Positions 1 to 64,000 of a stretch of 64,000 nucleotides of DNA are shown here, piece by piece. The translations under genes and the position numbers were made by a program. The stretch lies in assembly GCA_022844565.1 (NCBI GenBank), contig JALHLK010000009.1, positions 62,001 through 126,000 on the forward strand, in the 5' to 3' direction. Source of the DNA: Saprospiraceae bacterium (lineage in GTDB: Bacteria > Bacteroidota > Bacteroidia > Chitinophagales > Saprospiraceae). How positions within the stretch are numbered: the stretch's first letter is position 1; the number at the start of each line of letters is the position of its first letter. Under the pieces are notes generated by a model, which saw nothing but the letters and a program-made list of their open reading frames with translations, was not told the origin of the DNA and searched no databases.

Positions 1-211
1 TTACGTGCATCTCCACATTACCTGCCCATGTTATATCACCTATTTTTAGCTTTGCCCCTGTGAAATCTGGACCACTGATGTCATTGCGATAACCATAATT
101 TTCTATTTCTAAAGATTGACCATCAAAAGTTTTTAGCTCTAAGCCTCCTAACATTTTAGATTGCCAAATATAGTAGAGAAAATCTTCTTTTATGTCATCT
201 ATCGATATCAT
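1..211 (-). CDS. DUF2851 family protein, N-terminal part (cut by window edge)
   Basis: The frame starts at an ATG 2 nt after the folA stop codon and stays open for 70 codons to the window edge, so only the N-terminus is present. The pattern of an acidic start with an EDFLYYIW stretch, a DG turn, then SGPDF and WAGNVEMH is the recognisable beginning of DUF2851, a Bacteroidota family of about 400 residues and unknown function. It is the last visible gene of the mreC-mreD-mrdA-folA run and is almost certainly co-transcribed. The family call is from memory of the motif. No function is assigned. Confidence 0.8.
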   Translation of the reverse strand, partial: MISIDDIKEDFLYYIWQSKMLGGLELKTFDGQSLEIENYGYRNDISGPDFTGAKLKIGDITWAGNVEMHV

Positions 212-213
212 GA

Positions 214-717
214 TTATTCTCTTCGATCATACACTTTAAAACAAAAATCGAATTCATTTTTTTCATCCTTTTGGTGGCATTCTTTAGAAGTCAAAGTCCA
301 CTCATCATGGTCTAGTTCGGGAAAAAAGATATCACCTTCTGCCTCAAGATCAACTTCTGTAAGGTACAATTTATCCCAAAAGTCAGCAGTTTGTTCATAA
401 ATCTGTCCCCCACCTATGATGAAAGCCTCAGTTTCATCATTTTCTAAAACCATTTCGAGTGCTTCCTTAATGTTTCTAGCAATTAAACAGTTAGAGCTAA
501 TAAAAAATGGATCTCGGGTGATAATGATATTCGTCCGATTTGGCAAAGGTTTACCGATAGATTCGTAGCATTTTCTGCCCATAATCACGTGGTGACCGGT
601 AGTGACTTTCTTAAAATATTTTAAATCAGAAGGTAAGTACCAGGGTATTTGATTGTTCTTACCAATCACATTATTTTTTGCTATTGCGACAATGCAAGAA
701 ATGATCATAGTTGACAT
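214..717 (-). CDS. folA: Dihydrofolate reductase
   Basis: A 167-residue protein of normal DHFR length that reduces dihydrofolate to tetrahydrofolate with NADPH in the cytoplasm. Seen directly: the N-terminal strand with IPWYLPSDLKYF (Asp31 corresponds to the active-site Asp27 of the E. coli enzyme), the GRKCYESIG nucleotide-binding segment and IIGGGQIYE, the glycine pair of the NADPH site. It starts 3 nt after the mrdA stop codon and lies 2 nt ahead of the DUF2851 gene, so it is read as part of the elongation operon. ATG at residue 1 or residue 4 could start translation; the first is given. Confidence 0.95.
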   Translation of the reverse strand: MSTMIISCIVAIAKNNVIGKNNQIPWYLPSDLKYFKKVTTGHHVIMGRKCYESIGKPLPNRTNIIITRDPFFISSNCLIARNIKEALEMVLENDETEAFIIGGGQIYEQTADFWDKLYLTEVDLEAEGDIFFPELDHDEWTLTSKECHQKDEKNEFDFCFKVYDRRE

Positions 718-720
718 AGT

Positions 721-2589
721 TTATTGTTCATACAAGGCTAATTCCTGCGGAGGCAGTAACAGAAGACTCTTAGATATCATATCATCTTCTAAGTACTGAC
801 GTGGTTTTCTAATAGTACCTGTGAGATATTTTTCTATCATCAATGACCCAATTGGTACTGCATATCTTGCACCAAAACCTGCATTTTCTACAAATACAGC
901 TATCGCAATTTTTGGATTATCTTTAGGAGCGAAACCAAAGAAAACGGAATGATCTTCTCCATGAGGATTTTCTGAAGTTCCCGTTTTACCACAGACAACG
1001 ATGTCATCCAAAAAAGCTCTTGTAGCCGTTCCTGCTCTTACAGCCATCTCCATACCATCAATGACCGGTACATAATGTTGTTGATCTATTCGCATGATAT
1101 GTTTTTCCTTGTATTCAGCGGGAATTTTACGATCGCTGTTGATAAACTCTTTGATAAGATGTGGTTTTATCCAATATCCTCTATTGGCTATGGCCGCGGT
1201 AATATTAGCCATTTGAAGTACCGTAAGCTCCAATTCACCTTGCCCTATTCCGATGGATAACATATAGGTTGCCCTCCAGCCATTAACTTCTCTTTTATAA
1301 ACTTTATCGTAATATTTTGAGTCAGGTATATATCCATGATTTTCGGAAGGTATGTCTACTCCCAATCTCGAACCTAGACCAAATTCTCTTAAATAATTGA
1401 CAAAAGTATCCAAACCTTCACCTGGTTTTTTATCACCATAATAGTTAACCGATTTTCGCATCAAGTCAAAAAAGTAGGAATTGCATGAATACTGTATGGC
1501 TTGTGACACATTCGAAATCTGAGGATGTGCATGACATTTTTGGATTTTTCCTCCCCCTATGTGATATCCTCCCCCACAGTATATACCCTTATCTGCTGTG
1601 ATGACTTCTCTTTGTAATCCGATTAATGCAGCTAAGCATTTAAAAATTGATCCTGGGGGATATTGGCCTTTTATTGCCCTATTTAGACCTGCTTTATTTA
1701 ATTTGTCGAAGTTTACTATTGAATCAAACTTGGGTGTACCTACAATGTTAGGATCATAAGTTGGTGCACTTACCATAGCTAATATTTCTCCAGTGGAAGG
1801 TTCTATTGCTACAACTGATCCTCTTTTATTACCTATTAGTTTTTCAGCATATTTTTGAAGCTCGAGATCGAGGGTTACCCTCATTTCAAGTCCTGGAGTC
1901 GATGCAGAATCTAATTTGCCATCCTCAAAACTTTCAATTTTCCTGCCATTCACATCTTTTAGAATGTACGAAATACCTTTCTTGCCTCTTAATTCATCCT
2001 CATAATACTTTTCTAGACCTGACTTACCTATATAGTCACCTGGTGCATATTCTTCTGGCCTTAGCTCAATTTCTCTTACGTCTGCCTCATTTAAGTACCC
2101 CAAAACATGCGCTCCGACACTATCTGGATAAGCTCTAGTACTTCGCAATTCTGCTTGAAAACCAGGAAACTTATAGATCTGCTCTTTAAACGCAGCAAAT
2201 CTATCGGGACTTAATTTAGGTAAAAATACAAACGGAACTTTTTTATTAAACCGTACACTTTTCCAGTCTTTGTTGAGTGTAGCAATAAAGTACTCTTTGG
2301 TAATCCCCAATAGTTCGCAAAACTTGGTTGTATCCATTGCTGGATCTATCTTATTGAACGTAGCTAATATATCATAAGAAGGGGTGTTAGCCACAAAAAG
2401 CTTTCCTTTTCGATCTATGATCATTCCACGCGAAGGTACTTGCCTTAACTTATACAATGCAGCCTCCTTCGCCTGTGTTCGATAAGATAAATCGAATAAC
2501 TGCAAACCAGCTAATTTTATCAATAACATCAATGATGCCAAAATTACAAAACCGATAATTATATTTTTTCTATTTTCTAGTTGTTTCAT
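721..2589 (-). CDS. mrdA: Penicillin-binding protein 2 (peptidoglycan transpeptidase of the elongasome)
   Basis: A 622-residue class B penicillin-binding protein that cross-links peptidoglycan during side-wall growth. Seen: one N-terminal membrane segment at about residues 9-29, the PBP dimer domain, and the transpeptidase motifs SIFK (Ser314 nucleophile, Lys317), SCN (368-370) and KTGT (535-538). The motifs are complete, so it should be active. It sits 4 nt after mreD and 3 nt before folA in one tightly packed minus-strand operon, the usual mreC-mreD-mrdA order. No rodA follows within the window. Confidence 0.96.
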   Translation of the reverse strand: MKQLENRKNIIIGFVILASLMLLIKLAGLQLFDLSYRTQAKEAALYKLRQVPSRGMIIDRKGKLFVANTPSYDILATFNKIDPAMDTTKFCELLGITKEYFIATLNKDWKSVRFNKKVPFVFLPKLSPDRFAAFKEQIYKFPGFQAELRSTRAYPDSVGAHVLGYLNEADVREIELRPEEYAPGDYIGKSGLEKYYEDELRGKKGISYILKDVNGRKIESFEDGKLDSASTPGLEMRVTLDLELQKYAEKLIGNKRGSVVAIEPSTGEILAMVSAPTYDPNIVGTPKFDSIVNFDKLNKAGLNRAIKGQYPPGSIFKCLAALIGLQREVITADKGIYCGGGYHIGGGKIQKCHAHPQISNVSQAIQYSCNSYFFDLMRKSVNYYGDKKPGEGLDTFVNYLREFGLGSRLGVDIPSENHGYIPDSKYYDKVYKREVNGWRATYMLSIGIGQGELELTVLQMANITAAIANRGYWIKPHLIKEFINSDRKIPAEYKEKHIMRIDQQHYVPVIDGMEMAVRAGTATRAFLDDIVVCGKTGTSENPHGEDHSVFFGFAPKDNPKIAIAVFVENAGFGARYAVPIGSLMIEKYLTGTIRKPRQYLEDDMISKSLLLLPPQELALYEQ

Positions 2590-2593
2590 TGAT

Positions 2594-3115
2594 CTATACT
2601 TTTGATCTAAATAAGAAGTGTATAATCATAAAAACGAAAATTGAAGGAATTATTGTAAAGACGGAGTTCATAAATATTCTAAAAATATAAACTGCACTAA
2701 AAGCATCGAGGCTGAAATAGGCAAAACAAAATATAAAAGAGGTAATACTTATGTAAGAAATGAACCAATTGAAGCCCATTTGAACCATAGTGGGACTAAA
2801 CTTTGTACTATATCCTTCATTAGGCTCTAAGACCTTCAATGCAAATGGCCTAAAATATGCGGCAATCAGCATTGCTCCTGCATGAACTCCTGGTGAATTG
2901 TAAAAGAAATCTACAAATAAACCTGTGAAAAATGCAAATAAAAGCACAACTGCTTTTGGAGTATTAATCGGTAATAAAAGAATGAAAAAGGGATAAACGA
3001 TCAAATGTACGAAAGTGAATGAACCAAGTGACAAGTCAAGACGAGACAAAATGCCTACTTGAAATAGGACCAAGCCCAAACCTCTTAAAAAATTCCTTAA
3101 TATGATACTACTCAT
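2594..3115 (-). CDS. mreD: Rod shape-determining protein MreD
   Basis: A 173-residue, very hydrophobic protein with about five predicted membrane segments, typical of MreD, the inner-membrane partner of MreC in the elongasome. Sequence identity is low across MreD proteins, so the call rests on size, hydrophobic profile and position: its start overlaps the 3' end of mreC by 8 nt and mrdA follows after 4 nt. The overlap suggests translational coupling with mreC. Confidence 0.88.
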   Translation of the reverse strand: MSSIILRNFLRGLGLVLFQVGILSRLDLSLGSFTFVHLIVYPFFILLLPINTPKAVVLLFAFFTGLFVDFFYNSPGVHAGAMLIAAYFRPFALKVLEPNEGYSTKFSPTMVQMGFNWFISYISITSFIFCFAYFSLDAFSAVYIFRIFMNSVFTIIPSIFVFMIIHFLFRSKV

Positions 3116-3923
3116 CTTGTGCCTCCAATAACTTTTGCTCTTGAGCCATTTTATTTTTGATCACGTACCCATAACTGACTGCTGATGGATCATTGAATAC
3201 TTCCACAGATATTTCAAATATGTTACTTCCTTTTGGCAATTCGACGCTGATTACTTTTCCAACTAACAATCCCTTAGGAAATATCGTAGAGAAACCACTT
3301 GTTAAGACGGTATCACCTTTCTTTACGTTGATATGTTTTGGGATATCTATCAAATCTAGGATTTTTGGGTTTTTTCCATTCCACACTAAGCTTCCATGAG
3401 CACCTGCATTTTTTAGACTGCAGTCAATAATTGATTGTGAGTGTAGTATACTCATTACTCTAGCTCTGTTGGGAGAAATATTCCTGATGATTCCTAATAT
3501 TCCATTTTCAGTAATTACACCCAAGTCTTTCTCAAGTCCATTGTTACTCCCTTGGCATAGTGTAAGATTATTGTTTTTTAATGTAAAAGTACTATTACAA
3601 ATCTTTACAGGTATAACATCAAAAACCATAGAATCTTGATGATACGCAGGTGCGGAAGTGGAGTTTATTCCATATTCAAACATTTTTTGAAGTAACAGCG
3701 CATTCTGATTTTGCAGGCTACTATTCACTTCATCTAATTGAAAATAACCTTCCCATTCGTCAAGCTTGTTGTTTACAGCAGTAGAAAGTATGTTTGTAGA
3801 ATTAATAAAAATTTCTTTCTGAGCACTATTATACCTTACAATAAGTGAAATAGAAGTGCCTAGTAACACTAAAAAAATTAAGTGATAGCCTGTTTTTACT
3901 AAAAATTCTAAAATATTGCCCAT
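3108..3923 (-). CDS. mreC: Rod shape-determining protein MreC
   Basis: A 271-residue protein with an N-terminal membrane segment (about residues 12-29), a helical/coiled-coil stretch (about 35-90) and a periplasmic beta-domain, the standard MreC architecture. It links cytoplasmic MreB with MreD and PBP2. It is the first gene of the operon; a good TAnnTTTG element lies only 8 nt upstream of the ATG, so the mRNA leader would be extremely short. Unlike many Bacteroidota, mreB is not directly upstream but about 13 kb away. Confidence 0.92.
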   Translation of the reverse strand: MGNILEFLVKTGYHLIFLVLLGTSISLIVRYNSAQKEIFINSTNILSTAVNNKLDEWEGYFQLDEVNSSLQNQNALLLQKMFEYGINSTSAPAYHQDSMVFDVIPVKICNSTFTLKNNNLTLCQGSNNGLEKDLGVITENGILGIIRNISPNRARVMSILHSQSIIDCSLKNAGAHGSLVWNGKNPKILDLIDIPKHINVKKGDTVLTSGFSTIFPKGLLVGKVISVELPKGSNIFEISVEVFNDPSAVSYGYVIKNKMAQEQKLLEAQDE

Positions 3924-3930
3924 TGGACTG

Positions 3931-3938
3931 CAAAAGTA
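3931..3938 (-). promoter_or_regulatory. TAnnTTTG -7 element for mreC operon
   Basis: On the minus strand the octamer TACTTTTG matches the Bacteroidota -7 consensus TAnnTTTG. About 7 nt of normal spacing would put the transcription start within a nucleotide or two of the mreC ATG, implying a nearly leaderless transcript. No convincing -33 TTG is present at 19-21 nt spacing. Confidence 0.5.
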
Positions 3939-4043
3939 GTACTTCTTTTAATGGAATATTATCTTAGACCAAGTTTTGTTTCGGTAAATCATTAAAATTT
4001 TCTTACGAAATAGATCAAAAAGTAAATTTCTAAATTTTTGAAC

Positions 4044-4051
4044 TATTTTTG
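4044..4051 (+). promoter_or_regulatory. TAnnTTTG -7 element for the rhomboid gene
   Basis: The octamer TATTTTTG lies 20 nt before the rhomboid ATG, in the divergent region shared with mreC. The -33 element is not clear. Confidence 0.45.
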
Positions 4052-4071
4052 TCAATCATAAATGTATAAAC

Positions 4072-4620
4072 ATGGCTTTTAGAATTAAATTTAATGCTCC
4101 AGTTACTTTATATTTTTCGCTTTTATGTACCGTGGTGCTCATCTTCAATAAAAGTGCATTGGACACAACCTTACCTTATTTTATGGTGGGCAACACCCTT
4201 GATATCCAAAACCCAATGAACATTTTCACACTTTTTAGCCATGTGCTTGGTCATGCCGATTGGACTCACTTATTGAGTAACCTTACATTTATTCTTTTAG
4301 TAGGACCAATAGTGGAAGAAAAGTATGGCTCACAAAGATTATTGATGATGATTTTACTCACGGCTTTAATTACTGGGATTTTAAATATTTTATTTTTTAA
4401 TACGGGACTCTTAGGTGCAAGTGGAATCGTATTTATGCTCATTTTATTATCATCATTTACCAATGTGAGGAATGGAGAAATCCCAATTACTTTTATTTTG
4501 GTAGCATTCTTATTTTTAGGTAAAGAAATATTAGAATCTATCCAAAATGATAATATATCCCAATTTGCTCATATTATTGGAGGTATTTGTGGAAGTGTGT
4601 TTGGGTTTAAGAGTAGGTAG
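4072..4620 (+). CDS. Rhomboid family intramembrane serine protease
   Basis: A compact 182-residue membrane protein with about six hydrophobic segments. Rhomboid hallmarks are visible: HADWTHLLSN (residues 61-70, ending in the oxyanion-hole Asn70), the GASG nucleophile motif with Ser117, and the catalytic histidine in FAHIIGG (His167). It probably cleaves transmembrane substrates in the inner membrane; the substrate is unknown. It is short compared with E. coli GlpG because it lacks the cytosolic N-terminal domain. Transcribed alone, divergent from mreC. Confidence 0.85.
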   Translation: MAFRIKFNAPVTLYFSLLCTVVLIFNKSALDTTLPYFMVGNTLDIQNPMNIFTLFSHVLGHADWTHLLSNLTFILLVGPIVEEKYGSQRLLMMILLTALITGILNILFFNTGLLGASGIVFMLILLSSFTNVRNGEIPITFILVAFLFLGKEILESIQNDNISQFAHIIGGICGSVFGFKSR

Positions 4621-4794
4621 TAAAGTGAAAAATTTTGGTTTTGGTTTGGAATAGGTAATTTAACTCCAAATATAAAATTTTTGCTTACTCAATTAAAAAG
4701 TATGGTAAGGAAATACTAAGTAAAGTTATAAATTGACATACATATATCATTTGTCAAGTTATAGTTTTACTAAAATTTTGGAGTTTGCTCGGTC

Positions 4795-5010
4795 TTAATA
4801 ATGGGGAGTTCTAAAATCTCATTTTCGTAGTTAAAAAAATACGTAAAAGCCAAGAACAAGGTATGAAGAGTGTAAAGAAATCGTCGTAAACGATTTTAGC
4901 TCTGAACTAGGGTCACCGTGCCCTAGCGCAGAGAATATTAGATTGTAGGTACAATTCATTGAGGACACTTTTTAACTTTTAACGCAGTAATTGGGTTTTG
5001 CAGTTTTTTG
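4795..5010 (+). repeat. Dispersed structured intergenic element, copy 1
   Basis: This stretch of the 4621-5144 intergenic region is related, in opposite orientation, to 28214-28424. Shared blocks are AATCGTCGYAAACGATT, the loop TCnnCGTG and TTTTAACRCAGYRATTKGG. It can fold into AAATCGT-CGTAA-ACGATTT (4878-4896) and CTAGGG-TCACCGTG-CCCTAG (4907-4926). A stop codon interrupts the 34-codon frame that is open in the other copy, so this copy is non-coding. Ends are approximate. Confidence 0.6.
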
Positions 5011-5056
5011 TTATAGAAATAGAGTAGAACTACCCTAATATTTATTTTAACTCCAC

Positions 5057-5134
5057 ACAACTCATCCCCCTTTTTCCACACTTCGTCCTTTTGCATTTGT
5101 CCTACATTCTATTTACCCCCACCTTTGTCATATA
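5057..5134 (+). promoter_or_regulatory. Putative LytTR-box promoter of the TonB-dependent receptor
   Basis: Direct repeats ACAACTCAT (5057) and ACACTTCGT (5078) start 21 bp apart, the spacing of LytTR/AlgR-type tandem 9-bp sites. The -7-like CACCTTTG lies at 5120-5127, followed by TCATATAA. The same ACAACTCATCCyCC block sits exactly 67 bp before TTTGTCATATAA upstream of the DUF2141 gene at 7604. Binding by the LytTR regulator encoded at 10715 is an inference. Confidence 0.5.
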
Positions 5135-5144
5135 ATTAAAAAAA

Positions 5145-7301
5145 ATGATGAAGCAAGTATTATTGGGTTTATTGGTATTGACTGGTTTTTCTCTTTGGTC
5201 TCAATCGGAGATCAAAGGACGAATAGTGGATCAAAAAGGGGAAGCGATATTGGGTGTCAACGTGTATATTGATGGGACGTATGATGGCACGGTGACGGAT
5301 ACAAACGGAGTTTTTTCCTTTAAAACTACAGAAACAGGTGTGAAATCGCTAGTTGCAAGCTTTTTATCTTATGAATCATTTAAGAAAACAGGCAATGTTC
5401 AGACACTTACGAATCTTACCATAAAACTTCGTGAGAGTGTCAATGCTTTGGATGCTGTGGTCATCACTGCGGGTACTTTTGAAGCAGGTGAGAAGGCTAG
5501 GATATCTGTTTTAAAACCCCTCGATATCGTTACTACAGCGGGTGCAGCAGGTGATATCATCGGTGCTTTGACCACCCTGCCTGGTGCTCAGACGGTGGGA
5601 GAAGATGGTAGACTATTCGTAAGAGGTGGAGAGGCTAATGAAACACAGACCTTCGTAGATGGCGTCAGAGTGCCACAACCATACAGCCCAACTGCTAATA
5701 ATACACCGACAAGGAGCCGTTTTTCACCATTCCTTTTTAATGGAGTATCTTTTTCCACTGGCGGATATAGTGCTGAGTATGGCGAAGCTTTATCTAGTGT
5801 GTTAAGTTTAAATACCATAGCAGAACCTGTCCAAAATCAAACCGATATTTCATTAATGACAGTTGGTGTAGGTCTTGGTAATACAAGAAAATGGGAGAAA
5901 CAATCTGTCACTTTTAATTTGAATTATATAAACCTCGGACCGTATCAAAAATTGGTACCACAAAAACTAGATTGGAATAAACCTGTCCAATCTTCTGGTG
6001 GAGAAGTGGTATACAGATTTAAATTTAAAAACGGACTATTGAGAGCTTACGGTGCATTTGATATATCTAATTTGGATATAAATTCGGAGGATGTCAACCA
6101 ACCAACTAAAATCAGATACGCTTTGAGAAACGGTAACTCCTACGGCAATCTATCCTATAAAGGTAACTTATCAAAAGAATGGTTTATACACACGGGAGTA
6201 AGTTATGGAATAGGTACAAATAAGATTTCGATAGCCGATGATCGACTCAACAATACAGAAAACGCAATGCACTTGAAGTTGAAACTGACAAGAAGTTTAT
6301 CAGAAAGAGTGTCGATATACGGAGGTTTAGATTACTTTTATACCGATTTTGATGAAAAATATACCGAGGCGTCTGGACGTGAATTTCCTGTAGGATTTAC
6401 CAATCACTTAGGTGCTGCTTATGTAGAGTCAGATATTTTTTTTAGCAAAAATTTAGCGTTAAAATTAGGTGGAAGGGCTTCACGCAATGATTTATTGGAT
6501 GAATATCACTTTAATCCACGAGCGTCGATGGCTTACAAAGTTTATACCAACAGTCAATTTTCTTTTGCTTTTGGCGATTTTGTCCAAACACCCAATGCTG
6601 ATTATGTAAAATATAATCAAAATTTAAGTTCTGAAAGAGCGCTGCACTATATCCTTAATTATCAATACAATAAAAATGGGAGACTTTTTCGGTCAGAAGT
6701 TTATGTAAAAGATTATCAAAACCTCATAAAATTTAATACTTTACGACCTCAGTTTAATAGTCAATACACCAATGGCGGCAGCGGATATGCCCGTGGACTA
6801 GACCTATTTTGGAGAGATAGCAAAACCATTAAGAATACCGATTATTGGATTTCGTATTCCTACATTGATTCCGAAAGAGATTATCTTAATTTTCCAAATC
6901 GAGCTACCCCGTCGTTTATTGCTACCCATACTGCTTCGATCGTTACAAAGCATTGGATCGACAAACTTACGTCACAAATTGGATTTTCATACACCGTTAA
7001 TTCGGGTCGTCCCTTTAATAATCCCAACGAAGGTATGTTTATGAACGGCAAAACCAAAGCTTTTCAAAACTTGAGCTTCAATTGGGCTTATTTGATGACA
7101 CAGCAGAAAATCTTATACTTTTCTATTTCTAATATCTTTGGTACGGACAATGTATTTGGGTATCAATATGCCAATACCCCTGACATGAACGGACAGTTTC
7201 AGAGACGAGCAATTACCCAACCTGCAGACCGATTCGTTTTTGTAGGCTTCTTTTGGACCATTAGTGCGGATAAGAAGAAAAATCAGTTGAATAATTTGTA
7301 G
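5145..7301 (+). CDS. TonB-dependent receptor with carboxypeptidase-regulatory-like N-terminal domain
   Basis: A 718-residue outer-membrane protein. A signal peptide (about residues 1-19, ending near WSQ) is followed by a carboxypeptidase-D regulatory-like domain (about 22-100, with GRIVDQKGEAILGVNV), a plug domain (about 120-230, with LPGAQTVGEDGRLFVRGG and FVDGVRVP) and a beta-barrel to the C-terminus. It should take up an unknown ligand using TonB energy; no SusD partner is adjacent. It heads a plus-strand cluster with a DUF2141 protein, a TPR-like protein and a LytS/LytTR two-component system, and shares an upstream module with the DUF2141 gene, so it is probably a target of that system. 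Confidence 0.92.
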   Translation: MMKQVLLGLLVLTGFSLWSQSEIKGRIVDQKGEAILGVNVYIDGTYDGTVTDTNGVFSFKTTETGVKSLVASFLSYESFKKTGNVQTLTNLTIKLRESVNALDAVVITAGTFEAGEKARISVLKPLDIVTTAGAAGDIIGALTTLPGAQTVGEDGRLFVRGGEANETQTFVDGVRVPQPYSPTANNTPTRSRFSPFLFNGVSFSTGGYSAEYGEALSSVLSLNTIAEPVQNQTDISLMTVGVGLGNTRKWEKQSVTFNLNYINLGPYQKLVPQKLDWNKPVQSSGGEVVYRFKFKNGLLRAYGAFDISNLDINSEDVNQPTKIRYALRNGNSYGNLSYKGNLSKEWFIHTGVSYGIGTNKISIADDRLNNTENAMHLKLKLTRSLSERVSIYGGLDYFYTDFDEKYTEASGREFPVGFTNHLGAAYVESDIFFSKNLALKLGGRASRNDLLDEYHFNPRASMAYKVYTNSQFSFAFGDFVQTPNADYVKYNQNLSSERALHYILNYQYNKNGRLFRSEVYVKDYQNLIKFNTLRPQFNSQYTNGGSGYARGLDLFWRDSKTIKNTDYWISYSYIDSERDYLNFPNRATPSFIATHTASIVTKHWIDKLTSQIGFSYTVNSGRPFNNPNEGMFMNGKTKAFQNLSFNWAYLMTQQKILYFSISNIFGTDNVFGYQYANTPDMNGQFQRRAITQPADRFVFVGFFWTISADKKKNQLNNL

Positions 7302-7513
7302 GTGTGATTTTTATTTATTTTCAAATTTTTACTTCTTAAAACCCAACTCAAAACAGAACCTTGTACTAAAACTTCCCTCCAATATAAATCGGACCCCACA
7401 TCCCTAATTTTACATAGGGCACCTACATGCCCTCATTACCCCGCTTTGTCCATTTCGGACTCGAAATAATCTTACTCCCTACCTCGCTTTTATCCCAACT
7501 ACCCCCATTTCTT

Positions 7514-7591
7514 ACAACTCATCCTCCTATATCAACAACTCGGTCATAAGTTTTTGCTTTCACTTGCAGTTACCTTTACTTTTGTCATATA
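7514..7591 (+). promoter_or_regulatory. Putative LytTR-box promoter of the DUF2141 operon
   Basis: Two direct repeats, ACAACTCAT (7514) and ACAACTCGG (7535), are 21 bp apart; the -7 octamer TACTTTTG is at 7577-7584 and TCATATAA follows. The distance from first repeat to TTTGTCAT is 67 bp, the same as in front of the receptor gene at 5145. The start codon at 7604 lies about 13 nt after the expected transcription start. Confidence 0.55.
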
Positions 7592-7603
7592 AATTTAAAA
7601 CAT

Positions 7604-8023
7604 ATGAATAGGAAACATTTATTTACAGTATTGATCGGATTGGCAGGTGTGCTTGGACACTCTCAATCCTCCACCCTCACTGTACTGGTAACTGACTTCA
7701 AAAACAATGAAGGAAAAGTAATGGTGGGCATCTACAGTGAAAAAGAAAATTTCATGAAGAAGGCTTTGATTAGAAAATCAAGTAGTATCCAAGACGGTAA
7801 AGCCGAAGTGGTATTTGAAAACCTGCCCAATGACGAATATGCCATTTCACTCTATCATGACGAAAATGAGAATGATCTGCTTGATACAGGTTGGTTTGGT
7901 ATTCCGAAGGAGGGGTATGGATGTTCGAATAACGCTAAAGGAAAAATGGGCCCTCCTAAATATGAAGATGCTAAGTTTATATTAGATAAAAGTAAAAAAT
8001 TAACAATAAAATTAAATAATTAA
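7604..8023 (+). CDS. DUF2141 domain-containing secreted protein
   Basis: A 139-residue protein with an N-terminal signal peptide (about 1-20, ending near GHSQS) followed by one DUF2141 domain. The family signatures seen are GKVMVGIYS, FENLPNDEYAISLYHDENEN and the LLDTGWFGIPKEGYGCSNN turn. DUF2141 domains are small beta-rich modules, common in Bacteroidota, of unknown biochemical role. The gene has its own promoter matching that of the receptor gene and is followed after 3 nt by the TPR-like gene, so the two are co-transcribed. Confidence 0.88.
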   Translation: MNRKHLFTVLIGLAGVLGHSQSSTLTVLVTDFKNNEGKVMVGIYSEKENFMKKALIRKSSSIQDGKAEVVFENLPNDEYAISLYHDENENDLLDTGWFGIPKEGYGCSNNAKGKMGPPKYEDAKFILDKSKKLTIKLNN

Positions 8024-8026
8024 AAA

Positions 8027-8647
8027 ATGAGAAAATTTATCGTATTAGCTATTATGTTGGTTGGTTTAGTCACTTATGGACAAACTGCGTTTGAAAAAGG
8101 AATGGGAAAAGCGATGAGCTTATGGGGAGAAGGTAAAATTAATGAGGCAAGTGCTATGTTTGAAAGGATAGCTACAGTAGAGCAAGATAATTGGTTGCCT
8201 AATTATTATGTGGCTTTGGTCAACACTACAGCTTCATTCACAATGAAGGACAAAACCCAAATAGATGCGCTGCTAAAAAAAGCGCAAACAGCCTTGGATG
8301 TAGAATTAAAAAAACAACCGAATCATCCAGAATTATTGGTGATGCAGGCTATGATTCATACAGCATGGATCAACTTCGATCCTATGACCAACGGTATGAA
8401 GTTATCTGGTCCTGTGATGGAACTGTATAGTAAAGCAGAGGCTCTAGCACCTGAAAATCCGAGAGTAGTTTTTGGTAAAACAGAGTTTGAAATGGGTTCT
8501 GCTAAATTTTTTGGTACAGATATCAAACCTTTGTGTGCTAAGGCAGAAAAAGCTATTGAACTTTTTGCTACTTTTAAGGCCGAGACTGCTTTTCATCCAT
8601 CTTGGGGTCAGGATAGGGCTCAAGCAATGGTGGCGGCATGTAAGTAA
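8027..8647 (+). CDS. TPR-like secreted protein of unknown function
   Basis: A 206-residue protein with a signal peptide (about 1-18, ending near TYGQT) and an alpha-helical body. The alternating helices such as the GEGKINEASAMFERIATVEQ stretch and KAQTALDVELKKQP resemble tetratricopeptide repeats, so a periplasmic protein-interaction role is likely. It starts 3 nt after the DUF2141 stop codon and ends 34 nt before the kinase, pointing to one operon. No enzymatic motif was recognised. Confidence 0.75.
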   Translation: MRKFIVLAIMLVGLVTYGQTAFEKGMGKAMSLWGEGKINEASAMFERIATVEQDNWLPNYYVALVNTTASFTMKDKTQIDALLKKAQTALDVELKKQPNHPELLVMQAMIHTAWINFDPMTNGMKLSGPVMELYSKAEALAPENPRVVFGKTEFEMGSAKFFGTDIKPLCAKAEKAIELFATFKAETAFHPSWGQDRAQAMVAACK

Positions 8648-8681
8648 CGTAGAAGAAAACAAATAGAAACAAATCAATATC

Positions 8682-10037
8682 TTGCAAAAGACACTTTCAT
8701 ATCTAATAAAAACTATCCTGATTGGAATATTGGTCAGTGTGACGATCACAGTAACCATGGTCATCATCCAAATCCTTTTTGGTGAAGAGTTTAATTGGGA
8801 TTTCGAAATGTTGCGCGACGTTGTTTATAATGTTTTGATGGGCTTATCCATTGCTGTAACCAATAGTCTATACTTCAATTATCTTAACAATAAGGTTAGT
8901 TGGAATACGGGAAAAGATCATTATCGGATATTAGTTGGTTTTTTGGGAAGTAGCCCTTTGACTCTTTTTTCAGTATGGTTCGTGCGATTTATTATTGAAG
9001 TTGGTTTTGAACGCCAGTCTTTTGAAAGTTTTAATAAAAATCAGCATTTTATAGATTATGCTGGCAGTTTGATTATAAGTTTGATAATTTCCCTTGTTTT
9101 TCACGTAATCTACATTAATAAAAAATTACAAGAAAATAAAGTAAAAGAGCAAAAAATAATCGCTGGAAATGCTTCTGCTCAATTTGAAAGTCTAAAAAAT
9201 CAAATCGATCCACATTTTTTATTTAATAGTCTGAATGTATTGAGTTCGCTGATTGAGGAAAATCCTGATAATGCACAAAGATTTACTACATCGCTCTCGA
9301 AAATCTATCGATACGTGTTAGATCAAAAAGATAAAGAGTTGGTGCTGTTGCAAGAAGAATTGGATTTCGCTAAGACTTACATGAAATTGCTCATGATGAG
9401 ATTTGAAAACAGCCTGACATATAGCCTACCTAAACTTCCAGTTGACTCAGAGGCGAAAGTTGTGCCACTCTCACTTCAATTGCTACTTGAAAATACGATT
9501 AAACACAATATAGTCAGTGACAAACAGCCCTTACATATTTCTATTGAAGTAGAAGGAGATTATCTTTCAGTTTCAAACAACCTTCAGAAAAAAGAGGTTT
9601 TGCAAAGTGGACAAGGTGTTGGGCTAAAAAACATCATAAGTCGGTATGCGATTTTGACAGACAAAAAAGTCGAAGTTGCTACGGATGCTGCCTACTTCAA
9701 AATAAAAATCCCAATACTAACCAAAGAGATTACATTAATAAAAAATAAAAAATACAACGAAATGGATGCATATTTAAAAGCTAAAAAACAGGTTAAAGAA
9801 ATAAAAGATTTTTATGGCAATTTGATTTCGTATAGCTTTATTATTCCTATTTTAGCCTTTATCAATTATATGACTTTTTGGGAATTTAAATGGTTTTTGT
9901 TCCCATTGTTTGGTTGGGGATTAGGGGTAGTGATTCAAGGGCTTTCAGTTTTTGGATTTGGTAGAAGTTGGGAAGAAAGAAAAATTGACGAGTTTATGCA
10001 AAAAGAACAACAAAATAAAAACAGTAAATGGGCTTAA
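8682..10037 (+). CDS. LytS-type sensor histidine kinase with C-terminal 2TM domain
   Basis: A 451-residue membrane kinase read from a TTG codon. Domain order: four N-terminal membrane segments (about residues 8-32, 45-65, 84-106, 128-146), a His_kinase (PF06580-type) region with phospho-acceptor His178 in DPHFLFNSLN, an ATP-binding part with LLENTIKHN (268-276) and GQGVGLKNI (310-318), then a 2TM domain (about 358-441) ending in GRSWEERKIDEFM. The 2TM part is homologous to the separate protein encoded immediately downstream. It very likely phosphorylates the LytTR regulator at 10715. Its 3' end overlaps the next gene by 10 nt. Confidence 0.88.
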   Translation: MQKTLSYLIKTILIGILVSVTITVTMVIIQILFGEEFNWDFEMLRDVVYNVLMGLSIAVTNSLYFNYLNNKVSWNTGKDHYRILVGFLGSSPLTLFSVWFVRFIIEVGFERQSFESFNKNQHFIDYAGSLIISLIISLVFHVIYINKKLQENKVKEQKIIAGNASAQFESLKNQIDPHFLFNSLNVLSSLIEENPDNAQRFTTSLSKIYRYVLDQKDKELVLLQEELDFAKTYMKLLMMRFENSLTYSLPKLPVDSEAKVVPLSLQLLLENTIKHNIVSDKQPLHISIEVEGDYLSVSNNLQKKEVLQSGQGVGLKNIISRYAILTDKKVEVATDAAYFKIKIPILTKEITLIKNKKYNEMDAYLKAKKQVKEIKDFYGNLISYSFIIPILAFINYMTFWEFKWFLFPLFGWGLGVVIQGLSVFGFGRSWEERKIDEFMQKEQQNKNSKWA

Positions 10038-10354
10038 CAATGGAAAACTTAGATGAAAAAATGATTTACGAAGCCGCAAAAAAGCGCGTTGAAAAATTAA
10101 AAGGATTTTATATTCACTTTTTGGTGTACTTGATAGTTAATGCTTTTATCATTTATGCCAATTATCAACACGGAAATCCGAAAGGTTCACTTTTCCAATT
10201 GCAAAATTTTTCAACTGCCTTTTTTTGGGGTATTGGTCTTGCTGCACATGGTTTGAATGTGTTCTCTCTCGATCTATTTTTTGGAAAAGAATGGGAAGAA
10301 CGTAAAATTCGTGAACTCATGGATAGAGATAGAGAAAGAAATGATTTTGTTTAA
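10028..10354 (+). CDS. 2TM domain-containing protein
   Basis: A 108-residue protein made of a short N-terminal amphipathic helix (YEAAKKRVEKLKGFYIHF), two membrane segments and the EWEERKIRELMDRDRERN tail. This is the free-standing form of the 2TM domain (PF13239-like) that ends the preceding kinase, with which it overlaps by 10 nt. Free 2TM genes commonly accompany LytS/LytTR pairs in Bacteroidota. A role as accessory or modulator of the kinase is plausible but not shown. Its start, MGLTMENLDEKM, could also be at the second methionine. Confidence 0.85.
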   Translation: MGLTMENLDEKMIYEAAKKRVEKLKGFYIHFLVYLIVNAFIIYANYQHGNPKGSLFQLQNFSTAFFWGIGLAAHGLNVFSLDLFFGKEWEERKIRELMDRDRERNDFV

Positions 10355-10373
10355 GGTAATGCTTGAATGCAAG

Positions 10374-10464
10374 ATGACTGAGTGGTTGCGACATTAGGAG
10401 CAAATCGAGTATGACTGAGTGGTTGCGACGAAAGGAGCAAATCGAGTGAAAGATTTCACTCGAT
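10374..10464. repeat. Two 37-bp tandem repeats followed by an 11-bp perfect hairpin
   Basis: Units at 10374-10410 and 10411-10447 begin ATGACTGAGTGGTTGCGAC and end AGGAGCAAATCGAGT. The end of unit 2 forms one arm of a perfect inverted repeat, ATCGAGTGAAA (10441-10451) and TTTCACTCGAT (10454-10464). No T-run follows, so it is not a simple terminator. Confidence 0.8.
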
Positions 10465-10481
10465 AACGAAGGAACCGAGCA

Positions 10482-10608
10482 AAACTTTGCGAGGCTACTT
10501 CCAATGCTAACAGAACCAAAATCAAACTTTGCGAGGCTACTTCCAATGCTAACAGAACCAAAATCAAACTTTGCGAGGCTACTACAAATGCTAAATAGAA
10601 CCAATATC
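10482..10608. repeat. Three 42-bp tandem repeats
   Basis: Units begin with AAACTTTGCGAGGCTACT at 10482, 10524 and 10566, exactly 42 bp apart; the first two are almost identical and the third is diverged with one extra base. They lie between the 2TM gene and the LytTR gene. Because 42 is a multiple of 3, the minus strand shows an apparent repetitive reading frame, which is most likely not a gene. Confidence 0.85.
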
Positions 10609-10714
10609 AATCTTGAGAGGCATATACTATTCTTGAATGTATGAATGTGAAAATATTAAAGAAGGCAAAATTCAAATACTTATACCCAAACACCATAAAC
10701 ATAGGAAGAAAGTG

Positions 10715-11473
10715 ATGATGACAACGATTATAATTGAAGATGAAAAGCCTGCAGCAAGGATGTTGCAGCGAAAACTTGAGCGACTACAAATTCCAGTGGA
10801 AGTTATGCTACATTCAGTACAAGAGGCGGTAGATTGGTTTCAGAATAATCCACAACCTGATTTGATATTTTTAGATATCCAACTTTCCGATGGATTATCA
10901 TTTGAAATTTTTGAAAAAGTTTCAATACAAAGTCCAGTCATTTTCACAACGGCTTATGATGAATATGCATTGCGTGCGTTTAAACTCAATAGTATTGATT
11001 ACTTGTTGAAGCCTATTGATGAGGATGACTTAGAAGTCGCGATTGGGAAGTATAAGTCGCGCACGAATCAAGAATCAACGGGAAGCATGGACATGGCAAC
11101 AATTCGACAATTATTTTCGTCTACCAAAGATGTAGAATACAGAAAACGGTTTAGCGTAAAAGTAGGGGATCATATCAAAATCATTCCGATTGAAGAGATC
11201 GAATTGATTTACAGTGAGTATAAAGGTTCTTATTTGCATAGTTTAGAGGGCCGTACCTACTTATTGGATAGCTCGCTTGATGCAATTGAGAAAGAATTAG
11301 AACCAAAACACTTCTTTAGAGTAAGTCGAAAATACATTGTACCACTAAAGGCTATAAAAGACATCATCGTTTATAGTAATTCACGACTGAAGATCACGCT
11401 AAAATCTTACAATAAAGAAGAAGTTATCGTCAGTCGAGAGCGAGTGGGAGAATTTAGGACTTGGCTAGGATAA
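10715..11473 (+). CDS. LytTR family response regulator
   Basis: Response regulator with a receiver domain (about residues 1-120; Asp54 in LIFLDIQL is the phospho-acceptor, Lys in DYLLKPI) and a C-terminal LytTR DNA-binding domain (about 145-252). I start it at the ATG preceded by AGGAAGAAAG and followed by MMTTIIIEDEKPAAR, which matches the usual start of this family; an upstream in-frame ATG at 10637 would add 26 low-similarity residues. It forms a two-component pair with the kinase at 8682 and is separated from it by the 2TM gene and tandem repeats. Likely targets are the 21-bp-spaced repeats before 5145 and 7604. Confidence 0.9.
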   Translation: MMTTIIIEDEKPAARMLQRKLERLQIPVEVMLHSVQEAVDWFQNNPQPDLIFLDIQLSDGLSFEIFEKVSIQSPVIFTTAYDEYALRAFKLNSIDYLLKPIDEDDLEVAIGKYKSRTNQESTGSMDMATIRQLFSSTKDVEYRKRFSVKVGDHIKIIPIEEIELIYSEYKGSYLHSLEGRTYLLDSSLDAIEKELEPKHFFRVSRKYIVPLKAIKDIIVYSNSRLKITLKSYNKEEVIVSRERVGEFRTWLG

Positions 11474-11486
11474 GAGAAACCATCAA

Positions 11487-14306
11487 TTACCTCGTCAAGT
11501 ACATATTTCTATTTCTCTCTAGCTCTCTAAATACTGGCGAAGTAAGATCATCTATAAACTCAATCGCTTCACCCGTAGATTTCATTTCTGGCCCTAACTG
11601 TATGTCAACACCTGGGAATTTATTAAACGAGAAGACGGGCACCTTAATCGCATATCCTTTAAGATCTTGGTTAATCACAAAATCTTTAATCTTTTTACTA
11701 CCCAACATCACATGTGAAGCAATGTTAAGGTAAGGAACTTTGTATGCTTTTGCAATAAAAGGAGTTGTTCTCGATGCTCTTGGATTGGCTTCAATTACGT
11801 ATACCTTCTCCTCTTTTATGGCAAATTGAATATTGATTAATCCTTTAATATTTAATGCTTTTGCCAACTTATATGTGTATTCCTTCATTTGGTCAATCAC
11901 ATTTTCGCTCAAACTATACGTAGGTAATGTTGCCGAACTGTCTCCAGAGTGAATACCCGCAGGTTCAATATGCTCCATGATACCCATAATATGGATTTCA
12001 TCTCCATCACATATGGCGTCTATTTCTGCCTCTTTGGCCCTTTCTAAAAACTGGTCAATTAAGACTTTATTGTCAGGCATGTGTTTGAAAATCGTAAGCA
12101 CCTGTTTCTCTAACTCGGTATCATTGATCACAATCCTCATTCTTTGCCCTCCTAATACATAAGAAGGTCTAACCAATACAGGATATGAAACTTTATTTGC
12201 AACCTCTATGGCTTCATCAGCATCTCTTGCTGTTCCATATTTAGGATAAGGAATACCAAGACTTTTTAGTAAGTCAGAAAACCTACCTCTATCTTCAGCT
12301 ATGTCCATATCATTGTACGAGGTACCAATAATTTTAACACCTTTTTGATGTAATTTTTCAGCCAGTTTAAGAGCTGTTTGTCCACCTAATTGCACAATCA
12401 CACCTTCAGGTTGTTCCAAATCGATAATTTCTTCTAGATGTTCCCAATATACCGGCTCAAAGTAAAGTTTATCGGCCATATCAAAGTCGGTAGATACCGT
12501 CTCAGGATTACAATTGACCATGATAGCTTCATAACCAGCTTCTTTAATTGCCAATAATCCATGAACACAACAATAGTCAAATTCTATACCTTGGCCTATT
12601 CTATTTGGTCCCGAACCAAGAACAATAATTTTTTTCCTTCCAGGAGTAGGGAATGACTCATTCTCCGAATCAAATGTTGAATAAAAATAAGGTGTTTTTG
12701 CTTCAAACTCTGCTGCACAAGTATCCACCATTTTATATACTCGTCGTATCCCTAGATTTTTTCGATGTTTAGTTACTTCGTCTTCTTTTATTCTTAGTGA
12801 CCAAGCTATTTGAGCATCAGAATAACCGAGCACTTTCAACTCTCTCATCACATCTGCAGGTATATCCTCAGCGACATTGTATCGCATCAATTTATCTTCT
12901 GCAACTACAAGACTCTTGATCTGCTTAAGATACCATTTGTCTATATTGGTTAATTTTTGGATTGACTTAATAGGCACCCCTAGTCTAAGGGCATCTTTCA
13001 CTCTAAAGATTCTGTCCTCACTAGCTTTTTCTAATCTATCAAGTATATCCTCTGTTTTAATCCATTCTTTAAGATCCGAGCCGAGGCCTGCTCTATTATT
13101 TTCTAAACTTTGACATGCTTTTTGGAGCGCTTCACAGAAATTTCTACCGATAGCCATTACTTCTCCAACTGACTTCATTTGCAAGCCTAATTGAGTATCT
13201 GCTCCGTTGAATTTTTCAAAATTCCATCTTGGCATTTTTACAATCACGTAGTCAAGTGAAGGTTCGAAAAACGCAGATGTTGTTTTGGTAATTTGGTTTT
13301 TTAATTCATCCAAATGATATCCGATGGCTAACTTAGCGGCAATTTTTGCGATGGGATAGCCCGTAGCCTTACTTGCCAAAGCAGAAGAACGAGATACTCT
13401 AGGATTGATTTCTACACATATCAAATCTTCATTTTCTGGGTTTAGTGCAAATTGTACATTACATCCACCTGCAAAATTGCCCATAGAGCGCATTAATTGC
13501 ATTGCGTCATTACGCATTCTTTGAAAAGCTGTATCAGATAAAGTCATTGCAGGAGCTACTGTTATGGAATCGCCTGTGTGAATACCCATTGGGTCAAGGT
13601 TTTCAACAGTACAAATGATTACGACATTATCACCTGAGTCTCTTAATAACTCCAACTCATATTCTTTCCATCCCAACACTGCCTTTTCCACTAAAACCTC
13701 ATGTGTAGGAGAAGCATCTAATCCTCTTCTTAAAAGTACATCAAATTCATCTTCTTTCAAGACAAACCCCCCGCCATAGCCTCCTAATGTATACGAAGGT
13801 CTTATTACTAAAGGATATCCTATCTTCTGAGCAGCTTCCTTACCCTCCAAAAATGAATTTGCGATTTGTGAAGGAGCTACAAATTGACCAAGTTTTATAA
13901 CGTGTTGTCTAAATTTTTCCCTGTTTTCAGCTAATTCTATCGCATCGACGTCGACCCCGATCATCCTAACGCCATATTTTTTCCAAATACCGAGTTTGTC
14001 TACTTCTATTGCGAGGTTTAGTGCTGTTTGGCCTCCCATTGTAGCTAAGACAGCATCGATTTTACGTTCTTGAAGTATTTTTTCTATACTTGCTGGACGT
14101 AATGGCAATAGATAGATATGATCAGCTGTAACAGGGTCCGTCATAATTGTAGCTGGATTGCTATTAATTAAACTAACCTCGATACCTTCTTCTTTTAAAG
14201 ATCTAGACGCTTGAGTACCTGAATAATCGAATTCACATGCTTGGCCGATGATGATTGGTCCACTACCGATGATGAGTACTGAACGGATAGAATGATCCTT
14301 AGGCAT
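11487..14306 (-). CDS. carB: Carbamoyl-phosphate synthase large subunit, short form
   Basis: A 939-residue protein holding two tandem ATP-grasp halves. The first begins SVLIIGSGPIIIGQACEFDYSG and the second KIIVLGSGPNRIGQGIEFDY; the carboxyphosphate and carbamoyl-phosphate domains are both complete. It makes carbamoyl phosphate for pyrimidine and arginine synthesis with the CarA subunit, which is not in the window. The protein ends soon after the second ATP-grasp domain and lacks the C-terminal MGS-like allosteric domain present in the 1073-residue E. coli enzyme. I chose the ATG at 14306 over a TTG 27 nt upstream. It is convergent with the LytTR gene, 13 nt apart. Confidence 0.95.
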   Translation of the reverse strand: MPKDHSIRSVLIIGSGPIIIGQACEFDYSGTQASRSLKEEGIEVSLINSNPATIMTDPVTADHIYLLPLRPASIEKILQERKIDAVLATMGGQTALNLAIEVDKLGIWKKYGVRMIGVDVDAIELAENREKFRQHVIKLGQFVAPSQIANSFLEGKEAAQKIGYPLVIRPSYTLGGYGGGFVLKEDEFDVLLRRGLDASPTHEVLVEKAVLGWKEYELELLRDSGDNVVIICTVENLDPMGIHTGDSITVAPAMTLSDTAFQRMRNDAMQLMRSMGNFAGGCNVQFALNPENEDLICVEINPRVSRSSALASKATGYPIAKIAAKLAIGYHLDELKNQITKTTSAFFEPSLDYVIVKMPRWNFEKFNGADTQLGLQMKSVGEVMAIGRNFCEALQKACQSLENNRAGLGSDLKEWIKTEDILDRLEKASEDRIFRVKDALRLGVPIKSIQKLTNIDKWYLKQIKSLVVAEDKLMRYNVAEDIPADVMRELKVLGYSDAQIAWSLRIKEDEVTKHRKNLGIRRVYKMVDTCAAEFEAKTPYFYSTFDSENESFPTPGRKKIIVLGSGPNRIGQGIEFDYCCVHGLLAIKEAGYEAIMVNCNPETVSTDFDMADKLYFEPVYWEHLEEIIDLEQPEGVIVQLGGQTALKLAEKLHQKGVKIIGTSYNDMDIAEDRGRFSDLLKSLGIPYPKYGTARDADEAIEVANKVSYPVLVRPSYVLGGQRMRIVINDTELEKQVLTIFKHMPDNKVLIDQFLERAKEAEIDAICDGDEIHIMGIMEHIEPAGIHSGDSSATLPTYSLSENVIDQMKEYTYKLAKALNIKGLINIQFAIKEEKVYVIEANPRASRTTPFIAKAYKVPYLNIASHVMLGSKKIKDFVINQDLKGYAIKVPVFSFNKFPGVDIQLGPEMKSTGEAIEFIDDLTSPVFRELERNRNMYLTR

Positions 14307-14349
14307 AGTAAGTTTTTTTTGTTTTGAAAGCAAAAACCGAAATCGGGCA

Positions 14350-14357
14350 CAAAGATA
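14350..14357 (-). promoter_or_regulatory. TAnnTTTG -7 element for carB
   Basis: TATCTTTG on the minus strand, about 44 nt upstream of the carB ATG. No clear -33 TTG. Confidence 0.4.
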
Positions 14358-14490
14358 ATGTGTTATAAAAACTTTTCTTACTTTAAGGTCTTCTTGTTTA
14401 TACTTTTTTGTAAATTTAACAGGTACCTGACTTTTGTTAGGAATTTTATGTTAAAATCTATAGGATGTTTTAAAAATGCTGATATTCTCA

Positions 14491-14533
14491 AAAAAATAAA
14501 AGTGACGAAACACAATGATACGTGCCTCGTCAC
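14491..14533 (-). terminator. Rho-independent terminator after the CBS gene
   Basis: On the minus strand GTGACGA pairs with TCGTCAC across an 18-nt loop, and the stem is followed by TTTTATTTTTTT. It lies about 37 nt past the CBS-domain stop codon and isolates that gene from carB. Confidence 0.75.
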
Positions 14534-14569
14534 CAAAATAAGGTAGATGTGTTACTTACAATGCATTTC

Positions 14570-15010
14570 CTACATAGCTGCTCGGTAATTCAAATCGAAT
14601 ACTTCCTTATATAAAATAGGAACACGATATTCTCTTTTGAATTCATACCTGAGCACATCATATGAAGTAACAATCCCTACGACACTTAAATTATTTACTA
14701 CGGGCAACGCTTTAAAACGTCTATCAAGTAACAGCTCAGCTGCTGTACCAATCTTATCATCTGGGGATAGCGTTGCAAATTTCCTGCTCATTACTTCTCC
14801 AGCAAAAATATTATTAAAATCAGCATGATTAGAAATAAGTTGTGCCAACTCGTTACTGGTAATTAAGCCAACTAGTTTACCCTTTTCTAAAACTGGCAAA
14901 CTATGAATATTTTTTTTGAGTACAATATCAAATATCTCAGATAGAGAAGTTTTGATTCCAACACAAATGGGCTCTAGGGTCATTATTGTGTGTATACTTT
15001 CATTCATCAT
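14570..15010 (-). CDS. CBS domain-pair protein
   Basis: A 146-residue protein consisting almost entirely of two CBS domains: one at about residues 8-62 with HSLPVLEKGKLVGLITSNEL, the other at about 72-128 with FKALPVVNNLSVVGIVTSYDVL. CBS pairs bind adenosyl nucleotides and act as energy or ligand sensors. There is no attached effector domain, so the partner is unknown. It is a single-gene unit with its own terminator downstream. The start could be Met1 or Met2. Confidence 0.85.
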   Translation of the reverse strand: MMNESIHTIMTLEPICVGIKTSLSEIFDIVLKKNIHSLPVLEKGKLVGLITSNELAQLISNHADFNNIFAGEVMSRKFATLSPDDKIGTAAELLLDRRFKALPVVNNLSVVGIVTSYDVLRYEFKREYRVPILYKEVFDLNYRAAM

Positions 15011-15236
15011 GGCTTAGAATTTTGATTTAAAGCCAATATACATCTTTATATTGAATTTGTCAATATATTTAACTAAAAATACTAATAAAATTTTATTGAC
15101 AGTATTTACAACTATAGAATTAGCATAATTCAAAATATAAACTTACATTTGATATTATAATTTTATATCTACACATAACTTTTTTTATAATTACGCTTAA
15201 TATAGGATCACCTTTCAAGTTAGCTACCTTTCTCTT

Positions 15237-16880
15237 TTATAGTGACACACCTCTTTTCCAAGGAATAAAATCATCTTGCTCTAAATCAACGGCTTTAGCC
15301 ACGATGTCTCCATTTGCGACACCAATGCAATAATACAAAATTTCTTCTCCCATTTCTTCGATTGTCTTAGTTCCGTCTATAACCTGACCTGCATTGATAT
15401 CGATGATATCGTTCATCCTTTCATACAACTTTGTGTTAGACGAAACTTTCAAAACTGGACAAATAGGATTGCCTGTTGGGGTACCCAAACCTGTGGTAAA
15501 AAGTATTACATTAGCCCCACTTGCTGCTAGACCAGTAGTGGATTCTACATCATTGCCAGGAGTGCATAATAAATTTAATCCAGGCTGAGTAACAAGCTCT
15601 GTATAATCTAACACATCAGCCACTATTCCAGTGCCTCCTTTTTTGCAAGCTCCCATACTTTTTATAGCATCTGTAATAAGCCCGTCCCTCACATTGCCAG
15701 GTGATGGGTTGGCATGAAATCCACTCCCCACAGCGTGTGCGCTCGCGTTATAAGACTCCATCAAATGGATAAACTTATCCGCATTTTGCTTTTCATTACA
15801 TCTATCGAGAATACTTTGTTCCGCACCACACAGCTCTGGAAACTCCGATAAAATTACTTTGCCACCACAAGCTACCAACAAATCAGCTGCATGTCCTACT
15901 GCAGGATTTGCTGAGATACCACTAAACCCATCGCTACCTCCACATTCTACACCTATCGTAAGATGACTAATTGGCACAGGTTGTCTAGTTATTTTGTTTA
16001 GCTCTATCAAAGAATTGAACGTCGCGAGCATGGCTTGTTGGATTAAAGTACTTTCATTACCAATTTTTTGCTGTTCGAAGACGTGAATTGGCTTGTCAAA
16101 TGCTGGACTCAACTGCTTACAATTATCCAAAAACTCTTGGATTTGCAATCTTTGACATCCAAGACTTAAGAGCGTTATTCCACCGACATTAGGGTGTACA
16201 GCATAGGCAGCTAATAACCTGCCTAAAACCGCTGCATCTTCGTGAGTGCCACCACAACCACCACTATGAGTCAAAAACTTTATACCATCGACGTTTGGAA
16301 AAAGTTTACTCTTTACGCTTGACGATTCTAAGTTCAAAGTTAGTTCTGCAGTTGATTCTGACGATTGATATGCATCGACAAGATCTTTGGCAAATTTTTT
16401 ATACTTATCGTCCTTACTGTACCCAAGTGCATCATTAAGTGCTTCTTTAATTACTTCAAGGTTTCTGTTCTCACAAAATACAGTAGGTATAAAAATCCAA
16501 TAATTGGCTGTTCCAACTTGACCATCATTTCTTAGGAAGCCATTAAACGTTTTGTTTTGCCATTTGTCAACATCAGGGGCTTTCCAATCATAACTTTCAT
16601 TTTTCCATTGATATTTATCAGTTGCGTGGGCTGTGTTAGAGGTATTCATCCACTGACCTTTATACACATGTTCAGAAGAAATAATACCAACCTTTACCCC
16701 GTACATGATCACTGCATCTCCTTTATTCATATCCGAACAAAAGAATTTATGCTTAGCCTCAATGTTTTCTAATAAAGTAAAATTTTCACCTTCGTAAATT
16801 ACTTCCTCACCACTACCAAGATGTTGAAGTGCTACTAAGACATTATCAGCAGGATGGATTTTGACAAGCTTCTTAATCAT
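15237..16880 (-). CDS. uxaA: Altronate dehydratase (UxaA)-family enzyme
   Basis: A 547-residue fused UxaA-type protein: N-terminal SAF domain (about residues 1-95, beginning KLVKIHPADNVLVALQHL) and a large galactarate dehydratase/altronate hydrolase domain with HSGGCGGTHEDA, VECGGSDGFSG and FTTGLGTPTGNP. The family removes water from D-altronate, giving 2-keto-3-deoxygluconate, in hexuronate breakdown, though related members use other sugar acids. No uxaB, uxaC or kdgK is adjacent, so the substrate remains uncertain. Transcribed on the minus strand after mreB with a 96-nt gap. Confidence 0.88.
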   Translation of the reverse strand: MIKKLVKIHPADNVLVALQHLGSGEEVIYEGENFTLLENIEAKHKFFCSDMNKGDAVIMYGVKVGIISSEHVYKGQWMNTSNTAHATDKYQWKNESYDWKAPDVDKWQNKTFNGFLRNDGQVGTANYWIFIPTVFCENRNLEVIKEALNDALGYSKDDKYKKFAKDLVDAYQSSESTAELTLNLESSSVKSKLFPNVDGIKFLTHSGGCGGTHEDAAVLGRLLAAYAVHPNVGGITLLSLGCQRLQIQEFLDNCKQLSPAFDKPIHVFEQQKIGNESTLIQQAMLATFNSLIELNKITRQPVPISHLTIGVECGGSDGFSGISANPAVGHAADLLVACGGKVILSEFPELCGAEQSILDRCNEKQNADKFIHLMESYNASAHAVGSGFHANPSPGNVRDGLITDAIKSMGACKKGGTGIVADVLDYTELVTQPGLNLLCTPGNDVESTTGLAASGANVILFTTGLGTPTGNPICPVLKVSSNTKLYERMNDIIDINAGQVIDGTKTIEEMGEEILYYCIGVANGDIVAKAVDLEQDDFIPWKRGVSL

Positions 16881-16976
16881 TTAAAATCAGTATATTTTCA
16901 TATGAAATTAAATAACGTAATAAAAACTATAAAGCCTTATCCAAAATGTAGAAATTATTTTTAAAAGACTATTTAA

Positions 16977-18008
16977 CTATATGCTTCTTCTATCCATCAA
17001 GAATGAATATCTCTGTGGATTTTTAAGCACCAAACTTGTACCTCTTACCACAGCTCTTAAAGGATCGTCAGCTACGTGAACAGATAATTTTGTTTTACCT
17101 GCTATTCTTTTTGCCAAACCGCGTAGTAAAGCACCACCTCCTGTCAAGTATATGCCCGTTTGATATATATCAGCTGCTAATTCTGGAGGAGTAGCTTCAA
17201 GTGCTCTTAATACCGCTTCTTCTATCTTTGCAATAGACTTATCTATAGCTTCTGCAACCTCAGTATGATTGGTCATTACTTGTTTTGGAATACCTGTTAA
17301 CAAGTCTCTACCATTTACAGCAAATTTTGGTGGTGGATCTTCTAAATCAACGATGGCTGACCCAACATTTATCTTTATTTGCTCTGCAGTTCTTTCCCCT
17401 ATGAGTAAGTTATGCTTACGCTTCATAAAATCAACGATGTCAGCTGTAAACTCATCTCCAGCTACACGTATTGATTGGTCCGTGACAATACCAGATAAAG
17501 CGATTACTGCTATTTCTGTAGTTCCTCCCCCTATATCGACAATCATATTTCCTATAGGTTCTTCAACATCAAGGCCAATACCTAGAGCTGCTGCCATTGG
17601 TTCATGAATAAGGTAAGTTTCTTTACTATCTACGTGATCGGCTGAGTCAAATACCGCTCTTTTTTCTACTTCGGTAATACCACTTGGAATACAAATTACC
17701 ATTTTTAAATGTGTGAAAAATCTTCTTTTTTCACCAATCATATTAATTAAGCCTTGTATCAATGCTTCTGCTGCTTGGAAATCGGCAATTACGCCATCCT
17801 TTAAGGGTCTAACAGTCTTCACATTTTCATGAGTTTTCTCATGCATTTGCATAGCTCGGTAACCCACAGCCATTACTTCGTTTGTGATTCGATTGATAGC
17901 AACTATGCTTGGCTCGTCTATGACTACTTTGTCATTTTGTATAATCAGGGTGTTAGCCGTTCCTAAATCAACTGCTAATTCTTGTGTAAAAAAATTTAAA
18001 AACTTCAT
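16977..18008 (-). CDS. mreB: Rod shape-determining protein MreB
   Basis: A 343-residue bacterial actin homologue that forms membrane-associated filaments directing wall elongation. Seen: AVDLGTANTLI (phosphate-1 loop, around Asp14), MIVDIGGGTTEIAVI (phosphate-2 loop) and TGGGALLRGL in the adenosine motif near the C-terminus. Length is normal. It is separated from mreC/mreD/mrdA by about 13 kb with the same orientation. A 146-nt leader separates it from gltX; no good TAnnTTTG box was found there. Confidence 0.96.
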   Translation of the reverse strand: MKFLNFFTQELAVDLGTANTLIIQNDKVVIDEPSIVAINRITNEVMAVGYRAMQMHEKTHENVKTVRPLKDGVIADFQAAEALIQGLINMIGEKRRFFTHLKMVICIPSGITEVEKRAVFDSADHVDSKETYLIHEPMAAALGIGLDVEEPIGNMIVDIGGGTTEIAVIALSGIVTDQSIRVAGDEFTADIVDFMKRKHNLLIGERTAEQIKINVGSAIVDLEDPPPKFAVNGRDLLTGIPKQVMTNHTEVAEAIDKSIAKIEEAVLRALEATPPELAADIYQTGIYLTGGGALLRGLAKRIAGKTKLSVHVADDPLRAVVRGTSLVLKNPQRYSFLMDRRSI

Positions 18009-18154
18009 TTTATATTCAAACGGTTTACGCTATTATTTCAAAAACTACTTTCAGGTCAAAAACTATAGACCTCCTTGTCTATTATTTACTATATTATCTA
18101 AACTCTTTAATGTTGCAAATATTATACCACTTTAATTTATTATTCAATAAGTGT

Positions 18155-19633
18155 CTAATTAATCAATTTTAATATTCTCTCCTTTGCCTCAGATCCTCCT
18201 AATATAGAAAAAGTATCAAACAAATCAGGACCTTGGAGGATACCCGTCAAGGCAATCCTCAAAACTGGAAAAATATCGCCCATTTTACATCCAGAGTCAC
18301 TGATATATGATTTTATACATGTTTCATATGCTTCTTTATCGCCAATTTCGGGTAAAATATTGGCTATTTGGTTAAAATGAGATTTATTTTCAGGTTTATA
18401 TTTTTTTTCAAAGGTATCGTTGTCGTATTGATGCGGTTTTTCAAATAAATAATAGGCATCTTTAAGTATTTGGTCCAAATTATTTACCCTTGCTTTCATC
18501 ATTGTCACACAATAAGGTAATTTGGTAAGATCGTATCCATTAGCGATTGCTTGGTTTGTTATGGCTTCGACAATCAAGCTTTCATCCATTGCCAAGATGT
18601 ATTGTTGATTAAACCAATTGGCTTTTTCTATATCAAATCGAGCACCCGATTTCACAATTTTTTCGAGACTAAATAATTCAACCATTTCGTCGATAGACAT
18701 TATTTCTTTGTCATCACCCGGACTCCACCCTAGAAGAGCAAGGAAATTGAGTAAGGCATTTGGTAACATCCCCGCCTCTCTAAAGCCAGGAAAACTTTCT
18801 TCTCCATCTCGTGCCCATGTGAGCGGAAAAACTGGAAAACCAAATTCGGCTCCATCTCTTTTACTTAATTTGCCCTTACCTGTCGGTTTGAGGATCAAAG
18901 GTAAATGAGCGAAACTTGGAGCATTCCAGTCAAAAAACTGATACAATAATACGTGGTGCGCTGTACTCGATAACCACTCTTCTCCGCGAATTACATGTGT
19001 TATCTCCATCAAATGGTCATCTATGATATTGGCCAAATGATACGTAGGCATTCCATCAGGTTTTAAAATTACCTTATCGTCAAGTTCATTGCTATTAAAT
19101 GATACTTCACCTCTGATTTCATCATTTATTTTGATATCTTGGTCAGTTGGTATCAGCATTCTTATCACGTAATCTCCAGAATCTATGAAGGTTTTACTTT
19201 CGCCTTCTGACAGGGTCAAGCTATTTTTCATCGACATTCTTGAGTGAACACCGTATTTGAATGAATCGTTTTCAGATGATTTTCTTGCAAGATCTAATTC
19301 TTCGGGGGTATCGAAGGCGTAATATGCTTTTCCCTTTTCTATCAATTCAAAGGCGTATTGATGATATATTTCCTTTCTATCCGATTGTTTATACGGTCCA
19401 AATTTACCTCCATAAGTAGGACCCTCCGTAGGCTCAATTCCTAACCACGCTAATGATTCACAAATGTATTCCTCTGCACCGGGTACAAACCTTCCTTGGT
19501 CTGTATCTTCAATCCTGAGGATAAATGTACCTTGATGCTTTTTGGCAAATAAATAGTTGTACAATGCAGTTCTTACCCCACCTATGTGGAGTGGTCCTGT
19601 TGGACTTGGAGCAAATCTTACTCTTACGCTCAT
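18155..19633 (-). CDS. gltX: Glutamyl-tRNA synthetase
   Basis: A 492-residue class I synthetase that charges tRNA-Glu. The HIGH-type motif is PSPTGPLHIGG (His16) and the KMSKS-type motif is KLSKR (255-259). Length and start (MSVRVRFAPSPTGPLHIGG) match the family closely. It is downstream of rpmF on the same strand, but a terminator lies between them. Confidence 0.96.
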   Translation of the reverse strand: MSVRVRFAPSPTGPLHIGGVRTALYNYLFAKKHQGTFILRIEDTDQGRFVPGAEEYICESLAWLGIEPTEGPTYGGKFGPYKQSDRKEIYHQYAFELIEKGKAYYAFDTPEELDLARKSSENDSFKYGVHSRMSMKNSLTLSEGESKTFIDSGDYVIRMLIPTDQDIKINDEIRGEVSFNSNELDDKVILKPDGMPTYHLANIIDDHLMEITHVIRGEEWLSSTAHHVLLYQFFDWNAPSFAHLPLILKPTGKGKLSKRDGAEFGFPVFPLTWARDGEESFPGFREAGMLPNALLNFLALLGWSPGDDKEIMSIDEMVELFSLEKIVKSGARFDIEKANWFNQQYILAMDESLIVEAITNQAIANGYDLTKLPYCVTMMKARVNNLDQILKDAYYLFEKPHQYDNDTFEKKYKPENKSHFNQIANILPEIGDKEAYETCIKSYISDSGCKMGDIFPVLRIALTGILQGPDLFDTFSILGGSEAKERILKLIN

Positions 19634-19702
19634 GTACTATATTCTTTATGTTTTATGCTCTCTATTTGTGTGGTTTAGGTACGCTAAAAAGCTAAAATGA
19701 TT

Positions 19703-19742
19703 AATAAGAAAAGCCCTAAGGAATTTATCCTCAGAGCTTTAT
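19703..19742 (-). terminator. Terminator after rpmF
   Basis: AAAGC (19710-19714) pairs with GCTTT (19736-19740) and an inner CTAAGGA/TCCTCAG stem closes a 5-nt loop. On the minus strand the stem is followed by TTTTCTT, so it ends the yceD-rpmF transcript. Confidence 0.65.
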
Positions 19743-19767
19743 TTATCTTTATTAAGATCCTAAAAAT

Positions 19768-19977
19768 CTATTCCGCTGTTTCTGATTCAGCAGATTCTTT
19801 AGCAGGAACTAAGACTTTACCTCTATAATATAATGCTCCTTCGTGCTCATATGCTCTGTGATATATGTGCGCTTCCCCAGTAGTTTTGCAGATAGAAATT
19901 TGAGGAATCTCCAATTTGTGGTGAGTTCTTCTTTTTCTTCTTCTTTGAGATGATACTCTACTTTTTGCGTGTGCCAT
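19768..19977 (-). CDS. rpmF: 50S ribosomal protein bL32
   Basis: A 69-residue basic protein beginning MAHAKSRVSSQRRRKRRTHH, the conserved bL32 N-terminus (family proteins start with an equivalent AVPKR/HAKSR stretch). Only one cysteine is present, so the zinc-binding four-Cys form is absent. It follows the yceD-type gene after 28 nt, the classic yceD-rpmF pair, and is closed by a terminator. Confidence 0.95.
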   Translation of the reverse strand: MAHAKSRVSSQRRRKRRTHHKLEIPQISICKTTGEAHIYHRAYEHEGALYYRGKVLVPAKESAESETAE

Positions 19978-20005
19978 TGTATATTTACTTTATCTTTTTA
20001 GTAAT

Positions 20006-20515
20006 TTATTCGTTTTTTAAATTTATTCCATCAAGAATATTCCAAACACTTTCGACTTTAGACTCGGGTTTTGAAGCATTGAGTCTTGCTATCATTTCAG
20101 GGTTGCATTCCTCTTCGTTTGCATGATATTTTACCATCGGTACACTTAGGCATATGCTATCGTATACGAATTTAGCAAAATTGATGTGAGAAGAATCGGG
20201 ATCTACAAATATCACCTCATCTTGCTCTTCTTCTATTTTAGAAAACTTGACATGCAATGTAAAATTTCCCTCAATCGAATAATCAAACTCATCCAAGCAA
20301 CGGTCGCATGGCACTTTAACTGAACCTGTTATATCAAGATTCGCAATCGCTAAATCAGATCGCTTATCTAATTCTAACAAACCAATTAAGTTACCATCCT
20401 CAACAAATGGATTCTCAAATGCATTGAAAAAAGGACCATCAACCTCAAATTTAAAGTGATGGACACCAACTTTCAATCCTTTATATGGTATCGAAAAATG
20501 ATCTAGAACATTCAT
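20006..20515 (-). CDS. yceD: DUF177 (YceD) family protein
   Basis: A 169-residue protein with the diagnostic VPCDRCLDEFDY (CxxC) segment in the middle and an acidic IVFVDPDS-like stretch (here VIFVDPDSSHIN). DUF177 proteins are linked to 23S rRNA maturation in bacteria and plants. It is the first gene of a two-gene operon with rpmF, a conserved arrangement. Confidence 0.88.
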   Translation of the reverse strand: MNVLDHFSIPYKGLKVGVHHFKFEVDGPFFNAFENPFVEDGNLIGLLELDKRSDLAIANLDITGSVKVPCDRCLDEFDYSIEGNFTLHVKFSKIEEEQDEVIFVDPDSSHINFAKFVYDSICLSVPMVKYHANEEECNPEMIARLNASKPESKVESVWNILDGINLKNE

Positions 20516-20544
20516 GTAAAAGAACTTTTTTTTGAAACGGACTG

Positions 20545-20552
20545 CAAAGATA
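20545..20552 (-). promoter_or_regulatory. TAnnTTTG -7 element for yceD-rpmF
   Basis: TATCTTTG on the minus strand, 30 nt before the yceD ATG. The expected start lies about 20-25 nt from the ATG. No distinct -33 element. Confidence 0.5.
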
Positions 20553-20634
20553 TACTTTTTATTTAATAATGGGGTATTAAAGATGCGTTTTTATTTTTAA
20601 AAAGCCGAATCAAGATGTAAATATGCAGATTTAG

Positions 20635-21021
20635 GTGTCAAAAGTTTTCGGTTTTCCAATCCCTTACGCTCTCTGGCAAAAAGAAAATGAACATTTCTAC
20701 GATGCGATTGTGCACTTATTATTCTCGCTACTAGGTGTGAACATCCATAGTGAAGTACATACTCAATATGGTCGAGCCGATGCACTCATCATCTTCGAAA
20801 ATAACATTTATTGCCTTGAATTCAAACTTGATAAATCAGCCGAAGAAGCCATCTCTCAAATCAATAATCAAGGATATCTAGACAAATATCCAGATACTGG
20901 CAAGCCGCTTCACAAAATTGATATTAACGTTAGTTCCAGCAAGAAAAAGGTGGAGAGTTTGATATGGGAAGTCGTAAATGAAAAAACTTCTTACCACAAC
21001 TCCTTAACCTTACCCATATAA
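20635..21021 (+). pseudogene. Remnant of an AAA-ATPase/PD-(D/E)XK nuclease protein (C-terminal domain only)
   Basis: An open stretch of 128 codons from a GTG; a TAG stop immediately precedes it in frame. It matches only the C-terminal PD-(D/E)XK nuclease domain of the common Bacteroidota AAA-ATPase-like family (PF08011-type): LWQKENEHFYDAIVHLLF, SEVHTQYGRADALI with the catalytic Asp, then CLEFKLDKSAEEAISQI (ExK) and HKIDINVSSSKKKVESLIWE. The 350-400 residue N-terminal ATPase part is missing, so it is read as a deletion remnant. Its end overlaps the oppositely oriented gene by 31 nt. It could be expressed as a solo nuclease domain, but that is less likely. Confidence 0.65.
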
Positions 21022-21569
21022 ATATCTTGTATTTTCTGAAAAGCAAACTCTGGCTTCATATTTCTCCACTGAAAGTTATATTTTTCACCAAAGTTAACAT
21101 AATGCTGTAGTCGAGTACGTTTGAGTTCTTGGACCACATGATCAAAAGTATTAATCATCACGATCCACCCATCTTCATCTTTGATATCATCCCACCATTC
21201 CTCATAATAGCAGTCGTCAGAACCATGAAAATTGAGAACATTATCACAAAATAAGATATACTTGGAGATTCCGTTTTTGACCAATTGATTGATCACTTCG
21301 TCTTTAAGCATCATGACATCATTATGCAGGCAATCATTCCACTCTCCTATGAACTCGAGCATAGCAAATCCTTCATCGTAATCTACAAATAGTAATTTCC
21401 CATACAAAGTATGACTCCCAAATTCATCCCATTGAGGATGAATAAAATAATTATAAATCTTTTTACTGTACTCAAACTCACTGTAAGTCTGACCGTAGAA
21501 TGGACTCCTGGTATCCGTTTCTGCGGTATATTCATCTCTCCACCTGAAAAAAGGCTCTATGTCATGCAT
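20991..21569 (-). CDS. Conserved hypothetical protein
   Basis: A 192-residue, acidic, aromatic-rich cytoplasmic-looking protein (FRWRDEY, CYYEEWWDDIKDEDGWIVM). No signal peptide, membrane segment or known catalytic motif was recognised. It has a clean promoter on the minus strand (TTG, 20-nt spacer, TATATTTG) upstream of its ATG, which supports a real gene. Similar proteins are, to my recollection, found only in Bacteroidota. Function unknown. Confidence 0.7.
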   Translation of the reverse strand: MHDIEPFFRWRDEYTAETDTRSPFYGQTYSEFEYSKKIYNYFIHPQWDEFGSHTLYGKLLFVDYDEGFAMLEFIGEWNDCLHNDVMMLKDEVINQLVKNGISKYILFCDNVLNFHGSDDCYYEEWWDDIKDEDGWIVMINTFDHVVQELKRTRLQHYVNFGEKYNFQWRNMKPEFAFQKIQDIYMGKVKELW

Positions 21570-21591
21570 GATTAGAATCGTAATTTAGCAA

Positions 21592-21622
21592 CAAATATAA
21601 TCGCATATTAATAAATAGACAA
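21592..21622 (-). promoter_or_regulatory. Promoter of the hypothetical gene at 20991
   Basis: Minus strand: TTG (21620-21622), 20-nt spacer, TATATTTG (21592-21599), about 22 nt upstream of the ATG. This fits the Bacteroidota primary-sigma promoter well. Confidence 0.6.
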
Positions 21623-21670
21623 TCAAAAATGTTGTGAAAAAATTAACGAATTTTTTATAATTCTTTCGTT

Positions 21671-21678
21671 TACCTTTG
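21671..21678 (+). promoter_or_regulatory. TAnnTTTG -7 element for the DUF6702 gene
   Basis: TACCTTTG on the plus strand, 19 nt before the ATG at 21698; the -33 element is unclear. Confidence 0.5.
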
Positions 21679-21697
21679 CATATCAATTAGACAAAAA

Positions 21698-22210
21698 ATG
21701 ATTTTTTATTTAGTATTTTTCTCATTATTAAAATTTGATAATTCAGTTGTCAATGACCTGCACCCTATTCACATTAGTAGGTCAGAAGTGAATTATGATA
21801 AAGAAGGTAAATCGTTGCAAATCACATTGCACTTATTTATTGATGACCTAGAAGATGCTATGGTCTTGGCTGGCATGCCTAATCCTAAAATTAGTGCAAA
21901 AAGCGAATTGAAAAATGCCGAGCAACTCATTTTTAATTATTTAAAAGAAAGATTTGTTTTCTTCGATGCTAAAGGAAATACATTAAGCCTGAATTGGATA
22001 GGGAGAGAATTAGGGGATAGCCCATTGGCAATGATTTGCTATTTGGAAATCGAAAACCTTTCCAACATTACAAATCTATCGGTAAAAAATGACATCAACA
22101 TGGATCTTCATGATGATCAAGTGAACATCATCGAAACCTTCATCGAAAATAGACCAAAAAGTGCTTTTCATCTAAAGAAAAAAGGTCAAGTACGAAATTT
22201 AGAGTTTTAA
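21698..22210 (+). CDS. DUF6702 family protein
   Basis: A 170-residue protein with an N-terminal hydrophobic segment (about 1-13) followed directly by LHPIHISRSEVNYDKEG, the family start after export. Downstream are YLKERFVFFDAKG and the WIGRELGDSPLAMICYLEIE stretch that mark this Bacteroidota family. Function is unknown; an exported beta-rich protein is likely. The next gene begins 56 nt later on the same strand. Confidence 0.75.
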   Translation: MIFYLVFFSLLKFDNSVVNDLHPIHISRSEVNYDKEGKSLQITLHLFIDDLEDAMVLAGMPNPKISAKSELKNAEQLIFNYLKERFVFFDAKGNTLSLNWIGRELGDSPLAMICYLEIENLSNITNLSVKNDINMDLHDDQVNIIETFIENRPKSAFHLKKKGQVRNLEF

Positions 22211-22266
22211 TTCGTAAGTAGTATTAATTTTGGAAAATTATTTTAATACTGCTTCGTTATTGATCC

Positions 22267-23694
22267 ATGCTTTGTACAAAAAAAAGATACTTTTCCTTAA
22301 TTTTTATACTCTTAGCTTCTATCTACAGCCAAGCTCAACACCAATTAGGCATGAGACTGGAGACAAGAGCTGGTATCCATAGTATTGCAATCAACCCATC
22401 TTCTATTCTTTCCAATCAGTCTAAATGGGAAATTCACCTAGTTGGAGCGGGTATTTTTTTTGAAAATGATTATTTTTTTCTTAAAAAGGCAAGTCTAGGT
22501 AGTTTATACCGACATCGTAATAATCTCTCTATTGTTTTTGAACAAACACCTGATTCACCCAATATATTTGAATTAGACTTTGGTCAAGGAAATCAAAATC
22601 GATTTTTAAATGCCAATGCTTATGTAGATGGTCCAAGTATCGCATTTAAGCCCGACGAAAACCAATCGATAGCCATTTTCACACGAATGCGTTCTGTCAC
22701 AGGCGTAAATACATTGCCAGGTGACTACAGTTATTTTGCAATTACAAGGCGACCCTTTAATCAGCCCTTTCAGATTGATAAATATAAGGGTGGTTTGGTA
22801 AATTGGTTGGAAATCGGAGTGAATTATGCAAAAACCCTACAGATTAATGATCAATATCTTGATGTGGGGCTAAGTCTTAAATATCTTAGAGGCTATGATA
22901 TGATCTACTTAAAATCCAATCGTACATATGATCATTCCGTAATCAATACCAATGATTTTACAATGACTGGCCCAGATTTTTCATTTGCCTATACACCCCT
23001 TCAAAACATGTTATCAGCATCGAGTGGTTCGGGGGCGTCTATTGATTTGGGTTTTAATTATACAATAAGTTCGGATAAGGAAGGATATTTATTAAAAATT
23101 GGTGCTTCACTGATGGATATAGGCACCTTGAGTTTTAAGGAAAACGTGACACAATTAAGGTATGTTGGTGATGGTACACTAACCATAAGGGGTGATGATT
23201 TTGCGAATGTGGATATCAGTAATGGCTTGGATGGAGTCACTAATTTATTTATTGATACCGTCATAGCCAATCGACCCTCATTGACAAGAGCATCATCGTC
23301 AATGGTATTTACCCCTGCTAGCTTAATCCTCAATGCAGATTATAAAGTTATGAAAAAAGCTTATGTGAATGGGCTATATGTACAGTCATTACAAGCATTT
23401 GGCCCAGGTACAGTAAATGGTAATATGCTCGCAATCACACCGCGTTGGGAGGAAAAATGGTGGAGTGCATCATTACCTATATCTCTGTACCAATGGCAAA
23501 AATTGAGGGTAGGATTGGCTGCGAGATTAGGCTATGTGACCTTAGGAAGTGACAAAATAAGTAGTTTCTTGTACAAAGACGATCTATCTGGGATGGACTT
23601 TTACACCTCTATAAAAATCCCGTTCGGTGCCTTTAATCCGCGAATGAGAATGGGTAAAAGGGTCAAGGGAAGTGTGGAGTGTTATCCGATGTGA
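22267..23694 (+). CDS. DUF5723 family outer-membrane-like protein
   Basis: A 475-residue protein with a clear signal peptide (about 1-23, ending SQAQ). The mature part starts HQLGMRLETRAGIHSIAINP, the typical DUF5723 beginning, and continues with alternating beta strands and aromatic residues as in FadL/PorV-type barrels. It probably resides in the outer membrane. Ligand and role are unknown. It follows the DUF6702 gene and may be co-transcribed. Confidence 0.8.
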   Translation: MLCTKKRYFSLIFILLASIYSQAQHQLGMRLETRAGIHSIAINPSSILSNQSKWEIHLVGAGIFFENDYFFLKKASLGSLYRHRNNLSIVFEQTPDSPNIFELDFGQGNQNRFLNANAYVDGPSIAFKPDENQSIAIFTRMRSVTGVNTLPGDYSYFAITRRPFNQPFQIDKYKGGLVNWLEIGVNYAKTLQINDQYLDVGLSLKYLRGYDMIYLKSNRTYDHSVINTNDFTMTGPDFSFAYTPLQNMLSASSGSGASIDLGFNYTISSDKEGYLLKIGASLMDIGTLSFKENVTQLRYVGDGTLTIRGDDFANVDISNGLDGVTNLFIDTVIANRPSLTRASSSMVFTPASLILNADYKVMKKAYVNGLYVQSLQAFGPGTVNGNMLAITPRWEEKWWSASLPISLYQWQKLRVGLAARLGYVTLGSDKISSFLYKDDLSGMDFYTSIKIPFGAFNPRMRMGKRVKGSVECYPM

Positions 23695-23871
23695 TGGAGT
23701 GTTTTTGTACTTTTCTGCCTACTAAAAATTTGCACTTATGAAAGTTTTAATACATCTGTTATGTTTATTACAATTTTAGTTTTTCACTCAAATTGTGATC
23801 AACTCCTTCAACTTTAACCCCAATCACATGTTTATAACGACATCAAAGCAAACGAAAACAAAAACAAAGAC

Positions 23872-25701
23872 ATGTCCCAGCTTAAATCCATTAGTGATCA
23901 GAGCCAATTTAGCCTCAGGAAAAACTTACAGGCCCTCAATCAGCTGCCTCGTTTTATTAAAGAAATATATAAAGTTAACCCACTTCTATTCACTTCAAAT
24001 GTAACCTCGCGGGTCTTGTCTGCTTTAACGCCTTTTGCTACATTATGGGTGGGTAAACTGATCATAGACGAGATAGTCTTGCAGGTAAACAGCTCTACAA
24101 AGACCCTAGACCATTTGTGGATACTGGTTGGTGTTGAATTAGCTATCATTATTTTTACAGATTTGATCAATCGATGGACTTCACTTACGGATAGTCTTTT
24201 GGGTGACCAATACTCCATACAAACCTCTGTTACCATCATCAACAAAGCTGCAGAGGTGGATATTTCTGATCTTGAAAATTCTGAATTTTACGACAAATTA
24301 GAAAGAGCCCGACAGCAGACCTCAGGGCGTGTAGGCCTATTAAGTAATGTACTAGGTCAAATACAAGATATTATTGTAGTCCTTTCTTTGGTAGCTGGAT
24401 TGATATATTTCTCACCCTGGCTTATTGTATTATTACTCCTGTCCATATTCCCAGGATTTGTCAATGAGGTGAAATTTAGTAACTCTTCTTACTCCTTATC
24501 GCGAGGATGGACAGCGGAAAGAAGAGAGTTGGACTATCTTCGTTATATTGGTGCAAATGACAAAACAGCCAAAGAAATTAAACTTTTCAACTTATCTTCC
24601 TTTATTTCCGATAGATTTCAAAAATTGTCCTACAGCTATTATCTAGAAAATCGAAAATTGAGCATCCGTAGAAATCTATTTGGTGCTTTATATGCTTTCA
24701 TCGGTACGCTGAGCTATTATGGAGCCTATGTTTTGATCATCTACAGGACTGTAATTGGCCTTATTTCTATTGGAGACTTAACCTTCCTTTCAGGCTCATT
24801 CAATCGATTAAAAACCAGATTAGAGTCTATGTTTTCAAGGTTTACAAGGATATCAGAAAGTGCCTTGTACCTCAATGATTATTATGAGTTTATAGACCAA
24901 AAGGCGATACAAAAGAATAATGAAAACTTAGAATTACCAAAGAAAATCAAAGAAGGATTTGTATTTGAAGACCTACATTTTAAGTACCCTGAGGCAGAAA
25001 CAGAGGTTTTGAAAGGAGTATCATTTAACATTAAAGCGGGAGAAAAAATGGCTTTTGTGGGCGAAAATGGTGCCGGTAAGTCTACTCTTATCAAATTAAT
25101 TTTAAGATTTTACGAGCCAACTGCAGGTAGAATTCTCCTCGATGGCATTGATATAAGAAGGTACGATAAAGCAAAATACCAAGAGATGTTTGGCGTTATC
25201 TTTCAAGATTTTGTAAAGTACGAACTAAGTCTTCGCGAAAATATAGCAGTAGGTAAGATAGCATATATTGATGATGAAAAAAAGATTTTAGCAGCTTCAG
25301 ACATGAGCTTGGCTAAAGAAGTTATAGATGATGTCCCTGAAGGTCTAAGTCAAAAATTAGGTAAAAGATTTGCAAAAGGTCTGGAACTATCTGGTGGGCA
25401 ATGGCAAAAAATTGCCCTCGCACGTGCTTATATGAAAGATGCCCCCGTCTTAATCCTTGATGAACCCACATCTGCATTAGACGCTCGAGCAGAGTACGAA
25501 GCTTTCCAAAGGTTTATTGGTCTAACAGAAGGCAAAACATCCATCATCATATCACACCGATTTAGTACAGTGAGGATGGCTGATAGAATTTTGGTCCTCA
25601 AAAATGGTTTGATTTCAGAGATAGGCACTCATGAGGAGTTGCTTCAAAACGCTGATACCTATAAAGAGCTTTTTGAATTACAAGCCGCGGGATATCAGTA
25701 A
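23872..25701 (+). CDS. ABC transporter, fused permease and ATP-binding domains
   Basis: A 609-residue exporter half-transporter: six-helix membrane domain (about 35-330) then nucleotide-binding domain (about 362-605). Seen: Walker A GENGAGKST (397-405), signature LSGGQ (506-510), Walker B VLILDEP (526-532) and the switch His562 in SHRFST. All catalytic residues are present. It would work as a homodimer; the substrate (lipid, peptide or drug) cannot be told. It is convergent with thrB, 6 nt apart. Confidence 0.92.
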   Translation: MSQLKSISDQSQFSLRKNLQALNQLPRFIKEIYKVNPLLFTSNVTSRVLSALTPFATLWVGKLIIDEIVLQVNSSTKTLDHLWILVGVELAIIIFTDLINRWTSLTDSLLGDQYSIQTSVTIINKAAEVDISDLENSEFYDKLERARQQTSGRVGLLSNVLGQIQDIIVVLSLVAGLIYFSPWLIVLLLLSIFPGFVNEVKFSNSSYSLSRGWTAERRELDYLRYIGANDKTAKEIKLFNLSSFISDRFQKLSYSYYLENRKLSIRRNLFGALYAFIGTLSYYGAYVLIIYRTVIGLISIGDLTFLSGSFNRLKTRLESMFSRFTRISESALYLNDYYEFIDQKAIQKNNENLELPKKIKEGFVFEDLHFKYPEAETEVLKGVSFNIKAGEKMAFVGENGAGKSTLIKLILRFYEPTAGRILLDGIDIRRYDKAKYQEMFGVIFQDFVKYELSLRENIAVGKIAYIDDEKKILAASDMSLAKEVIDDVPEGLSQKLGKRFAKGLELSGGQWQKIALARAYMKDAPVLILDEPTSALDARAEYEAFQRFIGLTEGKTSIIISHRFSTVRMADRILVLKNGLISEIGTHEELLQNADTYKELFELQAAGYQ

Positions 25702-25707
25702 TCCGTT

Positions 25708-26640
25708 TTAAAATTTATATGCCCCTTCCAAATTTATACCAGATAAAAACACATCGGAATCGATCTTTTTATTACGAAGTATTGCTTGTCCCTTCATACC
25801 AATTTCTTCTGCCATCGCACTATCAGTACACATTGCAAATACCGAAGGTCCTGCTCCGCTGATACTCATTCCTAATGCACCTGTATTAAGAGCCATTTCT
25901 TTTATATCATAGAAAGCAGGAATTAAATGGGCACGTTGAGGTTCTACTATCAAATCTTTAAGACTTCTTCCTAGTAAACCAAAATCTGAAGTGAACATTG
26001 CTGCTATAAATGACGCTAGGTTACCACTTTGTTTGATGGAATCTGCAAAAGATATTTCCTTTTTTAGGATACCACGTGACTCTCTTGTCAGTACTTCTAT
26101 ATGTGGATAAATTACGACAATAAAGAGCCCACCCGGAACATGAATTTTCTTGACATCTAATGTATCATTGTCCCTTATCAAAATCATTCCCCCCAATAAT
26201 GATGGACCAACATTATCTGCATGATAGGCACCATCTGCTATTTGTTCACCTTCTACTGCATATTTTAAGAGCTCCATTTTAGTTTTGCCAGTTTTTAGAA
26301 ATTCGCTTACACCATATACACCACCAACAGCAGATGCAGCGGAAGAACCTAATCCACTACCAAACGGCATTTTCTTATGTATTTCCATTTCTAGCGGAAT
26401 ATCAGTTGCTCCTATATCCTCAAGTAACCTATATGCGGCGAAACCTGCCGTGTTTTTCATGACTTCCAAAGGTAACCTTCCCTTTGCACCTGTGATCGAT
26501 GTTATCTTTAATCCCGGGGTTACTCCTTCTCTTATGATAATTTCATCACCAGGTTTTTCTAAGGCAAATCCCAAGATATCAAATCCTACACCCACATTGG
26601 CAACACTTGCGGGTGCCCAAACTTTTATAGCTTTTGCCAT
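25708..26640 (-). CDS. thrB: Homoserine kinase
   Basis: A 310-residue GHMP-family kinase that phosphorylates L-homoserine on the way to threonine. Seen: N-terminal VWAPASVANVGVGFDILGF and the ATP-binding MPFGSGLGSSAASAVGG (residues 91-107), plus the C-terminal SISGAGPSVFAM. Length is standard. thrA and thrC are not adjacent within the window. It has its own -7 box (TAAATTTG) at 26672-26679, downstream of the terminator of the candidate small RNA. Confidence 0.94.
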   Translation of the reverse strand: MAKAIKVWAPASVANVGVGFDILGFALEKPGDEIIIREGVTPGLKITSITGAKGRLPLEVMKNTAGFAAYRLLEDIGATDIPLEMEIHKKMPFGSGLGSSAASAVGGVYGVSEFLKTGKTKMELLKYAVEGEQIADGAYHADNVGPSLLGGMILIRDNDTLDVKKIHVPGGLFIVVIYPHIEVLTRESRGILKKEISFADSIKQSGNLASFIAAMFTSDFGLLGRSLKDLIVEPQRAHLIPAFYDIKEMALNTGALGMSISGAGPSVFAMCTDSAMAEEIGMKGQAILRNKKIDSDVFLSGINLEGAYKF

Positions 26641-26671
26641 ACTATTGTATGTTTCTTTTTTGAAAAAGGTG

Positions 26672-26679
26672 CAAATTTA
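26672..26679 (-). promoter_or_regulatory. TAnnTTTG -7 element for thrB
   Basis: TAAATTTG on the minus strand, 31 nt upstream of the thrB ATG and downstream of the hairpin terminator at 26719-26744. It allows thrB to be transcribed independently of that upstream transcript. Confidence 0.45.
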
Positions 26680-26718
26680 GAAGAATTTTTATAACTTTTA
26701 CTGATTATCGGTATAAAA

Positions 26719-26744
26719 CAAAAAAGGGGACCTTTGTCCCCCCT
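26719..26744 (-). terminator. Intrinsic terminator of the candidate small RNA
   Basis: Minus strand: GGGGAC (complement of 736-741) pairs with GTCCCC across an AAAG loop and is followed by six Ts (26720-26725 read as A on plus). A textbook GC-rich stem with U-run, located upstream of thrB rather than after a gene. Confidence 0.75.
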
Positions 26745-26843
26745 ACGCAATTTTGGTTAGCATACAAGAATGCTAACCTACAACCAATAAATAAAATTTA
26801 TTTTAATAACTAGCTTTAGCTAATTTTTATTTTTTCAATAATT
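26719..26843 (-). ncRNA. Candidate small non-coding RNA with own promoter and terminator
   Basis: An approximately 125-nt transcript is predicted on the minus strand: promoter TTTTGG-19 nt-TATATTTG (26882-26850), then an AU-rich 5' part with a TAGC-TAAA-GCTA mini-hairpin, a 9-bp perfect hairpin GGTTAGCAT/ATGCTAACC (26755-26778) and the GC-rich terminator. No ATG occurs in the transcript, so it does not look like a leader peptide. It could be a 6S-type regulatory RNA (a Flavobacteriia-type 6S family is known) or a thrB 5' regulatory leader. The exact ends are estimated. Confidence 0.55.
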
Positions 26844-26849
26844 ACTATG

Positions 26850-26882
26850 CAAATATATGGATTCTTTACTTATCATCCAAAA
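26850..26882 (-). promoter_or_regulatory. Promoter of the candidate small RNA
   Basis: TTTTGG (26877-26882 on the complementary strand), exactly 19 nt spacer, then TATATTTG (26850-26857). It is the best match to the Bacteroidota TTTG-N19-TAnnTTTG promoter in the window. Confidence 0.65.
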
Positions 26883-26949
26883 TTTTAACATTTTATTACA
26901 TCTTTTTTAATCAACAATTGATTTTTAAATTATATAGCTATGAAAATGC

Positions 26950-26957
26950 TAGTTTTG
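26950..26957 (+). promoter_or_regulatory. TAnnTTTG -7 element for the flavoprotein gene
   Basis: TAGTTTTG, 27 nt before the ATG at 26985; no matching -33. Confidence 0.35.
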
Positions 26958-26984
26958 TGCCATCTAACAGTAGGATTTTGAATT

Positions 26985-28208
26985 ATGAAAGAAATATCTA
27001 ATACTATATTTAATGTATTGATTGTTGGAGGAGGTGCGTCATCTTTCTTTTGTACTTCAAATCTTAGTGTAAATGGAAGGGTTGCCATAATAGAACAATC
27101 AAAAAATATTTTATCAAAGGTTAAGGTTAGTGGAGGTGGTAGATGTAATGTCACAAATGATGTGTCAGAGCCAGAGGATTTGATAAAGAACTATCCTAGA
27201 GGTAGGAAAGAACTTTTAGGGCCTTTTTTTAAATTTAATTGTACCAATACTTTTAGTTGGTTTGAAGAACGCGGTTTGAAATTAAAAACCGAAGAAGACG
27301 GCCGGGTATTTCCTGTCTCAAACGACTCTCAAGACGTAATTGATATCCTCACTAGAGAAACACTAAAAAACAAAATACAAATCATTAAGGAGACAAAAGT
27401 TATTGGATTAGATTACAAAAATGATATATGGCATATTTATACAAATAGAGAAACTTTTCTTTGTAAAAATATCGTTCTTGGTACTGGCTCTTCAAAAGTG
27501 ATTTGGGAAAAACTGAAGGAGCTTAATGTTAGTATAGTTGAGTCAGTTCCCTCTTTATTCACTTTCAAAATCAAAGAGCATACTTTAAAAAGTCTTTCAG
27601 GTATCAGTGTAGAAAACGCAGAAGTAAAATTAGTGGGCTCAGATATATGTCAAAGTGGACCCTTATTGATAACACATGAAGGATTGAGTGGACCTGCAAT
27701 ATTAAAAAGTTCCGCGTTTGGAGCAAGAATACTTGCGCAGATGGATTATCAATTTTCCATAAGAATTAATTGGCTGCCACAACTGACGGAAAAGGTCATA
27801 TTTGAATTAATTAGAAGCATTGGTAAGAAGAAAGTATCCAATGGATTTCATTATTTACCACAAAGGTTGTGGCTAAAAATATTAGAGACATCAAATGTAA
27901 GTCTAGAAAAAAATTGGGCTGAGTTGAGAAAAGAAGAAGCACAAAGTATTTTGAATAATATTTTCCATATGGAACTACAAGTCACAGGAAAAAGTACTTT
28001 TAAAGAAGAATTTGTTACCGCTGGTGGTATATCCTTGCAAGAAATAAATTTTAAAAATTTTAGCTTGAAAAAATATCCTACTATTTATTGCATTGGAGAA
28101 ATGTTGGATATAGACGCGGTTACTGGCGGATTTAATTTTCAAGCCTGTTGGACTGGTGGATACCTTGCAGCTATGGACTTAAATCTTAAATTTCAAGATT
28201 ACAACTAG
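26985..28208 (+). CDS. HI0933-like (YhiN-type) FAD-dependent oxidoreductase
   Basis: A 407-residue flavoprotein of the HI0933/YhiN family, annotated elsewhere as aminoacetone oxidase family or BaiN-like. Seen: the FAD fold VLIVGGGASSFF near the start, IIEQSKNILSKVKVSGGGRCNVTND (family hallmark VSGGGRCN), an interior GLSGPAIL and the C-terminal GEMLDIDAVTGGFNFQACWTGG that closes the FAD site. The first glycine motif reads GGGASS instead of the usual GGGAAG. Substrate unknown. The stop codon lies inside the 8-bp direct repeat that bounds the following repeat element. Confidence 0.88.
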   Translation: MKEISNTIFNVLIVGGGASSFFCTSNLSVNGRVAIIEQSKNILSKVKVSGGGRCNVTNDVSEPEDLIKNYPRGRKELLGPFFKFNCTNTFSWFEERGLKLKTEEDGRVFPVSNDSQDVIDILTRETLKNKIQIIKETKVIGLDYKNDIWHIYTNRETFLCKNIVLGTGSSKVIWEKLKELNVSIVESVPSLFTFKIKEHTLKSLSGISVENAEVKLVGSDICQSGPLLITHEGLSGPAILKSSAFGARILAQMDYQFSIRINWLPQLTEKVIFELIRSIGKKKVSNGFHYLPQRLWLKILETSNVSLEKNWAELRKEEAQSILNNIFHMELQVTGKSTFKEEFVTAGGISLQEINFKNFSLKKYPTIYCIGEMLDIDAVTGGFNFQACWTGGYLAAMDLNLKFQDYN

Positions 28209-28432
28209 TGCTCTTTCCAATTAAAGTAATTTTTTAAATGTTGTTCTTTTTCCAAATCGCTGTGTTAAAAATTCTCAGCTTAGCGCTGCTAAATTAAAGA
28301 AGCAGTGGCACGAAGACCACATTTCAAAGCTACAATCGTTTGCGACGATTTCTTGACGCTCTTCATCTTGATATTTGAAAAAATTACTGCCATTATAATT
28401 TAGATCTTTAATTGGTAAGAGGAATAGTGCTC
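28206..28432 (-). mobile_element. MITE-like element (copy 2 of the structured repeat) with 8-bp flanking direct repeat
   Basis: TAGTGCTC occurs at 28206-28213 and 28425-28432, bounding 211 bp whose ends carry CCAATTAAAG and its complement CTTTAATTGG plus GTAATTTTTT/AAAAAATTAC further in. Inside is the second copy of the structured repeat of 4795-5010, on the minus strand, with hairpins at 28334-28350 and 28304-28320. On the minus strand a 34-codon frame (starting MAVIFSNIKMKSVKK) is open through the core. No transposase is nearby. Confidence 0.5.
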
Positions 28433-28671
28433 CGTCAAGATAAATAAGATTCCCTTATTTTACCCCTGCAAATGACGTATTCATTTTTTCTCTTAAAACC
28501 AGATTAGTTTTTTGATATACTCTAAGGTATAATTAGATTCTGGCTTATTAATCGTATCAGGGTGTAACTTTTCAGGATTGTTTTCTGGTAGGTTTTCTTG
28601 AATCGAAGTCTGGTCGCATTGCAAATTTTAATCTACAAGATCAATACCTTTGCCGTTAAAAATAACCCAGA

Positions 28672-29199
28672 TTAAAAGGCTAGCCTGAATCCTAAGCCTC
28701 CCCAATTTCCACTGAATCCTGCGTAATTCCCAAATTCATAAGATGGTTGCCAGTCTAAGGACACGTTAATAGGAATGCCTGGGAATTTATAATCGAGACC
28801 TAGGACACCATCTATTCCTACACTCGTGCCACCATCAAAAAAGTCTTTGTTGTAAAAACCAACGTGAGCTCCTGGTCCGATATACCACTTAAGTCTACCA
28901 CTTGGTACAAGGCTGTAATGATATTCAAATAAACCTGTAATCCTTGTTCCTTTTTCCCAGAAATACCCAATAGCTTCGAATGCAAGATTGGACTTCATGA
29001 AGCTTTTTATTGTGACACCTGTTGGGTAGAATTTTACCCCTATGGCTGTTTTGTACGCATTGCCGTTTGCTTGTCCAGTAACAGATTGAATTGTAAATGC
29101 AAATAAAGACAGGAAGGCAAAAAGTAATTTGATATGTGTGTTGCTAATTCCTTTTCGAAAATTATTTAATAGATTTTGGAAAACTGATGAATGTATCAT
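28672..29199 (-). CDS. Small outer-membrane beta-barrel-like protein
   Basis: A 175-residue protein with an N-terminal extension and signal peptide (hydrophobic core about 24-40, ending VTGQA), then alternating short beta strands with a terminal aromatic GGLGFRLAF, the C-terminal phenylalanine typical of barrel proteins. Glycine-rich turns (YIGPGAHVGFY, WGGLGF) fit an 8-strand OmpW/OmpA-like barrel. Ligand unknown. The region after it on the minus strand (28433-28671) shows no gene. A later start inside the first 22 residues is possible. Confidence 0.75.
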   Translation of the reverse strand: MIHSSVFQNLLNNFRKGISNTHIKLLFAFLSLFAFTIQSVTGQANGNAYKTAIGVKFYPTGVTIKSFMKSNLAFEAIGYFWEKGTRITGLFEYHYSLVPSGRLKWYIGPGAHVGFYNKDFFDGGTSVGIDGVLGLDYKFPGIPINVSLDWQPSYEFGNYAGFSGNWGGLGFRLAF

Positions 29200-29363
29200 G
29201 GGTATATTTTATTTGGCAATATAATTATTACCTTCACAAAGGTCTATAAGTTTAAGCTGAAGTGAATTATATAATTTTAGGTAATTTTTATATAATTCAA
29301 TGCATTGAAATATTTTACCACAAAGTATATTATCTACACTCCGTAAATGAATTTTTGAATGGG

Positions 29364-30242
29364 TCACACATGATAATCATCTGGCTCAATATGAACAGAT
29401 ACCCTACCTAGATAGTCAAATTCTGTCTTTAGTCTATCCATCAGGTGATGCGATATATCATGGCCTTGTTTTACGCTTATTTCAGAGGAAACGATGGCAT
29501 GCAATTCCACATGATAGCGCATTCCTGCCTTGCGTATAAAACACTTTTCTGTATCAAGGATACCGTCTACCGTTTTGGATACTGCTCTAATTTCGTCGAT
29601 CAACTCTTCATGCAAATTTTCGTCCATCATCTCTCCAAGCGCAGGTCTGAAGATCATGTATGCATTGTACAATATAAAAAATGAAGCTAGTAATGCCGCC
29701 CAATCATCAGCTGAAGCATATTGATCTCCCATGACTACAGCAATGGCTATGCCTACAAATGCAGCTGCTGAGGTTATAGCGTCGCTCCTATGATGCCAAG
29801 CCTCTGCTTCCAATACGGTACTTTTTATTTCTTTACTCTTGCGCTTTACCCATTGGTAGCTCAATTCTTTCCAAATGATGACCGCACCAATGACGTAGAG
29901 GGTATAACTCCTAGGTGTACTGTGTGGTGTCATAATGTTTTGTATACTTTGAAAAGCAATCACTGTAGCTGAAATAACCAAAAAGGCCACTACCATAAAT
30001 GTAATCAAAACTTCAACACGTCCGTGTCCATATGGGTGATTTTCATCAGCTGGTTTGCTCGAATATTGTATACCTAACAAAACTAAAATAGAAGAAAAAA
30101 CATCTGTCGTGGATTCTATCGCATCTGCTATCAAGGCAAATGAATTGCCAAAATAACCAAATGTCCACTTAATAATGGCCAAAAATAAGTTACTCAGTAA
30201 ACTGACGTAGGTAGTTTTTTTAGCGTTGGCTTCTCTATTCAT
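29364..30242 (-). CDS. Cation diffusion facilitator family transporter
   Basis: A 292-residue CDF protein with six membrane helices (about 10-205) and a C-terminal cytoplasmic domain (about 210-292). Metal site residues: helix II carries ADAIESTTD, an ExxxD variant of the usual DxxxD or HxxxD, and helix V carries WHHRSDAITS, an HxxxD. It exports a divalent cation (Zn, Mn or Fe) in exchange for protons; the ExxxD makes the metal hard to predict. It is transcribed alone; no regulator is adjacent. Confidence 0.88.
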   Translation of the reverse strand: MNREANAKKTTYVSLLSNLFLAIIKWTFGYFGNSFALIADAIESTTDVFSSILVLLGIQYSSKPADENHPYGHGRVEVLITFMVVAFLVISATVIAFQSIQNIMTPHSTPRSYTLYVIGAVIIWKELSYQWVKRKSKEIKSTVLEAEAWHHRSDAITSAAAFVGIAIAVVMGDQYASADDWAALLASFFILYNAYMIFRPALGEMMDENLHEELIDEIRAVSKTVDGILDTEKCFIRKAGMRYHVELHAIVSSEISVKQGHDISHHLMDRLKTEFDYLGRVSVHIEPDDYHV

Positions 30243-30378
30243 TGGTGGTAAAGGTAAAGGTTTTTTCTATAGTTGATGTGAGATTTTTAGGATTTTAAGA
30301 TTATGAGACCCTTTCAATTTAAATAGAGACTTAATATCAAGTTTCACACAAAAACTTATAAAGGTAAAAAAATAGCTT

Positions 30379-30432
30379 AGGTATAATCTCAAATCTCCAG
30401 TTAGTGTTCGACCCTACCGTGGTCGCATATCT
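30379..30432 (-). repeat. Second dispersed intergenic repeat, copy A
   Basis: Read on the plus strand it runs GGTATAATCTCAAATC, GTGTTCG, CCCT, then GGTCGCATA. The same blocks in the same order occur on the minus strand at 56001-56080. A CGACC-GGTCG hairpin can form around 30410-30425. Boundaries are approximate. Confidence 0.5.
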
Positions 30433-30530
30433 ACTTTCATATCTTCTTTTATAACTATTTAACTTACTTAGAGGTCATGATAAAATAGTTTATGGATCAT
30501 CAAAAAAGGTGAAAACCCGTTTTAAGAAAA

Positions 30531-30615
30531 AACCATCCTGAAGGAAAAGTATAGCTATAATCTCCTATCATGAAGTAGTGTAAATCACTATCTGGGCCGG
30601 ATACCTACAGCATTC
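30531..30615 (+). repeat. Second dispersed intergenic repeat, diverged copy B
   Basis: Contains CATCCTGAAGG and TATAATCTC in the same order and spacing as the complement of 56001-56080, followed by a TAGTG-TAAAT-CACTA hairpin. Similarity is weaker than between the other two copies. Confidence 0.35.
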
Positions 30616-30682
30616 ATCTTTTTACTTATACAGAAATCAAGTTAGCTCAAAATATTCTATTTCAAACCTATCAGTAAATCCT

Positions 30683-30690
30683 TATCTTTG
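30683..30690 (+). promoter_or_regulatory. TAnnTTTG -7 element upstream of the flippase-like gene
   Basis: TATCTTTG; transcription would begin near 30697, limiting how far upstream the protein at 30791 could start. Confidence 0.45.
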
Positions 30691-30790
30691 TACCATAAAC
30701 CAAATCAAGATCGAAACTTTACAGAGACTTAAGAATAATTTTAATATTGGCAATTTTCGGATATTAATAAAAATTGCTCAGTGGATCTTT

Positions 30791-31717
30791 TTGGGGTTTG
30801 TAAGTTATTATGTTTATCATTATATTTCCGCGACATCGATTAAACTAGACTTTTCATTCAAAGATTTTTCCCGACTAGTAAGTGAAAATTGGATTTTATC
30901 CTTAACGCTCTTGTTGCTTTCGCCATTAAATTCTTTAGTAGAAGCAAGAAAATGGCAGGTAGCAATTCAACATATTGTACCGAAAGTTACCATAGGGCGA
31001 TCGCTCAAAATGATTTATGTAGGGGCAGCAGCAGGATTGATCACTCCATCCAAAATTGGAGAGTACGGTGGAAGACTCATAGATATACCTGTCCAAAAGT
31101 ATCCTCAAGCGATAGTGGCAAATTTCTATTGCAGTGTATCACAAAATTTGACAAATCTAATAATAGGTTTTACTGCCATTGTCGTGTTGAGCAATCAGCT
31201 GTATGGGCACTTTCAGTTTATTACGATCTCCTTAGTAACTATGGGAGGAATATCGTCGTTGGTTTTATTATTGCTTTATTATAACTTGCCTATGTTTACA
31301 AGAATAGTTGGTAAAATAAGCTTCTTAAAAAAGTGGCTTGCAAGCAAAGAAATAAAATATGAAAGCAAAGTACACGTTGATACGATATTACGATGGGCTT
31401 TCATTCGCTATGCCATATACCTCCTTCAGTACCTTTTGGTTGTAGAAATTTTAAATTTTGAGATCGGTTGGTTAGAAAAAATAGGTGCAATTGGAATTAT
31501 TTTCTTGCTTCAAAGCGTTGTAGTGTTACCAAGTTTATTAGGCATTGTTGCGAGAGTCGAAATTGCTTATTTTGTATGGGCTTCAGTCGGAATGATAAAT
31601 GGTGATGTACTCATGGCAACATTATTTTTATGGATGGTAAACTTAGCATTGCCAGCCACATTAGGAGCAATTTGGTTATTATTGGACAGACAAAATTTAG
31701 ATGAAAAATACAATTAA
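30791..31717 (+). CDS. Lysylphosphatidylglycerol synthase TM region (flippase-like) family protein
   Basis: A polytopic inner-membrane protein, 308 residues from the TTG used here, with about eight hydrophobic segments and the family stretch SLVEARKWQVAIQ followed by AAAGLITPSKIGEYGGRL. The family (PF03706-type) is related to the flippase part of MprF; its exact substrate is unknown. The reading frame is open and protein-like upstream to about 30695 (FRILIKIAQWIFLGFV forms a full membrane helix) but lacks ATG, GTG or TTG there, so the true start is uncertain. It overlaps the DUF3108 gene by 17 nt and leads a three-gene operon. Confidence 0.8.
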   Translation: MGFVSYYVYHYISATSIKLDFSFKDFSRLVSENWILSLTLLLLSPLNSLVEARKWQVAIQHIVPKVTIGRSLKMIYVGAAAGLITPSKIGEYGGRLIDIPVQKYPQAIVANFYCSVSQNLTNLIIGFTAIVVLSNQLYGHFQFITISLVTMGGISSLVLLLLYYNLPMFTRIVGKISFLKKWLASKEIKYESKVHVDTILRWAFIRYAIYLLQYLLVVEILNFEIGWLEKIGAIGIIFLLQSVVVLPSLLGIVARVEIAYFVWASVGMINGDVLMATLFLWMVNLALPATLGAIWLLLDRQNLDEKYN

Positions 31718-32537
31718 GAATACGTTTATACTCCTCATTTTCTTCATTATTGGAGCTATGTTTTTATCCTTAAAAAAGGATGATAAAGCAGCTGATTTAT
31801 GTGATATGAACAATAGTTCTTTTGCTCATGGCGAAAAATTGGTTTATAAGATTTACTATAACTGGAAATTTATTTGGGTACCAGCAGGAGAGGTGGTCAT
31901 GCGTGTGGTCGAAAATCCTGAATCATACGAGTTAAAAGTGTCTGGATCGACATATGAGGCTTATGATAATTTTTTTAGAGTGAGAGATTATTTCTATTCT
32001 AAGATCGATAAAAAAAGTTTGAAGCCGATCTCATTCGTTAGATTAGTGGAGGAAGGAGATTATCGAAAATTTGATAGTATCGCTTTTGATTATAAGAAGT
32101 ATTCAGCTACCTCTTTTGTGGGCAAAAGTCGGTCCGAAGCAAAAGCTGAAACGCACAAATTGGATGATTGTATGCACGACTTGGTTTCAATCCTCTATTC
32201 TATGCGCAACACACCTGTGGATCTTTATAAGAAGGGTGATATCATTCCTACAAAAGTATTTTTTGATAGAGAGACCTTTCCAATTAAGGTAAAATATGAA
32301 GGTAAAGAATTGAAGAAATCGATTAAAGACTTAGGTAAGTTTAATACAGTAAGAATAAATCCTGACCTTGTAGCCGGCAATGTATTTACAGATGGTGCTA
32401 GAATGGACATCTGGGTATCTGATGATGCGAATAAAATACCCTTACTCATTGAATCTCCTCTAAAAATAGGTGTGGGTAAAGCATTTCTCAAGTCTTACTC
32501 TGGTCTCAGGCATCCATTGACATCAAAACTAAAATAA
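31701..32537 (+). CDS. DUF3108 domain-containing protein
   Basis: A 278-residue protein with an N-terminal hydrophobic export signal (about 8-24), then a DUF3108 domain marked by GEKLVYKIYYNWKFIWVPAG near residue 45 and GKAFLKSYSGLRHP at the end. This beta-rich family occurs in the periplasm of many Bacteroidota and Proteobacteria, without a defined role. It starts inside the 3' end of the flippase-like gene, and the DUF4230 gene follows with no gap, indicating an operon. Confidence 0.85.
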   Translation: MKNTIKNTFILLIFFIIGAMFLSLKKDDKAADLCDMNNSSFAHGEKLVYKIYYNWKFIWVPAGEVVMRVVENPESYELKVSGSTYEAYDNFFRVRDYFYSKIDKKSLKPISFVRLVEEGDYRKFDSIAFDYKKYSATSFVGKSRSEAKAETHKLDDCMHDLVSILYSMRNTPVDLYKKGDIIPTKVFFDRETFPIKVKYEGKELKKSIKDLGKFNTVRINPDLVAGNVFTDGARMDIWVSDDANKIPLLIESPLKIGVGKAFLKSYSGLRHPLTSKLK

Positions 32538-33149
32538 ATGATAAGGATCTACAAAATACTCGCAGTTTTAGGTATCGTGGCACTTGGATTTTTTGTTGGG
32601 TGGTTTTATGGTAAAAAGTCATCTTTTTTTTCTAAAACCGATGAAGTTAAATCCAGTGTAGTAGTAGAAAACATTGAAAAAGTTTTTAAATTAGTGGCTG
32701 TGGAAGCCAATCTTTCAGAACTTTATCAATACAAAGATTACTATACTTACGACTTTAGTTTTCTTCGAAAAAAAGCGATATTAAGGGTTAATGCAAAAGT
32801 AAGTGTAGGGTATGATCTTAAGAAATTAAACATCCAAGTTGATAGTATCAAAAAAGTTGTTACTATCAATGAACTTCCACCCGCTGAAATATTATCCATA
32901 GATCACAATCTAGATTATTACGACATCGAACAGGGCCTTTTTAATAGTTTTGAATCTGCAGACTATAATCACATCAATGCCAATGCAAAAGAGTATATCC
33001 GTAAAGTTGCCCTAAATAAAAACATTTTAGCCGAAGCCACTACTCAAAAAGAAGAGGTGCTTACTATTATAAAAAATATGGTAAGGGGTATGGGATATGA
33101 ATTCGTGATTATACCTTCGATCATTGAGGTAAAAAAGGAAATAAAGTAA
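32538..33149 (+). CDS. DUF4230 domain-containing protein
   Basis: A 203-residue protein with one N-terminal membrane anchor (about 4-24, then GWFYGKKSS) and a DUF4230 domain. Seen: KLVAVEANLSELYQYKDYY, KAILRVNAKVSVGYDLKKL and INELPPAEILSIDHNLDYYD, the central family signature. It is the last gene of the 30791-33149 operon, abutting the DUF3108 stop codon directly. Function unknown. Confidence 0.85.
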   Translation: MIRIYKILAVLGIVALGFFVGWFYGKKSSFFSKTDEVKSSVVVENIEKVFKLVAVEANLSELYQYKDYYTYDFSFLRKKAILRVNAKVSVGYDLKKLNIQVDSIKKVVTINELPPAEILSIDHNLDYYDIEQGLFNSFESADYNHINANAKEYIRKVALNKNILAEATTQKEEVLTIIKNMVRGMGYEFVIIPSIIEVKKEIK

Positions 33150-33183
33150 TTGAGGTTATTGTGGATAGCATGCTATAATCCGT

Positions 33184-34416
33184 TTATTGGACTTTCTTTG
33201 AATCAGAAAAACTAATAGGATTTAATTGATTATTGATTTCCGGCAACCCTTCAAATATTTGAACAAACCACTTCATTACTTCACTTCCGACTCCACAATC
33301 ATTATTAAAAAGTACCGCTAAGCCTACTTTTTCTTTAGGATTAAAGGCGATTAGACTTTGATATCGATTGACATAACCTCCATGGAATACCCACTCACTT
33401 CCATTAGTTAACCTAAGTGTCCTCCATCCGTAAGCATAATTTACCGTATCAACATACTGCCATTTCTCATAACTTCTTCTTTCGGGCAATACTGCAACTT
33501 GTCCTACAAATAGCTCTTGAAGTTTTTGGGTTGGAAGGATGCTGCTATCCCCATTTATAAGGAATTGCACATATTTTGAAAGGTCACTTATCGAAGCATT
33601 TATACCTCCAGCTGACACAAGGTTGTAATATTTTTGGTTAAAACCGTCATTGAAGTAGGATGAATCTGCCTCATTATAATTGTGAGGCCAAGCATGATTT
33701 TTATTGTTGATAAAATCATCACAAGTAAAACTTGATTTCATATTGAGGGGTAAAAGTACTTTTTCCTTTAAATGGTTTTCGTACGTTTGGTTAGTGATGT
33801 TGTAAATTACTTTTTCAATCAATCCAAACGCTGCATTTTGATAGGTAGCGTATTGACCTAAGGGATATATAGGCTTCTCAGAAGAAAAGCTGGGAATAAT
33901 CTCGTCCAATGATAAATTATTTTCTACAAGATTGGTATAGCTGTGGGTTGTCAAACCTGTAGACATGGACAAAAGGTGTCCAATCGTAAGATTATTTGTT
34001 AAATTTGGATCTTTAAACTTTAGGTCAGGGATATATTTTATCACCTTATCATCAAATGATAGCTTTCCCTCCTTTTCTAGAATTTTAGCAGTCAAAGCTG
34101 CAAAACTCTTTGAAAGACTTGCGATTCTAAAATTAGTATTTTCATCTATCCTTGTTCGAAGTCTCAAATTTGCATAACCATATCCTTCCATTTTTAAGAT
34201 ACTACTGTCTGCAAGAATCGTAATTGCAAATCCTGGGCAGTGTAAGCTATCCACCTCTGATTTTAAAATAGTTATTAGGCTGTCAGCCAAGTAGTATTTT
34301 GGATGGTCAACATCTATTTTTGGGCGGATAGGTAAAACCGAGTCTTTTGGCGATTGGCATTGAGTCCCAATAACAGTTAGTATTAGAAAGAAATAAAATG
34401 GAGTTAATTTTTTCAA
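33184..34416 (-). CDS. Beta-lactamase/class C-type serine hydrolase
   Basis: A 410-residue exported hydrolase with the penicillin-recognising fold. Seen: SLSK (Ser100 nucleophile, Lys103), YQN (Tyr192-Asn194) and a C-terminal HGG in WVFHGGYVNRYQS. The N-terminus is a lipoprotein-like signal (hydrophobic 6-17, then GTQC with Cys20), although the lipobox is not canonical. Such proteins act as D,D-peptidases, esterases or beta-lactamases; the substrate is not evident. It is downstream of the rhodanese gene by 9 nt and probably co-transcribed. Confidence 0.85.
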   Translation of the reverse strand: MKKLTPFYFFLILTVIGTQCQSPKDSVLPIRPKIDVDHPKYYLADSLITILKSEVDSLHCPGFAITILADSSILKMEGYGYANLRLRTRIDENTNFRIASLSKSFAALTAKILEKEGKLSFDDKVIKYIPDLKFKDPNLTNNLTIGHLLSMSTGLTTHSYTNLVENNLSLDEIIPSFSSEKPIYPLGQYATYQNAAFGLIEKVIYNITNQTYENHLKEKVLLPLNMKSSFTCDDFINNKNHAWPHNYNEADSSYFNDGFNQKYYNLVSAGGINASISDLSKYVQFLINGDSSILPTQKLQELFVGQVAVLPERRSYEKWQYVDTVNYAYGWRTLRLTNGSEWVFHGGYVNRYQSLIAFNPKEKVGLAVLFNNDCGVGSEVMKWFVQIFEGLPEINNQLNPISFSDSKKVQ

Positions 34417-34425
34417 AAAAAGAAA

Positions 34426-34737
34426 TTATTGTGAAGTTTCAAAATTTTCTTGCCATGCCAGCATACCACCTAACAGATTGCTAACTTTAGTGAATCCATT
34501 TTGCATTAAAAAAGCTTTAGCATTTGCACTACGAGCACCTGACCGACAATGAACAACAATTTCTTTTTCTTTTAAATCTGCTAATTCGTCCAAAGCGAAA
34601 GGTAAAGAACCGAGAGGGATAAGCTTTGCTCCAATATTAAAAACATCTGCTTCGTGATGTTCTCTGACATCTAATAGAAAAAAATCTTCTTTATTATCTA
34701 TTTTTTCTTTTAACTGATGTACTGTTATATCTTCCAT
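34426..34737 (-). CDS. Rhodanese-like domain protein
   Basis: A single-domain rhodanese of 103 residues without a signal peptide. The active-site loop is CRSGAR with Cys64 and the LLDVREHHEADVFNIGA start is typical. It transfers sulfane sulfur in the cytoplasm or acts as a sulfur carrier for an unknown partner. It lies 62 nt downstream of the PASTA gene on the same strand. Confidence 0.9.
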   Translation of the reverse strand: MEDITVHQLKEKIDNKEDFFLLDVREHHEADVFNIGAKLIPLGSLPFALDELADLKEKEIVVHCRSGARSANAKAFLMQNGFTKVSNLLGGMLAWQENFETSQ

Positions 34738-34799
34738 AGAACTAATTTTTGATAGCGTTTTTATAACGAATGTTGGTAAAAATTATTATTGCAGTGATG

Positions 34800-35600
34800 T
34801 TAATCGCAACCGTTGGGTTTTGAAGCCACAACGACAAGATTGATAGTACTTCCCATGGCTATTTTGGTAACACCATCATATTTAGGTTCTTGAGATAGTA
34901 TATATGCGGCACTTCTGTCTGTGATTTCGTCATTTACTTCCACATCACCAAGTTGTAAGTTGGTACTTTCTAGTAAGAATTCAGCTTCTGCAAGTGTCAT
35001 ACATTCTAATGCAGGTATCACTACTTCTCCACTTTCTTTATCGCTTACTATAAATTCAAGAAGGTCTCCTTTGCTAATCTCAATCTCTTTTCTGATTATA
35101 TCTTGACTAATGATAAGTTTACCTTTATAATAAACTTCAAGAATATGGTTGGGCTCTCCAGGATCGTATGTTTTGCCAGTTACTTTTGCATTTATGCCTC
35201 TATATTGCAACTCCTTCATTTTTTGATTAAAATCATTACCATACAAAACAGGTAGGTCTTTTACCTTGATCTTATCAGGGGTAAATTTTGAAATTGTTAC
35301 GTATATTTTTCTACCTGATTTGACCTCTGAGCCTGCTTGAGGATTTTGATTGAGTATAGTGCCTCCAGGAGTGCCTAGTTTAAATATTGAGTCGAACACT
35401 ACTAATTCAAATGAGTTGTCTTCCGCTAATTCTACAGCATCATAAGCATGCATTTTTACAAAATTAGGCAACACCAACTTTTCACCATGATTGGTATAGA
35501 ACCTAAGCCACATCATTGTCAATAATACCAATCCAACTATAAAAGCAACTGCCAATAATAAATGTTTGATAATAGGAAATTCTTTAAAAAACTCTTTCAT
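34800..35600 (-). CDS. PASTA domain-containing membrane protein
   Basis: A protein of 266 residues with one membrane segment near the N-terminus (about 12-33) and about three PASTA repeats in the periplasm, ending ...VVVASKPNGCD. PASTA domains bind peptidoglycan fragments or beta-lactams. Unlike in Gram-positive bacteria there is no linked Ser/Thr kinase or PBP domain. I start at the ATG at 35600: a GTG at 35627 would fall inside the -7 box. Confidence 0.85.
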   Translation of the reverse strand: MKEFFKEFPIIKHLLLAVAFIVGLVLLTMMWLRFYTNHGEKLVLPNFVKMHAYDAVELAEDNSFELVVFDSIFKLGTPGGTILNQNPQAGSEVKSGRKIYVTISKFTPDKIKVKDLPVLYGNDFNQKMKELQYRGINAKVTGKTYDPGEPNHILEVYYKGKLIISQDIIRKEIEISKGDLLEFIVSDKESGEVVIPALECMTLAEAEFLLESTNLQLGDVEVNDEITDRSAAYILSQEPKYDGVTKIAMGSTINLVVVASKPNGCD

Positions 35601-35626
35601 TACGAAAAGTATAATATGATTGAGCA

Positions 35627-35634
35627 CAAAAGTA
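35627..35634 (-). promoter_or_regulatory. TAnnTTTG -7 element for the PASTA gene
   Basis: TACTTTTG on the minus strand, 26 nt before the ATG at 35600. It overlaps the GTG at 35627 and so rules that codon out as a start. Confidence 0.5.
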
Positions 35635-35932
35635 ACTAATTACATATTAATGAAAAATATTAAGTAAATATATTTGAAGTTTCGAACAAAAATATTGTAG
35701 TCTTAATCCTTGTTGAGCTTAAGGACGGTTAAGAAGCTTATGATTGAGGTGTTATGTTTGGGTTAAGGAGGTAAAAGAATGTTAAGAGAGTTAAGTTTAG
35801 AAAGTTTAGTTTGGTCAAAGAATTTTTCGCTAAAAGCTAATAACTGAAATCCTATCGAGTGATGTTCGGACAAAAAGTGTTAAGAATAAAATAATGATTT
35901 TAAAAATATTGCTTTAGTTTGAATAAAATTTT

Positions 35933-35940
35933 TACATTTG
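35933..35940 (+). promoter_or_regulatory. -7 element of the tRNA-Cys promoter
   Basis: TACATTTG, 14 nt before the mature tRNA; a TTG at 35909-35911 gives a 21-nt spacer. The 35601-35932 region before it contains GGTTAAG-like low-complexity sequence but no gene. Confidence 0.55.
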
Positions 35941-35954
35941 CGGACGATTTTAAA

Positions 35955-36025
35955 GGTTTCGTGGCCGAGCGGCTAGGCAGAGGTCTGCAAAACCTCCCAC
36001 AGCGGTTCGAATCCGCTCGAAACCT
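35955..36025 (+). tRNA. tRNA-Cys (GCA)
   Basis: A 71-nt cloverleaf: acceptor GGTTTCG/CGAAACC, D arm, anticodon stem GAGGT/ACCTC with loop CTGCAAA (anticodon GCA) and a T arm with GGTTCGAATCC. The discriminator base is T, as expected for cysteine tRNA. The CCA end is not encoded. Confidence 0.97.
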
Positions 36026-36029
36026 CAAC

Positions 36030-36063
36030 AGAGTCTTAGGCGTTGTCTAAGGCTCTTTTTTTT
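36030..36063 (+). terminator. Terminator after tRNA-Cys
   Basis: AGAGTCTTAG pairs with CTAAGGCTCT (one G-T pair) across a 7-nt loop and is followed by eight Ts. A clear intrinsic terminator 4 nt past the tRNA. Confidence 0.85.
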
Positions 36064-36124
36064 GTTTCTCACAATTATTCAATTCCCACAAAATATAGTA
36101 AGAAAATTAATCTACTAAAAATTT

Positions 36125-36580
36125 TTATTCATCGATTTTCCTTAGCTTAAGGCTATCTAAGAGCTTAAGTGTAGATGTTGTATCGACTGTAATACTAATT
36201 GTATCTTTTACCATTGACTCATCCGCATTATTTAATGGCTTATAGTATTCCTCCATTAATTGTATTTTGCAATAACATGGATTAAACTTTTTCTTGGTAT
36301 AAGGAATAAATACATCGATCATCTTTTTCAAGCGTTTATTCATTTTGTCTTTTACAACATAATCTCCTTCCCAAGGACAATCATAAAGTCTGACTTTAGT
36401 GTGCATTGGATATTCGTTTAACAAATCACGGGAGACAGCAATAAAGGGTTCTTTTATTTTGTCCGTATGTTCTCCACTTGCCGTAAGCCCGCGAATGTGG
36501 TAAACAGTAACTTTGACATCACTTGGAGGCTTAACACCTATTAATGCAAAAACAAGACAAATAGTGATTATATAGTCCAT
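36125..36580 (-). CDS. 3D/RlpA-like double-psi barrel domain protein
   Basis: A 151-residue protein with an N-terminal export signal (about 1-18) and a domain resembling the 3D (Asp-Asp-Asp) double-psi beta-barrel. Relevant segments are LTASGEHTD, IAVSRDLLNEYPMHTKVRLY and MIDVFIPYTKK. Such domains cleave or bind peptidoglycan. A TTG 42 nt upstream is possible, but the ATG here begins directly at the hydrophobic segment. Single-gene unit on the minus strand. Confidence 0.7.
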   Translation of the reverse strand: MDYIITICLVFALIGVKPPSDVKVTVYHIRGLTASGEHTDKIKEPFIAVSRDLLNEYPMHTKVRLYDCPWEGDYVVKDKMNKRLKKMIDVFIPYTKKKFNPCYCKIQLMEEYYKPLNNADESMVKDTISITVDTTSTLKLLDSLKLRKIDE

Positions 36581-36798
36581 ATAAAAAAGTTTATTCCATA
36601 AATCAAAATTTATTATCTTCAAAACATTGATCTATTGCTTTATCAAATTTAGATCAATAATTGGACTTAACGACAAATAATTGATAAAAATTTAAACCTT
36701 AGTTATAAATTTTTGTCCTTAGTACTATTAAATCAGTGCAATAAATCATGCTGAAAATGCATTTTCTCAATTAATTGCCATAGCAGTACATAGTATTT

Positions 36799-38262
36799 AT
36801 GAAAGAAATAGTTATAATAGGATCAGGTTTTAGTAGCCTTGCTGCGGCCTGCTTTTTAGCAAAAAAAGGCCATAAAGTAAATGTTTTTGAAAAAAACGAA
36901 AGCCTTGGAGGTCGGTGTTCGCAATATCAAGCTGAAGGATTTACATTCGATATGGGGCCTAGCTGGTATTGGATGCCGGAGGTTTTTGAAAATTTTTTCA
37001 ATGCTTTTGATAAGAAAGTTGAAGATTTTTATAAACTAATCAGACTTGATCCTTCCTATAGGGTTGTTTTTGGGAAAAATGATTTTCTTGACCTACCATC
37101 TGACTATACTGAATTGAAGGCTTTGTTTGAAAAAATAGAAACAGGTTCTTCCCAGAAACTTGATGAATTTCTCGCGGAAGCAGAATATAAGTATACCGTA
37201 GGAATGAATGAATTTGTCTGGAAAGCAGGCGACTCAATCATGGAATTTGCAGATTGGAGAGTGGTTAAATCTCTTTTTAAGTTAGGCATGTTGCAGTCTT
37301 TATCTTCTGAGATCAAGAAAAAATTCAAAAATGAAAAACTGGTAAAGATCTTGGAGTTCCCCGTATTGTTTCTTGGTGCTACACCTGAAAAAACACCTGC
37401 TTTGTACAGTCTTATGAATTATGCAGATCTGAAGCTAGGAACTTGGTATCCTATGGGCGGAATGTATGAGATCATTAAGGCAATGGTTACAATTGGTGAA
37501 AGTTTGGGAGTCAAATATCACACCAATTCACCGGTGAAAAAAATAAATGCAATTAACGGTCAAGCTAACTCAATCATTCTTGTTAACGGTGAAATTATCA
37601 AATGTGACGTCGTAGTGGCTGGTGCAGATTATCATCACGTCGAGCAAAACTTGTTGCCAATTGAAGCGAGAGTTTATGATGAAAAATATTGGTCTAATAG
37701 AGTTATGGCACCATCAAGTTTATTATTTTACTTAGGGATCAATCGCAAAATTGATGGTCTAAAGCATCATACACTATTTTTTGACCGTGACTTTAAAGTG
37801 CACGCAAAGGAGATTTATGAGACTCCACAATGGCCAAGTGATCCACTTTTCTACATGTGTGCTCCATCGGTGACAGACGACTCTGTAGCTCCATCTGGCT
37901 GTGAAAACATTTTTTTATTGATGCCTATTGCTCCAGGATTAGATGATCAGCCGAAGCTTCATGATAATTATTTTAATATGATGTGTGAGCGAATCAATGA
38001 ATTCTATGGTGTAGACATACGTGAAAACATAGTTCATCAGCGGTCATTTTCACTGACAGAATTCAAAAGCAGATACAATGCTTACAAAGGAAATGCTTAT
38101 GGACTTGCAAATACTTTAATGCAAACAGCATTTCTCAAACCAAAGATCAAAAGTGCCAAAGTCAAAAACTTATATTACACAGGTCAATTGACTTCGCCAG
38201 GTCCCGGAATGCCTCCTTCGATTATTTCAGGTCAGGTGGTGGCAGAGATGATAGGAGAATAG
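36799..38262 (+). CDS. crtI: Phytoene desaturase (CrtI family)
   Basis: A 487-residue FAD-dependent desaturase that introduces double bonds in phytoene during carotenoid synthesis. Seen: N-terminal FAD motif VIIGSGFSSLAAACFLAKKG with GGRCSQY, and the C-terminal signature YYTGQLTSPGPGMPPSIISG. Length is normal for CrtI. No crtB, crtY or crtZ lies in the window. Related CrtI-type proteins may act on other carotenoids, so the exact desaturation step is inferred. Confidence 0.88.
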   Translation: MKEIVIIGSGFSSLAAACFLAKKGHKVNVFEKNESLGGRCSQYQAEGFTFDMGPSWYWMPEVFENFFNAFDKKVEDFYKLIRLDPSYRVVFGKNDFLDLPSDYTELKALFEKIETGSSQKLDEFLAEAEYKYTVGMNEFVWKAGDSIMEFADWRVVKSLFKLGMLQSLSSEIKKKFKNEKLVKILEFPVLFLGATPEKTPALYSLMNYADLKLGTWYPMGGMYEIIKAMVTIGESLGVKYHTNSPVKKINAINGQANSIILVNGEIIKCDVVVAGADYHHVEQNLLPIEARVYDEKYWSNRVMAPSSLLFYLGINRKIDGLKHHTLFFDRDFKVHAKEIYETPQWPSDPLFYMCAPSVTDDSVAPSGCENIFLLMPIAPGLDDQPKLHDNYFNMMCERINEFYGVDIRENIVHQRSFSLTEFKSRYNAYKGNAYGLANTLMQTAFLKPKIKSAKVKNLYYTGQLTSPGPGMPPSIISGQVVAEMIGE

Positions 38263-38410
38263 TTTATGAGGTTAAAAGGGTTTAGGGAGGTTAAGAAGGT
38301 TAAGATTGGTTGAGAAGTGAAATCAATTTTTAATCAAAAAAATCAATATGTTTAAAAATAATCTGATATTTGCGTGATAAGACACTATGTCAATCAGCAA
38401 TTAAAAGTTT

Positions 38411-38797
38411 ATGCAGCAGATACCAGGACTTTTTGTCAAAGAAATAGAAAGCAAGGGCAAGGGTGTTTTTACTAATGAAGACATCCAGGAGGGTGACTTG
38501 ATTGAAGTTTGTAACATTATTGCTATACCAAGTCACGAAGTGCCCATATTACATCGGACCGTATTACACGATTATTACTTTTCGTGGGGAGATGGCATGG
38601 ATGAAGCGGTGATAGCCTTAGGGTTTGGCTCTATTTACAATCACGCTGTCGATTCAAATGCAGATTTTATACTAGACTTTGAGCATAATACCATTGATAT
38701 TGTTGCAATCAGCGATATAAAAAAGGGTGAAGAAATCACACTCAATTATCATGGGGAAAAGGGTGATGAGACGCCTCTTTGGTTTGCTGTTCTTTAA
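38411..38797 (+). CDS. SET domain-containing protein
   Basis: A 128-residue protein formed only of a SET domain. The motifs are KGKGVFTNEDIQEGDLIE, GFGSIYNHA (equivalent to the NHS motif that binds S-adenosylmethionine) and EEITLNYHG with the catalytic tyrosine. It should methylate lysine on an unidentified protein. It stands alone, 148 nt after crtI; the spacer holds GGTTAAG-type low-complexity sequence. Single-domain bacterial SET proteins are found sporadically, including in Bacteroidota. Confidence 0.85.
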   Translation: MQQIPGLFVKEIESKGKGVFTNEDIQEGDLIEVCNIIAIPSHEVPILHRTVLHDYYFSWGDGMDEAVIALGFGSIYNHAVDSNADFILDFEHNTIDIVAISDIKKGEEITLNYHGEKGDETPLWFAVL

Positions 38798-38889
38798 TTG
38801 TCCGATATAGGAAAAGAATATCCAGCTCTTATATGCTAAGAAGTAAAACTCCTAAAATGGAGTCTCAAAATCGAGGTTAGTTAGAATCC

Positions 38890-38955
38890 TTTTGAGAAAT
38901 TACATATTTTCTAATCCCTAATCTCTATTTCCTAATCCCTAATTCCTAACCTATA
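38890..38955. repeat. Low-complexity CTAATCCCTAAT-type tract
   Basis: Imperfect tandem copies of TAATCCCTAAT/TTCCTAATCC occupy the spacer between the SET gene and era. Similar GGTTAAG-rich strings occur at about 35705-35810 and 38266-38315. Confidence 0.6.
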
Positions 38956-38959
38956 AAAC

Positions 38960-39856
38960 CTACTCCGTATATCCAAAACTTTTCAAAAGTCGTTCATTAT
39001 TTCTCCAATCTTCTTTCACGCTGACATTGGTCTGAAGAAATACTTTTGATTGAAAAAATTCTTCTAAATCTTTTCGGGCTTCGGTTCCCAATTTTTTAAT
39101 AGCATCTCCATTTTTCCCAATGATGATCGCTTTTTGCGTAGCTCGCTCTACATAGATTTGGGCAGAGATATTGATGATGGGGCCACCACGCGACTCACCC
39201 TCTTTGAATGCGTCAATATTCACTTCACACGAATAAGGGATCTCTTGTTTGTACAGCTTTAAAATATGACTTCTTATGATTTCACTTGCAAAAAAGCGTT
39301 CAGTTTTATCGGTCCATTGATCTTTTGGGAAATACTCGGGACCTTCAGGCAACTCCGCTTTAATAGCATTGATGATGAGATCTATCCCAGTTTTTTCTCT
39401 AGCCGAAATAAAAAAATGATCTTTAAAATCTATCAATTCTGACCAAAAAGCAAGACTTTCTACCCTTGAATAATCATCATATTCTTGATCTATTTTATTG
39501 ATTAAAAGGAATTTAGGAGCCTCTACATTTTTTAATAATCTGATGACTTTTTCATCACCTTCGTATTTTTCAAATATATCCGTCACAAAAAGAAGTACAT
39601 CGCCATCTTCAAATGAAGAAAAAGCAAATGAGTTCATCTTCTGCTGCAAAGCATATTTTGGATCGTGGATGATACCTGGGCTATCAGAAAATATGATCTG
39701 ATGCTCTTCATCATTATATATACCTAATATCCGGTGACGAGTCGTCTGAGGCTTACTTGATATGACGGATAGTTTGTCCCCTATCAAAGCGTTGACGAGC
39801 GTTGATTTTCCTACATTTGGATTACCTATGATGTTTACAAAACCTGATTTATGCAA
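38960..39856 (-). CDS. era: GTPase Era
   Basis: A 298-residue essential GTPase for 16S rRNA maturation and 30S assembly. G1 is GNPNVGKS (11-18), G3 DSPG (58-61) and G4 NKID (120-123). The C-terminal KH domain shows KAIIIGKNGDAIKKLG. Length is normal. It diverges from the Fe-S protein at 39946; no rnc or recO is next to it. Confidence 0.96.
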   Translation of the reverse strand: MHKSGFVNIIGNPNVGKSTLVNALIGDKLSVISSKPQTTRHRILGIYNDEEHQIIFSDSPGIIHDPKYALQQKMNSFAFSSFEDGDVLLFVTDIFEKYEGDEKVIRLLKNVEAPKFLLINKIDQEYDDYSRVESLAFWSELIDFKDHFFISAREKTGIDLIINAIKAELPEGPEYFPKDQWTDKTERFFASEIIRSHILKLYKQEIPYSCEVNIDAFKEGESRGGPIINISAQIYVERATQKAIIIGKNGDAIKKLGTEARKDLEEFFQSKVFLQTNVSVKEDWRNNERLLKSFGYTE

Positions 39857-39945
39857 TTTTTATCTTTACTTTAAGTTAAAAAAATGGATATCTGTGAATG
39901 TATTATTCAAAAACATGCTATATTTAGGGTCAAATATAGATAAAA

Positions 39946-40716
39946 GTGGTTAAAAACATAGCAGAATATAGTAGTAATGGTGAAACACCCGAAGTAGTAT
40001 TTTGGGTAGGATGTGCAGGAAGCTTTGATCCAAGGGCTCAAAAAGTGACCAAAGCCTTTTGTGAATTGCTTGAAGGAGCAGGTGTGAAGTTTGCGATTTT
40101 GGGAAATGAAGAGAAATGTACGGGCGATCCAGCACGAAGAGCAGGCAATGAATTTGTTTTCCAAATGTTGGCCATCCAAAACATCGAAACCATGAACATG
40201 TACGGTGTGAAAGATATTGTCACCGCTTGCCCACATTGCTTTAACACCCTTAAAAATGAATATCCCGCTTTAGGTGGCAACTACAATGTGGTCCACCACA
40301 CCCAGTACCTTTCTAAACTCTTCGATTCTGGCCGACTCAAAATAGAGGGTGGCCACTTCAAAGGCAAAAAAATCACCTACCATGACTCTTGCTACCTTGG
40401 CAGAATCAATGGCGAATACGAGGCACCTCGCAAACTCCTCGAAGCCCTTGACATAGAACTGGTAGAACTCAAGCGCAGCAAAACCAACGGACTCTGCTGT
40501 GGTGCCGGTGGTGCTCAAATGTTTAAAGAAGACGAGCCTGGTGATAAGCACATCAATGTAGAACGTATGGAAGAAGTCATCGCCTCTGGTGCCAGCATCG
40601 TAGGTGCCAATTGCCCATTTTGCATCACCATGCTCAGTGATGGAGCAAAGGCAAAGGGTAAGGAAGAGGATGTAATGGTGTATGATATTAGTGAGTTGAT
40701 ATTGCAGGGGAGGTGA
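39946..40716 (+). CDS. (Fe-S)-binding CCG-domain protein (heterodisulfide reductase subunit B-like)
   Basis: A 256-residue protein with two cysteine-rich CCG domains. The first has WVGCAGSFD and CPHCFNTL, the second DSCYLGR, LCCGAGGAQM and NCPFC. The family (HdrB/GlpC/LutA-like) binds an Fe-S centre and couples electron transfer; its usual partner, a 4Fe-4S dicluster protein, is not in the window. It starts at GTG; the alignment to the family start (VVFWVGCAGSF near residue 17) supports this. The middle and 3' half are visibly more GC-rich than neighbouring genes. Confidence 0.85.
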   Translation: MVKNIAEYSSNGETPEVVFWVGCAGSFDPRAQKVTKAFCELLEGAGVKFAILGNEEKCTGDPARRAGNEFVFQMLAIQNIETMNMYGVKDIVTACPHCFNTLKNEYPALGGNYNVVHHTQYLSKLFDSGRLKIEGGHFKGKKITYHDSCYLGRINGEYEAPRKLLEALDIELVELKRSKTNGLCCGAGGAQMFKEDEPGDKHINVERMEEVIASGASIVGANCPFCITMLSDGAKAKGKEEDVMVYDISELILQGR

Positions 40717-40890
40717 TGTTTGTTATGTCGAGTTATTATGCAGAAGTGGCTACTCTATTAGAAATAGTCTAAAACGGGTGTATTATCAAAATACCACTCA
40801 AGGTAGAGAAGATTATCGAAGACAATCTACCGTCTGTGGAAGAAGCCTTTACTGACCTTAACTTAAACAGTATTCGGGGAAAGAAGGTAG

Positions 40891-41109
40891 GTCGAGGAAA
40901 AACTTAAATGGAATTTCAACAAAACCTATTTTGACCGCTTCGGGGATGTATTAAAACTCAATGACAAACAAGTAAATACAGTCAATAAAAGACTTATTAA
41001 ATGGTTGCCCAAAGCTATTCAACTGATTGATATAACCTTTGTGACAGAAAATCTTCGAAAAGCCAATAAAGAATTGATAATTCACTGCGTAAAACAATTT
41101 ACTTCATGA
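40891..41109 (+). pseudogene. Frameshifted gene remnant, possibly HipA-like C-terminus
   Basis: An open 73-codon frame (KWNFNKTYFDRFGDVLKLND..., ending HCVKQFTS) without a start codon, preceded in another frame by a protein-like stretch (VEKIIEDNLPSVEEAF) up to a TAA. A frameshift between the two would join them. The helical LNDKQVNTV...IKWLPKAIQLID pattern recalls the C-terminal part of HipA-type toxin kinases; this match is tentative. The rest of 40717-41258 shows no intact gene. Confidence 0.4.
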
Positions 41110-41258
41110 CAACGTAGGAACTCAAAAAATATCAGTGGGTAACTGCAGGGAAAAATCGTTCTAAACCTTATTTTTATCCCAAAAAGTAGATTACAAATAT
41201 TTATTCCATTGTAAATCATGACATCAAAACAAGTAAATCTTTGCAAAAATTTTATTGA

Positions 41259-42026
41259 ATGGAAATAAAAAAAACAGGTAAAACAAAAAATATCAGAAAA
41301 ATGAAATTAGAAAAAGCCATCACCCTTCAAAGCTACCTCTTATTTGCCGCATTTTTTGCCCTTGTACTGACGGGGTTTTGGTATAGTTATTTTACCCGTA
41401 TTTTAGATCAAGAAAATTATCGGATGCATACCCATGGTGTGGCATTAACGCTTTGGTGCATTATGCTTTTCTTACAAGCTTTTTTAATACGAAAGAAATT
41501 AAATGCTCTTCATAAAATAGTAGGCAAATTTTCCTACGTATTGGTTCCAATTATCATTATTACCACCATCGATTTACTCAGATACAGTATTAATAAATCT
41601 TTTAATGGGCAGTTAGGTACCTCTGAATTTTTATTTGTTGCATTGGTGATTAATGCGTTGATTGCGTTTTTGATTTTTTATGGTTTAGCCATCTATCATA
41701 GAAAAACCTCTACCATTCATGCACGTTACATGATATGTACTATTTTTCCAATGATTACTCCTGCCACTGATCGGATTATAGGACAACATTTCCAGTCATT
41801 GATGCCCTATTTGTATACCATAGAGGGGTCTCCTATACCCATGGTTGCCGGATTTTTATTGGGCAATGTCATTTTATTAGGCTTGTGTATTTGGGATTGG
41901 TATTCTCACAAACGGTGGAATGTTTTTCCGTTTGCTTTACTTATTCTATTGACATATCATTACTCTGTCTTAAATTTTTATAAATTTGACTTTTGGAAGA
42001 CATTCAGTTATTGGGTTATCAGTTAA
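41259..42026 (+). CDS. Polytopic membrane protein of unknown function
   Basis: A 255-residue protein with about seven membrane helices. Conserved-looking polar positions within or near helices include HTHGVALTLWC (residues around 60-70), LHKIVGKFSY, IHARYMICTIFP and TPATDRI. Similar multi-pass proteins exist in Bacteroidota, but I cannot name a family or substrate. Met15 (41301) is an alternative start. A roughly 130-nt gap separates it from the phosphotriesterase-like gene. Confidence 0.65.
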   Translation: MEIKKTGKTKNIRKMKLEKAITLQSYLLFAAFFALVLTGFWYSYFTRILDQENYRMHTHGVALTLWCIMLFLQAFLIRKKLNALHKIVGKFSYVLVPIIIITTIDLLRYSINKSFNGQLGTSEFLFVALVINALIAFLIFYGLAIYHRKTSTIHARYMICTIFPMITPATDRIIGQHFQSLMPYLYTIEGSPIPMVAGFLLGNVILLGLCIWDWYSHKRWNVFPFALLILLTYHYSVLNFYKFDFWKTFSYWVIS

Positions 42027-42154
42027 ATAAAAGAAATAAAGCAAAATAAACTATGCAGGTTTGAGAAAGAAAAGACAACTACTTTGTTAATAATAGATAC
42101 CTCAAAACGGAGTTTTTCATTTCAAACATTGGTTAATCAATAAAATTTAGAATC

Positions 42155-43180
42155 ATGAGCAAATTAATTATGTTTTTTTGGGCAATTTTATTGGTGACAA
42201 GTTGTTCCCAAGATTTGAAGCAAGGGACGCTTATTACCGTAAAAGGTAAAATACCTGTTGAAGAAATGGGAATTAACTTAATTCATGAGCATATATTGGT
42301 CGATTTTATTGGAGCCGACAGCACAGGGTATCATCGTTGGGAAAGGACAGAAGTGATTGAGAGAGCGCTTCCCATTTTACTAGAAGCTAAACAAAATGGT
42401 GTAAGGACATTTTTTGAATGTACCCCTGCCTACTTAGGCCGAGATCCTTTATTGTTAAAGGAGCTTTCTGAAAAATCGGGAATTAATATTGTTACCAATA
42501 CTGGGTATTATGGTGCTGGAGAAAATAAATATGTTCCTAAACAAGCTTTTGATCAAACTGCAGAAGATATTGCCAAGGTTTGGATTGATGAATTTAACAA
42601 TGGAATTGAAAGTTCTGGAGTATTCCCAGGTTTTATAAAAATAGCCGTTGCCCGGAAAGATACCTTATCGCTATTGCATGCAAAAATTGTAAAAGCGGCC
42701 GCAATCGCCCACAAAGCAACGGGATTGACCATCGTTTCCCATACTGGTCCAGAAGGTCCGGCATTTGCTCAATTAGCTGTTTTAAAAGAAGAAGGGGTTG
42801 CTCCTGAAGCTTTCGTGTGGACGCATGCACAAGACGGCACTTTTGAAGGGCATCTTCAAGCTGCAAAGCAAGGTGCGTGGATTTCGTTAGATAATGTCAA
42901 TAAAAATAATGTGGATAAACCAGGGGGCATTGATTGGTATGTTGCCCTTTTATCAAAATTGAAAAAAGAAAATGTACTAGATAAAATTTTACTTTCCCAT
43001 GATTCGGGTTGGTATAATCCTGGTCAAGAAAATGGTGGCAATTATCGAAATTACAACGATATTTTCGAACAGCTCATTCCAGCTTTAATGGAAAATGGGT
43101 TTAGTCAAAAGGATATCGATTTATTGCTTATTAAAAACCCACAAAGAGCTTATGCTGTAAAGGTCAGAAAAACAGGGTAG
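42155..43180 (+). CDS. Phosphotriesterase-family lipoprotein
   Basis: A 341-residue amidohydrolase-superfamily protein with a lipoprotein signal (LVTSC, Cys17), so it is probably anchored in the periplasm or outer membrane. Metal ligands seen: HEH (His44, His46), the lysine in GFIKIAV, then VSHTG, WTHAQ and LSHDSG (Asp). The complete ligand set indicates an active binuclear-metal hydrolase. Family members hydrolyse phosphotriesters or lactones; the natural substrate is often a lactone. It is convergent with another metal-dependent hydrolase at 43260. Confidence 0.85.
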   Translation: MSKLIMFFWAILLVTSCSQDLKQGTLITVKGKIPVEEMGINLIHEHILVDFIGADSTGYHRWERTEVIERALPILLEAKQNGVRTFFECTPAYLGRDPLLLKELSEKSGINIVTNTGYYGAGENKYVPKQAFDQTAEDIAKVWIDEFNNGIESSGVFPGFIKIAVARKDTLSLLHAKIVKAAAIAHKATGLTIVSHTGPEGPAFAQLAVLKEEGVAPEAFVWTHAQDGTFEGHLQAAKQGAWISLDNVNKNNVDKPGGIDWYVALLSKLKKENVLDKILLSHDSGWYNPGQENGGNYRNYNDIFEQLIPALMENGFSQKDIDLLLIKNPQRAYAVKVRKTG

Positions 43181-43259
43181 ACAAGCTCGAAAACATCATG
43201 TTCACTTGATCTTGGATAAAGGCATAAGTATAAAAGGTCAATTAAATTTTTTCACAATC

Positions 43260-44588
43260 CTACCTCACCTTCTTCCCATGCTTCATGACCATGTCCACAT
43301 TTTGTAATAAAGCGATATGCCTCAATACATCTCCTTTTACGGTGATAATGTCTGCATATTTACCCTCACTTATGGTGCCATATTGATCGTCTACTTTCAT
43401 CATTTTGGCAGGCCAATAGGTGGCAGCTTTAATGGTATACATTGCGTCGAGCTCAAATTCATTGACCCACACATCCAGTTCATTCCATGTACTTTGGCAA
43501 TGAAATTTCATAGGAATACCACTATCTGTCCCTACAAGTAAGACTACACCAGCGTTTTTGAGTTGGTTTACTTTTTTCTCTAGCGTAGGTCTGCGGATAG
43601 GAGTAAGTTGAAAATAACTCAATCTGCCTGGATAACGTATAGAACTGCGTATATCATCAACAATATGCTGAGGCAAACCCAAATGCCAACAATCACTATC
43701 CAATTTTTCGGGATTGTCTCGCATATATTCATAATTGTATAGGCCTTCTACTGTTGGCGTCCAAAATAGAGGACCCATGTTCATCTTAGCGGTGCGTTCT
43801 TTGATCATGGCGATGATATCATCGGGATACTCCGGAGCAGAACTCAAACCGGTGTGTTCAAAATTATCAATCCCAATTTTTAAGCCTATTCGTACTTCTT
43901 CAGGACGATGACTATGACCAACGACGGTAAGACCGTACTTGTGTGCCTCATCAACTATGGCTTGAGCTTCTTCAAATGTCATCTCATCGTGGTCTATCAG
44001 TTTTATGCAATCTACTCCTGCTTTTACCAATTTTTGAACTTTAGCCCTAGCATCTGCAACCCCCTTAATCCCCCATCGAAATTTTTCTGTGCCAGGATAA
44101 GGTTCGTGTTGTAAAAAAGGGCCAGAGACGTAAAGTGTAGGTCCAGGGATTTCACCTTTATTTATGCGGTTTCTTACATTAATACTTGCTTCTAGAGGCG
44201 CACCAAGATCTCGAGCACTTGTAATCCCTGCCATCAGTAATTGATGAGCGGAAGAAGGCATAATGATAGATTCGAAGACATCGATATAGGTACTATCCCA
44301 ATGCGTATAATTGCTGTGCCCATTCAGCATCGTGTGTACATGCATATCCCACAAACCAGGCAAAACTGACATGCCTTCAGTTGAAATAATTTCATACCCA
44401 GCAGGAATTTGGGTATTGCCTTGATGGCCAACTTTAGTGATCTTCTCTCCTTCTATCAGAATAACACTATTGTAGATTGGGTGACCACCAAAACCATCAA
44501 TCAGTGTACCTCCAACCAAAGCCTTTTTCTGGGCATGAATGATTGAAAAGGTGGTCATAATAAAGAATATTCCGAATATCTTTTTCAA
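43260..44588 (-). CDS. Secreted amidohydrolase (imidazolonepropionase-like)
   Basis: A 442-residue amidohydrolase with an N-terminal signal peptide (about 1-19, ending IIHAQ). Metal ligands: DMHVHT (His83, His85), VVGHSHRP, NFEHTG and VGTDSGIP. The small beta-domain strands flank the barrel at both ends (ALVGGTLIDGFGG and TISEGKYADIITVKGD). Family members are secreted dipeptidases or cyclic-amide hydrolases; the substrate is not deducible. It is a single-gene unit, convergent with the phosphotriesterase-like gene. Confidence 0.85.
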   Translation of the reverse strand: MKKIFGIFFIMTTFSIIHAQKKALVGGTLIDGFGGHPIYNSVILIEGEKITKVGHQGNTQIPAGYEIISTEGMSVLPGLWDMHVHTMLNGHSNYTHWDSTYIDVFESIIMPSSAHQLLMAGITSARDLGAPLEASINVRNRINKGEIPGPTLYVSGPFLQHEPYPGTEKFRWGIKGVADARAKVQKLVKAGVDCIKLIDHDEMTFEEAQAIVDEAHKYGLTVVGHSHRPEEVRIGLKIGIDNFEHTGLSSAPEYPDDIIAMIKERTAKMNMGPLFWTPTVEGLYNYEYMRDNPEKLDSDCWHLGLPQHIVDDIRSSIRYPGRLSYFQLTPIRRPTLEKKVNQLKNAGVVLLVGTDSGIPMKFHCQSTWNELDVWVNEFELDAMYTIKAATYWPAKMMKVDDQYGTISEGKYADIITVKGDVLRHIALLQNVDMVMKHGKKVR

Positions 44589-44914
44589 TGGATATCATTT
44601 GATTGTTAGAAAATATTTACAAAGAGCAATTAACAGAATAAAAATATAAAATTTTATTTGTGTTCGTGATATGAACTAGAGTATTTTTTTAGAATTATGG
44701 TTTATTGCAATGGGGAGGTTATTTGTAAAAGCTTTTTTTTGTCAAATTTGATTATATTTAAATACGAGATTTTTTATATTATTGTCAAAGGAATATATTT
44801 GTTTTTTCAAATTATATCAATATCAATACAAAATTACTCTTAGCTGTAATACTTGCTTTTTTAGGTTATTTCTTTAGTGGATGGGGTGTATATGCGGGCC
44901 TACTAAATAATCAA

Positions 44915-45232
44915 ATGACTTATCCTGAGGGAGTTAAGGAGATTATCCTATTGCCAGAAGCTGAATTTAAGATTGCATATATGATTTTAAGTTGTTTGGT
45001 TTGGTCAATTCTGATGACTTATTTATTTGAAAAAATGGGTGTCCATAACTGGATACAAGGTGCAATTCAAGGAGCTATTTTAGGTGTTTTAGTTACGTTA
45101 AGTGTAGGTTTTGGTGTAGTATCACAATTTACACATGGCAGCATTCATAATACGATGTTGGATGCTTTGGGTAGTGGAATTTCTTCGGCTGTTGCTGGTG
45201 GATTAATAGGATGGTGGTTGGGTAGAAAATAA
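44915..45232 (+). CDS. Small membrane protein of unknown function
   Basis: A protein with three helices from the ATG at 44915 (105 residues). The frame is open upstream to at least 44822 and encodes a plausible N-terminal helix (KLLLAVILAFLGYFF preceding SGWGVYAGLLNNQ), but there is no ATG, GTG or TTG, only ATC, ahead of it. The full protein may thus have about 136 residues and four helices. The C-terminus is glycine-rich (GSGISSAVAGGLIGWWLG). Some resemblance to DUF1761-like proteins; not certain. Confidence 0.6.
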   Translation: MTYPEGVKEIILLPEAEFKIAYMILSCLVWSILMTYLFEKMGVHNWIQGAIQGAILGVLVTLSVGFGVVSQFTHGSIHNTMLDALGSGISSAVAGGLIGWWLGRK

Positions 45233-45274
45233 CTTAGCTTATCCAAATTTCTACTCATTTCTAATTTAATGATA

Positions 45275-45808
45275 TTACAATTTTGTGGTCACAAAAAACT
45301 CAATAATTCTCAAGATCAAAAATAAGAGAATAGTAAAAGCTATTTTTTTAATATTTTGTCTTTGTGACGCTGTAACTACTTTTACTTGAGTTAATATTTT
45401 AAAACTATTTATAAGCTTTTCTTTATTAAACCAAAAAATGCAAAAGATTAAAACTTGATAAATAATCGCTGCGCGTAATGCACCTACATTGACATCATAA
45501 AATATATCTTGAAGAATTACATTTATTAAAATAGTGCTTATAAGTAGACACCCGAGTATTCTCGTCTTCTTAAAAAACATCATGACTCCTCCTGTTATTT
45601 CGAAAAAACCTAGGGTCAAAGCAAAGGGTTTTGAGTATCCATAAAAAGCCCACATTAGCTCCATCCCTGTCATTTCTCCAACGGTTTTGGTATTTAAGTA
45701 CCCACCATCAAATTGTATAATTTTTCCAATTCCATAAGCAAACATAGCCATTACCACGATATATGCAAAAGCGTTTTCTACTATTTCGATCTTGTCTTGC
45801 TTTGACAT
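45275..45808 (-). CDS. DoxX-like membrane protein
   Basis: A 177-residue protein with four hydrophobic helices, resembling DoxX/DoxD-like proteins: YGYSKPFALTLGFFEITGGVMMFF matches the conserved Lxx..GxxEhxGgh segment in the second helix. Function is not established for most members. Its start overlaps by one base the stop codon of the gene at 45808-46500, so the two are translationally coupled. Confidence 0.7.
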   Translation of the reverse strand: MSKQDKIEIVENAFAYIVVMAMFAYGIGKIIQFDGGYLNTKTVGEMTGMELMWAFYGYSKPFALTLGFFEITGGVMMFFKKTRILGCLLISTILINVILQDIFYDVNVGALRAAIIYQVLIFCIFWFNKEKLINSFKILTQVKVVTASQRQNIKKIAFTILLFLILRIIEFFVTTKL

Positions 45809-46500
45809 TATTTGGATTGTTTTACGCTTACTCTTCTAAAATCACCACCACTGCCATCACCTAAGAAAATACCGATTTTTCCAATATTATAGGTACTCAG
45901 TTTTTGAATTTCAAGAGCAGCTCTTTTTGATTTGTTAATTTTTGCTTTGATGGATTTATCCTTTATTATCAACGTCATTTTAAACCATCCATTTGGATTT
46001 GGCGGGTTTTTAATTTCCTTTTCATATAAAGCATTATGCTCATCTCTAAGCCTTTTCCAAGTATAATCGGGGTGTGCGACGTATTGTATTGCATGTATTC
46101 TTCGCACGGAATCGGCAGAGATAAAATTAAAGGGACGACAATATACAGCATCAAATGTTTTGTCATCTTGCCCGTGGAAAGTGATCCCTACAAAGCTTCG
46201 TTGGAAGACATCATTGCCCCTCATTTCTATTTCTATAGTTCCATTTTTAAAATCAATAATAGGGAGCCAAATGATACCTTCTCCTTTTTGTTCCGAAACT
46301 TTTATATAATTAAATGCTGAGCTATCGACGATTGTTATGTCTCTATTTACAACCTCTAGATTTTTTTGTTTTAATAATTGAGTAAGATCAAAATTTTGAA
46401 GCTTTTGGGCAGATAGTGAAGTTAGAATCAAAAAAAAGCTTATCGTAAAATATGTTTTCACATCAAGTGTTTTAGAATATTTAAAATGAAATTTACTCAT
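45808..46500 (-). CDS. Exported concanavalin A-like (DUF1080-type) domain protein
   Basis: A 230-residue protein with a hydrophobic export segment (about 15-32, ending SAQ) and one jelly-roll domain. Relevant strands are FKNGTIEIEMRG, FVGITFHGQDD, AVYCRPFNF and IGKIGIFLGDGSGGDFRRV, as in 3-keto-disaccharide hydrolase/LamG-like domains. A sugar-binding or hydrolytic role is possible, but catalytic residues were not identified. It is followed by the DoxX-like gene with a 1-nt overlap. Confidence 0.75.
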   Translation of the reverse strand: MSKFHFKYSKTLDVKTYFTISFFLILTSLSAQKLQNFDLTQLLKQKNLEVVNRDITIVDSSAFNYIKVSEQKGEGIIWLPIIDFKNGTIEIEMRGNDVFQRSFVGITFHGQDDKTFDAVYCRPFNFISADSVRRIHAIQYVAHPDYTWKRLRDEHNALYEKEIKNPPNPNGWFKMTLIIKDKSIKAKINKSKRAALEIQKLSTYNIGKIGIFLGDGSGGDFRRVSVKQSK

Positions 46501-46820
46501 TGTAACATTTTTTCATTAAAAATATTGCCCGAATCTTGACTTTTTAACTTAGCTGTAGCATGTTGTTTAAAATATGAAAATGAACAAAACATTAACCTAT
46601 TTTACCTAAGTCACTGGTTCAAATACAAATATTAAATTTTCCTCTATCCTTCAGAGCAGTTATAAAGAAATAATATATCCATTCTGACTCATTCTTTTAC
46701 TTTTTATCTTCGTCATAAATTCGTCAAGCAGCTAAGGCTATACTCCTCATTTATGCCTCGAAAAAAACAAAACTACTTTGTCAAATTTGTACACTTTATT
46801 TCTTTACAGTTCCTTATAAT

Positions 46821-48344
46821 CTATTTTGCTCCGTCTTTAGAAGCTACTACAAGAGCATGTTGTGCAACATTCCTTCCTTGGGTAATTCCCACAGTACAGT
46901 CAAATCTAAAGTGAATACCGCCATAAACTCTGGAAGAACTGGCCTCTTCCGCCCAATCAACAAATACTTTTGTGTCATCAGGAAAAATTGAAGAAAGAAC
47001 GGTGGCAGCAGCAGAAGAAAAAGTACTATGGCCTGAGGTATATGCAGGGAAGTTAGGTGTTCCTAATATCGTTTTAAAGTTTTTAATTGCATTGATAGGT
47101 CTTGGATAATTATAGTAATATTTGGTATCCCAACAACTGATACCAGCATCTTGAACCGCCCCATTCATATATGCCAACACTCTAGCGGAACGTAAAGGGT
47201 TATATTTGTATTTGACAATTTGATCACATGCACGTCTATTCCAATGACCTGGAGGTGTGTAAGTGCCTGGTCCATCTGACCACCAATTGGCTATTTTTCT
47301 TTGATCTTTCGTAAGATTAGCTTGAATATTTTTTAATTCATTGGCTGCTGTGTTAAATTCTGCAGACCCAATAGCAGGTGGTGCTGAAGGTCTAGTAGAA
47401 ACAATATTAGCAACAAACCAAGGCTTTACATTGCCAAATAATGGTGCTATACCTACTGGTCTTTTTGGTGATTCTAAATTTTGCCATTGCCAGCCAAATC
47501 TATTGTAAGCCAAATTGGCTAATGAATCTGAAACTACTAAAGGAGCTTGAGCCCGATTCATCCCGTCTGATGCTGCTCGTTGTAAGAAAATTTTTGCTAC
47601 CTCCTTACCTATAAGTTCTCCAGCAGCGATATCATCTTTTGTATTTATGCCTGAGGCGATGAGACATCGTTTTAATTCTTCTGATTTTTGCTTGATCATT
47701 TCTACTTCAAGAGGAAAAAAAACTGTCAACAAAGCTTCAGATACAGCTGCAACTACAGCACCATCTGATGGATAAGAAGGCAAATCTGTAGGTTCGAATA
47801 CAGTTTTGACCCTGTTATCAAGCTTATGCAAAGCAGCCTGATTATATTTATACTTGTAGTGCCAAGCTACTACTAAGGCATCATACTGTGCAATACTTAA
47901 ATAAGCAAAGGCCCTAGACATATAAGGAGGGTGTGCGAAAGGAAAGAAAGGATAACTTCCTGGATTACTTGGACTAGGTAGTACATAGATGCCTTTGTCA
48001 TTTGGTGCTGGTGGAAGGTTGTATTTTGCCCCTAATTCGCGTGCTATTTCATTCCATTTTAGAAGTGGATTATTACCCCAATAATTGATGGCTTTTGGTT
48101 CGTTATTAAAGTTTTTGATTACCTCCTCAATTTCGGATTTAAATTCAGTGGATGAAGGATTTTTTGGTTCTGGGAATGAAAATTGTTCAATATTGGTTAG
48201 TAATATTGGTTTCCATGTACCTCCATTTTGATCAAGACTTTCGAATGTGACAGGTTCATATGTAACTCCAGGCTCAATTTGTTCTTCACAAGAAGTAAAT
48301 ACTAAAAAAAGCAAGCCAAAGAAAAGGATTAAGTTATTTTTCAT
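46821..48344 (-). CDS. Vanadium-dependent haloperoxidase/PAP2 superfamily lipoprotein
   Basis: A 507-residue lipoprotein (FTSC, Cys19) with the complete PAP2/vanadate pocket in the C-terminal part: KYYYNYPRP (Lys408, Arg415), SGHSTFS (His439) and SRVYGGIHF (Arg472, His478). The long helical N-terminal half and spacing fit vanadium-dependent haloperoxidase-like proteins rather than short PAP2 phosphatases. It may oxidise halides or remove phosphate; the sequence cannot separate the two. An outer-membrane protein gene lies 18 nt upstream and is likely co-transcribed. Confidence 0.85.
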   Translation of the reverse strand: MKNNLILFFGLLFLVFTSCEEQIEPGVTYEPVTFESLDQNGGTWKPILLTNIEQFSFPEPKNPSSTEFKSEIEEVIKNFNNEPKAINYWGNNPLLKWNEIARELGAKYNLPPAPNDKGIYVLPSPSNPGSYPFFPFAHPPYMSRAFAYLSIAQYDALVVAWHYKYKYNQAALHKLDNRVKTVFEPTDLPSYPSDGAVVAAVSEALLTVFFPLEVEMIKQKSEELKRCLIASGINTKDDIAAGELIGKEVAKIFLQRAASDGMNRAQAPLVVSDSLANLAYNRFGWQWQNLESPKRPVGIAPLFGNVKPWFVANIVSTRPSAPPAIGSAEFNTAANELKNIQANLTKDQRKIANWWSDGPGTYTPPGHWNRRACDQIVKYKYNPLRSARVLAYMNGAVQDAGISCWDTKYYYNYPRPINAIKNFKTILGTPNFPAYTSGHSTFSSAAATVLSSIFPDDTKVFVDWAEEASSSRVYGGIHFRFDCTVGITQGRNVAQHALVVASKDGAK

Positions 48345-48362
48345 TTCTTAATTGAATATTTA

Positions 48363-49289
48363 TTAAATAATTGACTTTGACTTTTTGGTACTAAACTGAT
48401 GGGTAAATGTTAGATTATATCCGACCGCCTTTCCAACATTTCTCCCATTAAAGGTATAGGTATATCCTAAAATGATACTTGAAGAAGGTAGTGGAAAAAT
48501 CCTTACACGGCCAGTCAAATTGGTCATGTCCATCTTATTGGTTGGTTGGCCAGCCAAGTGTCTTCTTATGTCATCGCCGCCAATAGATGTTTGATTGTTA
48601 AGCCCAGCTTCGAGATGAATCGACTTATTAAAAAGCCTCGAACCTATATTGACATCGTATACATATCTTGAAGGGACATCCATAATTGTACTATAATAAG
48701 ACCCATCCGCATAATAATAACTGCGTTCGATTTCTGTAGTGCCGACATGTGTATATCCTACGCTTCCCCTAAGAAATATTTTTTCGTTAAAAGCACCTGC
48801 CATTAGAATAGCACGCATCGTAAGTGTTTGAGCCCCTAACCCTATGCTAAATGGAAGATAATCTGCTGCATAATTTGTGACAGGAAGTGTATAATTTGAA
48901 GATACAAAAAGATTAAAATTTTCTTGTCTTTTGTTTAAAGAAAATACTTTGTATTTAAGACCTACATTAATATCCTGAAATCCATTATCCCCCCTTATTT
49001 GTCCCGCAGATGCAAATGTGCTGATATTTGGCAATTCTGCAAAAAAATTAATTTTATTTGTGATGCCAATACCAATCATAGGACTGATGGTTTGTTTGGT
49101 AAAAGTACCTATATTCTGATTACCTATCAATTGGGTAGCTTCCCAATATTCATCCCACTTTTCTTCTGCAATATTCAGTGCAATACAAACTTCACCAGAT
49201 TTCATAGTCAAATCGTCAACTAGGGTCTGACCATAGCTATTGATAAGGCTAGTCAAAAATAAAAAAGTGTAAACTAATTTTTTCATCAT
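48363..49289 (-). CDS. Outer-membrane beta-barrel protein
   Basis: A 308-residue protein with a signal peptide (MMKKLVYTFLFLTSLINSYGQ) and strands with alternating aromatics, including NINFFAELPNIS-like and ILGYTYTFNGRNV stretches (here KINFFAELPNISTFA). It resembles transporter/porin proteins annotated in Bacteroidota. I use the ATG pair at 49289/49286 because it directly begins the signal peptide; an ATG at 49343 would add 18 residues without export features. It probably forms an operon with the haloperoxidase-like lipoprotein. Confidence 0.75.
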   Translation of the reverse strand: MMKKLVYTFLFLTSLINSYGQTLVDDLTMKSGEVCIALNIAEEKWDEYWEATQLIGNQNIGTFTKQTISPMIGIGITNKINFFAELPNISTFASAGQIRGDNGFQDINVGLKYKVFSLNKRQENFNLFVSSNYTLPVTNYAADYLPFSIGLGAQTLTMRAILMAGAFNEKIFLRGSVGYTHVGTTEIERSYYYADGSYYSTIMDVPSRYVYDVNIGSRLFNKSIHLEAGLNNQTSIGGDDIRRHLAGQPTNKMDMTNLTGRVRIFPLPSSSIILGYTYTFNGRNVGKAVGYNLTFTHQFSTKKSKSII

Positions 49290-49392
49290 TTTTGATAAAA
49301 TTAAAATGCCTAATTTTGTAACTCGAATAAGTAATAACCTCATGTTTAAAGATCGACTACTAGGCTACATCTCTTAATAAAATGACAAAAGT

Positions 49393-49845
49393 ATGAAAAA
49401 AGAAAATAATTCCGATAAATTGGAATATTATTTTGGAAATAATTTAAAAAAACTTAGAAAAGGTAAAAAGTTAACACTTTTACAGTTAGCTGAAATATTA
49501 AATATTAGTAAAAGTGCCATCTCTGACTATGAAAACGCTAAGTCTATACCTTCCATTGACGTAATTATAGATATATGCGCTTTTTTTGAAGTTAAATTTG
49601 AAGACTTATGTAATTCCGAAAAAATGGAATTTATTAAAAAATCAAAGATCATAGGTCCATATGACGCTATCTTTGAGAATGAGAAATACAATCTCCATTT
49701 AAATCTATTACATCAAAAAGTGGAAAGTACACACTTACAGATGCAATTGCTCAGACAGGTAATCAAGAGCAAAGATGCAGAAAACGATACTTTACGTATA
49801 AATATTCATCTATTGGAGCAAAGGGTTAAAGAGTTAACTTCGTGA
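49393..49845 (+). CDS. XRE-family helix-turn-helix regulator with C-terminal coiled coil
   Basis: A 150-residue protein. An N-terminal HTH (about residues 13-68) shows LKKLRKGKKLTLLQLAEILN, ISKSAISDYENAKSIP and a C-terminal cap with FFEVKFEDL. Residues about 100-150 form a heptad-like coiled coil (LLHQKVESTHLQMQLLRQV, LRINIHLLEQRVKEL), probably for dimerisation. Its targets are unknown; it lies opposite the coiled-coil gene at 49919. Confidence 0.85.
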   Translation: MKKENNSDKLEYYFGNNLKKLRKGKKLTLLQLAEILNISKSAISDYENAKSIPSIDVIIDICAFFEVKFEDLCNSEKMEFIKKSKIIGPYDAIFENEKYNLHLNLLHQKVESTHLQMQLLRQVIKSKDAENDTLRINIHLLEQRVKELTS

Positions 49846-49918
49846 TTTTAGACGATCAGTTTATATTTTTTATCTCCTAACTATTACTTTTGGATTATAA
49901 AAAAATTTTTGTAAAACT

Positions 49919-50353
49919 CTATTCTTTAGCACTTCTAGGATTATTTTGAAAAGTGTACATTTTTTGTTGTTCATTCTCAAATTCTTTACGGGCCTCTTCG
50001 ATTATGCCATTAACTTCTGACGCAATTTGGTCATCATTTGAATCACTGGAGCTAGTTTTTTTCATTAGTTTAAGAAGATGAGATTGCAATTTTAAAATCA
50101 TTTGCAATGTAACTTGGTTCTGAACAATCAATTTTTGATTATTGATAATATTCAATTGATTGGTGACTATGATGTCTTGATTGGTAATGATTTTGGATTG
50201 GTTGCTTATGACAATATCTTCATTTTCAAATTTTTCTTTTTGGTTTTGCAACAAAATATTCATATTTTCATAGGAAGTGATGACAGATGCCATCAATATC
50301 TTTTGATCTTCCTCAAGATTTTGTAATCGTATTTGATCTTCTTCTTGCATCAC
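49919..50353 (-). CDS. Coiled-coil protein with NQ-repeat
   Basis: A 144-residue cytoplasmic protein. Its core (about residues 35-90) consists of seven-residue repeats each carrying NQ (ISNQSKI, ITNQDII, VTNQLNI, INNQKLI, VQNQ), a heptad register with Asn-Gln at a fixed position. The ends are charged. No enzyme motif is visible; a structural or scaffold role is the best guess. It is convergent with the XRE regulator and divergent from the TauE/SafE gene. Confidence 0.65.
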   Translation of the reverse strand: MMQEEDQIRLQNLEEDQKILMASVITSYENMNILLQNQKEKFENEDIVISNQSKIITNQDIIVTNQLNIINNQKLIVQNQVTLQMILKLQSHLLKLMKKTSSSDSNDDQIASEVNGIIEEARKEFENEQQKMYTFQNNPRSAKE

Positions 50354-50464
50354 TCTTGTTTAAAGTTTTTAATAAAAGCTTGTATCTTTGAGCAAAGATA
50401 TCCATTTGATAGCTAAAGTATCCATAAAAATGATAGTCAAATCAAAAAGGTAGCACCACATAAT

Positions 50465-51433
50465 TTGAATAAAAGTAAATTTTCATATTCTATTTTATAT
50501 ACACTAATCGTAATGACGGTTTGGGCAATACACATGTCTATCAGCGAAAAGTGGGCAATTTTATTTGATCATATAGCGGTGATGATTTCTATGGCCTTTG
50601 GTGCTTTCGTAGCTGGTTCTAGTCCCGAGGGTAGTGCAGCTGTTGTTTACCCCATATTTACACTTTTACTTGAGGTATCTCCATCAGATGCAAGAAACTT
50701 TGCTTTTGCTATTCAAAGTATTGGGATGACAGCCGCCTCAGTCCTTATTGTTTCTACAAAAATCAAAGTGGAATGGCAATATATTAAGTATGTGTCAATT
50801 TCTGGAGCTTTAGGTTTAATTTTTGGTATGTACAATATTGCTCCTTATATTCAACCTACTTTAGCCAAACTTTCTTTTGTCTCTATCTGGGTGGCATTTG
50901 CTTTGATAATGATTTATCAAAATTATACAAGTAAAGTACACAAACAAGACCAACTACCTTTTTTAAGACAATCTGATGTATTAATATTGGTTTTTGCTGG
51001 GTTTATAGGTGGAATTGTATCATCTATCTTTGGTACAGGTATAAATATGTTGACCTTTTGTCTATTGGTGGTGTATTATAACTTAAATGAAAAAATCGCT
51101 ACCCCTTCGTCCATCATAATTATGACCATCGAAACCATAATTGGCTTTTTTTACCATCATTTTATTTTTGAAGATATCACTATCACTTCCTACAATATGT
51201 GGTTGAGCTCAATTCCAATTGTAGTATTCTTTGCTCCTTTAGGTACATATGTAATGAGTAAGTTGCCGATAAAACACTACAGTTTCTTTTTGTATACTTT
51301 ATTTATAGTACAGTATGTAGGCGCTATTTATGTGTTAAGACCTAGTTTATACTTGCAGTTAGTTTCTTTTACAATTATCGTATTTGTATTTTTTATCTTT
51401 AGATGGTTAACCTACCAAAAGATGAGAAAATAG
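50465..51433 (+). CDS. TauE/SafE family sulfite/anion exporter-like protein
   Basis: A 322-residue membrane protein with about eight helices. The two-half duplication of TauE/SafE proteins is visible: GAFVAGSSPEGSAAVVYPI in the first half and FAGFIGGIVSSIFGTGINM in the second. It would export an organosulfur compound or another small anion. It begins at a TTG; no better start was found in frame nearby. Single gene on the plus strand. Confidence 0.82.
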   Translation: MNKSKFSYSILYTLIVMTVWAIHMSISEKWAILFDHIAVMISMAFGAFVAGSSPEGSAAVVYPIFTLLLEVSPSDARNFAFAIQSIGMTAASVLIVSTKIKVEWQYIKYVSISGALGLIFGMYNIAPYIQPTLAKLSFVSIWVAFALIMIYQNYTSKVHKQDQLPFLRQSDVLILVFAGFIGGIVSSIFGTGINMLTFCLLVVYYNLNEKIATPSSIIIMTIETIIGFFYHHFIFEDITITSYNMWLSSIPIVVFFAPLGTYVMSKLPIKHYSFFLYTLFIVQYVGAIYVLRPSLYLQLVSFTIIVFVFFIFRWLTYQKMRK

Positions 51434-51489
51434 CTATTTTAAAAATCTAAAAAGTAAGTAGAAAATAGAATAAAAGAGATGAATGTCAT

Positions 51490-52548
51490 TTATAACTTTA
51501 CCTCAAACATATTGTTCCAATACTTGCCAGTAACCATAAATGTTTTGGTGTCTGGAAGGTAAGCAATTCCGTTTAATACTTCAGCATCTTTGTTTTCTGG
51601 TCTTAAGATATTTAACTCTGCAACGTTGATTATGCGTCCTGAAGGTGGGTCTATCACCACTATTTGCGAATGTGTATAAACATTTGCATAAATCCTTTTA
51701 TTCGCAAACTCAAGCTCATTCAAATAATTTGCAGGTTTATGACCACCATACACTTCAATTACCTTTTCTACTATAAAAGTTTCAGGATTGACATATGTCA
51801 ACTTATTACTACCATCACTGATGATCAATGACTTTCCGTCATTACATATTCCCCAACCTTCTCCTGTAGTTGTAATTAAAGGCTTAGTATCTATAAGGTT
51901 TAAATCCAAATCAAAAATCAGAATTTCTCTTTCTTTCCAAGTTAACATATGAATTTTGTCATTAAGAATGGTAATGCCTTCTGCAAAATATTTTTTATCT
52001 ACTTTGATAGATTTGATTATTTGACCTGTATTTGGATTCAATTTTCGAAGAATAGATTCCCCGTATTGGCCACCAGATTCATATATCACATCTTTGTAAA
52101 ATTCAAAACCTTGGGTATATGTTTTAACCTCTTTAGTAATTTTTCTAACTTCTATAATATTTCTCACACTAGGCATGAAATCTGAAATAACCAAAACAGA
52201 TAAGTCAACCGCAGTTGATTTGCCATCTTCCCACAAATTGACTGTTCCTATCTTCAATCCAAGGCTAAGTTCTTTTGTATTAAGATTAATAGAATAGTTT
52301 TCGTCTAACTTGATTCTTTGATTCTCCATTTCAACCACTACTGAATCGTATTTTGATACCTTTTCTTTTACGAGTTTTATTTCCACTAAGTTGCCCCAAG
52401 GTATACTTTCATTGTAAGTTGGACTTTCTACTACTTCACCATATTTTATTCCTCTTTTAGGTGTTTTTGACTTAAAAAAGGGCATAAGTATAAAGCCAAA
52501 GGTAGCGAGTAACATTAAAGTTAAAATAGGATATTTTAGATTTTTCAA
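51490..52548 (-). CDS. Glutaminyl-peptide cyclotransferase
   Basis: A 352-residue protein with an N-terminal membrane/export segment (about 8-24), an Ig-like region (about 40-120) and a C-terminal glutamine-cyclotransferase beta-propeller (PF05096-type) with YTQGFEFYKDVIYESGGQYGES, AEGITILNDKIHMLTWKE and TTTGEGWGICNDG. It converts N-terminal glutamine to pyroglutamate in exported proteins. The extra N-terminal Ig-like domain is common in Bacteroidota forms. Confidence 0.88.
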   Translation of the reverse strand: MKNLKYPILTLMLLATFGFILMPFFKSKTPKRGIKYGEVVESPTYNESIPWGNLVEIKLVKEKVSKYDSVVVEMENQRIKLDENYSINLNTKELSLGLKIGTVNLWEDGKSTAVDLSVLVISDFMPSVRNIIEVRKITKEVKTYTQGFEFYKDVIYESGGQYGESILRKLNPNTGQIIKSIKVDKKYFAEGITILNDKIHMLTWKEREILIFDLDLNLIDTKPLITTTGEGWGICNDGKSLIISDGSNKLTYVNPETFIVEKVIEVYGGHKPANYLNELEFANKRIYANVYTHSQIVVIDPPSGRIINVAELNILRPENKDAEVLNGIAYLPDTKTFMVTGKYWNNMFEVKL

Positions 52549-52710
52549 TTGTTTGATTTAATTGTATTGTACAACGTAAATATTAAATTTTCGGCTCAAA
52601 AATAATAAGAATATCTGCTTTACGCGTACAATTCATTAAAAAACGTGATTCTACTACGATTTTAATGTCTAAAGATGTAATGCTGTTAGCCTTTTATCCG
52701 CACATTTCAT

Positions 52711-53283
52711 TTAGAACCTAATTTTGGCACTAAGCGAATAAAACCACAACCGATTATCCAACATATCGATGATTTGACCTGAAGAATTTGTGGTCTCTAT
52801 TTGATTGTATGGAATAAATCCTGAGATATAGCTAGCTTCTAGAACAAATGACTTATGTAGATTGATGCCTATTGCTGCAACACCACTAAAATCAAAAGCT
52901 TTTTCGAAAACACTTTCATCTCGAGAGATCGACAAAGACGGCATGACACCCGCTCCAAAATCAATCCATTTTATAGGTCTTATTTTTAAAAGTACGGGTA
53001 GAGCTAGGTTACTTCTCGAAGCCAATTCTTCACTTAGTATGATTTCTTGCTTTACATTCATGTAGTGTATCCCAGCATCAAGAACAAAAATTTTTGCAAA
53101 TTTAATTTCTTGTCCTATTCCCAATCTATACGAAGCTTTGCCACGATAAATGTCAAGATTTTTTAATTCTTCATCTAGATGATTGACAATTACCCCGCCT
53201 TGTACATAAAATTGGGCTGTCAACCGACCTTCAATAATTAATGTTAAGTAAATAAAGGTGAGAACTTTAATGTATCTTTTCAT
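52711..53283 (-). CDS. Small outer-membrane beta-barrel (porin family) protein
   Basis: A 190-residue protein with a signal peptide (about 1-23, ending RLTAQ) and an 8-strand barrel pattern ending in ...LSAKIRF with C-terminal Phe. The segments FYVQGGVIVNHL, ASYRLGIGQEI and FGAGVMPSLSIS are characteristic of the PF13568-like family. Function unknown. Transcribed alone on the minus strand. Confidence 0.8.
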   Translation of the reverse strand: MKRYIKVLTFIYLTLIIEGRLTAQFYVQGGVIVNHLDEELKNLDIYRGKASYRLGIGQEIKFAKIFVLDAGIHYMNVKQEIILSEELASRSNLALPVLLKIRPIKWIDFGAGVMPSLSISRDESVFEKAFDFSGVAAIGINLHKSFVLEASYISGFIPYNQIETTNSSGQIIDMLDNRLWFYSLSAKIRF

Positions 53284-53388
53284 AATTTGTTTTTATAAAG
53301 TCAATAACGAAAATTTGGCTTTCCATTGTATTATTCAAAGAATAATTTTATGTTTACCCTCTATTACTTGTTCTTTAAACTATAGCAT

Positions 53389-54474
53389 ATGTCATCCAAT
53401 CGAATTTTAGCATTAGACGTATTAAGAGGCCTTACGATCGTATTGATGATATTGGTCAATAATCCAGGATCTTGGGCTAATGTTTATGGTCCATTATTGC
53501 ACGCAAAATGGGATGGGTGTACACCTACTGACTTGGTATTCCCATTTTTTCTTTTTGTGGTGGGCATATCTATGTTTGCCTCTAAACAAAAGTCTGTAAT
53601 AGACGAAAATGAATGGTTAAAAAAATCTGTCTTACGTGGCTTAAAGATTGTTTTGATAGGGTTTTTATTAAATTGGTTTCCTTTTTATGACAGAAATCCA
53701 TTTGACGTGCGCATATACGGGGTACTTCAACGTATAGGTTTGGCTTATATATTTGCATCGGTGGTTTTGCATTTTGTTTCATTAAAATATTTGGTAGCCG
53801 TTATTGGTGTGATTCTTATCTCCTATTTTGGCATATTGATGATCAATGGTGAGGCGGGCTTTACTTTGGAGGGCAATCTGGTGAGGAGTATTGATCTAGC
53901 CCTGATAGGTGAAAAGAATATCTATAAAGGCTATGGGATTCCTTTCGATCCAGAAGGGCTCCTTAGTACTTATCCTTCGATTGCCACAGTCTTGTTGGGT
54001 TATTTAATTGGCTCATGGTATTTTACCTCTGAAAGTAAAACAGCGTATATCACCAAAATACTACCTTATGGTCTCGGTTTTTGTATACTAGGGTATGTGT
54101 GGCACATCACTGGATTTCCTTTAAATAAACCTATTTGGTCAAGCAGCTATGTACTTTGGACCGCTGGGTTAGCAACTTTAGTTTATGGCTTTTTAATATG
54201 GCTAATTGATGTGAAGGAAATAAAATCATGGACAAATCCTTTTCGTATTTTTGGGCAAAATCCATTAGTCTGTTTTGTTTTGTCAGGTGTAATTATGAAA
54301 ATATTTATGCGAATAAAATTTGATGAAGATAATTTATATAGTGTTTTGTACAAAAGTGTTTTTAGTTTAGCTGGTGATAAATTTGGTTCATTGCTTCAAG
54401 CTATTTTTTATTGCCTTTTGATCTGGTTGATAGCACTGTATTTAGATCGTAAAAAGTGGATTATTAAAGTTTAG
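53389..54474 (+). CDS. DUF5009/heparan-alpha-glucosaminide N-acetyltransferase-like membrane protein
   Basis: A 361-residue protein with about ten helices. The N-terminus RILALDVLRGLTIVLMILVNNPG and DLVFPFFLFVVGISM are diagnostic of the NagX/YeiB-like acyltransferase superfamily. The family is thought to move acetyl groups to amino sugars across the inner membrane; direct substrate proof is lacking. The gene is followed 140 nt later by tRNA-Leu and has no operon partner. Confidence 0.85.
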   Translation: MSSNRILALDVLRGLTIVLMILVNNPGSWANVYGPLLHAKWDGCTPTDLVFPFFLFVVGISMFASKQKSVIDENEWLKKSVLRGLKIVLIGFLLNWFPFYDRNPFDVRIYGVLQRIGLAYIFASVVLHFVSLKYLVAVIGVILISYFGILMINGEAGFTLEGNLVRSIDLALIGEKNIYKGYGIPFDPEGLLSTYPSIATVLLGYLIGSWYFTSESKTAYITKILPYGLGFCILGYVWHITGFPLNKPIWSSSYVLWTAGLATLVYGFLIWLIDVKEIKSWTNPFRIFGQNPLVCFVLSGVIMKIFMRIKFDEDNLYSVLYKSVFSLAGDKFGSLLQAIFYCLLIWLIALYLDRKKWIIKV

Positions 54475-54585
54475 TTTTTTAAAAAATTCTTCATCATAAA
54501 ATGCATAGAAAAGTAGTTTTCGAATCATTCAGAAAAATAATTTTTCAAAAACAAGGATTTCTTTTTAAAACTTAAAAATAATCCA

Positions 54586-54593
54586 TACCTTTG
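54586..54593 (+). promoter_or_regulatory. -7 element of the tRNA-Leu promoter
   Basis: TACCTTTG, 21 nt before the mature tRNA; the -33 element is not clear in a T-rich stretch. Confidence 0.5.
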
Positions 54594-54614
54594 CGCCTCG
54601 ATAAAATTGAAATT

Positions 54615-54696
54615 GCGGGTGTGGTGAAATTGGTAGACACGCTAGACTTAGGATCTAGTGCTGCGAGGCTTGGGGGTTCGAGTCCCTTCACCCGCA
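54615..54696 (+). tRNA. tRNA-Leu (TAG)
   Basis: An 82-nt class II tRNA: acceptor GCGGGTG/CACCCGC, anticodon stem CTAGA/TCTAG with loop CTTAGGA (anticodon TAG), a variable arm, T arm GGGTTCGAGTCCC and discriminator A. CCA is not encoded. The 54697-54992 spacer before the next gene holds nothing recognisable. Confidence 0.97.
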
Positions 54697-54992
54697 CATC
54701 TTTCTGAATATTTTTAAGACTAATCATCTTTTCTTCCAACACAATTTTTTATTCTACTAAGAAATATTAATTCGATTTCTAAGGAATTAGTGGTTGTATA
54801 TTCTCTTTTTTATTTTTTTGCATCGAAATAGTGTTAAATTATGTCAATCATCACTTCAATACATTTCATACTTTATATTTTTTACTTTTAAAATATTCAT
54901 TAATCGTTGTATTTTGTTGGATATTTGAATCGTGCCATATTTTGCTCAGTAAGTGACACGGTTTATTTTTAATGTTTTTATAAATTTTTTAA

Positions 54993-55862
54993 ATGATGCG
55001 TATATCCAAAACTTTATTTCTTTGCTATGCAATACTTTGTGGAATTGCAATTTCTTGTTCTACGAACAAACCAAAAGAGTCAAGCAATGACTGGATTAAT
55101 CTATTTAATGGAAAAGACATTAAGGATTGGACGGTGAAAATCCATCATCACGAGGTTGGTGATAACTATGGCAATACTTTTCGAGTAGAAGATGGTATAG
55201 TCAAAGTAAGATATGATCAGTATGACCAATTTAATGAGCGCTATGGTCATTTATATTTTAATCAACCTTACTCGTATTTTCACTTAAAATTGGATTATCG
55301 TTTTACAGGAGAATGGAGAAGTGACGCACCATCCTATACTGTTTTGAATAGTGGGGTAATGTTTCATTCGCAAGATCCTAAGACCATGCCTAAAGAGCAA
55401 GATTGGCCAATATCTGTGGAGATACAATTTTTAGCAGGACTAGGAGATGGCAAGCCAAGACCTACAGGCAATATGTGTTCACCCGGTACGGATGTAGTAT
55501 TTAATGGTCAAATAGATCCTCGCCATTGTATCAATTCCACTTCTAAGACTTATGATAAGGACGAATGGGTTAAGGCAGAGATAATCGTTTTAGGTGATTC
55601 TTCTGTGACACACATTATCAATGGAGATACGGTACTCAGATATACTCAGCCGCAAATTGGAGGAGGAGTAGCCAACAGATATGATCCAAGTATAAAAAAG
55701 GACGGAATGTTGTTGAGTAAAGGCTTCATTGCTTTACAAAGCGAAGGACAACCCATCGACTTTAAAAATATTGAGCTTTTAAATTTAGAAAAATTTATGG
55801 ATCCTAAGTCTAAGTATTATAAAAAGTACTTTGTGAAAGAGAATTATGCGAAGGGTAAGTAG
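54993..55862 (+). CDS. DUF1080 (3-keto-disaccharide hydrolase-like) lipoprotein
   Basis: A 289-residue lipoprotein (IAISC, Cys22) with a single jelly-roll DUF1080 domain: WINLFNGKDIKDWTVKI, DGIVKVRYDQ, GVMFHSQDP, VEIQFLAGLGDGKPRPTGNM and LSKGFIALQSEGQPIDFKNIELL. The family includes 3-keto-glucoside hydrolases acting on oxidised sugars in the periplasm. Histidine and acidic residues in GVMFHSQD and VEIQF are consistent with that fold. Single gene; the window has a second, more distant relative at 45808. Confidence 0.88.
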   Translation: MMRISKTLFLCYAILCGIAISCSTNKPKESSNDWINLFNGKDIKDWTVKIHHHEVGDNYGNTFRVEDGIVKVRYDQYDQFNERYGHLYFNQPYSYFHLKLDYRFTGEWRSDAPSYTVLNSGVMFHSQDPKTMPKEQDWPISVEIQFLAGLGDGKPRPTGNMCSPGTDVVFNGQIDPRHCINSTSKTYDKDEWVKAEIIVLGDSSVTHIINGDTVLRYTQPQIGGGVANRYDPSIKKDGMLLSKGFIALQSEGQPIDFKNIELLNLEKFMDPKSKYYKKYFVKENYAKGK

Positions 55863-56000
55863 ACTACCACTAGCTGTGTAGTTACATATGTTTATCTATT
55901 TTCTAATAGATTTTATATTAAAGCTTTCTTGATGGTTTATAAAATATTGCAATAAGACCTCGAAGTAGTTCGAATAGTTGTAAAAGAGGACAAAAGAGGA

Positions 56001-56080
56001 GCTATGCGAACCTGACAGGGGCGAACACCACCCTGTGATTTGAGATTATACCTATTGCATCCCTTCAGGATGATTTTATT
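56001..56080 (-). repeat. Second dispersed intergenic repeat, copy C
   Basis: On the minus strand: CATCC-TGAAG-GGATG hairpin, GGTATAATCTCAAATC, then ACAGGG...CCCTGT hairpin and GGTTCGCATA. It corresponds to copy A at 30379-30432 (same order of blocks) and to the start of copy B at 30531. The rest of 55863-56202 shows no gene. Confidence 0.5.
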
Positions 56081-56202
56081 TTACAAGGCTTTTTATTCTT
56101 TGAAGAAAAGTCTATTCCAATCTTAAATAGCATGTTCAAACGATAATAACTAAGGATGTATGGATTTTTACTTTTTGAATTTGGGTTTTAAACTATATAA
56201 AT

Positions 56203-56241
56203 AAAAAAACCCCTGAATCTTATCGACTCAGAGGCTTTTTT
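56203..56241 (-). terminator. Bidirectional terminator after the T9SS giant gene
   Basis: CCCCTGA pairs with TCAGAGG (one mismatch) and is flanked by A7 on the left and T6 on the right, so it can stop transcription from either side. It is about 80 nt past the stop codon of the 56322-60329 gene. Confidence 0.7.
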
Positions 56242-56321
56242 CACTCAAAATAGATTACAAAATATAATGAATCCCCCCTTAGACTGTTTCTCAGCCAAAG
56301 TTCACTACAGTTTTTCTCTTA

Positions 56322-59300
56322 CTAGTCTATGATTACCATTTTCTTAGTTGCAAAGTTGTTACCTGCTTCTAATGTATAGTAATATACTCCTGAAGTACCT
56401 ATGTCTCTTCTATTGATACTTATGGTATTTTTACCAGCTTCGTATTTTTCAGCATGTTTGATCACGGATCTTCCTTTTACATCATATATAGTAAGTGATA
56501 CTTTTGATGTTTGTGGTATGATAAAGGATATCTCAGTAGTCTCAGCAAATGGATTTGGAGTATTCTGCATTAATTCAAAAGACTGACCCTCTTTGTTGTT
56601 AGATCTGATTGCAATGTCTATTGATTCCAAATCTTCACTATATGCTTGAGATACAAAATCACTCATGCTTAATGCTTCAGATATTTTTGAGTTTGCTTTC
56701 ACAACAAATGTGAGATTTACAACATCTGTCACTTTTTGTACAGACTCATTGTTCCATGACAATCTGATTTTACCATTATTAGGTACGATTCCACTATTTA
56801 CATCATTTGGAAGATTAATTTTTGAAGAGATCAATTCCAATGATTGAGTATTGTACTTTAATCCTAATTGTAAGCCAAGTAAATCCATGTCTTTTTCAAA
56901 TTTGAAAGGAATAGTTACGATCTGACCTTTTTCTACAATTTTGTCCTCAAAGCTGATGAAAGTTTTGACTGATCTACTTGTCAATGATTTAGAAGTATTC
57001 GCTTTTGTAGTAGCATTAGCATCAATATCACCAACTTTTACACTTACGAAGTCTACTTTCATATTATCATTTAAGTTTAATATGTCGTATTGCTCATTGA
57101 AGTTTTCAATCAATGCATTCTCTGTGCTTTTGAATACATAACTTTTGTCAACAAATCTCCATGAAGTATTATTAGGGAAGTGTGTGTGTACACCAAGTAC
57201 CACTTTTCTCAATTCTAATAAGTCTGTCACGGTCACTCTACTATCTTGATTGATATCTGCTGCAATCACTTTGTATGGTGAATCAAGCTTAGATAGACCT
57301 AAGATATGTCTTTGAATTCTGATAAGGTCTAAAGTGTTTACACCATTATCAACATCATCATTTTTGTATGGTTTGACGATATAGTTATTACCTTTTATGG
57401 CATTTGTAAAATCAAACCTTCCATATTCGTCCGTCATTAGTTTTTCTTGGTTAATTCCATCTAAATAGACTTGGGCGTCTTTTAGTTGTTCGTTAAATTC
57501 GGTTGTGAGTTGGCCTCTTACTGATCTTGTTACTAAAGCGGCGGTAGGACATGCTTTAGGTGTATTGTTGTCTTGTACGTTTAGGATTACATTTGCGCTT
57601 GCCCATACAGTGTCACCTGGAGCGTATGAATAGCCCACATGTATGGTAAGATTGTTTGGTCCTATATTTGCACATGTGAATGTTCTAGCCGTATCCAATC
57701 TTGTTTTTGAGAAAGCAAAGTATAAAGGTCCACCACAAGGGTGAGAAGATCCTCTATTAAAGTCACTTGCCCACGTGGTAATCATACCAGTATTATTCAT
57801 TCTCATCAATCCAATAGCTAAGTTTTCATATAAATATGGAGTAGGTGGTTTACAATTAGATAGTCTGAACGCAACCTCTCTTGAAGTTACATTACCACAC
57901 AAATCTCTGAATGTGTATATGATTCTATGACTTCCTAATGGTAGTTTCTGAGTAGCATTGATACTATTGCCAGATCCGTTTCTACTGATGTCAAAGGAGC
58001 CGTTATTGCCCAGATCGATGTCATACGACCACGCAAGTGTACCACTACAGTCATCACTCGCAGACGCGGTTAAGATAGGAGCTATACTATCTGTACAACT
58101 TGCCAATTGTGCACAACTATCTTTTCCTATTGCAGTATCAATTGTCGGTGCTTTTTTATTAATCACTTTAATAACTTGACGGAATATATATGGCCTAGAT
58201 ACTGAGCGCGGTTGACACCAATCTATTACTTTCCAAGTTCTTAATATTTTCAAACATGCATTGTTAGTACCACCGAGAGGAGTATTAACTGCAAAAACCT
58301 CATCAACGGGAGTCATTGCAATCACACCACAACCGAATCGATCATATAAAATTACTGGTCTACCGATTGAATCGGGAGATAAACTAGAACTAGTCGGACT
58401 CAAACAGCCTTCTATCTCTATCTCTGCTTTAGGCCATACGATATGGTCTCTAGAATCATTATCGTTTTCTGTATTTACATAAAATCCATCCCCGTCTCTT
58501 AGATCAAAAGTAATGGTTTGTGTACATGAGTCAACTCTTAAGTTACCGTTGAACACTACCCACTTTCTTGTTATCTGACCAACACCACACTGGTTTCTGG
58601 TATTACTTACGATGAAGTGTCTTATAGATGGAGTTCCACAACCACTTGCAGCGGAGGCAGTACCATATCTCGTTGATAATGAGGCGCTGTCTACATTAGA
58701 AGATGCAGTACAATCATCCGGTTGATTAGCGGGACAGATTAACGTAGGTCTCAATTTGTTTTGAACTTCTATCTCAACCATACATGTGTTGGAGTTGCCA
58801 GCTTCATCTGTTACTCGTAATTCTACCATTACATTAGTACCGACATCCGTACAACAAAAATCAACGTGTGGGAAGAATGCATTTGATTTTGTAGTATCTA
58901 CGCAATTTGTTCTTCTATCCATTCTCCTGACAGAGAAAGTCACTGACCCGCATTCATCCTTACTACCATTATTAAAATATGGTGCAGGAAGTCTTGCAGA
59001 TCCAGAGTTGGTAATCGCAACGGTAGATTTCATACATATAGCGGTAGGAGGTGTCTTATCTTCTACGACCAAAGTGGCCACTGCAGATGCTGTGTTGCCC
59101 GATTCATCAGTTGCAATCAGCGTTACTGCATGATTTCCCTTCGGAACTTCAATCAGACTCGTATAGCTAATTACATTACCATTTAATAAAGCTGAAACAG
59201 TAGGTGTAGAACATGCATCAAAAAGGGTAGCTGGGAAAAGGCTATTTAATCTAACAAATGCTGAACATGAGTGACCTGAAGTTGTTACTGTTCTACTATT

Positions 59301-60329
59301 TGGGCTTATTGATATAGTAGGTTTAATGTCATCAACTACTAGAATTAATTGTTGGTAGGTTGTGTCAAAATACGATCCGCATATCCATCCAGTTACGGCC
59401 CACGACCTCATTATTTTTCCTTTTTTGATTAACCGGTCATTAAAACATGTTGTGATATTACAAGCTCCCGCTAAATTTGCTGAATTAGGAATTAGCCTAA
59501 TCGTATCACTGCCAAAAACAGCATAAGGATAACCTGTTATACTTGGCACTGGATTTCCATAACTATTTGTACTAGGTGAACAAACATCATCACCTATCTT
59601 TGTAACCGCAAATGCCGGTGAACAGGAAATAGTATCATTTATTGGCCCATCGATGTCCTCCAATCTTATTGGCAAAAGATTGTATGTTATTTCACATGAA
59701 TCACTCATTCCATTGATAGCATCGATTGCAAGCCATCTTTGTGTGACTTGTCTTAGTGCCTTTACAGTTGCACCGTTTACAGTCACGTCAGGACAATCAG
59801 TAATCCTAGGAACACCACTGGCTCTCCAAAAATAATTAGAGCAATCTTGTACGTCAATTCCCAATGAATCTGGTCTCATCTTATTAGGATTTTGAAAACA
59901 ATAAAGATTGAAGATAGTCTCTGGGCACTCTATGATAGGGGCACTTTTATCTTCTACCAATAAGTTTCCCCAACAGCTGTTACCACTGCCATTACTTACA
60001 GAAATTTCAACTGTTCTTCCTCTCCAGGAAGCATTCAACCTAATGGTATCCATCGGACCTATCATTTGGTTTTGAAACTTTAAAGTCACCCTGTAACCAG
60101 TCAAAGGACAAGCCAATGTAGGTATCATAAGACTTGCGGGTGTGATAATTGTTTCACACGTTAAGGGGTCCATCGAGGCATTTACCTTGCCTGTACAGGC
60201 CATTTGACATGGAGGAGGTGCTTGAGCCTCAAGCCGATTAGGCGAAGCTAAAAAGGTGCTAACCGCCATCAAAAAGATAGAAGTCATTCTGATAAAAAAT
60301 GTAGATTCTGTTTTCATTTTTTGATCCAT
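56322..60329 (-). CDS. Secreted 1335-residue protein: HYR/Ig-like repeats, dockerin, cohesin-like domain, T9SS sorting tail
   Basis: Signal peptide (about residues 15-36, ending RLEAQA), then several disulphide-rich HYR/Ig-like repeats to about residue 935, each with phrases such as VEDKTPPTAIC, ATDESGNTAS and VTDEAGNSNTC. A carboxypeptidase-regulatory-like module (about 938-992, with YLDGINQEKLMTDEYGRFDF) is next. A type I dockerin (about 993-1052) has calcium-loop repeats (NGVNTLDLIRIQRHILGL and DINQDSRVTVTDLLELRKV). A cohesin-like beta-sandwich (about 1122-1245) and the type IX secretion tail (about 1251-1335, NTPNPFAETTEISF...MVIID) finish it. It should be exported by T9SS and displayed on the surface, probably in adhesion or scaffolding. 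Single gene with its own terminator. Confidence 0.9.
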   Translation of the reverse strand: MDQKMKTESTFFIRMTSIFLMAVSTFLASPNRLEAQAPPPCQMACTGKVNASMDPLTCETIITPASLMIPTLACPLTGYRVTLKFQNQMIGPMDTIRLNASWRGRTVEISVSNGSGNSCWGNLLVEDKSAPIIECPETIFNLYCFQNPNKMRPDSLGIDVQDCSNYFWRASGVPRITDCPDVTVNGATVKALRQVTQRWLAIDAINGMSDSCEITYNLLPIRLEDIDGPINDTISCSPAFAVTKIGDDVCSPSTNSYGNPVPSITGYPYAVFGSDTIRLIPNSANLAGACNITTCFNDRLIKKGKIMRSWAVTGWICGSYFDTTYQQLILVVDDIKPTISISPNSRTVTTSGHSCSAFVRLNSLFPATLFDACSTPTVSALLNGNVISYTSLIEVPKGNHAVTLIATDESGNTASAVATLVVEDKTPPTAICMKSTVAITNSGSARLPAPYFNNGSKDECGSVTFSVRRMDRRTNCVDTTKSNAFFPHVDFCCTDVGTNVMVELRVTDEAGNSNTCMVEIEVQNKLRPTLICPANQPDDCTASSNVDSASLSTRYGTASAASGCGTPSIRHFIVSNTRNQCGVGQITRKWVVFNGNLRVDSCTQTITFDLRDGDGFYVNTENDNDSRDHIVWPKAEIEIEGCLSPTSSSLSPDSIGRPVILYDRFGCGVIAMTPVDEVFAVNTPLGGTNNACLKILRTWKVIDWCQPRSVSRPYIFRQVIKVINKKAPTIDTAIGKDSCAQLASCTDSIAPILTASASDDCSGTLAWSYDIDLGNNGSFDISRNGSGNSINATQKLPLGSHRIIYTFRDLCGNVTSREVAFRLSNCKPPTPYLYENLAIGLMRMNNTGMITTWASDFNRGSSHPCGGPLYFAFSKTRLDTARTFTCANIGPNNLTIHVGYSYAPGDTVWASANVILNVQDNNTPKACPTAALVTRSVRGQLTTEFNEQLKDAQVYLDGINQEKLMTDEYGRFDFTNAIKGNNYIVKPYKNDDVDNGVNTLDLIRIQRHILGLSKLDSPYKVIAADINQDSRVTVTDLLELRKVVLGVHTHFPNNTSWRFVDKSYVFKSTENALIENFNEQYDILNLNDNMKVDFVSVKVGDIDANATTKANTSKSLTSRSVKTFISFEDKIVEKGQIVTIPFKFEKDMDLLGLQLGLKYNTQSLELISSKINLPNDVNSGIVPNNGKIRLSWNNESVQKVTDVVNLTFVVKANSKISEALSMSDFVSQAYSEDLESIDIAIRSNNKEGQSFELMQNTPNPFAETTEISFIIPQTSKVSLTIYDVKGRSVIKHAEKYEAGKNTISINRRDIGTSGVYYYTLEAGNNFATKKMVIID

Positions 60330-60995
60330 TTTGAGTTTGTATTTATGAAAAATGATTTCAAACTAATAATACATCTGGTCACACGGACCAAACATATTTG
60401 GATCTATTAACGCCTTGTCAGATTAGGTTTTAAAAACTTGATTTCTTCTCACGAAAACCAAATTAAAAACAAATGTAATATATTTATAATATGTAAACAA
60501 ATGTTTTTTAATGTTTTTTATATAATTTATTTATTTAATGTGTTATTTATTGATTTTCTTTATGGTTTAGGGCTATTATTTTTTAATGATTTTAACCCAG
60601 ATTACGCATTGGACTTTATTCGAAAGGAAATTAGGCAAAATAGTAGTGAAACACATGAGCTGCGTAAAAAATTGATATCCGAAATACCAATTTAGCAGCG
60701 AACTAAAACCAACTGGATTTTAGCTTCTCCAATAATTTTTGCAGCCTTAGCTGCGTATAGGACGGAAAATTGAGTACTGAAACTAATATGAAGCATAATT
60801 TTCTTGCAGTTAATTTCTAATGTGTAATCTGGGTTTAACACTAACTAATTACCGTCTTACTGGTAGATTAATCTTAGCTGTTTTAAATATATTTATGTAA
60901 AATAAAATATTTATGCTCCAAAATTTAGCTTCAAGTAAAAAAACATGCATATTTGTAGGTCAATTATTTTATTACAATTTAAAAACAAATGAGGT

Positions 60996-61394
60996 ATGTT
61001 TAAAGAATTTAAGAATTTTATCATGACAGGCAATGTCATAGAATTTGCTGTGGCAGTAATCATGGCAGGAGCTGTTGGTGGGGTGGTCAATGGTTTTGTG
61101 AATGACATCGTGATGCCCATTGTGGGTCAAGTGACAGGTGGGGTTGATTTTGCTTCGATTAAGTATGTATTATCTGCAGCTGTAATGGAAAATGGTGTAG
61201 AAGTTAAGCCAGAGAATGCAATTAGAATTGGTGCTTGGATCAACACTATTGTAAATCTAGTAATTGTAGGATTTGTAATGTTTATGATTATTAAATCTTA
61301 CAATAAACTTAGAAAACCAGCAGAAGTACCCGCACCTACTGGTCCTACACAGGAAGAGCTTTTAGCGGAAATTAGAGATTTACTTAAAAAATAA
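60996..61394 (+). CDS. mscL: Large-conductance mechanosensitive channel
   Basis: A 132-residue MscL that opens under membrane tension to release solutes in osmotic down-shock. Seen: N-terminal amphipathic MFKEFKNFIMTGNVIEFAVAV, first helix with AVIMAGAVGGVVNGFVNDIVMP and second helix INTIVNLVIVGFVMFMIIK, then the C-terminal EELLAEIRDLLKK bundle. Length is normal. A terminator follows 27 nt after the stop codon. Confidence 0.96.
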   Translation: MFKEFKNFIMTGNVIEFAVAVIMAGAVGGVVNGFVNDIVMPIVGQVTGGVDFASIKYVLSAAVMENGVEVKPENAIRIGAWINTIVNLVIVGFVMFMIIKSYNKLRKPAEVPAPTGPTQEELLAEIRDLLKK

Positions 61395-61421
61395 TTTAAT
61401 CAAAGAATTACACAATTTAAG

Positions 61422-61453
61422 AAAGGGGAGCACCTAAAAGGTTCCCTTTTTTT
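61422..61453 (+). terminator. Terminator after mscL
   Basis: AAGGGGA and ACCT pair with AGGT and TCCCTTT around an AAA loop, and seven Ts follow. It lies between mscL and the convergent gene at 61481. Confidence 0.75.
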
Positions 61454-61480
61454 GATAATAAAAATGTGAACTTATTTATT

Positions 61481-61981
61481 TTAAGCCCTAAATAAAAGCT
61501 GATCTGCTTCTTTTAATAAGTTTTTGATCATTTCTTTATTAGTAGTCTCTTTATTTATATCTAAAGAGAAGTCAAGGTATTGTTCAAAGCTTTTATGGTA
61601 AAAACCCATTTTTAAAGCACATTTTACTGACCTAATCAAAAATTCCAATGGAAGTGTAGGGTCTTTTACCAGAAAAAAGCAAATATCATAATTCCTTTCT
61701 AAGAAATTATTTACTAAAGTACCCTTGGGTATTCCTGGCCAGCTTAAATCTTTTTTACCAAAATAAAAGTGATTATCTTCTGGTATGTTTTTTGAATAAT
61801 GTAATTGATAAATATTTATGTCTGCTTGATTAAAATATTTTTGTATTGTCTTTGATGCTTCCACTCCATCTTCTAAATCAGAAATAATACCAATATTTTG
61901 ATTTTTTCGATTTTGGTAATAGTGTGATGTGCTAAGCGCAGGATTTATTGATTTTTCAAACCACCACCTTTTAAGATTCAT
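61481..61981 (-). CDS. DUF6913-like hypothetical protein
   Basis: A 166-residue cytoplasmic-looking protein with a basic N-terminus (MNLKRWWFEKSINPAL), an IGIISDLEDGVEASKTIQKYF stretch and LSWPGIPKG plus NNFLERNYDICFFL. The order resembles the Bacteroidota family DUF6913, which I recall only loosely. No catalytic motif was identified. It is divergent from the DUF6909 gene and convergent with mscL. Confidence 0.65.
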   Translation of the reverse strand: MNLKRWWFEKSINPALSTSHYYQNRKNQNIGIISDLEDGVEASKTIQKYFNQADINIYQLHYSKNIPEDNHFYFGKKDLSWPGIPKGTLVNNFLERNYDICFFLVKDPTLPLEFLIRSVKCALKMGFYHKSFEQYLDFSLDINKETTNKEMIKNLLKEADQLLFRA

Positions 61982-62113
61982 TTTTTATATTTTTTAGCTA
62001 AACGACAAAGATATAAATTATTTTTCGCTTTTAAGTCCACAATTTAGATGAGATAAGTTTTCCCTCTATATCAAGTAGATCTTCATTTAAAGCACGAAAA
62101 CCAGTTAATTTTA

Positions 62114-62121
62114 TAATTTTG
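62114..62121 (+). promoter_or_regulatory. TAnnTTTG -7 element for the DUF6909 gene
   Basis: TAATTTTG, 41 nt before the ATG at 62163; no -33 TTG at 19-21 nt. Confidence 0.4.
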
Positions 62122-62162
62122 CACGGCAAAACTAATATTTGCAAAAAATTAAAAATGTATTT

Positions 62163-63857
62163 ATGACTAATCAAAATAGTGAACTGACCCACGCTCAAAT
62201 TTCGAGAATTGCGATTCAAAAGCTCTATATCACCATGAAGCATCTCTTTTTTAAAGGAGAATTTAAACCTATGGGCAATTCTGGTTCTTCTATGGTAAGG
62301 GCACTACTCGATTTAAAACCTGAGATTTATGGTAGTATAGCTGATCCATTTAAGGTGGAACTGACTGGCTTATTATATATTTTTGAAAGGCTCCCAAATG
62401 GCATTGAAGAATGTAGAAACATTCAACTAATCAGTAGAGAAGGTTTTGAAAAAACAAATTTTACACCTATCATTCCTCGAAAGAGAAGAAGAAACTGTTA
62501 TCGGGTTGATAAAAATGAGATGTATGTGGAAATGACCAGAGGTAGAAGTGATATCTACGATATATTAACACACCTTACCTTTATGTACATCGAATCTGAA
62601 AAGATTAAAAACAAGGCGCTTGATACCAATAGAAAAAAAACTAGGGCATGGGATATGTTAGAAAAATTTATCATGGAACGTGCTGAAGGAACAGCCATAA
62701 ATTTAGAAGCAGGTTACACTTATCTGAGCTCACTATTGGGACGTACCTATGACGAAGTCAAATCTGCTAATGAAAAATTTGAAAGCAGTAATGATGTCAA
62801 CGATTTATTTAACATCGTCTATTGGTTAGGTAGGTTGTCTATTAATGAACTTCTTTATAAAAAATCAAGAATTATTAGTTTTTCGACACCGCTGCAAGAA
62901 AGACTAGGTTCACACCAATTTGGCGAAATGTGGGCAGATACCATAAAAAACTATCTTAAGTCCAAAGAATTATTGCATAGACCTATCCATATTATCAGTG
63001 CTAATATGCATAGTGTAATGAATAGCTTTTATGCTACTAAAGCATTAGAAAGTGCGTATTCAAATCAAACCATAGCTGAATTAGCTGAAATTTTGAGCCA
63101 AAATGAAAATAAGCATTTAAGAGAAAAAACTGAAGCTTTTTCAGTAAATCACGGTATGCATTTTATAGAAGATATTTCTGGGACTAACATTCCTGTTCAA
63201 ATTTTTGATTTGGCAGAATATGATTATAGTTTTCTTCCTTACGAACTTAAATGGGCAAGACCAAAATCCAAAGATCTATGCCCAGTAATCATTGTAATGG
63301 ACTATGCATTTGGTGAGCAAGCCTACGAGACGATGGATGAGCTATTGAAGCCTTACGATAAAAAAGGTGCTAAAATTCCGCTCAATATTCAATCGATCAA
63401 TATTATGGGCAAAGCTGGAATTTTGACAGGAGAAAAGGGAGATATTATGGTGCCTACAGCACATGTATTCGAAGGAAGTACGGATAATTATCCTTTTGAA
63501 AACTCGATCAAGGTGGAAGATTTGGAAGGAAAAGGACTTCTTGTGGTTAAGGGGCCCATGATAACTGTATTAGGGACTTCCTTGCAGAATAGACCTATAC
63601 TACAATATTTTATGGAAAGTAATTGGGGTATGATAGGCCTTGAGATGGAAGGCGCTCATTATCAAAAAGCAATACAAGTTGCATCAAAGATTCGAAAGAC
63701 AATAATAGAAGATGTGGCGGTAAGATATGCTTATTATGCCTCTGATAATCCATTAGAAACGGGTAGCACATTAGCCTCAGGTAGTCTAGGGCTTGATGGA
63801 GTAAAGCCTACCTATTTAATTACGATCTCCATGCTCAATGGTATCTTAACTTCATAA
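62163..63857 (+). CDS. DUF6909 family protein
   Basis: A 564-residue soluble protein. Recognisable segments are AIQKLYITMKHLFFKGEFKP near the start, MYVEMTRGRSDIYDILTHLTFM, PIHIISANMHSVMNSF and a C-terminal TYLITISMLNGILTS. These match, to my recollection, the Bacteroidota family DUF6909, whose function is unknown. I start at the ATG at 62163 instead of a TTG 24 nt upstream; the extra residues have no family support. The MATE gene begins 6 nt after the stop codon and is probably co-transcribed. Confidence 0.8.
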   Translation: MTNQNSELTHAQISRIAIQKLYITMKHLFFKGEFKPMGNSGSSMVRALLDLKPEIYGSIADPFKVELTGLLYIFERLPNGIEECRNIQLISREGFEKTNFTPIIPRKRRRNCYRVDKNEMYVEMTRGRSDIYDILTHLTFMYIESEKIKNKALDTNRKKTRAWDMLEKFIMERAEGTAINLEAGYTYLSSLLGRTYDEVKSANEKFESSNDVNDLFNIVYWLGRLSINELLYKKSRIISFSTPLQERLGSHQFGEMWADTIKNYLKSKELLHRPIHIISANMHSVMNSFYATKALESAYSNQTIAELAEILSQNENKHLREKTEAFSVNHGMHFIEDISGTNIPVQIFDLAEYDYSFLPYELKWARPKSKDLCPVIIVMDYAFGEQAYETMDELLKPYDKKGAKIPLNIQSINIMGKAGILTGEKGDIMVPTAHVFEGSTDNYPFENSIKVEDLEGKGLLVVKGPMITVLGTSLQNRPILQYFMESNWGMIGLEMEGAHYQKAIQVASKIRKTIIEDVAVRYAYYASDNPLETGSTLASGSLGLDGVKPTYLITISMLNGILTS

Positions 63858-63863
63858 TACTAC

Positions 63864-64000
63864 ATGACTTTCAAAAACATTAAGGATTTATTTTATGATT
63901 CTTTATTTTCCGAAGATGAAAATAGAGATTACACAAGCATTCCCATATCAAATGCTTTGATATTATTGTCCGTCCCAATGGTTTTAGAGATGTTTTTTGA
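63864..64000 (+). CDS. MATE family efflux transporter, N-terminal part (cut by window edge)
   Basis: Forty-five codons from an ATG, open to the window edge. The translated start ends with IPISNALILLSVPMVLEMFF, the first-helix signature of MATE exporters (I-x-LS-x-P-x-h-x-E/Q). It begins 6 nt after the DUF6909 stop codon. MATE proteins export drugs or metabolites using a sodium or proton gradient; the substrate is unknown here. Confidence 0.8.
   Translation, partial: MTFKNIKDLFYDSLFSEDENRDYTSIPISNALILLSVPMVLEMFF

Follow-up and report, generated by a model that had tools for sequence, protein, structure and literature searches.

A tandem LytTR-type module with fixed geometry at two promoters of a TonB-dependent receptor cluster in Saprospiraceae, and a proposed receptor and regulator circuit

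Results

Gene Content of the Receptor Cluster

The window (the whole 64-kb stretch of DNA that was analysed) contains a gene cluster on the forward strand that encodes a TonB-dependent receptor, probably secreted proteins and a LytS/LytTR pair:

5145..7301, + strand, TonB-dependent receptor of 718 aa with CarbopepD_reg domain, Plug and barrel (Pfam, structure model)
7604..8023, + strand, DUF2141 protein (PF09912) of 139 aa, probably secreted (Pfam; secretion judged from the N-terminus)
8027..8647, + strand, protein of 206 aa, probably secreted, weakly TPR-like, a conserved member of the cluster (homology)
8682..10037, + strand, LytS-type histidine kinase with a C-terminal 2TM domain, start codon uncertain (Pfam)
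10028..10354, + strand, 2TM-domain membrane protein (Pfam)
10715..11473, + strand, LytTR response regulator (receiver with D54, LytTR domain), the proposed P1/P2 binder (Pfam)

An earlier note on this DNA had recognized the LytS kinase and the LytTR regulator, as well as the receptor and the DUF2141 protein, and Pfam bears out these domain calls. The regulator combines a receiver domain (PF00072, E 4.6e-14), the Asp54 of which is invariant among 25 regulators, with a LytTR domain (PF04397, E 1.4e-20). The kinase matches the LytS-type His_kinase family (PF06580, E 1.7e-25) and a 2TM domain, its membrane helices being judged from sequence only; it also carries a PHFLFN motif, which, like the invariant Asp54, speaks for the circuit proposed below. 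The receptor possesses the Plug domain (PF07715, E 1.8e-07) and the carboxypeptidase-regulatory domain, and its structure model has a predicted barrel like that of BtuB (Z 21.6 over 461 residues, rmsd 3.1), with the plug poorly modelled. The mean pLDDT of the model is 72.8, and residues 109-213 are mostly below 50.

More specific assignments were not obtained. The receptor scores 57.1 bits against the SusC/RagA model TIGR04056 (cut-off 368.25), with the N-terminus only being matched, and the regulator scores 104.4 bits against the NCBIfam BtsR equivalog (cut-off 246); the YpdB model is absent among the best 25 of 31 NCBIfam model matches of the regulator. The receptor lacks the STN domain of FecA-type signalling receptors, and no ECF sigma or anti-sigma factor was found among the seven scanned proteins. 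The cluster also differs from a LytTR Regulatory System (LRS) in having a LytS kinase and a receiver domain. As to the ligand, Foldseek and structure comparison fit the receptor model about equally well to many receptors, among them BtuB, PirA (Z 21.4), the FhuA model (21.2), ChuA (20.2), and FecA (19.6), and therefore no ligand was assigned. A sequence search of the PDB with the receptor profile gave three matches only, all to the N-terminal domain.

Architecture of the Two Promoters

Two promoter regions, P1 upstream of the receptor gene and P2 upstream of the DUF2141 gene, share the following elements:

5057..5065, + strand, P1 putative distal LytTR half-site ACAACTCAT, at about -75 by inference (consensus of relatives)
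5078..5086, + strand, P1 putative proximal LytTR half-site ACACTTCGT, 21 bp from the start of the first
5096..5099, + strand, P1 possible -33 element TTTG, 28 bp before the TTTG of the -7 element (offset 39)
5120..5127, + strand, P1 -7 element CACCTTTG of the TAnnTTTG type, its TTTG lying 67 bp after the start of the distal half-site (consensus, PMC9723704)
7514..7522, + strand, P2 putative distal LytTR half-site ACAACTCAT (exact match)
7535..7543, + strand, P2 putative proximal LytTR half-site ACAACTCGG, 21 bp from the start of the first
7553..7556, + strand, P2 possible -33 element TTTG (read directly from the sequence)
7577..7584, + strand, P2 -7 element TACTTTTG (exact TAnnTTTG), TTTG at 67

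Across the 64 kb, ACAACTCATCCYCC is matched without mismatch only by the blocks ACAACTCATCCCCC (5057-5070) and ACAACTCATCCTCC (7514-7527); with up to two mismatches allowed, there are three matches vs. 0.46 expected from shuffles. Likewise, TTTGTCATATAA occurs in two exact copies, at 5124 and 7581, each 67 bp after the shared block. The exact 67-bp arrangement reported in the earlier note for both promoters is thus confirmed, as is the related second 9-mer, which starts 21 bp after the first at 5078 in P1 and at 7535 in P2. In each promoter, the 67 bp run from the first 9-mer to the TTTG of the sigma-A type -7 box. The same note had called the intervening sequence otherwise diverged, which slightly overstates the case: P1 and P2 are identical at 54 of 84 aligned positions overall, and the part that separates the shared block from the -7 box still has 27 identities in 51 positions.

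A LytTR operator is composed of two direct repeats of 9-11 bp with a spacer of 11-13 bp, located upstream of the promoter (PMC4847170). P1 and P2 follow this layout, with 9-mers, a 12-bp spacer, and preservation in relatives, and the half-site, the spacing, and the position all resemble those of characterised LytTR sites, in support of the LytTR-type architecture suggested previously. The TTTG together with the bases preceding it is, by its consensus, the sigma-A -7 box TAnnTTTG of Bacteroidota, which is placed at -12 to -5 in Flavobacterium psychrophilum (PMC9723704). On that scale, the tandem would span about -75 to -46, with the center near -60, and transcription is predicted to start near 5132 and 7589.

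Conservation in the Host Family

Homologs of the TPR gene were found in 49 of 150 genomes of the family (host included). Receptor or TPR matches defined 54 stretches, which were annotated through BLAST comparison with the proteins of the window, and 48 receptor upstream regions were scanned. When pairs of the window half-site ACAACTCAT were scored at spacings from 10 to 40, only the spacing of 21 bp stood out, with 16 of the 48 regions scoring at least 14/18, compared with 0-4 regions at the other spacings; the signal is limited to the + strand, and 50 shuffles gave a mean of 0.20 and a maximum of 2. With a family-weighted half-site, a box was found in 39 of the 48 regions (38 with slightly different weights and threshold), with TTTG located exactly at 67 in 20 of them and within 66-68 in 25. 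The remaining nine receptors have no box at the threshold used, and several of the non-67 loci have a near-TTTG at that place. The offset of the -33 TTTG of P1 (39) recurs in 10 of the 39 boxed relatives. Box choice was made without the use of TTTG both here and in the Flavobacteriaceae scan described below.

With the latter weights, the box is present at 31 of the 35 family loci whose fetched stretch includes a LytTR gene (4 being below threshold). It is also present at 7 of the 13 loci that lack such a gene, where contig ends truncate some of the stretches. Among 19 loci with a gap of 90-1800 bp between the receptor and the next gene, seven have a second box (score of at least 16), in five of them with TTTG at 67. 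The geometry of the module is therefore conserved in the host family, in a looser form than in the Flavobacteriaceae.

Conservation in Flavobacteriaceae

A receptor-alignment scan of named genomes confirmed at least 516 loci, the best 80 of which were analyzed; 77 of these 80 are labelled with Flavobacteriaceae genera or with the family itself. Synteny is conserved: by BLAST to the window proteins, the 80 loci contain the regulator (65 loci), the kinase (67), the TPR gene (73), and the DUF2141 gene (22). All 80 receptor upstream regions have the box with TTTG at exactly 67, the next most common TTTG offset being present in only 5. All 66 second-gene upstream regions (gap of 100-1500 bp) have the box as well, 63 of them with TTTG at 67. 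Since the 80 loci are related, counts such as 80/80 do not represent independent trials. The exact distances nonetheless hold across Flavobacterium, Polaribacter, Cellulophaga, Winogradskyella, and Gelidibacter. Environmental flavobacteria with the cluster include F. filum DSM 17961 and F. denitrificans DSM 15936. The earlier note had made its reading depend on the two 9-mers and their spacing being conserved in relatives, and both are kept.

Conservation is concentrated in the proposed functional elements. For the receptor promoters, information content averages 1.58 and 1.57 bits in the half-sites and 1.43 bits in the -7 box, vs. 0.56 bits at offsets 32-60; the corresponding values for the second-gene set are 1.62, 1.63, and 1.57 vs. 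0.84 bits. Within the second block, the TTTG and the A of TAnnTTTG are conserved, with variable bases after the TTTG; the A, which played no part in selection, has an information content of 2.0 bits in both sets. Only 8 of the 80 receptor promoters have a TTTG in the vicinity of -33 (offsets 38-43). The missing -33 element of most Flavobacteriaceae promoters thus does not apply to P1 and P2, each of which has a -33 TTTG. The full arrangement, a box with TTTG at 67, precedes 116 of 153 receptor, DUF2141, and TPR starts (some of these starts lie inside a transcription unit) and none of 894 other ORFs of the 80 loci, with the box alone being found before one of the latter.

Genome-Wide Specificity and Possible Action in trans

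A search of the 5.59-Mb host genome with the full module gave six matches (control, 5), namely P2 without mismatches, P1 with one, and four other places with two or three. A model based on sequence alone and trained on 22 modules (20 of the 39 boxed family loci, chosen for TTTG at 67, together with P1 and P2), assigned E-values of 1.5e-13 and 1.3e-12 to P1 and P2, the next host match being at 0.037. Thus, the only strong sites in the host genome are P1 and P2. At one weak host site (C32), the distance between box and -7 element is greater by 21 bp. The simple tandem ACAACTCAT-N12-ACAACTCAT was rejected as a search pattern: with up to three mismatches, it has 23 host matches vs. 8 in the backward control, so that the half-sites alone are unspecific and the full module is specific. 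Six of these 23 matches, nearly alike, lie on one contig.

The window regulator has 18 matches in the host at E 0.001. Eight matches were listed, all of them full length, comprising the regulator itself and seven others; those beyond the listed eight may share only the receiver. None of the seven other LytTR loci has a strong copy of the module. Four of them contain self-repeats of the same geometry with 6-7 of 9 positions at best, which is no more than suggestive.

Sites in the 15 genomes of the named set and in the 150 family genomes were found with the model trained on TTTG-at-67 modules and are biased accordingly. Each of the 15 genomes has between one and five matches at E 0.01. Among 30 listed model-site loci, 22 lie ahead of a receptor, DUF2141, or TPR gene, and one lies ahead of a 2TM-like gene. 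Three others precede a head-GIN protein (DUF2807), a weakly DUF2306-like protein, and a weakly DUF4440-like protein, whereas the remaining four have no ORF of at least 60 aa within 400 bp. At two loci, L138 and L140, the fetched stretch contains a box before the receptor but no regulator. Each of these genomes has a further site, outside that stretch, ahead of a TPR gene, which suggests action in trans.

A Second Class of Operons

In the 150 family genomes, the model matched at 71 places, spread over 49 of the genomes, at E 0.001 (the filters were stricter, so that weak matches were lost). Twenty regions were fetched, mostly chosen near LytS/LytTR genes and away from the first type of cluster. 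In 15 of them, the next long ORF, of about 800 aa, has the N-terminus of another receptor type (one is cut by a contig end). It is followed by a kinase-like ORF in 13 of these 15 regions and by a receiver-like ORF in 9, as judged by eye and with several stretches being short. Pfam analysis of seven proteins from four of these type B loci identified the receptor in 3/3 cases, the kinase in 1/1, and the LytTR regulator in 2/2; the seventh protein, encoded between the receptor and the kinase-like ORF, had no Pfam match. The type B receptor is 24% identical to the window receptor over about 240 N-terminal residues, and the type B regulators are 45% identical to the window regulator.

TTTG at 67 is present in 13 of the 20 fetched regions, the site choice having given a bonus for that distance. 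The shared geometry makes it seem likely that this is a general LytTR promoter layout in the group. Type B half-sites are very similar to those described above, and cross-regulation is therefore possible.

Origin of the Cluster

The window receptor shares 69% identity with its counterpart in F. piscinae and 68-69% with that in F. filum. Within its own family, long matches do not exceed 48%, and one fragment of 94 residues reaches 55%. Similarly, the regulator shows 57-66% identity to the 65 regulators identified among the 80 loci (63-65% at the three nearest loci), compared with at most 49% among the family-and-order matches listed. In the trees, the window receptor and the TPR protein fall inside a Flavobacterium group, the smallest starred sets having SH-aLRT values of 100 and 98; this placement rests on most of the receptor tree and on the TPR tree. 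The neighboring upstream rhomboid gene has homologs of 54-67% identity in five same-genus genomes (G001-G005); the two of these that were searched for the cluster genes, G003 and G004, have neither the TPR gene nor a close receptor. An empty insertion site was sought by tblastn with 16 window proteins, of which only the rhomboid was found in the five same-genus stretches, some of them short, and no such site could be delimited. Given that both the receptor gene and the TPR gene branch within Flavobacterium, the simplest reading is that the cluster was probably acquired horizontally together with both promoters.

Discussion

We propose, with a probability of roughly 0.8, that the 9-mer pairs are LytTR-type operators through which the phosphorylated LytTR regulator of the cluster activates P1 and P2 with feedback. 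The LytS-type kinase would sense a signal at the membrane and phosphorylate the adjacent regulator (10715-11473). The latter would bind both half-sites, centered near -60, on one face of the DNA, since 21 bp correspond to two helical turns, and would activate sigma-A RNA polymerase at promoters with a variable -33 element. P1 would drive the TonB-dependent receptor gene, and P2 the genes for the DUF2141 protein, the TPR protein, the kinase, the 2TM protein, and probably the regulator, resulting in positive feedback. The evidence tying the sites to the LytTR protein encoded in the cluster is strong, if circumstantial, because synteny is conserved, only two strong sites exist despite at least seven further LytTR regulators, and the cluster was apparently transferred as a unit. 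Together with the conservation of the sites, the same observations support the compact circuit postulated in the earlier note, in which the pair controls its own neighbors. Points that weigh against the proposal are the looser geometry in the host family, the family loci at which box and LytTR gene do not coincide, the -33 TTTG of P1 and P2, and the presence of other LytTR proteins and of type B operons with very similar half-sites.

The most serious alternative, which we nevertheless regard as unlikely, is that the operators are bound mainly by another LytTR paralog or are shared, the local pair being one of several inputs. The host encodes at least seven other full-length LytTR regulators, any of which could bind; in six genomes, operons of both types coexist with near-identical half-sites; and at six loci, L138 and L140 among them, a box is found with no regulator in the fetched stretch. 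Yet both strong host sites sit in this cluster, and the seven other LytTR loci show no strong copy of the module. Furthermore, of the two same-genus genomes that lack the TPR gene of the cluster, G004 has no site at E 0.001, and G003 has two, the inspected one of which lies at the head of a type B operon. Less probable still is repression of P1 and P2 by the LytTR protein. The sign of regulation is unreadable from sequence, the 2TM proteins or the kinase could invert the signal, and the possible -33 TTTG of P1 and P2 might allow them to function free of an activator. However, the center of the sites lies upstream of -33 and off the core promoter, near -60, where the AgrA repeats are placed as well (PMC4227749), and is similar in position to the autoactivation repeats of LRS (PMC6193735), while a TTTG near -33 is found in few (8) of the 80 receptor promoters.

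Two further explanations are highly improbable. A recent local promoter duplication with no regulatory role would account for the 54 of 84 identical positions of P1 and P2, but is already contradicted by conservation, which is concentrated in the half-sites and the -7 box; moreover, 66 of the 80 loci contain both promoters. Regulation through the receptor as in FecIRA, with an ECF sigma factor and an anti-sigma factor, would fit the presence of a receptor and regulators in one cluster, but is at odds with the domain content of the seven scanned proteins, with the STN-less receptor, and with the sigma-A type of the -7 boxes.

Taken separately, LytTR operators and TonB-dependent receptors are both familiar. 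FecIR-type ECF sigma/anti-sigma pairs and SusR/HTCS regulators control TonB-dependent receptors and are encoded beside them, and the present cluster resembles these systems in having a regulator beside the receptor, but differs in regulator class and in the absence of STN, sigma, and anti-sigma factor. The AgrA system serves peptide quorum sensing in a Gram-positive bacterium, whereas the circuit of the window has different targets. AgrA acts at agr P2/P3 through direct repeats near -60 at promoters with suboptimal spacing, and the tandem of the window is likewise found near -60 upstream of its promoter (PMC4227749). LRS of the Streptococcus mutans type (HdrRM, BrsRM) have direct repeats of 9 bp, separated mostly by 12-bp spacers, ahead of autoregulated operons; in common with the proposed circuit they show repeats just upstream of the promoter, positive autoregulation, and a membrane protein beside the regulator, but they consist of a LytTR regulator and an inhibitory membrane protein instead of a LytS kinase and a receiver-domain regulator (PMC6193735).

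Another close parallel is E. coli YpdA/YpdB, the sole direct target of which is the MFS-type transporter gene yhjX, with pyruvate as the ligand (PMC4847170). Both systems comprise a LytS/LytTR pair, a 21-bp direct repeat, and a transporter-gene target: the YpdB repeat GGCATTTCAT spans 21 bp from start to start as counted on the printed yhjX oligo, and its half-site GCATTTCAT falls in the RCANYTCAK range of window-type half-sites (PMC4847170). The window target is a TonB-dependent receptor, in contrast to the MFS transporter with a known ligand of YpdA/YpdB, and the circuit logic is proposed to follow that of the E. coli pair. Mutations in LytTR and kinase genes have been described in F. johnsoniae (PMC10197871), and nothing of relevance here was found in PMC5399024 (OmpR type), PMC10057207, and PMC5395568. 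The portion of the open-access literature searched yielded no account of LytS/LytTR pairs that serve TonB-dependent receptors specifically in Bacteroidota. Hence, the operator layout is already known, and the receptor circuit would be new as far as that literature goes. It is conceivable, if doubtful, that LytS/LytTR pairs represent a general mode of TonB-receptor control in Bacteroidota, in which the receptor and the secreted DUF2141 and TPR proteins may feed the kinase with no sigma/anti-sigma factor; this reading draws on two distantly related receptor types, their own LytS/LytTR pairs, and one fixed promoter geometry.

To our knowledge, few targets have been identified for the numerous LytTR regulators of such bacteria, and the exact geometry described here provides a sequence signature predicting regulon members where these regulators are many. 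The circuit also offers a way into DUF2141, which was found in only 3 papers of the open-access literature searched, and the cluster's apparent transfer along with its two promoters provides a natural test of whether the circuit is self-contained.

Related promoters in other receptor operons and a marginal site in the host genome

Receptor operons of a second class, in which the receptor is approximately 800 aa long, were found in regions from genomes of the family (L279-L284, L286-L291, and L294-L296). Their promoter geometry matches that of the window cluster, the choice of sites having favoured TTTG at 67 bp, and most of these operons include a downstream kinase-like ORF, as judged by eye. 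A marginal third site was detected in the host genome:

L196 (host contig C32 region), 1501-1592: ACGACTCAT-N12-ACGCTTCAT

The -7 TTTG of this site is located at 88 bp (67+21), and the downstream gene encodes a DUF4595-like protein scoring under the DUF4595 family cut-off. Contig C32 also bears two LytTR genes.

Variation and origin of the cluster

The loci of the relatives (L114-L193) vary in how many small 2TM-like ORFs separate the kinase gene from the regulator gene. One Flavobacterium-type cluster (L173) is located on a probably mis-binned contig that is labelled as a Limnohabitans MAG. In the window, the interval between the 2TM and regulator genes contains tandem repeats (10374-10621), with 2.0 copies of a 37-bp unit and 3.3 copies of a 42-bp unit. 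The window cluster (5145-11473) was apparently acquired from a Flavobacterium-like donor.
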